Source: Mycobacteriaceae bacterium
Lineage (GTDB): Bacteria; Actinomycetota; Actinomycetes; Mycobacteriales; Mycobacteriaceae
Assembly: GCA_017882745.1 (NCBI GenBank)
Contig: JADGOX010000229.1
Coordinates: 1 to 50,271 of the forward strand
Reading direction: 5' to 3'
DNA length: 50,271 nucleotides
Of the stretch, positions 1 to 50,271 are shown one piece after another; position 1 is the stretch's first letter; the number at the start of each line of letters is the position of its first letter. The notes beneath the pieces were generated by a model. It was not told the DNA's origin and did not search any database. It saw only the letters and a list, made by a program, of their open reading frames with translations. The translations under genes were made by a program, and so were the position numbers.

Positions 1-1583
1 CGGACCAGCGCGGCCGCAGCCATCCACCGCCGCAGCGTCTCCTCTGCCGCCCGGAGGTCCGCACGCCCGAGCAACGCCCAGCCGTCCAGCAGCAGCGCAG
101 CCCCGTAGCCGCCCTCAGCAACCGGCTCAGCCCCGGGAGTGGCTACCACCAAGGCGGGCCCCGCCGGCACCTGCGTCAGCACATCGGTGCCGCCAGAGGT
201 ACGCACCGGCACGCCCGGAAATGCCCTGCCCAGTTCTTCCGCCGTGCGGGTCGCCCCCACCACCCGTGCGCGCAGCGCCCTGGAACCGCAGGCAGCGCAG
301 CGATAGCCGACGTCGGCCACTCCACACCACCGACAAACGGGAGTACCCACGCCGTCGGGTCCGGCGGCCGCAGGCAGCGACAGTGGTCCAGCGCACCGCC
401 GGCACCGAGCTTGTTCACGACAGCGTGCGCAGCCCAACGATGGCACGTATCCCCGTCGCGGAACCTGGACCAGCACGGGCGCTCCCGCGGCGATGGACGC
501 TCGCGCCGCCGCGAACGCCACAGCGGGCAACCGGGCCACGCGGGCGACGGGGTCACGCTCCAGCTGCGTGTCGGTGTCGGCGATCGCGGTGATGCGTGCG
601 CACCTCTCCCGCAGGACGGCACGGGGGGCAAGCAGGTCGTGCGCCCAGCCCGACTCCACCAGTGCCTGCGCCTCCGCGGTCCTCGCGTAACCACCGAGCA
701 GCACTGCCGCCCCGTTGGAGTGTGCCCGCAGCAGAGCAACCTCGCGGGCGTGCGGATACGGTGCGCGGGGCTCGGCGTGACTGTCGTCCCCGTCGTCCCA
801 CACAGCGACGAGCCCCAGTTCCGCCACGGGGGCGAAGACTGCGGCCCGGGTGCCGACCACCACCCGAGCCACCCCCCGCAGCGCAGCGAGCCAGCGCCGG
901 TAGCGGACCGCCGGCCCGAGCCCGGCGGTCAGCTCCACGACAGTGCCCGCGCCCAGCAGTCCGGTACAGGCGCCGTACACCCGGTCGACGTCTCCTTGAT
1001 CGGGGAGGACGAGGAGCGCGGAGCGCCCGGACTCCACCGTGGCCGCAGCCGCATCCGCCAGACGGGACGGCCAGTCCTCGCCGGGCAGCGCCTGCCACAC
1101 GGCCCGTGGCGCCCTGCCTTCACGCAGCGCGCTCAGGTAGCGATCGCCGTAGGTATAGGCCCCCCAGCCGTCACTTGTCTGCTGCGCGCGGATCGGGGGG
1201 CCGTCGGGCGGCGTCTCCGCCTCCACCCGTGCGTGGCGCCCGGGAACCGCCAGGCGCAGCACATCGGAGCGGGTGCCCGCGTAGCGTCCGGCGACGGTGC
1301 GGGCCAGCGCGGCGATCTCAGCCGTGAGCACACGTTCCGGCGAGACCACCTTCTCGATCCAGCCCAGCTTCCCGACGTGCGCGGAGGACTCCACCCGCTC
1401 GAGGACAAAGCCGTCGACCAGCCGACCGGCGAAGCGCACCCGCACCCGAACGCCCGGCTGGGCCTCCCCAGACTGGTCACTGTCGACAAGGTAGTCGAAG
1501 TCGCGGTCCAGGTGGGCCAGCGGCACCATCAGCGCCACCCGCGCCACGGGAAGCTCCACCGTGGCCGTTCGTTCCCGAGTCAC
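1..1583 (-). CDS. priA: Primosomal protein N' (PriA), helicase-degenerate actinobacterial type, C-terminus cut by window edge
   Basis: Replication-restart protein that in other bacteria reloads the replisome at stalled forks. The frame is open from a GTG at 1583 to the left edge (527 residues; family about 650), so the C-terminus is missing. The N-terminus carries the PriA 3'-binding pattern (PVARVALMVPLAHLDRDFDY, then a VRVRFAGR stretch). A zinc-binding region near residues 385-450 has four CxxC pairs (CARC, CRRC, CRWC, CAAC). The helicase core looks decayed: after RAVWQALPGE no Walker A is visible, and the DEEH box position reads WDDGDDSH (about residue 261), followed by a PYPHAREVALLRA remnant of the family's PRYHARD motif. 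Actinobacterial PriA proteins are known to lack detectable helicase motifs, so this is probably the normal lineage form. Start: stop codon at 1593-1595 limits the frame; a second GTG lies at 1559. Confidence 0.88.
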   Translation of the reverse strand, partial: MTRERTATVELPVARVALMVPLAHLDRDFDYLVDSDQSGEAQPGVRVRVRFAGRLVDGFVLERVESSAHVGKLGWIEKVVSPERVLTAEIAALARTVAGRYAGTRSDVLRLAVPGRHARVEAETPPDGPPIRAQQTSDGWGAYTYGDRYLSALREGRAPRAVWQALPGEDWPSRLADAAAATVESGRSALLVLPDQGDVDRVYGACTGLLGAGTVVELTAGLGPAVRYRRWLAALRGVARVVVGTRAAVFAPVAELGLVAVWDDGDDSHAEPRAPYPHAREVALLRAHSNGAAVLLGGYARTAEAQALVESGWAHDLLAPRAVLRERCARITAIADTDTQLERDPVARVARLPAVAFAAARASIAAGAPVLVQVPRRGYVPSLGCARCREQARCRRCAGPLSLPAAAGPDGVGTPVCRWCGVADVGYRCAACGSRALRARVVGATRTAEELGRAFPGVPVRTSGGTDVLTQVPAGPALVVATPGAEPVAEGGYGAALLLDGWALLGRADLRAAEETLRRWMAAAALV

Positions 1584-1688
1584 AGCGCAGGTCTACCAGC
1601 GGCCCCCGACACGCGCCCCGGGCTCTGCATGTTCGGGGTCCGCCAGCGGCGACACCTGCCCAAAACGCACAACCTGGGGTCGCTGGGG

Positions 1689-2903
<1,215 letters not shown>

Positions 2904-2941
2904 GAGGTGTCCTCTCGGATGTGGGCAGTACAGGAATGAGA

Positions 2942-4201
2942 CTAGTGCGCGGCGGGAAGCAGGTCCGCAACGACGTCAAGCACGCGGCTCGCCAGCAATG
3001 CCTTCGAACCATGGTCCAGAACCAGTTCGGTCCCGTCTGAGGCAAGGAGCCAGCCGTCGTTGCTGTCCACCTCGAAGGCCTTGCCGTCGCCGACGGCGTT
3101 GACGACGAGGAGGTCACATCCTTTGCGGGCCAACTTCGCCCTGGCGTGGTGCAGCACGTCCCCGCGCTCGTCACCGGTCTCGGCGGCGAAACCGACGATC
3201 ACCTGGTCAGCTGAGAGCTCACCGTTGCGGCGGGCTTCGACGAGCTCGGCGAGCACATCGGCGTTGCGAGTCAGCGCGATGGTGTCCGGCTCGTCGGCAC
3301 CCTTCTTGATCTTGCTGGTGGCTACCGTGTTCGGCCGGAAGTCGGCGACAGCGGCGGCCATCACCACAACGTCGGCGTCCACCGCGTGGCTGTGCATCGC
3401 GGCGCGAAGCTGCTCCGCGGTGGAGACCACGACCATCCGGACACCCGCTGGTGCGGCGACCCCGGTGGTGTGCCCGGACACCAAGGTGACTCTGGCGCCC
3501 CGCTGCACGGCGAGGCTGGCCAGCGCAAACCCCTGCTTGCCGGAGCTGCGATTGCCGAGAAAACGGACCGGATCCACCGGCTCCCGGGTACCGCCGGCAG
3601 ACACCAGGACGTGGCGACCCTCAAGGTCACGCGGCAACGCGTCGGCACGTTCGAGTAACAAGGTGGCGATCCCGGCGATCTCCGCCGCCTCCGGCATCCG
3701 ACCGGCGCCGGTGTCTGTGCCGGTGAGCCGCCCCGACGCGGGCTCGAGGACCACCACACCGCGGGAGCGCAGCAGGGCCGCGTTGTCCACGGTGGCGGGG
3801 TGCTCCCACATCTCGGTGTGCATGGCGGGGGCGAGCAGGACGGGACAACGCGCAGTCAGCAAGGTCGCGGTGAGCAGGTCGTCGGCCCTGCCGTGCGCCA
3901 AGCGGGCCATCAGATCAGCAGTTGCCGGAGCGACCACGACAAGCTCGGCGTCCTGGCCGATCCGCACGTGCGGAACCTCGTACACATCGGAGAAGACCCC
4001 CGTGTGCACGGGCTGGCCGGACAAGGCCTCGAAAGTAGCCGCACCGACAAAGCGCAGCGCCGCATCCGTGGGAACGACCCGGACGCGGTGGCCACTTTCG
4101 GTGAGCCGACGCAACAGCTCACAGGCCTTGTACGCGGCAATACCCCCACCGACACCGAGAACTACCCGCGGCTGTTCGGCGGGCAGCCGGCGGACGCTCA
4201 C
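2942..4201 (-). CDS. coaBC: Bifunctional phosphopantothenoylcysteine decarboxylase / phosphopantothenate-cysteine ligase
   Basis: Catalyses two consecutive steps of coenzyme A synthesis: CTP-dependent joining of cysteine to 4'-phosphopantothenate (CoaB half) and FMN-dependent decarboxylation of the product (CoaC half). Length 419 residues. The N-terminal flavodoxin-like CoaC domain (about 1-185) begins with [18 protein letters not shown] and contains YEVPHVRIG, with the likely active-site histidine, and PAMHTEMW, where many CoaC proteins have PAMNxxMW. The CoaB half starts at [19 protein letters not shown]. The start is GTG and overlaps the rpoZ stop by 4 nt (GTGA), indicating translational coupling. 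Formerly called dfp. Confidence 0.97.
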
Positions 4202-4485
4202 TCGCCTTCGGTGTGCTCGAGCAGATCGGCGTAGATCTCGCGCATCGCGATGGACAAGGGCTTCTCCTGCGGGTGCGGCTCCACCAACGGACCGACGTAC
4301 TCGAGCATGCCGTCACCGAGCTGGGAGTAGTAGTCGTTGATCTGACGCGCGCGCTTGGCTGCGAATATCACCAGCGCGTACTTCGAGGACGTGCGGGCGA
4401 GAAGCTCGTCGATGGGGGGAAAGGTGATTCCCAGTGGTGTGTCGTACGCCTGTGCTGGGTCTGACTCGGGCTGGGGTGTGCTCAC
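4198..4485 (-). CDS. rpoZ: DNA-directed RNA polymerase omega subunit
   Basis: Omega subunit, which binds the beta' C-terminus and helps RNA polymerase assembly. It is 95 residues with the diagnostic core [23 protein letters not shown]... followed by [12 protein letters not shown]; the family needs only this helical segment. The acidic N-terminal extension ([19 protein letters not shown]) is typical of actinobacterial omega. The GTG start at 4485 overlaps the gmk stop by 4 nt, and the rpoZ stop overlaps the coaBC start, so the three genes form a coupled block. The gmk-rpoZ-coaBC order is conserved across actinobacteria. Confidence 0.97.
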
Positions 4486-5126
4486 TCGGTGGCTCCTGCG
4501 CTGGTATCGGTGGGTGAAGCTGTTCGGCCTTCTGGTGCGTCAATGTCGTGTCGCACGGAAGGGCCGACCAACAAGGCTACCAAGTCGGCCGCCGCATGCT
4601 GCACATTGTCGTTCACAACGACGTGATCGAACTCACCCTGCGCCGCCAACTCCTCGCGCGCGGTCACCAGCCGCCGGGCAATGACAGCCTCGGGCTCCGT
4701 TCCACGTCCGGTCAGTCGCCGCACCAGAACCTCCCAGCTCGGCGGGGCCAGGAACACGAGATCGGCTTCGGGCATGGACCGACGGATTGCGCGGGCCCCG
4801 GCAAGGTCGACCTCCACGAGCACCGGTCGGCCCGCCTCAAGTGCCGCCTGGACCGGGCGCGCCGGAGTGCCGGACCGGTGCAGACCGCGATGGATCTCCG
4901 CCCACTCCAGCAGCTCACCGGCCGCAATCATCTGGTCGAACTCTGCCGCGGACACGAAGTGGTAGTCGCGCCCGTCAACCTCACCCGGCCTCGGCTCCCT
5001 GGTGGTGGCAGAGACACTGAAGTACAGCTCCGGAAGATCCGCGCGCAGCAGCCGCACCACACTGGTCTTGCCGACGGCGGAGGGGCCGGACAGAACCACG
5101 AGCCGGCCCCTCGCAGTGTCGGCCAT
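4482..5126 (-). CDS. gmk: Guanylate kinase
   Basis: Phosphorylates GMP to GDP with ATP, feeding GTP synthesis. Length 214 residues, family-typical. The P-loop GPSAVGKT sits at residues 14-21. Next come the GMP-binding segment [19 protein letters not shown], the EWAEIHR stretch, [12 protein letters not shown], and the late lid region [18 protein letters not shown]. It starts 11 nt after mihF ends and overlaps rpoZ by 4 nt. The C-terminal tail after about residue 185 is poorly conserved in the family and carries no recognised domain. Confidence 0.97.
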
Positions 5127-5137
5127 CGTCGCGCCGC

Positions 5138-5455
5138 TCAGGCCTGGTCGAACTTGGCGAGCAAGGCCTTGCGCTGGCGATCGCCGAGTCCGCGCAGTCG
5201 GCGGGTGGGAGCGATCTCCAGCTCGGTCATGAGCTCCTGGGCCTTGACCTTGCCTACCTTGGGCAGTGCCTCCAGCAACGCCGAGACCTTCATCTTGCCG
5301 AGGATCTCGTTGCTGTCTGAGTCGTGCAGCACCTGCTTGATGTCAGTGCCGCCCCGCTTGAGTCGTTCCTTGAGCTCGGCCCGGACGCGGCGGGCCACAG
5401 CTGCCTTCTCCAGAGCAGCAGTTCGCTGCTCGGCCGTCAGCTGGGGAAGGGCCAC
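5138..5455 (-). CDS. mihF: Mycobacterial-type integration host factor (mIHF)
   Basis: Actinobacterial nucleoid-associated DNA-binding protein, unrelated to proteobacterial IHF; in mycobacteria it is essential, compacts DNA and serves phage L5 integration. Length 105 residues. The sequence begins [17 protein letters not shown], and the helix-two-turn-helix core runs from [19 protein letters not shown] through [11 protein letters not shown] to the basic [15 protein letters not shown] end, matching the family throughout. The GTG start at 5455 is preceded by a GGAGGA Shine-Dalgarno. The adjacent gmk gene is its constant neighbour. It is likely first gene of the gmk-rpoZ-coaBC-metK unit, given the 143-nt gap and promoter-like elements upstream. 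Confidence 0.95.
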
Positions 5456-5525
5456 GGTTCCTCCGTCTTGTGTTGTTCATGCTTGCGCAATTCTGGAAGC
5501 CGCTGGGGTGCCAGCAGCAGCGACG

Positions 5526-5555
5526 ACCGTACCGACGTATTGAGGGAGTGCTCAA
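5526..5555 (-). promoter_or_regulatory. Candidate promoter for mihF-gmk-rpoZ-coaBC
   Basis: On the minus strand, TTGAGC (5555-5550) and TACGGT (5531-5526) are separated by 18 nt, a plausible sigma-A -35/-10 pair. Transcription would begin near 5519, leaving a leader of about 65 nt before the mihF GTG. The 143-nt pyrF-mihF gap contains no gene and no clear terminator. Motif match only. Confidence 0.4.
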
Positions 5556-5598
5556 CCCACCCCCGCGCCGTGTCCCGGGTGTCCGCGATGTATGGCAG

Positions 5599-6428
5599 TC
5601 AGCTCGGCAGTGCAGCCGCGAGGGCATCACGTATGCGTGCCGCCGCGTCGCGGAGAGCCGGAACAGTGGGTCCTTCGCGAAGGACATCACGAGAAGTGCT
5701 GGGCAGCAATAGATTTGGGACATCACCGAAAACTCGTCGCAGGTCATCGGGGGTGGCGCCCTGGGCGCCCAGGCCGGGCGCGAGGATGGGTCCGTTCAGA
5801 GCACCGAGCGCGAGCCCTTCGCCCGTCGTGGCACCGACAACCACGCCGACGTCACCCATCGGCCTGGCGCCCGCATTGCGTGTCGCGGCATCATCGATCA
5901 TCAGCTGAGCAAGGGATCGGTCCATGCCTGGAGGTTGCGCCTGCTGCACTCGGGCACCCTCCGGGTTGGAGGTGCGGGCCAGGACGAAGACCCCCCTCCC
6001 TGTGGTCTGCGCCAGCTCCAGCGCAGGTTCCAGAGACCCGAAACCGAGGTAGGGCGAGAGGGTCACTGCGTCGCCCGCGAGCAAGGATTGCGGACCGAGG
6101 TAGGCCTGCGCGTACGCGGCCATCGTGGAACCGATGTCACCGCGTTTGACGTCCAGCAGCACCAGTGCGCCAGCCGCCCGGGCCGCGGCGATGGTCTCCT
6201 CGAGCACCCGGATTCCCGCAGAGCCGTGCGCCTCGAAGAAGGCGGCTTGCGGCTTCAGTACCGCGATCTCGCCGGCCAACGCGTCGACGCAGGTCTGTGC
6301 GAACTGCGCCAGGCCCGCCACCCCGGGGTCGAGCCCCCAGGCCGCAAGAAGTGCCGGGTGGGGATCGATCCCCACACAGAGCCTGCCCCGCTCCGCGATC
6401 GCGGTCGTGAGCCGCTGCCCGAAGGTAC

Positions 6429-6432
<4 letters not shown>
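5599..6432 (-). CDS. pyrF: Orotidine 5'-phosphate decarboxylase (type 2)
   Basis: Last step of UMP synthesis: decarboxylates OMP. At 277 residues it belongs to the longer group II (mycobacterial-type) family, starting with [23 protein letters not shown]. The catalytic DxK pair lies in [13 protein letters not shown] (D94, K96), and ATTGEG and APGLGAQGA follow in the phosphate-binding half. It overlaps carB by 4 nt and is the last gene of the pyr operon. No pyrD or pyrE is present in the window. Confidence 0.97.
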
Positions 6433-9760
<3,328 letters not shown>

Positions 9761-9761
<1 letters not shown>

Positions 9762-10873
9762 CAGTGCGCGCCTTTCATGAGATCGGTGAAGCGGTCGAAG
9801 AGGTAGGCGGCGTCGTGCGGGCCGGCTGCGGCCTCGGGGTGGTACTGGACGGAGAAGGCCGGCCCATCCAGCAGTGCGACACCTTCGACCGTGCCGTCGT
9901 TGGGACAGGTGTGGCTGACGACGGCCTTGCCGAACGGGGTGTCGAACTGCTCCCCGGCCTCCCCCTCCAGCGCGAAGCCGTGGTTCTGCGCCGTGATGGC
10001 AACACGCCCGGTGGCGTGCTCGATGACAGGGATGTTCATTCCGCGATGCCCGTAGCGCATCTTGTAGGTCTCCCGGCCCAGGGCGCGGCCGAGGATCTGG
10101 TTCCCGAAGCAGATGCCGAACAGGGGTATGCGCTGCTCCAGCACCCGCTGGGTCAATGCCACCACGTCGTCCGCGGTGGCGGGGTCGCCAGGGCCATTGG
10201 AGAGGAACACGCCGTCCGGACGCACCGCGAGCACCTCCTCCAGCGTCGATGTGCTGGCGAGCACGTGCACCTCGACGCCGCGCGCACTCAACATGCGCGG
10301 GGTGTTCGACTTGATCCCGAGATCCAGCGCCGCGACGGTGAACCGCCGCGCCCCTGTCGCCGGAACCACGTAGCCGGACGTGGTGGTCACCTCGGCCGCC
10401 AGATCTGCACCGAGCATGCTGGGCTGTTCCTGCACCCGGCGGACCAGCTCCTCGTGATCGGCCAGGAACACACCAGAGAAGATTCCCGCCCGCATCGACC
10501 CACGCTCGCGAAGGTGTCGCACGGCTGCCCGGGTGTCGATTCCGGCAATACCGACGACGCCCTGAGAGACCAGAGCATCCTGCAGCGAGCCGGTTGCCCG
10601 CCAGTTCGAGTGCCGCCGTGAGGGATCGCGCACGGCATAGCCCGCCACCCAGATGCGGCTCGCTTCGTCGTCCTCGTCGTTCCAGCCCGTGTTGCCGATC
10701 TGCGGGGCCGTGGCCACCACGATCTGGCGGTGGTAGCTCGGATCGGTCAGCGTCTCCTGGTAGCCCGTCATGCCGGTGCAGAACACCGCCTCGCCCAGCG
10801 TGGCGCCCTCGGCGCCGAACGCTTCGCCCCGGAACGTGGTTCCGTCCTCGAGTACCAGTACTGCCTCGCTCAC
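9761..10873 (-). CDS. carA: Carbamoyl-phosphate synthase, small (glutaminase) subunit
   Basis: Hydrolyses glutamine and channels ammonia to CarB. It is 370 residues. The N-terminal CPSase domain begins [18 protein letters not shown] and includes [14 protein letters not shown]. The class I glutamine amidotransferase domain carries the nucleophile in [10 protein letters not shown] (Cys255) and the partner His345/Glu347 in [10 protein letters not shown]. The asparagine in CFGNQ, where many amidotransferases have CxGHQ, is common in CarA of this lineage. It overlaps the upstream membrane-protein gene by 4 nt and carB by 1 nt. Confidence 0.98.
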
Positions 10874-11397
10874 GCGGAGTCTCCATCCTTCTTGTCAGCT
10901 GTTGAGGCACCTGCATGGGCAGAGACGGCCCGCACCCAATCGGGATAGGCGGACTTGTCGTCGGCCCGAAAGCCGGTGTCGACCATCCCGTCACCCACCT
11001 GCCAGCGCAACACCAGCAGACCGTCCTTGGTCATCACCTTGCCTGCCAGCCGGTAGTCGGTCCGTGCGCTGTCGATCGACGCCTGCGGAATCCAGATGCT
11101 GCTGGCACCGTGCCGGCTGAGCAGCACGCCGTCCGCGTGCAGTGTCAGCTTCGCGCTGGCCCGATGGCCGATGTCCCCCACCGCCACACGGTCCTGCCAG
11201 TTCCCCGCAATGGCGCTGCCCACGTACAGGCCCGTCGCCGGACCGAGGACGACTGAACCCGGATCGGTCGTCGGCACGGGGAACTCGCCGAGCGCCGCAC
11301 TCTGCCGTCGCCCACGACGCTGCCATCCGCGGTACATCCCCCAGACCGCGAGCACGAGCACCGCCAGCACCAGGAAGCTCAACAGGACTCGTGTCAT
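10870..11397 (-). CDS. PH-like domain membrane protein embedded in the pyr operon
   Basis: Function unknown. The 175-residue protein starts with a single transmembrane helix (about residues 4-20, [18 protein letters not shown]), then a basic stop-transfer stretch ([10 protein letters not shown]). A soluble domain follows with short beta-rich segments: [57 protein letters not shown]. This corresponds to the PH-like family protein found between pyrC and carA in mycobacteria (Rv1382 position). The tail is hydrophilic (DKKDGDSA). It shares one base with the pyrC stop (TGATG) and 4 nt with carA, so its expression must be tied to the pathway. No catalytic motif is visible; a membrane-tethered structural or regulatory role is only a guess. 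Confidence 0.8.
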
Positions 11398-12710
11398 CAG
11401 TCGTGCACCGTTCTCGTGATCTGTCCGTGGTGGGCCGTGATCCGTCCGCGCAGCACCGTGGTGACTACGCGGGCGGGCAGGGTCATGCCCTCGTATGGGG
11501 TGTTGGCGGCAATGCTGGCCAGCTCCGCGCCACGCACGGTCCAGCTGGCGTCAGGGTCGATGAGGACCAGATTCGCCGGCTCCCCCACCTCCAGCGGGCG
11601 GCCGTGATCAGGCAGACCGGCGATGGCCGCGGGACGCTCGCTCATCACGCGCGCCACGCCACGCCAGTCAAGCAAGCCGGTGCGCACCATCGTCTCGGTC
11701 ACCACCGACAGCGCTGTCTGCAGACCGAGCATGCCCGGACGAGCCGCCGCAAACTCGCAGTCCTTGTCCTGCGGGGCGTGCGGAGCGTGGTCGGTGGCCA
11801 CACAGTCGATCACTCCCGCGGCCAGCGCCGCTCGCAGTGCAGCGATATCGCTGTGCTCGCGCAAGGGCGGGTTCACCTTGTTCACCGGGTCGTAGTCGAC
11901 CAGCCGGGAGTCGTCGAGGAACAGGTGATGCGGAGTGACCTCAGCGCTGACGTGGATGCCCGCCCGCTTGGCGCCTCGCAGGATCTCAGCAGTGCCTGCG
12001 GTGGACACGTGACACACGTGCAGGCGTGCACCGGCGTCGCGGGCCAGCAGGCAGTCACGGGCCACGATGGCCTCCTCCGCTGCCCGTGGCCAGCCGGCCA
12101 GGCCGAGCCGTGCTGCGGTGGGTCCCTCGTGGGCCTGGGCCCCCCCGGGTTGACCGCCACCGGTCAGTCGGGGCTCCTCGGCGTGTTGGGCCACCAGCAC
12201 GTCGAGCGCGCTGGCGTACTCGAGTGCCCGGCGCATCAGGAGCGGATCGGCCACGCAGTGTCCGTCGTCGGAGAAGATCCGAACGCCGCTGGCAGCCAGC
12301 GTGCCCAGCTCGGCCAGCTGCTCGCCACGCAGCCCGAGCGTGATCGCACCGACAGGGTGCACATCGACGAGCCCGGCCCGGGCGCCGAGTCCGCGCACGT
12401 GCTCGGTGACCACCACCGTGTCGGCAACCGGGTCGGTGTTGGCCATGGCGAACACTGCGGTGTAGCCGCCGAGTGCGGCGGCCGCCGAGCCGGTCGCGAT
12501 GGTCTCGGTGTCCTCTCTGCCCGGCTCGCGCAGATGGGTGTGCAGGTCGACGAAACCGGGCAGGGCCACCAGCCCTACACCGTCGATCACCTCGGCGTCC
12601 TCGGGTGCCACGAGAGAGCCGCCGAGCTGCTTGATCTCTCCGTCGTCGAGGAGCATGTCGGTGGGCTCACCTTCGCCGTACAACCGGACACCGGTGATCA
12701 GCACGCTCAT
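11397..12710 (-). CDS. pyrC: Dihydroorotase (class I)
   Basis: Cyclises carbamoyl-aspartate to dihydroorotate. At 437 residues it matches the class I amidohydrolases. The metal-binding HxH lies in [10 protein letters not shown] (H57, H59). Downstream are the [10 protein letters not shown] and EVTPHHLFL histidine segments and the ATDHAPHA aspartate motif. The ATG at 12710 overlaps pyrB by 4 nt. Third gene of the operon. Confidence 0.97.
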
Positions 12711-13681
12711 TCGTTCGCTCCCTGTTCTGATCCTGTGAGGCCGGAGCCGGCGAGCAGCTGGTAGAGCACGGCCATCCGGATGTGCACCCCGTTGCGCACC
12801 TGGGCCAGCACCGCCGTGCGTGGAGAGTCGGCCACTGCCGAGGTGATCTCCATCCCACGCACCATCGGACCGGGATGCAGCACAACAGCGTGCTCCTCGA
12901 GCAGCGCCATCCGCCGCTCGGACAGCCCGTAGCGGACGGCGTACTCCCTGGCGGAGGGAAAGAACCCACCGTGCATCCGCTCGGCCTGCACCCGCAACAT
13001 CAGCACGGCGTCCACCGCAGCCAGCTCGGCGTCGAGGTCGTGGGACACGCTCACCGCGCCGGACTGCCCACCCCAGTGGGCAACCCCGTGCGGCATCAAA
13101 GTGGGAGGGGCCACGACCACGACGTCCGCGCCCAGCGTGCTCAGCAGGGTTGCGTCGCTGCGGGCGACCCTGCTGTGCAGCACGTCGCCGACGATGGCCA
13201 CCCGGCGCCCGGCCAGGCTGCCCAGTCGCTGACGCAGCGTCAGTGCGTCGAGCAAGGCCTGCGTCGGATGCTCATGGGTGCCGTCACCTGCATTCACCAC
13301 TGCCGGACCATCACCGCCCGCTGCTGTCCACGCAGCGATGCGGTGCGCCGCCCCGGACGCAGGGTGCCGCACGATCAGGCAGTCCGCGCCAGCGGCACGC
13401 AGCGTCAGCGCGGTGTCCCGCAGCGACTCGCCCTTGGACGCCGAGGAGCCCTTGGCGCTGACGTTGACCACGTCAGCACTCATCCACTTGCCTGCCACTT
13501 CGAAGGAGACCCGGGTGCGGGTGGAGTCCTCGAAGAAGACGGTCATGACGGTCCGCCCACGCAGGGTCGGCAGCTTGCGCACCTCTCGGCCGAGTAGTGC
13601 CTGCTCGAAGGCTTCGGCATCGTCCATGATCGAGATCGCGGCGTCGGCAGTGAGGTCGGCGGTGGAGAGCAGGTGCCTCAT
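12707..13681 (-). CDS. pyrB: Aspartate carbamoyltransferase catalytic subunit
   Basis: Transfers the carbamoyl group to aspartate, the committed step of pyrimidine synthesis. It is 324 residues. The carbamoyl-phosphate motif STRTR is at residues 53-57 within [16 protein letters not shown]. The 80s loop SASKGES and the HPTQALLD motif also fit. No pyrI regulatory chain accompanies it, which is usual where PyrR controls the operon. It overlaps pyrR and pyrC by 4 nt each. Confidence 0.97.
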
Positions 13682-14289
13682 CCATGCACTCCTGGCGGGT
13701 GGGGTGTACGCAGCAGGACGGCATCACGCCCGTCGAGCTCGGTGAGCAGCACCGCCACATCCTCGCTGCGCGCAGTGGGAATGTTCTTGCCCACATAGTC
13801 GGCGCGCAATGGCAGCTCACGATGCCCGCGGTCGACGAGGACGGCGAGCTGAACAATCCGGGGACGACCGAGGTCGCGCAGCGCGTCCAGGGCGGCACGC
13901 ACGGTGCGACCAGAGAACAGCACGTCATCGACGAGCACGACCAGAGCGTCGTCGACACCCCCAGCGGGAACCGAGGTCTGTCCCAGCGCCCGTGAAGGCT
14001 GCCTGCGCAGGTCGTCTCGGTACAGAGTGGTGTCGAGGAAACCGAGATCGGGGCGCACCCCGGAGAACTCGGCGATGCGATCCACCAGGCGGACCGCGAG
14101 TGTGCTGCCACGAGTGGGAATGCCGAGGAGGACCACCCGGGGAGCATCGGGTGCGTCGAGCGCGGTCTTCTCGATCAGCTGGTGGGCGATCCGGGCCACA
14201 GTACGAGCTACATCGGCCGAACTGAGCAGCTCTCGCTCAGTCGCGCTGTTTTCGCCCTGCGGACCGACCGCCTCGGGCGCCTTTGGCAT
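13678..14289 (-). CDS. pyrR: Pyrimidine operon regulator / uracil phosphoribosyltransferase PyrR
   Basis: Bifunctional RNA-binding attenuation or translation regulator that senses UMP and has uracil phosphoribosyltransferase activity. It is 203 residues. The type I PRTase fold is shown by [15 protein letters not shown] and by the PRPP loop [14 protein letters not shown] (about 116-129); the DTTLYRDDL segment is a PyrR hallmark. The ATG at 14289 is supported by a strong AAGGAGG at 14302-14296; the frame is open upstream to 15135 but that region overlaps bldD and nusB on other frames. First gene of the pyr operon. A hairpin of the PyrR-binding type abuts its Shine-Dalgarno, implying autogenous control. 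Confidence 0.96.
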
Positions 14290-14295
14290 CCGAGA

Positions 14296-14321
14296 CCTCC
14301 TTCCCCGCCTCACTGGACGGG
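14296..14321 (-). promoter_or_regulatory. Candidate PyrR-binding RNA hairpin at the pyrR ribosome-binding site
   Basis: In the minus-strand transcript, CCCG (14321-14318) can pair with CGGG (14307-14304); an inner CC/GG pair closes a loop with AGTGA. The sequence GTCCAGTGAGGC followed by GGGAAGG resembles the PyrR-binding consensus (UCCAGNGAGGCU then a purine-rich AAGG flank). The 3' flank runs directly into the AAGGAGG Shine-Dalgarno (14302-14296). PyrR binding here would block translation initiation, as established for the Mycobacterium smegmatis pyr operon. No terminator/antiterminator pair is visible, which argues against attenuation. Confidence 0.7.
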
Positions 14322-14349
14322 TTGTTAAAGGATGTCGAACATTTCGTCG

Positions 14350-14377
14350 TAGACTACCAGTGACGCAACGTGCGTTA
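14350..14377. promoter_or_regulatory. bldD: Shared pyrR/bldD promoter elements and BldD-like dyad
   Basis: The 156-nt gap between pyrR and bldD contains one near-palindromic GTAGACTAC that reads as a -10 element in both directions: TAGACT (14350-14355, towards bldD) and TAGTCT (14356-14351, towards pyrR). No convincing -35 was found for either. Next to it, TGACGC (14361-14366) and GCGTTA (14372-14377) form an inverted repeat with one mismatch. The half-sites TNAC/GTNA match the outer bases of the published BldD box, but the spacer is 9 nt rather than 5. Binding is inferred. Confidence 0.35.
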
Positions 14378-14445
14378 GGTTTCACCCAGCAGTTCGCGGG
14401 GCCTCCTGATGCCGAACGCGATCGGTCTATGGGAAGAAGGGCTCG

Positions 14446-14937
14446 ATGTCTGACTACGCTAAAGCTCTCGGCGCGCGACTTCGCGATGTTCGACAGCGCG
14501 AGGGGTTGTCTCTGCACCGAGTGGAACAGAAGTCCGACGGTCGGTGGAAAGCCGTGGTGGTCGGTTCCTACGAGCGCGGTGACCGGGCCGTCACCGTGCA
14601 CAAGCTGGCCGAACTGGCGCGTTTCTACGGTGTGCCGCTGAGCGAGCTCCTTCCGCCGGACGACCTCGGCGCCATCGAAGGTGTGGTCGCACCCATCGTG
14701 ATCAACCTCGAGCGTCTTCGTGAGATGCCTGAGGAGGAAATCGGCCCGATGATCCGCTACGCCGAGGAGATCGCGCGCCACCGCGGGGAGCACGGAACCT
14801 TGCTTCAGGTCCGCTCCGCGGACGTCGACACAATGTCCGAGCTCTGCGCGATGACCCGCGCCGATCTCGTCAGCCGACTGGTGGCTGCGGGTGTGCTCGC
14901 GGCAGGCGTCGCGAGTACACCCGCAACCGCGAGGTAG
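14446..14937 (+). CDS. bldD: BldD-family XRE-type transcriptional regulator
   Basis: Homologue of BldD, in Streptomyces the c-di-GMP-responsive master repressor of development. It is 163 residues. The N-terminal DNA-binding half is very well conserved: [20 protein letters not shown], then [20 protein letters not shown] and [17 protein letters not shown] (residues 4-70). The C-terminal c-di-GMP domain is more divergent: where BldD has RGD-X8-RQDD, this protein has RGE (113-115), seven residues, then RSAD (123-126). Ligand binding therefore cannot be assumed. It is divergent from pyrR and convergent with nusB, the same nusB-bldD-pyrR order as in Streptomyces. An AGAAGGG purine stretch precedes the ATG. 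Confidence 0.88.
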
Positions 14938-14944
14938 AGCCCGG

Positions 14945-14986
14945 GCTTGAGCCCTGGACCGGCCGCGGCCGGTCCAGGGCTCAAGC
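14945..14986. terminator. 42-bp perfect palindrome, bidirectional terminator between bldD and nusB
   Basis: The arms 14945-14965 and 14966-14986 are exact reverse complements (GCTTGAGCCCTGGACCGGCC and onward, centre GCGGCC). It begins 8 nt after the bldD stop and includes the nusB stop codon TGA (14983-14981). In RNA from either strand it folds into a long GC-rich hairpin, with a very tight central loop or partial opening. There is no U-tract, which is common for actinobacterial terminators. Its position between convergent genes supports the terminator role. Confidence 0.75.
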
Positions 14987-15589
14987 GTCGGCGTCGTGTT
15001 GCTGCTGTTGCGCCGGGACCTGTTGCACCGGGACTGCGGCCGCGGCCGCGCGCACCTGGGGCGCGACCAGCACAACCTGACCGAGCACGCCGTTGACGAA
15101 CGCGGGCGAGTCGTCGGTGGACAGCTGCTTCGCAAGCTCCACGGCTTCGTCTACGGCCACCACCGGCGGAACGTCGGTGGCATGAAAGAGTTCCCACACG
15201 GCGACCCGGAGCACCGCCCGGTCCACTGCCGGCAGCCGAGCGAGCGTCCACCCGTGAAGGTGAGCCGCGATGACCTCGTCGAGCCGGTCGAGGTTCTCTG
15301 CAACCCCGTTCACCAAGGTGAGCGTGTACTCGTTGACCGGAGCGACCGAGGGGTCGTCAACCGCCATTCGCGCGCGCTCCGTGGCGATTCCCACCGGGTC
15401 GACATCACGGGCTTCCGCCTCGAACATGAAGTCGACGGCACGTTTGCGCGCCTTGCGCCTGGCGCCGCCCTGCTTGCGGGCACGCTCGGGAGTCAACGAA
15501 ACGGTGCTGGTGTGGTTAGCGACCGTGTGGTCGACCAGCTCGTGCTCGGCAGGCGGCTGCACTGACTCATTTCCAGGTGTGGTGCTCAC
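14981..15589 (-). CDS. nusB: Transcription antitermination factor NusB
   Basis: Helical RNA-binding factor that with NusE (S10) binds boxA in rRNA leaders. It is 202 residues, longer than the roughly 150-residue norm because of a polar N-terminal extension (about 1-40) and a glutamine-rich tail ([12 protein letters not shown]). Core motifs: [69 protein letters not shown] split over the second half. The GTG start at 15589 directly abuts the efp stop, so the two are coupled. Its 3' end lies inside the palindromic terminator. Confidence 0.95.
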
Positions 15590-16153
15590 TCAGGAGTTCA
15601 CACGGCCCAGGTAGCGGCTGTCGCGGGTGTCGACCTTGAGCTTGTCCCCGGTGTTGATGAACAACGGGACGGCGATCTCGTAGCCTGTCTCCAAAGTCGC
15701 CGGCTTCGTGCCGCCGGTTGAGCGGTCGCCCTGCAGGCCCGGGTCGGTGTGCTGCACCACGAGCTCGACGGCAACCGGGAGCTCCACGTACAGCGGAATA
15801 CCCTCGTTGAACGCGACCTGCACGGTCATGTTCTCGAGCATGAAGTTTGCCCCGTCGCCGACGGTCGTGCCGTTGATGTAGTGCTGCTCGAAGTCCTCGG
15901 AATCCATGAAGACGTAGTCCTCACCGTCGCGGTACAGGTACGTCATGCTCCGGCGGTCGACCGTCGCGGTCTCCACCTTCACGCCCGCGTTGAACGTCTT
16001 GTCGTTGACCTTGCCCGTCAGCACGTTCTTCAGCGTGGAGCGGACGAAGGCCGGCCCCTTGCCCGGCTTGACGTGCTGGAAGTCGGTGATCGTCCAGAGC
16101 TGGTTGTCGATCTTGAGGACCAGCCCGTTCTTGAAGTCGCTTGTGGATGCCAT
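15590..16153 (-). CDS. efp: Elongation factor P
   Basis: Relieves ribosome stalling at polyproline. It is 187 residues with three beta-barrel domains of normal size. The functional loop of domain I reads PGKGP (30-34) with Lys32 at the tip; this symmetrical loop is known in actinobacteria as a type active without lysine modification, and fittingly no epmA/epmB or earP gene is in the window. ATG at 16153 chosen over an upstream in-frame start at 16207 because [20 protein letters not shown] is the family N-terminus and a GGCGGAG lies in front. Followed immediately by nusB. Confidence 0.97.
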
Positions 16154-16225
16154 GTGGGCTCCGCCTCTCTTGGTTCTACGGTGCGTTGCGCCCCGGCCGG
16201 GAGCCACACGCGTGCGGGCGTGCGC

Positions 16226-17329
16226 TCAGACGACGAGGAGTTCCTTGGTGGTCAGAGTCAACAGCTCCGGTGTGCTGTCGGTGACCACGAGGGTGTCCTC
16301 GATTCGGACGCCACCGCGCCCTTGCAGGTACACGCCGGGCTCGACGGTCACTGCCGCGCCAGCGGACAGCATACCGGTGCTCAGCGCTCCGATTCCCGGC
16401 GCTTCGTGAATCTCCAATCCGACCCCGTGTCCGAGGCCGTGCAGAAAATGATCGCCGTGGCCCGCATCGACGATCAACTGTCGAGCGGCGGCGTCCACCG
16501 CGGCCGACGCCGTGCCCGCGGTCAACGCTGCCCGCCCGGCTGCTTGCGCGGCCGAAACCAGCTCGTACACCTCGCGTTGCCAGGTCGCCGGCTCGCCGAG
16601 CACCACCGTGCGGGTCATGTCCGAGTGGTAGCCCCCGACGAGTGCACCGAAGTCCATCTTGACGAAGTCACCAGCGGCCAGCACCGCCGTGGTGGGCCGG
16701 TGGTGGGGAATCGCGGAGTTGGCGCCCGCAGCGATAATCGTCTCGAAGGACGGTCCGTCTGCGCCGTGGTCGCGCATCAGCGACTCGAGCTCACGGGCAA
16801 CGTCCATTTCGCTACGCCCTGCCCGCACCCCGCCGCTCGACAGCAGCTGGGCCAGTGCGGCGTCGGCTGCGTCGCAGGCGGCGCGCAACAGCGCCACCTC
16901 GCCGACGTCCTTGATCATTCGCAGCCGTTCGACCAGTCCGGGGGCGCGCAGCAGCTCTGCATCGGCCGCAGCGGCAGCCAACGCTGCATGTCCGTCCACC
17001 GTGACGACGTGACTCTCGAAGCCCAGCGCGCGAGCCGGGGCTTGCACTGCAAGGCCGACGAGGTGCTCGGCGCAGGCACGGGCGATCTCCCTCCGCAGGT
17101 CGGGCACCTGCTCCGCGGACTGTGTGCGGTAGCGGCCGTCGGTGCAGAACACTGTGCGGTCCTCATTGCCCGGCGAGTCCTCGGCGTGCACGAGCAGCGC
17201 GGCGTTGGACCCGGTGAAGCCCGTCAGGTAACGAATGTTGAGCAGCTCGCTCACCACCAGGGCGTCGCAGTGTTCCTCGCGGAGCAGCGCCCGGAGGGCC
17301 TCGCGCCGGGTGCTGTGGGGGCTGGTCAT
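16226..17329 (-). CDS. pepQ: Xaa-Pro dipeptidase / M24 aminopeptidase (PepQ-type)
   Basis: Cytoplasmic metallopeptidase of the M24 (pita-bread) family, expected to cleave Xaa-Pro bonds. 367 residues from the ATG at 17329. A creatinase-like N-terminal domain (DALVVSELLNIRYLTGFTGSNAAL) precedes the catalytic domain. The metal ligands are all visible: two Asp in VKMDFGALVGGYHSDMTRT, His in HGLGHGVGLEIHE, Glu in VEPGVY and Glu in GVRIEDT. It stands upstream of efp-nusB, as in mycobacteria. A TACGGT -10-like element (17342-17337) sits 7 nt before the ATG, suggesting a leaderless mRNA; an alternative GTG lies at 17338. Confidence 0.94.
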   Translation of the reverse strand: MTSPHSTRREALRALLREEHCDALVVSELLNIRYLTGFTGSNAALLVHAEDSPGNEDRTVFCTDGRYRTQSAEQVPDLRREIARACAEHLVGLAVQAPARALGFESHVVTVDGHAALAAAAADAELLRAPGLVERLRMIKDVGEVALLRAACDAADAALAQLLSSGGVRAGRSEMDVARELESLMRDHGADGPSFETIIAAGANSAIPHHRPTTAVLAAGDFVKMDFGALVGGYHSDMTRTVVLGEPATWQREVYELVSAAQAAGRAALTAGTASAAVDAAARQLIVDAGHGDHFLHGLGHGVGLEIHEAPGIGALSTGMLSAGAAVTVEPGVYLQGRGGVRIEDTLVVTDSTPELLTLTTKELLVV

Positions 17330-17436
17330 GCCTTCCACCGTATCGAGCGAGTTCGCCAGGCGGGCGAGAGCCCAGTAGCCCTCGTCGGGGAGCGAGGCCT
17401 TCCCGTCACCCCGGACACGCGGCTGGCCTGAGCGCG

Positions 17437-18516
17437 TCAGATCCAGCCACGACGTTTGAAGACCACGAACAGCACGACGCTGACAGCCGCCATGAGCGAC
17501 AGCGCGAACGGGTAGCCGAACTGCCAGCTCAGCTCAGGCATCGTCGTGAAGTTCATGCCGTACACCGTGCCGACCAGGGTCGGCGCGAACAGGATCGCCG
17601 CCCACGCGGAGATCTTCTTGACTTCCTCGTTCTGCACGTTGCTGATCTCGCTGAGGGTCTTCATCTCCTCGTTCTGCCGCTGGGCCACGAGGGTGGCGTT
17701 GACGGTGAGGATATCGCGCAGCAGCAACCTGAACCCGTCGATACGCTCGTTGACCTGGGTCACGTGGTCTGCCGCGTCACGCAAGTAGCGCTGCAGCTCC
17801 TCATCGACCTTGTACTTTGTGAACCCACCGCTCAGCGCATCCATGATGGCCGTCAACGGCGCGGTCGCGCGTGCGAAGTCGATGACCTCGCGGTTCAGCT
17901 CGTAGGTGCGGCGGGAGACCTTCGGATCGCCAAGGAAGACCTCCGTCTCGATCTCGTCGATGTCATTCTCCAGCCCCGCGACGACCGGGGCGTAGCCGTC
18001 GACGACGGCGTCGAGGATGGCGTAGAGCACGGCCTCGGGGCCCCGGGCCAACAGCTCGGGATTTTCCTCCAGGCGGCGCCGGATCATCGACAGGTCCGGG
18101 GACTCGCTGTGCCGGACGGTGATGACAAAGTCCCGCCCGATGAACAGGTGCAACTCGCCGAACTCGACTTCCTCTGCCGCGTCGAGGTAGCGGGCACCGC
18201 GCAGCACCACGAACAGCGTGTCACCGTACCGCTCGAGCTTCGGCCGTTGGTGAGCCTGGACTGCGTCCTCCACCGCGAGCTCGTGCAGTCCGAACTCCTC
18301 GGCAAGCGATGCGAGTTCGGCCGGGTCAGGCCGGTACAACCCGATCCACGCCATCCCGCCGTCCTGCTCGCGCAGGGAGCGGTATGTCTCGGTGAGTGAC
18401 GTCGGGGAAGCCACCCGCCGTCCTTCGTTGTACACCGCGCTGTCAACGACGCTGAGTCGTCGCCCTTCGGAGGGGTCGTCGATGGATGCTGTCAGAGAAA
18501 GGTCGCTCTCGAGCAT
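17437..18516 (-). CDS. corA: CorA-family magnesium/cobalt transporter
   Basis: Pentameric divalent cation channel in the cytoplasmic membrane. It is 359 residues. A large cytosolic N-terminal domain is followed by a long helix and two C-terminal transmembrane segments. The signature YGMNF (GMN at 320-322) lies between TM1 (ISAWAAILFAPTLVGTV) and TM2 (YPFALSLMAAVSVVLFVVF), and the protein ends with the basic KRRGWI. Divergent from the amidase gene across a 76-nt region with a perfect inverted repeat. No M-box riboswitch fits in the short leader. Confidence 0.95.
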   Translation of the reverse strand: MLESDLSLTASIDDPSEGRRLSVVDSAVYNEGRRVASPTSLTETYRSLREQDGGMAWIGLYRPDPAELASLAEEFGLHELAVEDAVQAHQRPKLERYGDTLFVVLRGARYLDAAEEVEFGELHLFIGRDFVITVRHSESPDLSMIRRRLEENPELLARGPEAVLYAILDAVVDGYAPVVAGLENDIDEIETEVFLGDPKVSRRTYELNREVIDFARATAPLTAIMDALSGGFTKYKVDEELQRYLRDAADHVTQVNERIDGFRLLLRDILTVNATLVAQRQNEEMKTLSEISNVQNEEVKKISAWAAILFAPTLVGTVYGMNFTTMPELSWQFGYPFALSLMAAVSVVLFVVFKRRGWI

Positions 18517-18561
18517 GTCACCTCCTGGATCACAGTCGTGTGCCGCCGCGTCGAGTACGTG

Positions 18562-18587
18562 GTCACGCTACCGGGCTGTAGCGTGAC
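18562..18587. promoter_or_regulatory. Perfect inverted repeat with mirrored -10-like elements between corA and amidase
   Basis: GTCACGCTAC (18562-18571) and GTAGCGTGAC (18578-18587) are exact reverse complements around a 6-nt spacer. Each arm contains TAGCGT in the outward direction: 18579-18584 towards the amidase and 18570-18565 towards corA. The amidase ATG at 18593 is 8 nt after its TAGCGT and has no Shine-Dalgarno, consistent with a leaderless transcript. It could equally be a repressor operator. Confidence 0.5.
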
Positions 18588-18592
18588 GCCGC

Positions 18593-19420
18593 ATGCGGGC
18601 GAGAACAGCGGCCGGGGTGGCGGTGACCGGGTTACTACTCCTGACCGGGTGCAGACCTGCCCCCCTCGGACCACTGCGGACGAGCAGCACGGCACCTGCC
18701 GCGCCGGCGTCCCTGACCACTCCGGTGCCGAGCTCCACGACCCCTCCCCCTCCCACTGGGCGGCCACTGCTCGGCAAGGTCGTCGTGCTCGATCCCGGCC
18801 ACAACGGCGCCAGCGCGGCAAGTCCCGAGATCATCAACGCGCAGGTGCCAAACGGGCGGGGAGGCACCAAGCCCTGCAACACCACGGGGACCTCCACCGA
18901 TGCGGGCTACCCCGAGCACGCCCTGACCTGGGCGCTCGCCCAGCATGTCCAAGTGCTGCTGGCACAACAGGGCGCCACCGTGATACTCACCCGACCCGAC
19001 GACGCGGGAGTTGGTCCGTGCGTGGACCAACGCGCGGCCACCGGCAATACTGCGAACGCCGACGCAGTGGTCAGCATCCACGGGGACGGAGGACCAGTTG
19101 GCGGCCAGGGCTTCCATGTCGCGTACTCGGACCCACCCCTGAACCTCACCCAGTCGGGGCCCTCAGTGCGCCTGGCTGACGTCATGCGCGACGCCCTGGT
19201 CCGTGCGCACTTCACTCCGTCGACCTATGTCGGCGTCAGCGGACTGAACCCCCGTGAGGACCTGGCCGGGCTGAACCTTTCCACCCGGCCCGCCGTCCTG
19301 GTGGAGTGCGCGAACATGCGCAACCCCAGCGATGCAGCGGCCGTTTCCAGCAATACCGGACGCAGCGGCTACGCCCAAGGGATCGCCGACGGCATCGAAG
19401 ACTTCCTCGCCACGGGCTGA
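18593..19420 (+). CDS. N-acetylmuramoyl-L-alanine amidase, lipoprotein (Amidase_3, Ami1/Rv3717-like)
   Basis: Zinc amidase that cuts the peptide from peptidoglycan. It is 275 residues. An N-terminal signal with lipobox LLTGC (Cys20) predicts a lipoprotein anchored outside the membrane. A Pro/Ser/Thr linker (about 21-57) leads to the Amidase_3 domain. Zinc ligands are apparent: His70 in LDPGHNG, Glu109 in AGYPEHALTW and His163 in VSIHGDG; the catalytic Glu238 is in VLVECANMRN. Cys95 and Cys143 could form the disulfide seen in Rv3717. No SD precedes the ATG. Divergent from corA, and followed by a small membrane protein gene. Confidence 0.92.
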   Translation: MRARTAAGVAVTGLLLLTGCRPAPLGPLRTSSTAPAAPASLTTPVPSSTTPPPPTGRPLLGKVVVLDPGHNGASAASPEIINAQVPNGRGGTKPCNTTGTSTDAGYPEHALTWALAQHVQVLLAQQGATVILTRPDDAGVGPCVDQRAATGNTANADAVVSIHGDGGPVGGQGFHVAYSDPPLNLTQSGPSVRLADVMRDALVRAHFTPSTYVGVSGLNPREDLAGLNLSTRPAVLVECANMRNPSDAAAVSSNTGRSGYAQGIADGIEDFLATG

Positions 19421-19471
19421 GTCGCGCGCACGGCAACACGGAGGTCATGGCACACCCGTTACTCTGGGCGG

Positions 19472-19915
19472 GTGCGACAGTGGCTGGTTCGGGCAGGTCT
19501 GATGGTTGTGGTGCACGTCGCTGTGCGAACTGCGCTCGGCTATGCCGCTTTGTCGTGGCCGACGAGCACCCAGATGCAGCGCAACGCCGGCTTGGTGGTC
19601 GTACTCGCCGTTGCGCTGTTGTGGTCCGGCGTCGACGCGCTGCGCGAGAACCCCGACGATGATGACCGGGACGATCTCACCCTGCGCTGGCTCAAGGCCG
19701 CGGTGCTGGCCGGTCCGGTTGCCGGCCTGGTCGGCTGGTCCGTCGAAGGACTGTTCATCGACTCCGTCGGGACCTCACAGCTTGCGGGAGACGTCATCGG
19801 TGGCGGCGCCTTCACCGCGCTGCTGATCTTCGTCCCCGCCATCCTCGGCCTGCTGTTCGGACGGCTGGCCCGGCCCGACCGCAAGGCGAACCGCCGCGCG
19901 GGCAGCCGCGAACCG

Positions 19916-19924
<9 letters not shown>
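19472..19924 (+). CDS. Small four-helix membrane protein (Rv2536 position; annotated elsewhere as B-4DMT family)
   Basis: Function unknown. The 150-residue protein has about four hydrophobic segments: residues 5-28, 40-52 ([14 protein letters not shown]), 75-95 ([20 protein letters not shown]) and 104-128 ([20 protein letters not shown]). An acidic loop [10 protein letters not shown] and a basic tail ([14 protein letters not shown]) put both in likely cytosolic positions. The start is a GTG at 19472, 6 nt after a TACTCT -10-like sequence (19460-19465) and without SD, so a leaderless message is likely. Its last 9 nt overlap the convergent aroQ 3' end. Position next to the aro cluster matches Rv2536 in M. 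tuberculosis. Transport function is a family-name guess. Confidence 0.8.
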
Positions 19925-22042
<2,118 letters not shown>

Positions 22043-22046
<4 letters not shown>

Positions 22047-23236
22047 TGCGGCCGTTCCTGACGACGGGCGAGCTCGTTCAGGTAGCGAGCGACGTTGCTG
22101 GAGGTCTCCGGAACGGAGTCTCCCCCGAACTTCTCCAGGGTTGCCTGGGCCAGCACCAGCGCAACCATGGCCTCGGCGACGACCCCGGCGGCCGGCACCG
22201 CACAGACGTCGGAGCGTTGGTTGATAGCCACCGCTTCCTCGCCGGTTGCCATGTCCACCGTGGCCAGCGCCCGCGGAACGGTGGAGATCGGCTTCATGGC
22301 CGCCCGCACCCGGAGAGGTTCACCGTTCGTCATGCCGCCTTCGATGCCGCCGGCGCGGTTGGTGGACCGCAGCACGCCGTCGGGGCCCGGACGCATCTCG
22401 TCGTGTGCTGCGCTGCCCCGGCGGCGTGCGGTGGCGAACCCGTCGCCGATCTCGACACCCTTGATGGCCTGGATGCCCATCAGCGCCTCGGCCAACCGGG
22501 CGTCCAGCTTCCGGTCGCCGGCAACAAAAGAACCCAGGCCGACGGGCAGTCCGTGGACCACAACCTCAACGATGCCACCCAAGGTGTCGCCTTCGGTCTT
22601 GGCCAGGTCGACCTCCGCGACCATCGCCTGGGAGGCGACCGAGTCGAACACCCGCACGGGGCTCGCATCGATGAGCGCAAGGTCGTCGGGGCCGGGGAGC
22701 GCACCTTCGGGAGCGTTCACCGAGCCCAGGGCTGTCACGTGGGAGAGAACGCGCACCCCGAGGGTCTGCGCGAGCAGGGCCTTCGCCACGGCGCCGAGCG
22801 CCACCCTGGCGGCGGTCTCCCGCGCACTGGCCCTTTCCAGCACCGGGCGAGCGTCGTCAAAGCCGTACTTGAGCATCCCCGCATAGTCGGCGTGACCGGG
22901 GCGCGGTCGGGTCAACGGTGCGTTGCGCGCCTGGGCCGCGAGCAGCTCGGCGTCCACGGGATCTGCCGACATCACCGTTTCCCACTTGGGCCACTCGGTG
23001 TTGTTCACCCGAATCGCGACCGGGCCCCCCATGGTGCGACCGTGGCGCACGCCGCCGAGCACGTCCACCCCGTCGGCCTCGAACTTCATCCGTGCGCCCC
23101 GGCCGTAGCCGAGTCGGCGCCGGGCGAGCTCGCCAGCAATATCTTCGGTGGTGATCTCTACCCCGGCAACCATCCCCTCGAGGACGGCGACAAGGGCGGG
23201 TCCGTGGGACTCTCCGGCAGTGATCCAGCGCAGCAC
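22043..23236 (-). CDS. aroC: Chorismate synthase
   Basis: Converts EPSP to chorismate using reduced FMN. It is 397 residues. Signature motifs are clear: [24 protein letters not shown] at the N-terminus in two halves, [12 protein letters not shown], the [13 protein letters not shown]-like segment [15 protein letters not shown], and the C-terminal [16 protein letters not shown]. The gene lies 25 nt after aroE and overlaps aroK by 4 nt. Confidence 0.97.
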
Positions 23237-23261
23237 GAGGACGATCTTCCCACGCGCGCCC

Positions 23262-24074
23262 TCACTTCAGTGCGGCTGCCATCGCTTCTCGTGGCGCCGG
23301 CAGTCCGGTGAACAGCTCCACCTGCCCGTACGCCTGGTGCAACAGCATGTCGAGGCCGCTGGCCAGCCGACCGCCCGCCGCGAGCACAGCGGTACCCAGC
23401 GGAGTAGGCCACGGGTCGTAGATCACGTCAAGAACGCGGGGCACCGACGCCAGCACATCGGCGAGTGGCGCCGCCGCTCGTGCCGGGACGGTGTTCACCG
23501 CGACGCCGGCATCGCGGCACGCCCTGGCTACCTCCGCCCGCTCGAAGGTCAGCACCCTGGTCCGCAGGCCGGCGCGTTCGGCACAGCGCACGGTTCCCCC
23601 TGCCCGGGCCTCGTCGCGCACGACCAGATCGACCGCCTGAACCCCGGCCGAGGCAAGCGCGACGACAACGGCCCGGGCGGTTCCGCCCGCACCCAGCACC
23701 ACGGCGCGCTCCGTCTGCAGGGAGGCACCACCCTCCACACCAAGGGCGCCGAGCACGCCGTCGACGTCAGTGCAGTCGGCCAGCCACCCGTGCGCACTGT
23801 GCACCAGCGTGTTCGCAGCGCCTACTGCCTCCGCCCGTGCCGTACGGGTGTCCGCAACCTCGAGCGCAGCGACTTTCGCGGGCATGGTGACCGACAGACC
23901 GACCCATTCCTGGCCGAGCGAGCTCACGAGCGCCGGCACACCGTCGGCATCGCACTCCAGTCGCTCGTAGCTCCAGTCGGACAGCCCCAGTGCGGCGTAG
24001 GCAGCCAGGTGCAACTGAGGTGATCGGGAATGCTCGATCGGTGTACCGATGACGGCAGCTTTGCGCGCCCTCAC
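23262..24074 (-). CDS. aroE: Shikimate dehydrogenase
   Basis: NADP-dependent reduction of 3-dehydroshikimate. 270 residues from the GTG at 24074, which overlaps the mltG stop by 4 nt. The open frame continues to 24266, but that is a shadow inside mltG and the family N-terminus is [18 protein letters not shown]. Visible motifs: the substrate serines in HSRSP, the catalytic lysine in [24 protein letters not shown], and the nucleotide loop [10 protein letters not shown]. The variant VTMPAK instead of VTMPFK is a minor oddity. Confidence 0.94.
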
Positions 24075-25483
24075 GGCGGACCGTGGCCCGCGATGACCGC
24101 AAGGTGCTGCTCGTAGGTATCGGAAAAACAGGTGGCCTCCGCGGTGCCGCAGGTGACGAAATAGCGCCAGTTGCCGACCGCTGGATGCTCCGCCCCTTCG
24201 ATGGCCTCGTCGCTGGGCGAGGCAATCGGTGTGAGCGGCAGCCCCGGGCTGGCATAGGTGTTCCACGGTGTCACTGCGGCACGATCCTGCGGCGTGGTCG
24301 CCATGGCCTGAACATCCAGCGGGTAGTTCACCGTGGAGTCGAACTCAAGCTTCTGCTGGACGGCGAGGCGATTCAGGATCACCCTGGTCACCTTGGCGTA
24401 CTCCCCCGGCTTGACCTCACGCTCGTTCAGCGAGGCCACGATCAGCAGCTGGTACGGCGGCAGGCCCCCGACCTTGGCCTGGGGCAGCCCGGCCAGGTTG
24501 AAGGCGGTGGCGGAGCGAGTGATGAGCCGCTTCAGGATCGTGGTCGCCGGTGACCCGGGTTCGATGTCGTAGCTACCGGGCCGGATCAGCCCTTCCAGGC
24601 GCCTCTCCTTCGCAGCGACCGCCGCGACAACCCCTGCTGTGGCCCAGTCCGGCACGCCGAGCTCAGCAGGATCCGCGGCCGTGGCGGTGGTGCGCAGGTC
24701 CTGCACCGAGGTGCAGTGGCGTTCGCCGTCCAGCTCGACACACGACGCCTTGGAGATCAGCGACAGGATGCCCGGAGTGACGATGCCGCCCGCGCCCTTC
24801 ACGTCGTCGAGCTGGCGCCCGCCTGGGATCACCATGCTTCCGACGCGGGAGGCGGGGTCGACGAGACGTGACACGGCATCCGATGCAGGCAACTCCGTGC
24901 GAAGCCGGTAGTAGCCAGGCTGGACCGACGCCATGCGGGTGTCCTTGCTGGCTGCCCTGGTGAAGGCGGAGACGCTCCCCACGACTCTGTCGTCCACGAG
25001 CGTCCTGCCGATCCCACCGGTCGTGTCGCCGTCGGCAACCTGCACCACAACATCGGCGCGGCCACCCCCGGCGAAGTCCTTCGCGTCCGAACCGGTGAAC
25101 TGTTCGAGGAGCGCCCGGCCACCCGCGAACACCCCGCCGCCGATGGCGAGCAGCACGACCAGGGCGAGCACTACGCCAAGCTGCCGCCGCCGGCCGTCGA
25201 CGGTGTGCGATCGGCGGGAGGGCAAGCGACGGGAAGGCGAGCGATGGCGTGCCCGCGCAGGTGGTGGATCAAGAACGGAGTCCCCGGTGGCGGTACCTGG
25301 CGGGGGGGCCACGAAGCGCGGTGTTGCCCGGGTGTGCCCCCGCGCGCCTCTCGTCCGGTCTTCGACCTCGTGCTCGTGCTCGTGCTCGTCGGTGTGGAGG
25401 GTCCTGTCTTCGTCGGGGGCGTCGTCGAAGAAGGAACTGCTGGGGAGCCGGCCCCGCCTGTCCCCGTCGAAGCTGTTCTTCAC
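24071..25483 (-). CDS. mltG: Endolytic murein transglycosylase MltG
   Basis: Cuts nascent glycan strands at the outer face of the membrane, likely setting strand length. It is 470 residues. A long disordered cytosolic N-terminus (1-100), with a His/Glu run ([11 protein letters not shown]) and basic RS-rich patches, precedes a single transmembrane helix (about 102-122). The YceG/LysM-like region and catalytic domain follow. The catalytic glutamate is predicted at Glu354 in [10 protein letters not shown], aligned to ASIVEKE of E. coli, and [17 protein letters not shown] and [17 protein letters not shown] are family motifs. The extended N-terminus is common in actinobacterial MltG. Overlaps ruvX and aroE by 4 nt each. 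Confidence 0.95.
25367..25390. repeat. Hexanucleotide tandem repeat in the mltG cytosolic tail
   Basis: CTCGTG occurs three times in a row (25367-25384), followed by CTCGTC. It encodes the His-Glu run of MltG on the minus strand. Unit changes would add or remove His-Glu pairs in frame. Confidence 0.75.
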
Positions 25484-26031
25484 CGACTGTCCTCCACACT
25501 CGCCCCATCGGCTCCATCAAGGTCGACCCCAGAGACCTCGACCTCAGGACCATTTACCCTCGCGTCGAGCCAGCCCTGCAAGATCGCGACCGCGGCGAGC
25601 TGATCCACCAAGGAACGCTGCCGCTTGCCACGTACCCCCTGCTCGGCGAGCACCCGACTTGCCGTCACCGTAGTCAGCCGTTCGTCGCTCAGCCGCACCG
25701 GCACCGGCGCGACCATCCGACGAAGTCGATCAGCGTACTCAGTAGCCAGCGCCGCAGCACGCCCGTGCTCGCCGCGCAGGGTCTGCGGCAGACCGACGAC
25801 GACTTCCACGGCCTCGTACTCGGCGACGATCTCGCCGATGCGACGCAGGTCGGGCGCGTTCGGTCCATTGCTACCCGGTGTCCGAGCCACCGTCTCCACG
25901 GGAGTGGCCAGGATGCCATCGGGATCGCTCGAGGCGATCCCTACCCGCACACTTCCGACGTCGACGCCGATACGTCGTCCGCGGCCCGGATCGTCGCCGC
26001 CAGGGCGATCCGGGCCGGCGGCAGAGCTCAC
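25480..26031 (-). CDS. ruvX: Putative pre-16S rRNA nuclease RuvX/YqgF
   Basis: RNase H-like fold protein implicated in 16S rRNA 5'-end maturation. It is 183 residues, extended at both ends relative to the 140-residue core. The first catalytic aspartate lies in [15 protein letters not shown] (about Asp24). The LPQTLRGE loop and the [16 protein letters not shown] segment with its acidic residues follow, as does [15 protein letters not shown] with the last one. Sits between alaS and mltG, with 4-nt overlaps on both sides; this trio is conserved. Confidence 0.94.
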
Positions 26032-28691
26032 AGCTGCTCGAGGTGGCCGCGGAGAGCAGCGAGCGCTGCGGGAACTCCGGCGGGGTCGGTACCGCCGCCC
26101 TGGGCCATGTCCGGCTTGCCGCCCCCGCGTCCGCCGATCGCGGCAGCGAAGCTCGGCACCAGCGCACCGGCGGCGAGGCCACGGTCACGCGCGGCCGAGG
26201 TTGTCGCCACGATGAAGGAAACCTTGCCCTCCGTGTTACTGAACAGGGCCACCACGCCCTGTTGCTGGCCAAGCTTTCCGCGCACATCGGTGGCCAGTGC
26301 GCGCAGGTCGGCACCCGTGACGCCGTCTGGGGCCGCAGCGGCGACCAACAGTACGTCACCGACGCGCTCGGCGGACTCCGCGAGGGTGCCCGCCGAGGAG
26401 AGCACCGCAGCAGCCCTCGTCTGCTCCAGCTCACGCTCGGCGACCCGCAGCCGTTCCAGAAGGTCAGCGACACGGGCCGGTACGTCCGCGTCGGGCACCT
26501 TCAGCGTGGCCGCCAGGCCCTGCATCAGTGCACGTTCCTTGGCGAAGTAGCGGTAGGCGTCCAAGCCGACGTAGGCCTCGATGCGCCGGACACCAGAACC
26601 GACGGACGACTCACCGAGCAGCGTCACCGGACCTACCTGCGAGGAGTGCATCACGTGCGTTCCACCGCAGAGCTCGCGCGACCACGGCCCGCCGATCTCG
26701 ACCACGCGGACTTTGGTGTCGTAGGTCTCGCCGAACAGGGCCAGAGCACCCATCTCCCTGGCGCCGGCCATGTCGGTGTGCACCACACGCACCGGGAGGT
26801 CGTCGCGCACCGCACGGTTGGTTACCTCCTCGACCTCGCTGCGGGTCGCCGTGGACAGACCCCCTTGCCACGCGAAGTCCAGCCGCAGGTAACCCGGCTT
26901 GTTGTACGAGCCGTTCTGCAACGCGGTGGGACCCAGTACTTGCCGCAGCGCGGCGTGCACGAGGTGGGTGCCGGAGTGTCCTTGGCGCGCACCGGCCCGC
27001 CACACCGGGTCAACCTGCGCGAGGACCTGTGCACCTTCGACCAGCTCGCCTGACGTCACGTGCACCCGGTGCACCCAGAGTCGCTTGGCCACCTTCTGCA
27101 CATCGAGGACTTCCAGCTGCACCCCTTCGCCGGTGATGACGCCGGCATCGCTCTCCTGCCCACCCGACTCGGCGTAGAGGGGACTGCGGTCGAGCACTAC
27201 CTCCACGACCTCGCCCTCGCCCGCAGTCCGGGACCGGCCGCGCTCAGCGACGATCCCGATGACCTTGGCCTCGGTGTTGAGCTCGGCGTAGCCGGTGAAC
27301 TCCGTGGGACCGGCGTCGAGCAGCTCCCGGTAGACGGAAAGGTCACTGTGGGCATGCTTGCGGCTCTGCGCGTCGGACTTCGCGCGCTGACGCTGCTGAG
27401 CCATGAGCGCCCGAAAGCCGGACTCGTCCACCGTGAGGCCGGCCTCTGCGGCCATCTCCAGAGTGAGGTCGATGGGGAAGCCGTAGGTGTCGTGCAACGC
27501 GAAGGCCTTGTCCCCGCCGATTATCGAACTGCCTGCGGCCCAGGTCTGTTTGGCCGTGGAGTCGAACAGCTTGGAACCTGAGGTCAGCGTCTGCAGGAAC
27601 GCCGTCTCTTCGGTAACGGCGATGCGCTCGATGCGCTCGGCGTCGGTGACGAGTTCGGGGTAGGACGGGCCCATCGTCTCGCGGACGACAGCGACGAACT
27701 GCGCCATGCTGGGACTTGGCACCCCGAGCAGACGGGCGGAGCGCACGATGCGGCGCAGCAGCCGGCGAAGGACGTATCCGCGGCCGTCGTTGCCGGGGGT
27801 GACTCCGTCGGCGATGAGCAGCACCCCGGTTCGCGCATGGTCGGCGATCACGCGGAACCGCACGTCGTCGTCATGGTTGCCTGCGCCGTAGCGCAGCCCG
27901 GAAAGTTCCTCGGCCTTGGTGATGACCGGTCGGACCAGGTCCGTCTCGTAAACGTTGTCCACGCCCTGCAGCAGGCATGCCACCCGCTCGATGCCGAGGC
28001 CGGTGTCGATGTTCTGCCGTGGCAGCGGTCCCAGGATCTCGAAGTCGTCCTTGCTCGTGCCCGCCCCACGTTCGTTCTGCATGAACACGAGGTTCCAGAT
28101 CTCGATGTAGCGGTCTTCGTCGGCGACCGGGCCGCCCTCGACGCCGTGCTCGGGGCCGCGGTCGTAGTAGATCTCCGAGCACGGCCCGCACGGCCCGGGG
28201 ATGCCCATCGACCAGTAGTTGTCGGCCATGCCGCGCCGCTGGATGCGCTCGGTAGGCAGTCCGGCGACTTCCTCCCACAACGCGATCGCATCGTCGTCGT
28301 CGAGGTAGACCGTGACCCAGACCCGCTCCGGGTCGAGCCCGTAACCGCCGTCCGCGACCGGGGAGGTGATCAGCGTCCACGCGTGGGTGATGGCCTCACG
28401 CTTGAAGTAGTCGCCGAAGGAGAAGTTGCCAGCCATCTGGAAGAAGGTGTTGTGCCGCGTCGTGACGCCGACATTCTCGATGTCCTGGGTCCGTACGCAT
28501 TTCTGCACGCTCACCGCGCGCGGCCACGGGGCGGGGGCTTGACCGAGGAAGTAGGGGACGAACTGCACCATGCCTGCGTTGACGAACAACAGGTTGGGAT
28601 CGTCAAGGATCAGCGAAGCACCGGGCACCGGGGTGTGCCCGGCACGAACGAAGTGGTCAATGAATCGCTGACGGATCTCATCGGTCTGCAC
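26028..28691 (-). CDS. alaS: Alanyl-tRNA synthetase
   Basis: Charges tRNA-Ala and edits mischarged Ser/Gly. At 887 residues it is complete: the class II catalytic core begins [20 protein letters not shown], with [15 protein letters not shown] and [21 protein letters not shown]; the editing domain has [13 protein letters not shown] and [10 protein letters not shown]; and the C-terminal DHHA1-like domain ends with the [14 protein letters not shown] motif. GTG start at 28691. It heads or lies near the head of the alaS-ruvX-mltG-aroECKBQ block, with a small membrane-protein gene 57 nt upstream. Confidence 0.98.
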
Positions 28692-28748
28692 GGTGGTCCT
28701 CTATACGTTGGAAACGGCCTACTGGCCCGGATGGGGAGACGAACAAGG

Positions 28749-29066
28749 TCAGCCAGCCGTCTCGTTCCCGTCGCTGCCGTCCTGCTCCTGTGCTGCGTGG
28801 TGCCTTCCGGCGCCGTCCGAATCTGCGGACGCGGTCCACAGAGGACGTTCACGAGGCACCGGCGAAGGCCGTAGCGTGTGCGCACGCGGAACTTCCGGAG
28901 TGTCTTGCGCCGGCATCGTCTCGGCCACCAACGGCTCAGGCCGGAGGAAGACCGGTGCGGGCGCACTCTCCTCCTCGGGCCGATCCTGGAGCTTCTTCGC
29001 AATCACGACACCCACAACGGCCACCACGACCAGCAACAACAGACGCTTGGCCACACGCTTCGTCAT
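28749..29066 (-). CDS. Small single-pass membrane protein, unknown function
   Basis: 105 residues from the ATG at 29066, backed by a GGAGGT Shine-Dalgarno. A basic N-terminus (MTKRVAKR) leads into one transmembrane helix (about residues 9-25, LLLLVVVAVVGVVIA), then KKLQDRPEEE and a Pro-rich, low-complexity tail to the end, with an acidic/His C-terminus (GRHHAAQEQDGSDGNE). By charge the N-terminus is probably cytosolic. No family recognised. It occupies the slot upstream of alaS where actinobacteria often have small membrane proteins. It is likely cotranscribed with alaS and is the first gene after an iron-box-like sequence in its leader. Confidence 0.65.
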   Translation of the reverse strand: MTKRVAKRLLLLVVVAVVGVVIAKKLQDRPEEESAPAPVFLRPEPLVAETMPAQDTPEVPRAHTLRPSPVPRERPLWTASADSDGAGRHHAAQEQDGSDGNETAG

Positions 29067-29236
29067 CGTGGTACCTCCATTACGTAGCCCAACACATTCT
29101 CTCGTTCCACGACCGTCCCCATTTCGCTGCACCGGCTGCCGGACAACCCGGCGGTCAGGTTACCGGTCCTGTGCCGCGCCCGCGCGCCATCCGCCGCGTA
29201 CGTGGGCCGCCGAAACGCCCTACCGAACAGCGCGAG

Positions 29237-29270
29237 TCACATTCGATGTGATTTGGTTAGCCTGACCTAC
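29237..29270 (-). promoter_or_regulatory. IdeR/DtxR-like iron box with adjacent palindrome
   Basis: Bases 29252-29270 read on the minus strand GTAGGTCAGGCTAACCAAA, matching 16 of 19 positions of the DtxR/IdeR consensus TTAGGTTAGGCTAACCTAA, including the central AGGCTAACC. Directly beside it, TCACAT-TCG-ATGTGA (29237-29251) is a perfect 6-bp-arm inverted repeat. The site lies 20 nt beyond the rarA stop and 186 nt upstream of the small membrane-protein gene. Binding is predicted from sequence only. Confidence 0.5.
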
Positions 29271-29289
29271 GTCCAGTCCGCGAGGCCGC

Positions 29290-30636
29290 CTACGAGCCAC
29301 CACGCACGATGGAGCGCAGCTTCGCCAAGCGTTCCCGCACGCTGCGTTCGTTGCCATGGGCCGTGGGCTGGTAGTAGTCGGTGCCCACCAGCTCATCGGG
29401 CGGGTACTGCTGCGACAGCACTCCGTCGGGGTGGTCGTGTGGGTACTGGTATCCCTCGCCGTTGCCGAGCTTCGCGGCACCCGCGTAGTGCCCGTCACGC
29501 AGATGTGCCGGCACCGTCCCGGACTTGCCTGCGGACACGTCGGCCATCGCAGCGGACAGACCGGCGATCACCGCCCCAGACTTGGGCGCGGTCGCCAGGT
29601 GGATGGTGGCCTGGGCCAGTGCGAGACGTGCCTCGGGCATGCCGATGAGCTGGACGGCCTGGGCCGCAGCGGTGGCGGTGAGCAGCGCGGTCGGATCAGC
29701 CATGCCGATGTCCTCGCTGGCGTGCACCACCAGCCGCCGCGCGATGAATCGCGGGTCCTCCCCCGCGGTGATCATTCGGGCCAGGTAGTGCAGCGCCGCG
29801 TCGACGTCGGAACCTCGGATCGACTTGATGAACGCACTCGTCACGTCGTAGTGCTGGTCGCCGGCGCGGTCGTAGCGCACCGCCGCCTCGTCGACAGCAG
29901 CCTCAACTGTCGCCAGGTCCACCACACCACCTATGGGCACGGCCCCGGCCGCGGCTTCCAACGCGGTGAGCGCACGGCGGGCGTCGCCGGCGGCGAGACG
30001 CACCAGGTGGTCCTCCGCCTCGGCCGTCAGCGTCACCGAACCGTCGAACCCGCGCGGGTCTGCCACTGCGCGCCGCACCAGGGCACGCACGTCCTCGGGC
30101 GACAGCGGGCGCAGCTGCAGCACCAGCGAACGGGAGAGCAGCGGCGACACCACAGCGAAGGACGGGTTCTCCGTCGTCGCCCCCACGAGCAGCACGGTGC
30201 GGTCCTCCACCGCACCCAGCAATGCGTCCTGCTGGGTCTTGGAGAAGCGGTGTACCTCGTCGATGAACAACACGGTCTGCTCGCCGGCCATCAGCCTCCG
30301 GCGCGCGAGGTCGATGACCGCACGCACCTCCTTCACCCCGGCCGACAGCGCGGAGAGCGCCTCGAACCGCCGCCCCGTGGCCTGGGAGACCAAGGTCGCG
30401 AGCGTGGTCTTGCCGGTGCCTGGTGGGCCGTAGAGCAGCACCGACGCCGGGGCGGCGCCCTCGATGAGCCTGCGCAGCGGCGCACCGGGACCGAGTAGAT
30501 GGTCCTGACCGAGCACCTCGGTCAGGACCGCAGGGCGCATCCGGACCGCCAGCGGGGCGATCGGGCTCACCACCGGTGTGACGCGTTCTGCTGCAGCGTC
30601 CTCGCCGAACAGTCCGAACTGGGAGCTGGGCACCAC
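29290..30636 (-). CDS. rarA: Replication-associated recombination protein A (RarA/MgsA), AAA+ ATPase
   Basis: Clamp-loader-like ATPase acting at stalled forks with SSB. It is 448 residues. Walker [10 protein letters not shown] (70-78), Walker [12 protein letters not shown] (121-131), sensor 1 [12 protein letters not shown] and the arginine-finger region [13 protein letters not shown] are visible. The C-terminal MgsA tetramerisation part has [19 protein letters not shown] and the closing GTDYYQP motif. GTG start, with two consecutive candidates (30636, 30633). The kinase-fold gene ends 2 nt upstream. Confidence 0.96.
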
Positions 30637-30638
30637 CC

Positions 30639-31835
30639 TCAGCCGAGCTCGTGCAGGGAGTGGGCGACCACCCGCGCGTGGCTCGCGACGGCTTCATCAC
30701 CCGCACGCTCGGCCGCCCTGGCCAGCTGCAGCCAACGGACCTGCAGTGCGCCGCTCCGGGTATAGGTGAGCGGGTGGTGGCCGCCCGGGTCCGGGCGTGT
30801 CGGAGCGCCGGGCATGAACCAGTACGTGCTCAGCCACACCCACAGCAGCTGGGCGTCGAGCATCCGCGGCCAGAGCACGTGATCGTCGGCAAGCTCGGGC
30901 CAGACCCCCACCACCTCAGCGCGCCACGCCTGCACCAGCTCCTCGGACTGCGCGTCCGTGACCTCATGAATGCACCAACAAGCAGGAAAGGGCACCAGGG
31001 CATAGGCCGCGTCCAGTGTGACGTCACGGAAGCCCCCCCATTCGAAGTCGAGGAACCGCACCCCATCATCGGTAATCATGGCGTTGTCCGGGCAGAGGTC
31101 CGAAGGGCTGAACGCGCGTAGTGCCTCGGGGCCCAGCAAACGCTCTGTCCGCGCGGCCCGGTCCAGTACCGCAGCCGGCGTGGGTACCCCGAGATGGGTG
31201 GCCAACAGCTGTGGCAGATGCTTGATCGCGGCTCGGGCCGAGCTGCCGAGGGGATACGTCCACGCCTGGTGATCGGCCCGGCGCAGCAACGCCTTGAAGT
31301 CGTCTTCGCCGTCCGCGGTGGCGGAGTGCATGCGACCCAAGGCCTGTGCCCAGGCCATCAGTCCGTGCTGTGCCGCCAGCTCATCACCCCTGAGCAACAC
31401 GTCGGCCAGGGTGGGGCCGCTACCCAGATCGGAAAGCACGAGAAGACCGTCATCCACGTCATGCGCGAACAGCTCGGCGCCCGGTCGGTTCTCCGGACGC
31501 AAGGCGGTACCGAACTGGTAGGACACTGTCTCGCGGAGGAATGCCTCGCGGGTCGTGTCGGCACCGTTGGCCGCACCCTCCGGGTGCACCAGCACCTTCT
31601 TGACAACCATCGTCTTGGGCAGCGAGAACGGATTCTCCTCCGCTCGCACACGAAGCACCATTGTCCGGTCGCTACCGCCCAGATCGACAGGATCCACCAA
31701 CGTCACGGGGGCACCAGTTCGCCGGGTCAGCAGGCGTTGAGCCGCCTGCACCACCTCGGTCACGGGGTCCGTAGCCACAGCATGCATCGACGACAAAGAT
31801 ACGCGTGCTCGCGACCGTGCAGCGAAGTGAACCAT
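30639..31835 (-). CDS. Aminoglycoside phosphotransferase-like kinase-fold protein
   Basis: Probable small-molecule kinase; substrate unknown. 398 residues from the ATG at 31835, chosen because GGAGGAG lies 7 nt upstream (the frame opens at 31871). The APH fold is shown by the MVVKKVLVH lysine region (about 78-80), [16 protein letters not shown] hinge, the catalytic loop PSDLCPDN (Asp246, Asn251) and the metal motif FLDFEWGG (Asp263). The usual HGD before the catalytic aspartate is PSD here, so the histidine is missing; activity may still be possible. It lies between aspS and rarA on the same strand. Confidence 0.78.
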
Positions 31836-31917
31836 CACCACACTCCTCCGATGGTGGCCGCCCCCGGTCATTGTGAGACCAGAACCTGCGGCGCAGGGAA
31901 AGAACTAGTACGAGCGC

Positions 31918-33717
31918 TCAGCCCTGGGGCGGCACGGCGGAGTTCGTGGCTGCTTTTGGGACAGGCTTGGCGTCGATGCCCGACTCCTTGCGCTGCTGCC
32001 GGGTGATCGGCGCCGGCGCGTCCGTCAGTGGGTCGACGCCGCCACCGGACTTGGGGAAGGCGATCACCTCGCGGATGGAGTCGGTGTGGCTGAGTAACGC
32101 GCAGACACGGTCCCAGCCGAACGCGATCCCGCCGTGCGGCGGGGCACCGAACGCAAAGGCGTCGAGCAAGAACCCGAACTTGTCCTGGGCCTCCTCTGCG
32201 GAGATGCCCATCACCGCGAAGACCCGCTCCTGCACGTCACGGCGGTGGATACGGATGCTGCCGCCACCGATCTCGTGACCGTTGCAGACGATGTCGTAGG
32301 CGTAGGCCAGCGCCTCGCCCGGCGCGGTGTCGAAGTCGTCGAGGTGCTCAGGCTTGGGTGAGGTGAACGCATGGTGCACCGCGGTCCACGCCCCGGAGCC
32401 GACGGCAACGTCACCGCTGGCCACCGCCTCCGTCGTGGGCTCGAACATCGGTGCGTCCACCACCCACACGAAGGCCCACTGGGCCGGGTCGATGAGCCCA
32501 CCACGGGCGGCGATCTCCCCGCGGGCCGCACCCAGCAACGCGCGGGCGGACTTCACTGCTCCGGCGGCGAAGAAGATGCAGTCACCGGGCTGGGCGCCGA
32601 CGTGGGCGGCAAGTCCGGCACGCTCGGTGTCGGTGAGGTTCTTGGCGACGGGTCCGCCGAGGGTGCCGTCCTCGCCGACGAGCACGTAGGCCAACCCCTT
32701 GTGACCGCGCTGCTTCGCCCACTCCTGCCAGGCGTCGAGCTGCTTGCGCGGCTGGCTGGCGCCGCCGGACATCACGACGGCACCGACGTAGGGCGCCTGG
32801 AACACCCGGAAGGTGGTGTCGGCGAAGAACTCGGTGCACTCGACGAGCTCGATGGCGAAACGCAGGTCCGGCTTGTCGCTGCCGTAGCGGCGCATCGCCT
32901 CGGCGTAGGTCATCCGTGGGATCGGACCGGTGATCTGGTGGCCGATCAGGGCCCACAGCGCGGTCAGGATCTCCTCGGCGACCGCGATGACGTCGTCCTG
33001 CTCGACGAAACTCATCTCCACGTCGAGCTGGGTGAACTCCGGCTGCCGGTCCGCACGGAAGTCCTCGTCCCGGTAGCACCGGGCAATCTGGTAGTAGCGC
33101 TCCACGCCGGCCACCATCAGCAACTGCTTGAACAGCTGCGGGCTCTGCGGCAGGGCGTAGAAACTGCCGGGCTGAAGACGGGCCGGCACCAGGAAGTCAC
33201 GTGCCCCTTCGGGGGTGGAACGCGTCAGCGTGGGCGTCTCCACCTCGATGAAGTCGTGGCCGACCAGCACCTTGCGGGCGGCGCGGCTGACCTCGCTGCG
33301 CAGCCGGATAGCGGCGGCTGGACCCTCGCGGCGCAGGTCGAGGTAGCGATACTTCAGGCGTGCTTCCTCGCCGGGCGCAGAGTCGAGCGGGAAGGGCAGC
33401 GGCGCGCTCTCGTTGAGCACCACCAGCTCGGTGGCGGTCACCTCGATGTCTCCCGAGGCGATATCCGGGTTTGCGTTGCCCTCGGGCCGCAGCCCCACGG
33501 TGCCGGTGACCTGCACGCAGAACTCCGCGCGCAGCCGGTGCGCCAGCTCGGCCATCTCACCCTCGTGGAAGACCACCTGGGCCACGCCGCTCGCGTCACG
33601 CAGGTCGATGAAGATCACTCCGCCGTGATCACGCCGTCTGGCAACCCAGCCGGTGAGCGTGACGGTCTGCTCGGCGTGTCCAGCTCGAAGCGAGCCGGCG
33701 GGGTTGGTGCGCAGCAC
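31918..33717 (-). CDS. aspS: Aspartyl-tRNA synthetase (probably non-discriminating Asp/Asn)
   Basis: Class II bacterial-type AspRS, 599 residues. N-terminal OB-fold anticodon domain ([22 protein letters not shown]), motif 2 [21 protein letters not shown] in two parts, a GAD insertion domain and motif 3 [10 protein letters not shown]. Actinobacteria commonly lack AsnRS and use such an enzyme to charge tRNA-Asn with Asp before amidation; that extension is from family knowledge. The start is the GTG at 33717 with GGAAGG upstream; the frame opens at 33834, but [13 protein letters not shown] is the family N-terminus. A TAGGAT -10-like element lies at 33773-33768. Confidence 0.96.
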
Positions 33718-33784
33718 AGTGTTCCTTCCGGAAAGAACGTGAAATGGCAATGATCGGTTGAGTGTCGATCCTATGGGGCGCTCG

Positions 33785-35278
33785 CTACTGCTTCGGCGCC
33801 GCGATGTCGCGCTTGAGGATTTTCCCGGTGGCACCCTTGGGCAGCTCGTCGACGATCAGGATCTTGCGCGGGTACTTGTAGTTGGCCACCAGCGGCTTGA
33901 CGTGCGCGATCAGCTCCTCGGGTGTGGCTGTGCTGCCCGGCTTGAGCGAGACCACGGCGGCGATCTCCTCACCAAGAGTGTCGTGTGGCATGCCGATCAC
34001 GGCCGCCTCGGCCACGGCCGGGTGCTCGTAGAGGACCTCTTCGATCTCACGCGGGTAGACGTTGTAGCCACCGCGGATGATCAGGTCCTTCTTCCGGTCG
34101 ACGATGAAGTAGTAGCCCTCCTCGTCCCTGCGGGCCATGTCCCCGCTGCGGAACCACCCATCGACGATGGCCGCCTCCGTGGCCTCGGGGTTCTTCCAGT
34201 AGCCCTTCATCACGTTGGTGCCTCGGATGGCGATCTCGCCGACCTCGCCCTCGGCGACCTCCTTGCCGTCCTCGTCGATCAGCCGCATCTCCACGCCCGC
34301 AACCGGCAATCCGATCGACCCCGCCTTGCGCTCGCGGTGGGGGAGGTTGAACGAGGCCACGGGGCTCGTCTCGGAGAGCCCATAGCCCTCGAGCACGGCA
34401 CAGTGGAACTTCTCCTCGAACCCCCGCATCACCTCGACCGGCATCGCGGAGCCACCGGAGATGCACACGCGCAGGGCCGAGAGGTCGTAGGAGCCCCCCT
34501 CGGGATGGTGCAGCATTGCGGCATACATGGTGGGAACGCCCGCGAACACCGTTACCTTGTCCCGCTGGAGGATCTCCAGCGCCTTGGTGGCATCGAAACG
34601 CGGCAACAGGGTCAGCGTCGCGCCCGCCTTGATCGACGTGTTGAGCGCGCAGGTCTGTCCGAACGCATGGAACAAGGGCAGCGCGCCGAGAATGACGTCC
34701 GCAGGCCCGAGCTCAAGCAGATCGCCAGCGCAGAGGTCGCAGTTCGAACCGAGGTTGGCGTGGGTCAGCTCGGCACCCTTGGGCTTGCCGGTCGTGCCGG
34801 AGGTGTAGAGGATGACGGCGATGTCCTCGTCGGCACGGTCGACGATCTCCTGCGACGGTTCCGCCTCGCCGAGCAGCCCGGTGAAGCCCTCGGCGGTGAC
34901 GATGACGCACTCGGCGTCGGCCTCTGCGGCTCCGTTCTCACCGGCCTCGGCGAAGTCCTGCCACGCGAAGAGCAGCTTGGCACCCGAGTCGTTGAGGTGG
35001 TGCGCGATCTCCCTCGCCTTGAGCAGTGGGTTCAGGGGAACGACGACACCTCCGGCGCGGAGCACGCCGTAGTAGCAGATGGCGAAGTGCGGAATGTTGG
35101 GCAGCGAGATTCCCACGGCGTCACCGGGGTTGAGCCCCTTGGCCTTGAGCAGGCCGGCCATGTGTGCGGTCGCGAGGTCCAGCGTCGCGAAATCCAACAC
35201 GAGGTCGTCGAGCCGCAGGGCGCTGCCCTTCGGGTCGCGTTGCACGGTGCTCGCCAGGTTCTCCGCAAGATTGGTCAT
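33785..35278 (-). CDS. Long-chain fatty-acid-CoA ligase (FadD-type)
   Basis: ANL-superfamily enzyme that activates a fatty acid via acyl-AMP to acyl-CoA. It is 497 residues. P-loop [16 protein letters not shown], the substrate-region VPTMYAAML, the A5 motif [11 protein letters not shown]7/A8 [26 protein letters not shown] and A10 lysine [12 protein letters not shown] are intact. Divergent from the MFS exporter gene across 76 nt containing a palindromic operator candidate. Chain-length specificity cannot be read from sequence. Confidence 0.93.
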
Positions 35279-35312
35279 GAGGGAACCGTAGCAACGCCCG
35301 GTCCACCGCCTA

Positions 35313-35343
35313 TGTCATCATCTGTAGACATCACATGATGACA
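35313..35343. promoter_or_regulatory. Candidate TetR operator between acyl-CoA ligase and MFS exporter
   Basis: TGTCATCAT (35313-35321) and ATGATGACA (35335-35343) are perfect 9-bp arms with a 13-bp spacer; two more positions inward also match. It is 34 nt upstream of the ligase start and its right end touches the AAGGAGA Shine-Dalgarno of the MFS gene (35344-35350). The TetR gene coupled to the MFS gene is the natural candidate to bind it. Confidence 0.6.
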
Positions 35344-35354
35344 AAGGAGACCGA

Positions 35355-36881
35355 ATGACCGGCATCGCCGTGGCCTTCCCGGCGACCACAGTCGGCGAAC
35401 AGCGCCCAGGGCACCACCGCGTGCTCGTGTCTGTGCTGGTGTTTCTCGGCATGGTCGTCGCCGTGGTGAGCAGCCTCGGCGCCCCACTCGTGCCGACGAT
35501 CGCGATCGACTACGGCGTCTCGCTGAGCAACGCACAGTGGTCGCTGACGATCACGCTGCTCGCGGGCGCGATCTTCACCCCGGTTCTTGGACGTCTCGGC
35601 GACGGTCCACGCCGTCGGACCGTGATTCTCGGTGCGATGGGGCTTCTCGTGGCGGGAAGCGTGCTGGCCGCACTACCGGCCGGCTTCGCATTCTTGCTCG
35701 TGGGGCGTGCGCTGCAGGGTGTGGGACTGGGTCTCACACCGCTGGCGATGGCGGTGGCACGGGATCACCTTCCCGCGGATAAGGCGCGGTCCGCGGTGGC
35801 GACGCTGTCCATCACCACGGTCGCCGGGGTCGGCCTCGGCTATCCACTGACCGCACTCATCGCCCAGCACCTGGGCCTGCACGCGGCGTTCTGGGCTGCG
35901 GCAGGAGCAGGCACCGTGGTGCTCGCCTGCGCGGCACTCGTCATCCCGACCAGCTCACACCGCGCACACCGGAAGCTGGACGCCTCGGGCGCTGCGCTGC
36001 TCGGCGTGGGACTGGCGGCGTTGCTGGTCGCCGTGAGCGAAGGCGCACAATGGGGTTGGAGTTCAACCCAGCTGCTGGCGGCGGTGGGTATCGCAGTGCT
36101 GTCTCTCTCCGCCTGGGTGTGGCGCGAGCTGCACATTCCCTACCCCTTGGTGGATCTCCGGCTGCTTCGCAACCGCTCGGTCCTCACCGCCGACGTCACC
36201 GGCCTGGTCGCCGGCGTCGGCATGTACTTCCTGATGTCAATGGTCATCCTGTTCGTGCAGACGCCCACCAGCACCGGCTACGGCCTCGGCGCATCTGTCG
36301 TCGTCGGGGCGCTCGTCCTGGTCCCGTTCTCGGCCGCCAGCGTGGCCGCGAACAAGTTGTCACCGATCATCAGCAGGCGACTCGGGCCGAACCTGGTCAT
36401 CCCGGCCGGCGCGATGGCCTTCCTTGTCGCCATGCTGATGTTCTTGTTCGCCCGGCACAACCTGTGGCAGATCCTGATCGTGATGACGCTCGGCGGACTG
36501 GGCGTGGGCTGCACGTTCGCGGCGATGCCCGCGTTCATCGTTCGTGCGGTTCCCTCGCACGAAACCGGAAGTGCGCTCGGCGTCAACCAGGTGCTCAAGG
36601 TCGTCGGCGGCTCGCTCGGCAGCGCACTGACCGCGGGCATCCTCACCGCCCACACCCCGCCGAACACGCACTTCGCCACCAACAGCGGGTACACCGTCGC
36701 CGCCGTGATCGGTATCGGAATCTGGCTGTTGGCCGCAGTGCTCGGCTTGGTCCTTCCTGAGCGAGACAAGGGAAACGACGCACCGGAGCCGGCGGAGAGT
36801 CACCTCTCGGTCCAGGAGAGCGTCGATGCCAGTGCTGCGGCCGTGGCTCTGTACGAACCCGATGACGAGGACGAACGGTGA
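35355..36881 (+). CDS. MFS transporter, DHA2-like (14 transmembrane helices)
   Basis: Proton-driven exporter of the major facilitator superfamily. It is 508 residues, with hydrophobic helices spread along the whole length. Motif A-like GRLGDGPRRRTVIL follows TM2, and VGRALQGVGLGLTPLAMAVARDHLP fits the motif B/C region. An acidic hydrophilic C-terminus (EPDDEDER) ends the protein. The substrate is unknown; such pumps handle drugs, dyes or lipophilic compounds. The TetR gene follows with a 4-nt overlap (GTGA), so pump and regulator are made together. Confidence 0.88.
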   Translation: MTGIAVAFPATTVGEQRPGHHRVLVSVLVFLGMVVAVVSSLGAPLVPTIAIDYGVSLSNAQWSLTITLLAGAIFTPVLGRLGDGPRRRTVILGAMGLLVAGSVLAALPAGFAFLLVGRALQGVGLGLTPLAMAVARDHLPADKARSAVATLSITTVAGVGLGYPLTALIAQHLGLHAAFWAAAGAGTVVLACAALVIPTSSHRAHRKLDASGAALLGVGLAALLVAVSEGAQWGWSSTQLLAAVGIAVLSLSAWVWRELHIPYPLVDLRLLRNRSVLTADVTGLVAGVGMYFLMSMVILFVQTPTSTGYGLGASVVVGALVLVPFSAASVAANKLSPIISRRLGPNLVIPAGAMAFLVAMLMFLFARHNLWQILIVMTLGGLGVGCTFAAMPAFIVRAVPSHETGSALGVNQVLKVVGGSLGSALTAGILTAHTPPNTHFATNSGYTVAAVIGIGIWLLAAVLGLVLPERDKGNDAPEPAESHLSVQESVDASAAAVALYEPDDEDER

Positions 36882-37438
36882 CAAGGGTGCACACGCGGCG
36901 TCGCGACTCGGCACGCAGCAAACGTGAGCTGCTGGACGCCGCAGCAGCCTTGTTCACCGAACAGGGTTTCGACCGCACCACGGTGCGCGAGATCGGGGAA
37001 CGGGCGGGGATCGACCCGGCGCTCATCGCCCGCTACTTCGGTGGCAAGGTCGGCTTGTACGTCGAGACGCTGCGCAGTTCCGCTGAAGCCGGTGTGCCGG
37101 ACATCCTCCAACCGGGTCGGCTCGGCGAGGTGCTGGACAAGGTCCGAGGTGCGGGGACGAGTCCTATCATGCAGGCGGCGGTGCGGTCCCACGATGACCC
37201 TGCAGTGCAGAATGCCGCCCGCGCCACCATCGCGACCCGACTCACTGATCCACTCGCTGCACGGATGGAACAGGCGGGACTCCCCCATGCCCGGCTTCGT
37301 GCCGAGCTCGCCGTTGCGGCCCTGGCCGGTGTGGCGCTGGGCAGAACCTCGGGCGTGTTCGCGGACTTGAGCGCCGCATCGGATGCCGATGTGGTGGAAC
37401 TCACGACGAAGGTGCTGGGCGCCCTGCTCGACCACTGA
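36878..37438 (+). CDS. TetR-family transcriptional repressor (exporter-associated)
   Basis: 186 residues. The N-terminal HTH is typical: RSKRELLDAAAALFTEQGFDRTTVREIGERAGIDPALIARYFGGKVGLYVETL split over residues 13-65. The C-terminal ligand domain resembles the TetR_C class seen with QacR-like regulators (SHDDPAVQNAARATIATRLTDPLAARM). Coupled to the MFS gene by a 4-nt overlap. Probable target: the inverted repeat at 35313-35343, controlling the exporter and possibly the divergent acyl-CoA ligase. Confidence 0.9.
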   Translation: MTRVHTRRRDSARSKRELLDAAAALFTEQGFDRTTVREIGERAGIDPALIARYFGGKVGLYVETLRSSAEAGVPDILQPGRLGEVLDKVRGAGTSPIMQAAVRSHDDPAVQNAARATIATRLTDPLAARMEQAGLPHARLRAELAVAALAGVALGRTSGVFADLSAASDADVVELTTKVLGALLDH

Positions 37439-37475
37439 GAACATGGTCACGGCGGCGAAGGTGGTCGGGCGGCGG

Positions 37476-39182
37476 TCAGCTCCTCAGAGAGGGCCCAGAG
37501 CCGGGCGGTGTCAGCGACGCGAAGTCCAGGGTGGTGATCTGCGGCCGGCTCACCTTGCCGGTGGCATTGCGCGGCAGGCTTTCCGTCGACAGCACCCACC
37601 GGGTGGGCACCTTGTACCTGGCAATGCGTTCGGCCATGAACGCGGTCAGCTCCTGCACAGTCACCGTGATTTCGGCCGACACGGCATCCTTTGCAGTGAC
37701 GACGACTGCGGCGACCTCTTGGCCGAGGTCCTGGTTCGGAAGACCGACGACGATGCACTCCCGCACGGCGGGATGATCGATCAGCACGTTCTCGACCTCC
37801 GCCGGGTAGACGTTCTCCCCCGCCCGGATGATGAGGTCAGAGCGGCGACTGCTCATCCGCAGGTGACCGTCAATGATCGTGCCGAGGTCACCGGTCCGCA
37901 GCCAGCGGTTTTCGTCGATGGCCCCTGCGGTGGCTTCGGGGTCGTTCCAGTAGCCCAGCATCACCAGCGGACCGCGCAGGCAGATCTCACCCTCGACGCC
38001 TTCCGGCACGGGGTTTCCCAGCTCATCGCGGATTTCCACATGCATGGTGACCACCGGGGTCCCCACGGAGTCGGCGTACTTCGCCAGGTCCGCTGCGGTG
38101 GCCAGCGTGGCAGCCGTAGTCGACTCGGTGAGCCCGTAGGTCGTGCCCAGCGACTTGCCCGCGACCGGAAGGACGGCGCGAAGGCCCACCTTGAGGGCTT
38201 CCGAGGACGGCGCGGACCCCAAGGAGATGTTCTTCAACGAGGACAGGTCGTACGCCGAGAGGTCGCCGTGTTCGATCAGACGGTTGGCCATGGTCGGAAC
38301 GGCCCCCCACTGGGTGATGCGTTCCCGCTCGATGAGCCGCAGCACTCGGTCGATGTCGAAGCGACCCGTGGAGATGACCGCGGTGTCACCCAAGGCCAAG
38401 CGCGGCACGGCCAGGTTGTGCAGAGACATTATGTGGAACAGGGGGGCCGTCAGCAGAAACCGGCGCGTCGACTGCCGAGCACCCAAGGCCGCCGCCACCG
38501 CATCGTTGACCCTGAAGTAGTCGACTGCGGCAACGATGTTTCGGTGGGAATGCGTAGCCCCCTTGGCCCGCCCGGTCGTTCCGCTGGTGTAGAGGATGAC
38601 CGCCGGGTCGTCCTCCACGACAGTGCATTCGGGCAGGCTGGCGTCGGGGTGGGACAGGCTCAGTCGAGGAATGTCCTGCTCCGTCGACAGCACCGGCACG
38701 TCGACCTCACCGAGCAGCTCACGTCGTGGTGCGTCGGCGACCACCATCGACGGCGTGCTGTGCGCCATGCCGTACGCGATCTCGCGCGCAGACCACAGCG
38801 AGTTCATCCCCACCACGATCGCACCGAGAGCAGTGGTTGCCCAGAACGCGATGACCCACTCGGCGTTGTTTGCCGAGAGGATCGCTACCCGATCACCCTT
38901 CTTGATCCCGTGGTCCGCACGCATCGCGCGGCTCAACGAGGCGACGCGCGCCAGGTGCTCGTTGAAGCTCAGCCGCAGCTCGTCGCAGACGAGGTACTCC
39001 CGGTCCCCGTAGCCGGCGGACTCCACCAGCAGCGCATGCAGAGAACCGTGCCGGTTCTTGAACACCTGCATGCTGTGGCCCAGGACGTCCTCCTCGACAA
39101 CCTCGAACCGCTCACCCGGTCCGGTCACCTGGGCCAGCGCCTCGGCGCGGGGGTCCTGTACTGCGCCCTGGACGGTCATCAT
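37476..39182 (-). CDS. Acyl-CoA synthetase (AMP-binding, FadD-type)
   Basis: 568 residues, ANL superfamily. P-loop YTSGTTGRAKGATHSH, TYGLTESTTAATLA (A5), WLRTGDLGTIIDGHLRMSSRRSDLIIRAGENVYPAEVE in pieces (A7-A8) and the catalytic lysine in LPRNATGKVSR (A10). The roughly 50-residue N-terminal extension before the core is longer than in the neighbouring ligase. Convergent with the TetR gene (37 nt apart). The PIG-L deacetylase gene ends 25 nt upstream on the same strand, suggesting cotranscription. The acid activated is unknown. Confidence 0.9.
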   Translation of the reverse strand: MMTVQGAVQDPRAEALAQVTGPGERFEVVEEDVLGHSMQVFKNRHGSLHALLVESAGYGDREYLVCDELRLSFNEHLARVASLSRAMRADHGIKKGDRVAILSANNAEWVIAFWATTALGAIVVGMNSLWSAREIAYGMAHSTPSMVVADAPRRELLGEVDVPVLSTEQDIPRLSLSHPDASLPECTVVEDDPAVILYTSGTTGRAKGATHSHRNIVAAVDYFRVNDAVAAALGARQSTRRFLLTAPLFHIMSLHNLAVPRLALGDTAVISTGRFDIDRVLRLIERERITQWGAVPTMANRLIEHGDLSAYDLSSLKNISLGSAPSSEALKVGLRAVLPVAGKSLGTTYGLTESTTAATLATAADLAKYADSVGTPVVTMHVEIRDELGNPVPEGVEGEICLRGPLVMLGYWNDPEATAGAIDENRWLRTGDLGTIIDGHLRMSSRRSDLIIRAGENVYPAEVENVLIDHPAVRECIVVGLPNQDLGQEVAAVVVTAKDAVSAEITVTVQELTAFMAERIARYKVPTRWVLSTESLPRNATGKVSRPQITTLDFASLTPPGSGPSLRS

Positions 39183-39207
39183 GGGTCCTTTCGCTCTCGA
39201 CGGATTG

Positions 39208-39990
39208 TCAGGGGGCCGAGAGCGTCAGTGCGTTTTCCGTGAGACCAGGCTGTGCGTTGCGCTTGCGGAACCACTCCATACCGAAGGCGGCGGTGAGCTG
39301 CTCGGGCGGCATGGCCAGGAACGGGCCGAAGTCACCGATCTGCGAGGCGTACGTGAGCATCGCCGCACGCTTTGCCGTCATCACCGCGCTGACGTCCACG
39401 GCCGTGGTCAGCTCCGAGGCCGGCAGGCCGAAGCTATCGACGTCCGGAAGCGCCGTCTCCTGCGACCACTGCGAGTTCATGGCCAGCATCATGCGCACCT
39501 GATCACGGTTCGTGGTCGCCTCGTAAACGTGCGGTACCCCAGCCATCTCAGCGGCGCGCACCCCCACGTGGTGCACCTGGATGTGGTCGGGGTGGCCATA
39601 GTTGCCATGCGGGTCATACACGGTGAGCACCTCCGCACCTTCCTCACGCAGCACCGCAGCCAGCGCGCCGGCCGCCTGCTCGATGTTCGCCCTGGCGAAG
39701 GCCTCCGGATTGTGATTGCCGGCGGTGCCCGCCATGCCGGAGTCGGCGTAGCCCAGCATCACCAGTCGATGAACGCCGAGGACAGCGACCGACTCCGCGA
39801 GCTCGCGCCGGCGCCGCTCCACCAGAGGCTCGCCTGCGGCGAGCAGTCCCTCCGGTACCTCTCCCAGCGCTCCGTCCGTGGCGGTTACCACCACCACACG
39901 GTGCCCGGCGTCCGCAGCCAGCCGCATCACTCCACCGGTGGTGAACACTTCGTCATCAGGATGGGCATGGAAACACACCAACACACTCAC
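39208..39990 (-). CDS. PIG-L/LmbE-family deacetylase
   Basis: Zinc-dependent N-deacetylase fold of the GlcNAc-PI de-N-acetylase family, which in actinobacteria includes MshB and Mca of mycothiol metabolism. It is 260 residues. The zinc motif AHPDDE opens the protein (residues 9-14), and the third ligand is in DPHGNYGHPDHIQVHHVG. The substrate is not evident: overall sequence does not let me assign MshB or Mca, and no mycothiol gene is adjacent. Situated between two acyl-CoA ligase genes on the same strand. Confidence 0.85.
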   Translation of the reverse strand: MSVLVCFHAHPDDEVFTTGGVMRLAADAGHRVVVVTATDGALGEVPEGLLAAGEPLVERRRRELAESVAVLGVHRLVMLGYADSGMAGTAGNHNPEAFARANIEQAAGALAAVLREEGAEVLTVYDPHGNYGHPDHIQVHHVGVRAAEMAGVPHVYEATTNRDQVRMMLAMNSQWSQETALPDVDSFGLPASELTTAVDVSAVMTAKRAAMLTYASQIGDFGPFLAMPPEQLTAAFGMEWFRKRNAQPGLTENALTLSAP

Positions 39991-40070
39991 GAACGCATGT
40001 TCGCACAGAACCTCACGACGTGCGCCAAGGCCCCGTCCAAGGGCTGGCCGTGACAGCTCGGCTTCGGTGG

Positions 40071-41732
40071 TTAGACGCTGAGGAAGCGTTGGCGGGCGTG
40101 GGTGCGGAACTCGTCGTCGAGCTCATCCTTGTGGGCCTCGGTCATCAGCGCGTACGCCGGGTCACCCCGACCGACCCACCGAAAGACCGGATCAACGCCC
40201 CGCCAACGGTCGGCTTGCAGGTCGCGCTTGAGGACCTTGTTGGAGCCGGTCACGGGCAGGTTCGTCGACACCCGCACGAAGCGCGGTGCGGCCTTCGTAC
40301 CCAGATCTGCCTGCGTGCCCAGGAACGCGGCGAACTCCTCTGGCTCGAAGTCAGCCAGGTCGGAGACCTCGATCGCGGCCATCACCTGGTCCCCCGACCG
40401 TGGGTCCGGGACGGCGTACACACCAGTTGCGATCACCTTGGGGTGGCGCCGCACGATGCGCTCGATCACCAGCGCCGAGGTGTTCTCACTGTCGACCCGA
40501 ATCCAGTCACCCTTGCGGCCGGCGAAGTAGATGAACCCGGCCTCGTCGATGTATCCGAGGTCTCCGGTCCAGTACCAACCGTGCTTGATCTTGTCCGTGA
40601 TCGCATCCTCGTTCTTGTAGTACCCCTCGAAACGTGCGGCACCGGCCTTGTCGACCATCTCACCGATGGCTTCATCCGGGTTGAGCACGCGTCCGTGCTC
40701 ATCGAGCACCGCACGCGCCCGCTCCGCACGGGTGTCCGGGTCGACGATGACGATGTTCTCGTTCGCGGGGCGGCCCAGTGCACCCTCGGGTGCGACCGGG
40801 TCCAAGATGACCGAACCCCCGCCTTCACTCGATCCGTACCCCTCGAACAGCTCCGCACCGAAACGCCGCACGAACTCCGCCTTGTCCTCGGGCGAGGCCT
40901 CGGTGCCGAAACCGCGCACCAGGGTGTTGTCGAAGTCGTCGGGAGCCACCGGGGTCGCCATCAGATAGGCCAACGCCTTGCCCACGTAGGTGAAGAAGGT
41001 GGCACCGAAGAATCGCACGTCGGGCAGGAAGCCGGAGGCCGAAAACTTGCGGGTGAGGCAGACAGTCGCCCCGTTGGCCAGCGCCGGAGCCCACAGCGCC
41101 ATCAGCGCGTTGCCGTGGAACAAGGGCATGCAGCAGTAGTCCACGTCTTCGCGAACGTGGCCGTACTTCTTGCTGATCGAGTACGCCAGTCGCGCCAGCC
41201 GCCCCTGGCTGCAGCGCACCGCTTTGGACGTGCCCGTGGTGCCGGAGGTGAACAGCAACAGGAACAGTGTCGAGGGATCCACCGCTGGGTCCACGACCGG
41301 CTGCTCGACCGCATGCGTCGACACCCGGCTGGCGTAACGCGGGTCGTCGACCAAGATGAATCGATCCTCGGTCAGTCCCAGGTCGAGGCCCGCAAGCTGG
41401 GTCCTGCCCGCGGCATCAGTGATGATCAGCTGGCAGTCGACGTAGCGAAGCTCGGCCTCGAGCTCAGCACCCCGGCGGGTCGGGTTGATTCCGACGATCG
41501 TGGCTCCGCTCAGTGCGGCGCCACCCAGCCAGAAGAGATACTCGGGGGTGTTCTCCAACAGCACCCCGATGTGGAACGGACCGCCCTGACGCAGGCTCGA
41601 GCCGAAGGCCCCGCGGGCAGCGCTCTCCCGCACCACCTCGTCCCAGCTCCAGTCCCGATCCCGGGTCCGCACACCGAGATGCTCGTCCCCCAGGCGTTCA
41701 AGCAACATCTGGGCAATCGTGGAGTGTTCCAA
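40071..41732 (-). CDS. Acyl-CoA synthetase, FadD17-like
   Basis: 553 residues. Resembles mycobacterial FadD17/FadD1: HIGVLLENTPEYLFWLGGAAL, NPTRRGAELEAEL, FTSGTTGTSKAVRCS (the P-loop lacks the usual KPKG), MPLFHGNALM, EGYGSSEGG and YFAGRKGDWIRVDSEN. The C-terminal lysine motif is PVTGSNKVLKRDL. In M. tuberculosis FadD17 is linked to fatty acid or sterol side-chain use; extending this is inference. It precedes the PIG-L gene by 80 nt and is divergent from tesB. Confidence 0.9.
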   Translation of the reverse strand: MEHSTIAQMLLERLGDEHLGVRTRDRDWSWDEVVRESAARGAFGSSLRQGGPFHIGVLLENTPEYLFWLGGAALSGATIVGINPTRRGAELEAELRYVDCQLIITDAAGRTQLAGLDLGLTEDRFILVDDPRYASRVSTHAVEQPVVDPAVDPSTLFLLLFTSGTTGTSKAVRCSQGRLARLAYSISKKYGHVREDVDYCCMPLFHGNALMALWAPALANGATVCLTRKFSASGFLPDVRFFGATFFTYVGKALAYLMATPVAPDDFDNTLVRGFGTEASPEDKAEFVRRFGAELFEGYGSSEGGGSVILDPVAPEGALGRPANENIVIVDPDTRAERARAVLDEHGRVLNPDEAIGEMVDKAGAARFEGYYKNEDAITDKIKHGWYWTGDLGYIDEAGFIYFAGRKGDWIRVDSENTSALVIERIVRRHPKVIATGVYAVPDPRSGDQVMAAIEVSDLADFEPEEFAAFLGTQADLGTKAAPRFVRVSTNLPVTGSNKVLKRDLQADRWRGVDPVFRWVGRGDPAYALMTEAHKDELDDEFRTHARQRFLSV

Positions 41733-41802
41733 CGCCGTATCTCCCGTCAGGACGCGCCCATGCGCGTTCGGCTTCAGCAGTGGTCAGTTCTACTCGACAT
41801 CC

Positions 41803-41823
41803 ATCTGTACGGACAGATTGTCC
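41803..41823. promoter_or_regulatory. Overlapping inverted repeats between fadD17-like gene and tesB
   Basis: In this 241-nt gap, ATCTGT-ACGG-ACAGAT (41803-41818) overlaps GGACA-GAT-TGTCC (41811-41823), both with perfect arms. The site is 71-91 nt upstream of the FadD17-like start and suits a dimeric repressor such as a TetR. No regulator gene is directly adjacent, so the binding protein is unknown. Confidence 0.4.
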
Positions 41824-41895
41824 GGGAGGTTTCCCTAGATTCCACCGGCACCATGCGCGCGCAGTCCGCCCACCCAGCTCCAGGCACGTTTTCTG

Positions 41896-41965
41896 TGACC
41901 TGCGTGCGGGTTCCGACGACGATGTGGTGAACTAACGAACTGACCTGCGTGTGCACCGACGACGA
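41896..41965. repeat. Imperfect direct repeat in the tesB leader
   Basis: TGACCTGCGTG and CCGACGACGA occur together at 41896-41922 and again at 41941-41965, separated within each copy by 6 and 4 nt. The copies start 45 nt apart and the second runs into the tesB Shine-Dalgarno (GACGAGGAGA). Purpose unknown. Confidence 0.6.
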
Positions 41966-41973
41966 GGAGATCC

Positions 41974-42804
41974 GTGGCACCCATCGGTGAAGTTCTGACG
42001 GTCGAGCAGGTCGAGGAAAACGTCTTTCGTGGCAGCTCACCGAACACCACCATGCAACGCACCTTTGGCGGTCAGGTCGCCGCGCAGGCCCTGGTTGCCG
42101 CGGTGCACACAGTCCGCGAAGGCATGGTGGTGCATTCCCTTCACGGGTACTTCCTCCGCCCCGGCCAACCCCAGGTGCCGACGATCTACCTGGTCGACCG
42201 GGTACGCGACGGTCGTTCTTTCGTCACCCGACGGGTCACCGGGATGCAGAACGACAAGGCCATCTTCTCGATGTCCGCGTCCTTCCACGTTCAGGACGAG
42301 GGGCCCGAGCACCAGGACGAGATGCCCGAGGTGTCCCCGCCCGACTCGCTGCCTGACGTCGCCGGCTCGTCCGATCCGATTGCTACGTGGTTCCAGAACG
42401 AATGGCCCGACTGGGACATCCGGATGGTCCCCAAGGCCGACATGCATTCCCGCCCGGGGGTGGCGGCGCAGCAGCAGGTGTGGTTCCGCTACCGCCACCC
42501 ACTCCCCGCCGACCCTGTGTTCCACGTGTGCGTGCTGGCCTACATGAGCGACATGACCCTGCTGGGATCGGCACGGGTTCCCCACCCGGATGCACACACA
42601 CAGGGCGCGTCGCTGGACCACGCGCTGTGGTTCCTGCGGCCCTTTCGCGCAGACGAGTGGCTGCTCTACGACCAGACCTCCCCCTCGGCGGGTTTCGGCC
42701 GGGCGTTGACCCAGGGCCGGATCTTCGACGAGGCCGGCCACATGGTCGCCGCCGTGGTGCAGGAAGGGCTCATGCGCACGGTGCGCTCCCCCGACGCCGG
42801 CTGA
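41974..42804 (+). CDS. tesB: Acyl-CoA thioesterase II (TesB-type)
   Basis: Hydrolyses acyl-CoA to free acid and CoA. It is 276 residues forming a double hotdog fold. FRGSSPNTTMQRTFGGQVAAQAL and HSLHGYFLRPGQPQVPTIYLV mark the N-terminal hotdog; SLDHALWFLRPFRADEWLLY and SAGFGRALTQGRIFDEAGHMVA (split) mark the C-terminal one, including the Asp/Gln/Thr active-site regions. GTG start with GACGAGGAGA ahead. Ends 8 nt from the convergent acyl-CoA dehydrogenase gene. Confidence 0.95.
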   Translation: MAPIGEVLTVEQVEENVFRGSSPNTTMQRTFGGQVAAQALVAAVHTVREGMVVHSLHGYFLRPGQPQVPTIYLVDRVRDGRSFVTRRVTGMQNDKAIFSMSASFHVQDEGPEHQDEMPEVSPPDSLPDVAGSSDPIATWFQNEWPDWDIRMVPKADMHSRPGVAAQQQVWFRYRHPLPADPVFHVCVLAYMSDMTLLGSARVPHPDAHTQGASLDHALWFLRPFRADEWLLYDQTSPSAGFGRALTQGRIFDEAGHMVAAVVQEGLMRTVRSPDAG

Positions 42805-42812
42805 TCAGATCC

Positions 42813-43958
42813 CTACCAGCCCCACTGCTTGGCCGCAAGGTCGACCATGATCTCGCGCGCTCCGCCGCCGATGGACAGGATGCGGGAGTCGCGGTAGTGC
42901 CGCTCCACCTCGGCCTCCCGCATGTATCCCATCCCGCCGTGCAGCTGGACCGCCTCGTTGACGACGAAGTCCGCCGCGTCGCACGCGGTGTTCTTGGCGA
43001 TGCAGACCGCTCCGATGTCGGTCTCCCCGGCGGCGACTCGCACCGCGAGCTCACGGGTATAGGTCCGGGCGAGCTCCGTGCGTTGGCGCATCTCGACCAG
43101 CTTGTGCCGTACCACCTGTCGGGTGATCAGCGGACGGCCGAAGGTCTGGCGGTCGCGAGCCCAGGCCAGGGTCAGATCGAGGCAGCGCTGCGCAGTGGCA
43201 TATGCCTGTACGGCGAGGGAGATCCGCTCGTGCTGGAACTGCTGCGCGATCTGGATGAACCCGGAGTTCTCCGCGCCGACCAGGTTGCCGACGGGCACCC
43301 GGACGTCGACGAAGGACAGCTCCCCGGTGTCCGAGCAGTGCCAACCCATCTTCTCCAGGCGCCTGGCGGTGAACCCCGGTGTGTCGGTGGGGATCACGAG
43401 CAGACTGATGCCGCCGAATCCTGGCTCGCCGGTGCGCACCGCGGTCGTGATGAAGTCGGCGCGGGTGCCGGAGGTGATGTACGTCTTGGCGCCGTTGACG
43501 ACGAAGTGATCACCGTCGCGCTTGGCCGTGGTGCGCAGCCGCGCCACGTCGGAACCACCGTCGGGTTCAGTGATCCCCAGCGCCCCGATGAAGTCCCCGG
43601 CCAGGGTGGGTCGCACGAATTTGTCGATCTGCGCGGGATCGGCAGCAGCCACGATATGCGGGAGGGCAATGCCGTGCGTGAACAGTCCCGCGGCGAGCCC
43701 GGAGCTTCCCCCTGCCTGGATGATCTCCTCGCTGAGGATCACGCCGTCGACCAGGTCACCGCCGGCCCCGCCCACTGACTCCTCGAAGCCGATGCCCATC
43801 AGGCCCTGCTCCGCAGCACGCTTGTGCAGGCTGCGGGGCAGCTCGCCGGCACGCTCCCAGTCCGCGAGGTGCGGAACGACCTCACGTTCGACGAAGGTGT
43901 GAATCGTCGCCCGGAGCTCTTGGCGCTCCGGGGTGGCGAATGCGGCGTTGACGCTCAC
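42813..43958 (-). CDS. Acyl-CoA dehydrogenase (FadE-type)
   Basis: FAD-dependent alpha,beta-desaturation of an acyl-CoA. 381 residues from the GTG at 43958, which overlaps the next gene's stop by 4 nt and has GAGGAG upstream; the frame itself opens at 44051. FAD/substrate motif [31 protein letters not shown], and the C-terminal [20 protein letters not shown] are standard. It closes a TetR-TIGR03084-FadE mini-operon. Substrate unknown, but the surrounding ligases and thioesterase indicate fatty acyl or similar acids. Confidence 0.94.
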
Positions 43959-44773
43959 TGCTGTTGCTCCTCTGATGGTTCGGCCGTCTGCGCTCGTGGT
44001 GGGCGTCCGCCGCCAGGGGGGCCGGCGAAGGCCTGCGCGATGGGCAGCCACGCCGCTGCCCCCTCGCCGGTCGTCTGCAACGCGAGTTCGTCGGGGTGGC
44101 GTCGCTGCGTGACGAGCTGACAGAAGTCCAGCGCCGGTCCGCGCACCAGTTCGGTGTCGGACTCACCCCAGCTCCACACGTCCCCGTTCGGCGCGGACAG
44201 CTCCACCCGGACGTCTGCCGCTGGTACCGGAAGTCCGTTGAGCAGGAAGGCGAATCCCCGTGTGCGCACGCCGATGTGACAGACGTGACGCAGCCGGTCG
44301 GTCGGTTGGCGGACCTGCCCGAGGGCGTCAGCAACGTCCTGACCATGGGCCCAGGTTTCCATCAGCCGTGCGGTGGCCATGGATGTCGGGCTCATCGGCG
44401 GTCCAAACCAGGGCAGTTTGTCTCCCTTTCCCTTCGCCCCCAGCGCAGCGATGAGCTCCTGTCGCATGCTTCGCCAGTGTGCGAGCAGCTGCGCGGGCGG
44501 CACCGCCGCTCCCTCCGCGGCCGCGTCGTCGACAAAGCCCGTCGGATCTGCGGCTGCTGTCTGCAGAGCCGCGGCGAACGCGTCCTCATCCGTGGCGGCG
44601 AGCAGCGAGGTCTGGTCGGTCCACGCGAGATGGGCGATCTGGTGAGCAATCGTCCAGCCCTCCGCGGGCGTGGCCCGCGCCCACCCCGCACGGTCAAGGC
44701 CCGCGACACGGGAGTCCAGATCGTCGTTCTCTGCTGCCAGATCGGCCAGCACCTGCTGCAGTGCACTTGTCAT
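43955..44773 (-). CDS. TIGR03084-type DinB/maleylpyruvate-isomerase-like protein
   Basis: 272 residues from the ATG at 44773, which shares a base with the TetR stop (TAATG). The N-terminal four-helix DinB-like fold holds possible metal ligands in [14 protein letters not shown] and [10 protein letters not shown]. The C-terminal region ([25 protein letters not shown] split) resembles the SCP-like half of mycothiol-dependent isomerases. Members of this family are often beside acyl-CoA dehydrogenases. Catalytic role unproved; thiol-dependent chemistry on an acyl-CoA-derived metabolite is an inference. Ends in a Glu/Gln run (EPSEEQQQ). Confidence 0.75.
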
Positions 44774-45426
44774 TAGGCTCCTAGTTGAGCGTCGAGTTGA
44801 CGGGACCACTGGACGACAATCCCTCTGCGGCGCGGGCCGTCATCGACGAGCTGGTTGGCCAGCGCGAGACCGCGGGCGAGGTCGAGCGTCGCCTGCACCG
44901 CTTCGCGGACCCCTGGTTTGCGCTCGTCGGCATCCAACAGCTCAACGGCGATTCGGTGACACTCACGGCCCAGGCGCGCCTGCAAGGGAACGACCAAGTC
45001 GTGCAGCGCCGGGTCGGTGCGGGCGGCAACCCACAGCTCCAGCGCGGCGGCGAACAACGGGCCGAGAAAGAAGTCAACGATCAGTTGCACCACTGCCTCG
45101 GTGCGGACGGCGTGGTCCCCCGCGGCGACCGCCTCCGCTCTTCCGCGAAGCTCGCGAACCCCCTCGGTACCAACGTGTTCCACAGCGGCGGCCACCAGAT
45201 CGCCCCGGCTGGCGAAGTGGTGCAGTTGTGCGCCGCGTGACACGCCCGCCCGCGCAGACACCAAGGCGGTGGTCGTCCCCGACCAACCGTGCTCCACCAG
45301 ACACTCGACAACAGCGTTCATCAGCTTCAGCCGCGTCTCCCGGCTGCGCTCGGCCTGAGTTTGACGCGGAGCCAGCGGGATGTGCCCCAGCGCGGAGGCT
45401 GGCGCCTTCGAGGCAGAGTGCGTCAC
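44773..45426 (-). CDS. TetR-family regulator of the FadE mini-operon
   Basis: 217 residues from the GTG at 45426. HTH segment: [21 protein letters not shown] then [28 protein letters not shown] (about residues 27-75). The C-terminal domain shows an all-helical ligand pocket without known signature. Start choice: TTGACT (45462-45457) and CAAACT (45439-45434), 17 nt apart, place transcription start on this GTG, giving a leaderless mRNA; a second GTG is at 45432 and the frame opens with TTG at 45489. Coupled to the TIGR03084 gene by a TAATG junction. Confidence 0.85.
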
Positions 45427-45433
45427 GTTCACG

Positions 45434-45472
45434 AGTTTGCAGTGCCGACAACAAACAGTCAAGCTTGCTTGT
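45434..45472 (-). promoter_or_regulatory. Promoter and candidate auto-operator of the TetR gene
   Basis: The -35 TTGACT and -10 CAAACT (17-nt spacer) overlap an imperfect 22-bp dyad at 45451-45472 centred on the palindrome CAAGCTTG (45460-45467), with outer ACAA/TTGT arms. Repressor bound there would cover the -35. It also lies upstream of the plus-strand DUF1059-like/EAL genes. Confidence 0.5.
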
Positions 45473-45583
45473 TGGGTCTTGCTCGGCAAATATCCGGTCT
45501 ATTGGTGGTTCAGTGACTCAACTGTTACCGAGCCTGGCCGATCAGAGAACTGGCAGCACATCGCGCGCGAGAGGATTTCACTG

Positions 45584-45748
45584 ATGAAGACGTTCGCTTC
45601 AGGCGATGTGGTGCACGGTTGTGACGCAAGATGCGCCTGTGCGGTCGATGACGAGATCCTGGCCGGCCCTGCCCAGCGCAGGATGGCGCTGCGCAGACTG
45701 CCCAGCGCCGGTGAGCTCTCAGGCCGCACGGACATAGTCGTTGTCTGA
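45584..45748 (+). CDS. Short DUF1059-like ORF, C-terminus divergent
   Basis: 54 residues, starting MKTFASGDVVHGCDA and VDDEILAG. This resembles the N-terminus of DUF1059 small metal-binding proteins (typically MKxFxCGDVVPGCD..., about 55-60 residues). The first conserved cysteine is Ser here and the proline is His; the second half (GPAQRRMALRRLPSAGE) does not follow the family, so it may be a decayed or diverged copy. A GAGAGGA lies upstream of the ATG. Its stop overlaps the TTG start of the EAL gene by 8 nt. Confidence 0.5.
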   Translation: MKTFASGDVVHGCDARCACAVDDEILAGPAQRRMALRRLPSAGELSGRTDIVVV

Positions 45749-46883
45749 CAAAATCTCTGCGCTGCGTTCGTTGAAAGACCCGGTCGACTGGCCGTCATTG
45801 CTACGGTCGGCACTCACCGGCGAAGGCGTGGCCTCGGCGTATCAGCCGATCGTCGATATCACCCGTGCCACTGTGGTCGGTTACGAAGCCCTTGCGCGAT
45901 TCCCCGGATACCCGATCAGCGACCCTGAACGGTGGTTCGACGCCGCCGATCGGCACGGCTGCGGTGCGGCACTTCAAGCGGTCGCCTTGCGCTGTGCGCT
46001 CGCTGAGCGCACAGCACTCCCCCCGAACTGCTTCCTCTCGGTCAACATCGGACCCGAAGTGCTTTCCTCACCCAAGGTGCGCGAGGTCTGGGGTGACGTC
46101 GGCGACATGTCTGGAGTGATCGTCGAACTGACCGAGCACGCGCGTATCGACTCGTACGGCGAACTCCAGGCTGACTTCGCACGCCTGCGCGCGGCCGGCG
46201 CACTGCTGGCCGTCGACGATGTCGGATCCGGTTACGCCGGGCTGACCCACCTCCTCGCGCTGCGCCCGGAAATGATCAAGCTCGACCGCGCCCTGATCGA
46301 TGGAATCGACCGCGACGAGGCCAAGCGCGGGCTCGTCGAGATGATCGGCACCTTCGCCGCCCGCATGGACGGATGGATACTCGCCGAAGGCATCGAGCGC
46401 GCCGAGGAACTCAGTGTCATCGCTGAGCTCGGGGTGCCACTCGCGCAGGGCTACTACCTGGGCCGGCCCGCACCCCAATGGACGAGCCTCAACGCAGAGG
46501 CCGAACGCACCCTCGTCGAGTGCGCAACGATGCGCTCAGCGGACACCCTGCGTGGCCGCTTGGAGCATCCGCCCGTCGTCACCGACCGCAATGGCATCGC
46601 CGCGGCGTTCTCAGTCGATGGTGTTGATCTCGTCGTCCTGCAGGACAATCACGACCGTCCCCTTGCAGTGATTACGGAGCGTGATGCCCCCGACAATGCC
46701 GCAGCCACCGCCCTCAAGGTCAACGTCGACACCCCCCTCGCCGACGCGGCGCTGCGCGCCATCACCCGTTCGCCAGCAGAATGGGCAACACCGCTGCTCT
46801 GCACAGACAATGCTGGCCGATACGTCGGTATCGTCCGGATCCAACGCATCCTGCACGCTCTCGCGACGCGTAGTACGAACTGA
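45741..46883 (+). CDS. EAL-domain c-di-GMP phosphodiesterase with C-terminal CBS-like region
   Basis: Predicted cytosolic enzyme opening c-di-GMP to pGpG. 380 residues, no membrane helix or GGDEF domain. The catalytic set appears complete: EALARF (Glu49), Asn102 in SVNIGPE, ELTE (Glu129), DDVGSGY (Asp159, Asp160), Lys180 in MIKLDRAL, AEGIE (Glu216) and QGYYLGRP (Gln236). Residues about 270-375 look like a CBS pair (PPVVTDRNGIAAAFSVDGVD; PLLCTDNAGRYVGIVRIQRIL), a possible nucleotide sensor. TTG start at 45741 is the first start after the in-frame stop TAG at 45735. It overlaps the DUF1059-like ORF, suggesting coupled translation. Confidence 0.88.
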   Translation: MSDKISALRSLKDPVDWPSLLRSALTGEGVASAYQPIVDITRATVVGYEALARFPGYPISDPERWFDAADRHGCGAALQAVALRCALAERTALPPNCFLSVNIGPEVLSSPKVREVWGDVGDMSGVIVELTEHARIDSYGELQADFARLRAAGALLAVDDVGSGYAGLTHLLALRPEMIKLDRALIDGIDRDEAKRGLVEMIGTFAARMDGWILAEGIERAEELSVIAELGVPLAQGYYLGRPAPQWTSLNAEAERTLVECATMRSADTLRGRLEHPPVVTDRNGIAAAFSVDGVDLVVLQDNHDRPLAVITERDAPDNAAATALKVNVDTPLADAALRAITRSPAEWATPLLCTDNAGRYVGIVRIQRILHALATRSTN

Positions 46884-46979
46884 CGCCACGTGGTTCAGCC
46901 CACGACCGCCGACGGTGGGCGGATCATGCTGAGCCGCAACCCGAACGGCGAATGCACCGTCCGGGGGCAAGCTCAATGC
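46884..46979. other. Convergent gap with a weak hairpin
   Basis: Between the EAL gene and the DUF4870 gene. GCCCAC (46898-46903) and GTGGGC (46915-46920) can form a 6-bp stem with an 11-nt loop, a possible terminator for the EAL transcript. Nothing else was recognised. Confidence 0.3.
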
Positions 46980-47507
46980 CTACTTCACCAAGCGCAGCGT
47001 GAACGGGTACTTGTAGGTCTCGCCCTTGTTCGCCGCCATCCCCGCCATCACGCAGAACACGATGTTCACGATGATCAGCACGGGGAACAGGATGAGACCG
47101 ATCACGGCCAGCGTCAGAACGGACGCGACCACGTATCCGATGAGAATCGTGATCTGGAAATTCAGCGCCTCGACCGAATGGTACTTCGTGTAGGGCGACT
47201 CATTGCCCTTGGTGAGCATGACGACGAGGGGCACGAGGAAACCCAACACAATTCCGCCAAGGTGGCTCAGCATGCTCCACGTCGTTTCGTCGGACGTGAG
47301 CTGACGGCCTACCAGCGGGGAGAACGGCCCCGGACCCGCAGCCATACCCGGCGGGCCGGAGTACGCAGGGGGCGCCGAGTAGGCGGGCGGATTGACCATT
47401 GGCGCATCGCCGCTCTTCTGCATATCCGGCTTAGGCGCTTCGTGGCCACCTGGCTGATCGCCGGACGACGATGGTTCCTGGGACGCGAGTGGCTCTGTCA
47501 TAGACAC
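46980..47507 (-). CDS. DUF4870 (Tic20-like) membrane protein
   Basis: 175 residues. The N-terminal 65 residues are low-complexity and Pro/Ala/Gly-rich (PPAYSAPPAYSGPPG). The DUF4870 domain follows: WSMLSHLGGIVLGFLVPLVVML, the conserved YTKYHSVEALNFQITILIGY and a last hydrophobic pair through FPVLIIVNIVFCVMAGMAANKG, about four membrane segments, then the YPFTLRLVK end. Function unknown. GTG at 47507 or ATG at 47501 are both possible; neither has a strong SD. Monocistronic and convergent with the EAL gene. Confidence 0.85.
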   Translation of the reverse strand: MSMTEPLASQEPSSSGDQPGGHEAPKPDMQKSGDAPMVNPPAYSAPPAYSGPPGMAAGPGPFSPLVGRQLTSDETTWSMLSHLGGIVLGFLVPLVVMLTKGNESPYTKYHSVEALNFQITILIGYVVASVLTLAVIGLILFPVLIIVNIVFCVMAGMAANKGETYKYPFTLRLVK

Positions 47508-47749
47508 ACTCTAGATCCGTTTGTCTGATTGGAACAGTAAATAGAGCGTAACTAACCAGTTTCTGCAAATCGCCGTTGCTGGAGCGGCGCACCACTACGC
47601 CCGATCATGCCGCGAGCCGCACGGGGGCGAGCCCGAGACCACACTCACGGCCACGGCCAGCACGCTGAGGGGCAAGGACATCCGGGTGGCCACCGCAAGC
47701 CCAGGACAAGCACGAGCACGCCCGCTATCCAAGCTCGGTAGCGCGACCC
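47508..47749. other. 242-nt intergenic region, nothing recognised
   Basis: Separates the DUF4870 start from the hisS stop. The first 60 nt are the AT-richest part (AACAGTAAATAGAGCG) and probably hold the DUF4870 promoter. The rest is GC-rich with no tRNA, hairpin or ORF that I can support. Confidence 0.4.
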
Positions 47750-49021
47750 TCAGTCATGCAGGACGTTCTGCACCTCGTCCACGACGTCCACCATTGCCAC
47801 CTCCCGCTGCTCGCCTGTCGTCAAGTCCTTCACGCCGACACGTCCAGTCGCCAGATCACGCTCGCCGAGCATCAAGGCCACGCGAGCACCGGAGCGGTCG
47901 GCCGCCTTCATGGCGCCCTTGAGTCCACGGTCGCCGTAGGCCAGATCGACCCGGATACCCTCTCCGCGCAAGGCTGCTGCGATCGTCACCATGCGGACCT
48001 TGGCATCCTCGCCCAGTGGAACGCAGAACACCTCGCAGCGTGACGGCTGGCCGACGGCAATACCTTCGGCCTGCAGGGCCAGCAAGGTGCGGTCGACGCC
48101 GAGCCCGAATCCGATTCCTGACAACGACTGCCCACCCAGCTGCGCCATCAGTCCGTCGTAGCGGCCGCCTCCGCCGATGCCCGACTGCGCGCCCAGGCCG
48201 TCGTGCACGAACTCGAAGGTCGTCTTGGTGTAGTAGTCCAGCCCGCGCACCATGCGTGGGTTGATCACGTACGCCACGCCCAGCGCGTCCAGGTGGCGGC
48301 GCACGCTGGCGAAATGAGTCGCCGTGCTGTCGGAGAGATGATTGAGCATCAGCGGCGCGTCTGCAGTCATCTCCCGCACCTCTGGCCGCTTGTCGTCCAG
48401 AACGCGCAGCGGGTTCACCTCCGCGCGCACCCTGGTGGCGTCATCCAGCGGCAGCGCAAACAGGAACTCCCGCAGCATTTCCCGGTATTGCGGACGGCAG
48501 GTGTCATCGCCGAGAGATGTCAGCTCAAGCCGGTAACCCGTCAGTCCGAGACTGCGGAAGCCTGCGTCGGCGATCGCGATCACCTCCGCGTCCAGAGCCG
48601 GATCATCGACGCCGATCGCTTCCACGCCCACTTGCTGCAGCTGCCGGTAGCGGCCGGCCTGCGGGCGTTCGTAGCGGAAGAACGGCCCGCCATAGCTCAG
48701 CTTGACGGGCAGCTGACCGCGATCCAGGCCGTGCTCGATCACCGCGCGCATCACTCCAGCCGTGCCCTCCGGACGCAGGGTGACGGAGCGGTCCCCTCGA
48801 TCGGCGAAGGTGTACATCTCCTTGCTGACCACGTCGGTGGACTCTCCGACTCCGCGAGCGAACAATGCCGTGTCCTCGAAGATCGGCAGCTCAATGTGGC
48901 TGTAGCCGGCCAAGCGGGCCTGCCGGGTCAGACCCTCACGCACCGCGAGGAAGGCCACGGAGTCGGGGGGGTAGTAGTCGGGAACGCCTTTGGGGGCAGA
49001 AAACGTGGCCATGTCGCTCAC
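47750..49021 (-). CDS. hisS: Histidyl-tRNA synthetase
   Basis: Class II synthetase, 423 residues. [15 protein letters not shown] opens the catalytic domain; motif 2 lies in [20 protein letters not shown]; the HisA motif [13 protein letters not shown] and GGGGRYDGL are diagnostic; the C-terminal anticodon-binding domain starts near [12 protein letters not shown]-region start at 49021 overlaps the metallo-hydrolase gene by 4 nt, the same pair as in mycobacteria (Rv2580c-Rv2581c). Confidence 0.97.
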
Positions 49022-49707
49022 ATTCCCTTACGTGGCGGGTGCAGACCCGCGAGATAGGGATTGCTGGCGCGCTCACGGCCGATCGTCGTGGTGGGGCCGT
49101 GTCCGGGCAGCACCAGGGTCGCATCGTCGAGGGTCAAGATCTTCTCGCGCAAGGACACGAGTATCGACTCGTGGTCCCCACCCGGCAGGTCGGTACGGCC
49201 GATCGAGCCTGCGAACAGGGTGTCTCCCGTCAGCAGCAACTGAGTGGGCCCCTCGTCGGTGTCCACCGTTGCGCGCAAGACCACCGAGCCCGGGGTGTGC
49301 CCGGGGGTGTGGTCCACGATGAGCTTGATGCCGCCGAGGTCCAAGACGGTGCCGTCGTTCATCGGACGCACCTCCTTGGGCTCGTGAAACTCCATGCCGC
49401 CGATCATCGCCTTCATCTGCGGGCCCATCCCCTTGAGTGGGTCGACCAGCATCTCCCGGTCGAGCGGGTGAAGGTAGGCGGGCACGTCGTTGCCGTCGCA
49501 CACCGGACAGACCGACCACGTGTGATCGAGGTGCCCATGGGTGAGCAGCACGGCCACGGGGGTGAGCCGGTGGCGGGCCAGCAGTTCCTGAAGGGGTTCG
49601 ACGGCATCTTGGCCGGGGTCGATCACCACACACTGGCCACCTTCCTCCGGGGCCAACACATAGCAGTTGGTCTGAAACGACCCTGCGGGAAACCCGGCGA
49701 CGAGCAC
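49018..49707 (-). CDS. Metallo-beta-lactamase-fold hydrolase (glyoxalase II-like)
   Basis: 229 residues from the GTG at 49707, supported by AGGAG 8 nt upstream; the frame is open to 50262 but that is antisense to ppiB. Zinc motif THGHLDH (His57, His59, Asp61, His62), third His in [10 protein letters not shown], Asp in [15 protein letters not shown], and the last His in [11 protein letters not shown], so both metal sites look complete. Glyoxalase II-type thioesterase activity is plausible, but the substrate (for example a mycothiol ester) is not shown. A TAGGCT -10-like element is at 49753-49748. Leads into hisS. Confidence 0.9.
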
Positions 49708-49851
49708 GGTGGTTGCTCCTGATGAGGTGACGACGATGGACCTCGCTAGCCTATCGGCGCCGCCCCTCACACTCTCGACACCCACTGGGCTGGCACACTC
49801 GAGGTCGCAACACCCCAATGCTGTAAGCGTCACAAACTGGAGGATCACGCG

Positions 49852-50271
49852 GTGCCGACGAACGAGCAGCGACGCCAAGCAGCCAAGCGGAAGCTCGACC
49901 GCCAGTTGGAGCGTCGCGCGGCACGCGCCAAGCGCCGCCGCCAGCTCGTCGTGTCCCTCAGCGCAGTCGGGGTGGTTCTGGCGATCGGTGTGATCGCACT
50001 CATCGTGGTCATCACCCGCGGCGGCGGGAGCGATACAGCAGCATCGAGCAGCTCGAGCGCAGCACCGACAACCACGGCAGCGCCATCCTCGACGGAACCA
50101 GCAGCCCCGCTGCCCACGGTGCGGAAGACACCGCTGGCCGCAAGCGTGGACTGCGCCTACCCCGTGACCGCCGGACGAGAGGCCGCCAAGCCGAACACCC
50201 CTCCGTCGACCACCGGGGTATCTGCGGAGGGCACGGTCGACGTCACGATGGCGACAAGCCAAGGTGGTATC
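49852..50271 (+). CDS. ppiB: Peptidyl-prolyl cis-trans isomerase PpiB, membrane-anchored, N-terminal part
   Basis: Cut by the right edge after 140 residues. The GTG start has GGAGG upstream. A strongly basic N-terminal coiled segment (EQRRQAAKRKLDRQLERRAA), one transmembrane helix (about 32-55), a Ser/Thr/Ala/Pro linker, and then DCAYP and the start of the cyclophilin fold (VDVTMATSQGG). The domain would lie outside the membrane. Its place divergent from the glyoxalase II-like gene and hisS matches Rv2582 (ppiB). The catalytic part is off-window, so identity rests on N-terminus and synteny. Confidence 0.8.
   Translation, partial: MPTNEQRRQAAKRKLDRQLERRAARAKRRRQLVVSLSAVGVVLAIGVIALIVVITRGGGSDTAASSSSSAAPTTTAAPSSTEPAAPLPTVRKTPLAASVDCAYPVTAGREAAKPNTPPSTTGVSAEGTVDVTMATSQGGI

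Follow-up and report, generated by a model that had tools for sequence, protein, structure and literature searches.

A BldD ortholog with an altered c-di-GMP site in a small genus of Mycobacteriaceae

BldD is a bacterial master regulator that ordinarily depends on a tetramer of c-di-GMP to dimerize and bind DNA. The Streptomyces protein grips this tetramer through the signature RxD-X8-RxxD, with further contacts from K84 and R130 (to the phosphates), I110, N118 and S123 (PMC4151990). The founding paper reported the c-di-GMP-reading residues to be conserved in all BldD homologs and inferred that BldD-(c-di-GMP) control is general (PMC4151990). The window analyzed here, a stretch of 50,271 nucleotides from a Mycobacteriaceae bacterium (GenBank assembly GCA_017882745.1, contig JADGOX010000229.1), carries a bldD gene whose product departs from this signature, raising the question of whether the protein still works through the ligand. 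A preliminary description of the DNA named three outcomes, a different mode of c-di-GMP binding, another ligand, or a constitutive protein, and chose none of them; the evidence assembled here favors an uncoupling from the c-di-GMP tetramer.

The bldD locus and its distribution

The window gene lies in the conserved pyrBC/pyrR-bldD-nusB-efp locus and is a genuine bldD ortholog (Table 1): the same pyr and nusB-efp genes flank bldD in the sister species, the one further member of the genus with a sequenced genome, and in G011, the family's second genus with a bldD gene. Flanking products of the sister species are 92% (PyrR), 85% (NusB) and 93% (EFP) identical to those of the window, and the bldD reading frame is unbroken in both species of the genus. 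The protein scores 53 bits with the Pfam model BldD-like_C (cut-off 27) and 186.3 bits with the NCBIfam BldD equivalog model, the latter below its 250-bit cut-off despite the low E value. A horizontal origin of the gene was considered and is not supported, as the flanks fit the locus and an AU test does not reject the grouping with G011 (p=0.447), in a tree weakened by long branches. Between the convergent bldD and nusB genes lies a perfect palindrome of 42 bases (14945-14986; 21-base arms, no loop), the longest in the window, which overlaps the 3' end of nusB and has no T run; the sister species has a shorter repeat with 12-base arms at this junction. The palindrome is probably a two-way terminator, and a promoter and terminator scan of the bldD locus returned no match.

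Table 1. Features of the bldD region and the distant EAL gene, in window coordinates.
Feature	Coordinates	Strand	Basis
pyrC, after pyrB	11397-12710	-	ORF, named from sequence
pyrB, after pyrR	12707-13681	-	ORF, named from sequence
pyrR, divergent from bldD	13678-14290 (5' limit approximate)	-	ORF, named from sequence
bldD ortholog, 163 aa	14446-14937	+	Translation; PF21179 BldD-like_C, 3e-14; NF050110 BldD, 3.2e-55
N-terminal HTH DNA-binding domain, residues 2-70	14449-14655	+	phmmer to 2EWT, E 1.3e-29
Pro83, at the place of phosphate-contacting Lys84	14692-14694	+	Alignment; Lys84 contact from PMC4151990
BldD_C domain, residues 84-155, diverged, fold predicted intact	14695-14910	+	AlphaFold2; 5KHD match
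Motif 1 remnant R113-G114-E115 (Asp116 to Glu)	14782-14790	+	Translation, alignment
Spacer HGTLLQV, seven residues (canonical eight); Asn118 lost, Ser123 to Gln121	14791-14811	+	Alignment
Motif 2 R123-S124-A125-D126 (R and D kept)	14812-14823	+	Alignment
Asp128, at the place of phosphate-contacting Arg130 (charge reversal)	14827-14829	+	Alignment
nusB, convergent with bldD	14981-15589	-	ORF
efp, convergent with bldD	15590-16207 (first Met of EFP inside)	-	ORF
EAL-domain c-di-GMP phosphodiesterase, distant, not linked to bldD	45741-46883	+	PF00563, 3.9e-41

bldD was found in 3 of the 401 genomes of the window's family (2 of 31 genera), in 304 of 397 genomes sampled across the order and in 235 of 394 sampled across the class, and it has been lost many times, Corynebacterineae included (PMC4255298). 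In G011 the same locus (L011) encodes a canonical RGDYNGKVLSIRAED protein, and among the genomes searched the altered signature is limited to the window's genus, represented by two species. No BldD-like copy with this signature was found in plasmids, phages or viral contigs. The sister species also encodes a BldD paralog, none being seen in the window genome (92% complete). This paralog (L314; G017:C1:638744-640675) shares the seven-residue spacing and adjoins a tRNA-Arg(CCT) gene, and the genes around it have a lower third-position GC than usual (0.75-0.84, where about 0.96 is typical), which would fit acquisition on a small island.

Residues of the c-di-GMP site

Translation bears out the reported signature RGE-X7-RSAD at residues 113-126, with the Asp-to-Glu change at position 116 (contacts are numbered as in Streptomyces BldD); the sister-species ortholog reads RGA-X7-RSAD and its paralog RGG-X7-RAAD. 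The spacer does have one residue less, as had been noted. In HMMER and MAFFT alignments to Streptomyces BldD alike, the residue is missing from the loop that follows motif 1; together with the predicted loop (5 residues from helix to strand versus 6), this rules out a counting artefact. A sequencing or frameshift artefact was rejected because the sister genome has the same spacing and RSAD.

The signature was compared across 265 aligned BldD-family proteins (272 hits from fetched genomes and loci, less 7 that were not BldD), a sample weighted towards relatives of the window. RxD-X8-RxxD is kept in 256 of the 265, even at 31-40% identity to the window protein, which puts the departure well outside chance. 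Besides the genus's own three proteins, the signature is broken in a single X9 form, by D116E and D116H within another family of the order, and in three remote paralogs. In this sample the X7 spacer occurs only in the window's genus. On whether the change is clade-wide, as the preliminary description had asked, the alignment divides: the X7 spacer, the loss of Asp116 and RSAD are genus-wide, while Glu at 116 is found in the window species alone, Ala taking its place in the sister species, and the rest of the order is without the change. The X9 form (L265, from G296) is canonical apart from its nine-residue spacer (RGDYSAGRTLTIRAED), so eight-residue spacing is not absolute. Several actinobacterial genomes of 1.2-2.2 Mb (L244-L261, family code f40) have one or two GGDEF domains each and BldDs that keep RxD-X8-RxxD at just 31-46% identity to the window, which suggests that BldD-c-di-GMP control reaches far beyond sporulating species.

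The description of the ligand site as altered was right but understated. Both orthologs of the genus lack five of the nine contacts (K84P, D116E/A, N118 deleted, S123Q, R130D) and keep R114, R125, D128 and I110, and the divergence extends to the whole C-terminal domain (CTD). In the two species the site carries a net charge of -1, versus +2 in 108 of 122 distinct canonical CTDs; none of those 122 departs from R114, D116, R125 or D128. The loss of a Gln and an Asp from motif 2 (RQDD to RSAD) is real but irrelevant, as the equivalents of Gln126 and Asp127 vary among canonical BldDs (RTED, RNED, RAED, RYED) and the working biosensor cdGreen2 was selected with RPAD as its motif 2 (PMC11082216). 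The tetramer clamp would be lost because the now acidic site lacks the Asp of motif 1, the Asn of the loop, Ser123 and the two basic residues that bind phosphate.

The signal itself is probably present. GGDEF domains number 8 in the window genome and 14 in the sister genome, and the c-di-GMP hydrolase gene pointed out 31 kb from bldD does encode an EAL protein with the expected catalytic EAL, N, E, DD, K, E and Q residues, although nothing beyond that distance ties it to bldD. Together, these domains indicate that c-di-GMP is probably made in these cells, and the deficit would then probably lie in BldD's canonical grip on c-di-GMP rather than in the signal.

The changes could in principle be tolerated, with a normal c-di-GMP tetramer bound at ordinary stoichiometry. 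Glu keeps a carboxylate at position 116 in the window species and is able to replace Asp in hydrogen bonding, a nine-residue loop is accommodated in an otherwise canonical BldD, and c-di-GMP synthesis domains are abundant. We nevertheless consider this very improbable, given that Ala, found at 116 in the sister species, is the substitution that traps a two-c-di-GMP intermediate (PDB 5TZF, 5TZG), and given the loss of both phosphate contacts in both orthologs and the flip in charge.

The C-terminal and DNA-binding domains

Between the window and the sister species, identity is 86% for NusB, 93% for EFP, 90% for the DNA-binding domain (DBD) and 54% for the CTD, whereas canonical pairs with NusB 75-90% identical have CTDs that are 86-100% identical. 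Compared with G011, NusB is 80% identical and the CTD 41%. At a DBD identity of about 0.84, none of 4545 canonical pairs has a CTD as diverged as that of the window from canonical members. The dN of the CTD is 0.345 (dS 0.763), about six times the 0.058 of the DBD; dS is saturated across the set, and NusB and EFP were used as clocks in place of dN/dS for comparison with canonical pairs. Judged from these values, the DBD is under strong purifying constraint. Within the window CTD, contacts are retained no oftener (4 of 8) than other conserved positions (13 of 26). Because dN of the CTD is below dS and the reading frame is intact, the protein would still be made and folded under some constraint.

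Residues 84-155 match solved BldD CTDs with E values of about 1e-8. The AlphaFold2 model of the window CTD (mean pLDDT 81.5, pTM 0.65) superimposes on 5KHD with Z 12.1 and rmsd 1.4 over 71 residues and on 5TZF with Z 12.5, and a canonical CTD modelled as a control from that alignment (pLDDT 87.2) has the same structural elements; the loop from the long helix to the second strand is one residue shorter in the window model. The window CTD is thus predicted to retain the BldD fold, but a common fold is no proof of common ligand binding.

The main rival explanation is that the protein holds a single c-di-GMP dimer on motif 2. R114, R125 and D128, three of the four guanine-reading residues, are present in both orthologs and the paralog, which is hard to square with a complete loss of ligand binding. 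5TZF and 5TZG, both structures of BldD CTD(D116A)-(c-di-GMP)2, rank with the closest structural matches to the window CTD, and the sister species naturally has their Ala at 116. According to PMC11082216, which cites Schumacher 2017, BldD is able to dimerize with one dimer bound, and the RPAD motif of cdGreen2 is functional (PMC11082216). Set against this, R130D reverses the phosphate contact beside motif 2, Pro stands at K84, neither Ser123 nor Asn118 is left, the site has a net acidic charge, and the CTD has diverged too broadly for a ligand interface that is still constrained; on balance we regard a single bound dimer as unlikely, if deserving of attention.

The site might instead have been reshaped for some other ligand or for a protein partner, with a new specificity set by RxADxD and the T-L-L strand. 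All three proteins of the genus share the T-L-L strand, RxAD and the Asp newly present at 130, and a CTD dN well below dS places the domain under some constraint. There are only three such sequences, however, one with a CTD 31% identical, the shared residues may merely hold the fold, and no search pointed to a pocket or ligand, which leaves this explanation improbable. Taken together, a natural BldD that carries a single c-di-GMP dimer by motif 2 only, or whose RxADxD site takes a new ligand, is a doubtful but appreciable possibility; if true, it would mean that the ligand stoichiometry of a tetramer-gated transcription factor can change in evolution.

The likeness of the DNA-binding half to Streptomyces BldD holds up (Table 1). 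Its HTH stretch of 19 residues is unchanged, just 4 highly conserved positions are altered, and it is 84% identical to canonical members. The strict BldD box TNAC(N5)GTNA is absent from the 200 bp upstream of bldD in the window and the sister species, against 103 of 180 bldD loci that have one (about 3 expected). Pseudonocardiaceae with a canonical BldD also have no upstream box, and a box at the gene itself is therefore not decisive. Whole-genome counts of the box are similar with and without BldD. A perfect box, TGACGCAGCGTCA, lies within pyrB at 13230-13242, and shuffled sequence yields box-like matches at least as often as the window does.

That the gene is a decaying remnant with little function left, heading for the loss that the rest of the family has completed, would fit its rarity there and the missing upstream box in both species. 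An intact reading frame in both species and the low dN of the DBD are unlike a dead gene, and we rate decay as the least probable of the explanations.

The reading we favor, with somewhat more confidence than doubt, is that the window protein is a BldD vertically inherited within a small genus that most likely binds DNA without the c-di-GMP tetramer clamp. Its HTH domain would still bind BldD-type operators as a dimer, and its CTD would keep the BldD fold and no longer build the clamp. Without the clamp, DNA binding would follow protein concentration and a weak DBD-DBD contact, not the cellular c-di-GMP level. The isolated DBD of Streptomyces BldD can be cross-linked as a dimer without c-di-GMP (PMC4151990), which makes ligand-free DNA binding at high concentration plausible. 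From these comparisons we infer the failure of tetramer binding, the c-di-GMP-independent DNA binding and the targets. Speaking for DNA binding without the clamp are the five lost contacts, the charge flip, the fast CTD beside a constrained DBD, and the canonical BldD of G011 at the same locus; speaking against it are the three surviving guanine-reading residues, a loop length that is not absolutely fixed, the ability of Glu to stand in for Asp, and the many GGDEF domains of both genomes. BldO was considered as a precedent for a ligand-free BldD relative and set aside, as it belongs to the MerR family.

Comparison with known BldD systems

The BldD type of regulator is already known, and what is new here is the variant. 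The genus would be a natural exception to the generality proposed in PMC4151990, with an ortholog at the native locus, an intact DNA-binding half and c-di-GMP enzymes still encoded. It offers a natural experiment on BldD's need of its ligand and on the sufficiency of the two-molecule intermediate, and on how a second-messenger switch uncouples before a family loses the regulator.

The window protein resembles Streptomyces BldD (S. venezuelae, S. coelicolor; PDB 2EWT, 4OAZ, 5KHD) in locus order, two-domain architecture, HTH, CTD fold and the equivalents of R114, R125 and D128. It differs in that K84, D116, N118, S123 and R130 are replaced or deleted, the spacer is 7 rather than 8, the charge of the site is reversed and the CTD is about 36% identical. 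The assembly intermediate in 5TZF and 5TZG likewise lacks the motif 1 Asp and keeps the R and D of motif 2, and the sister species has exactly its Ala; the engineered mutant, however, keeps K84, N118, S123 and R130, all lost in the window protein. The BldD of G011 belongs to the same family and the same locus, but reads RGD-X8-RAED with all contacts conserved. Two diverged BldDs from another family of the order (L215 and L221) have independently changed the motif 1 Asp (to Glu in RGE and His in RGH), yet unlike the window BldD they retain the spacer of 8 and Lys/Arg at 84.
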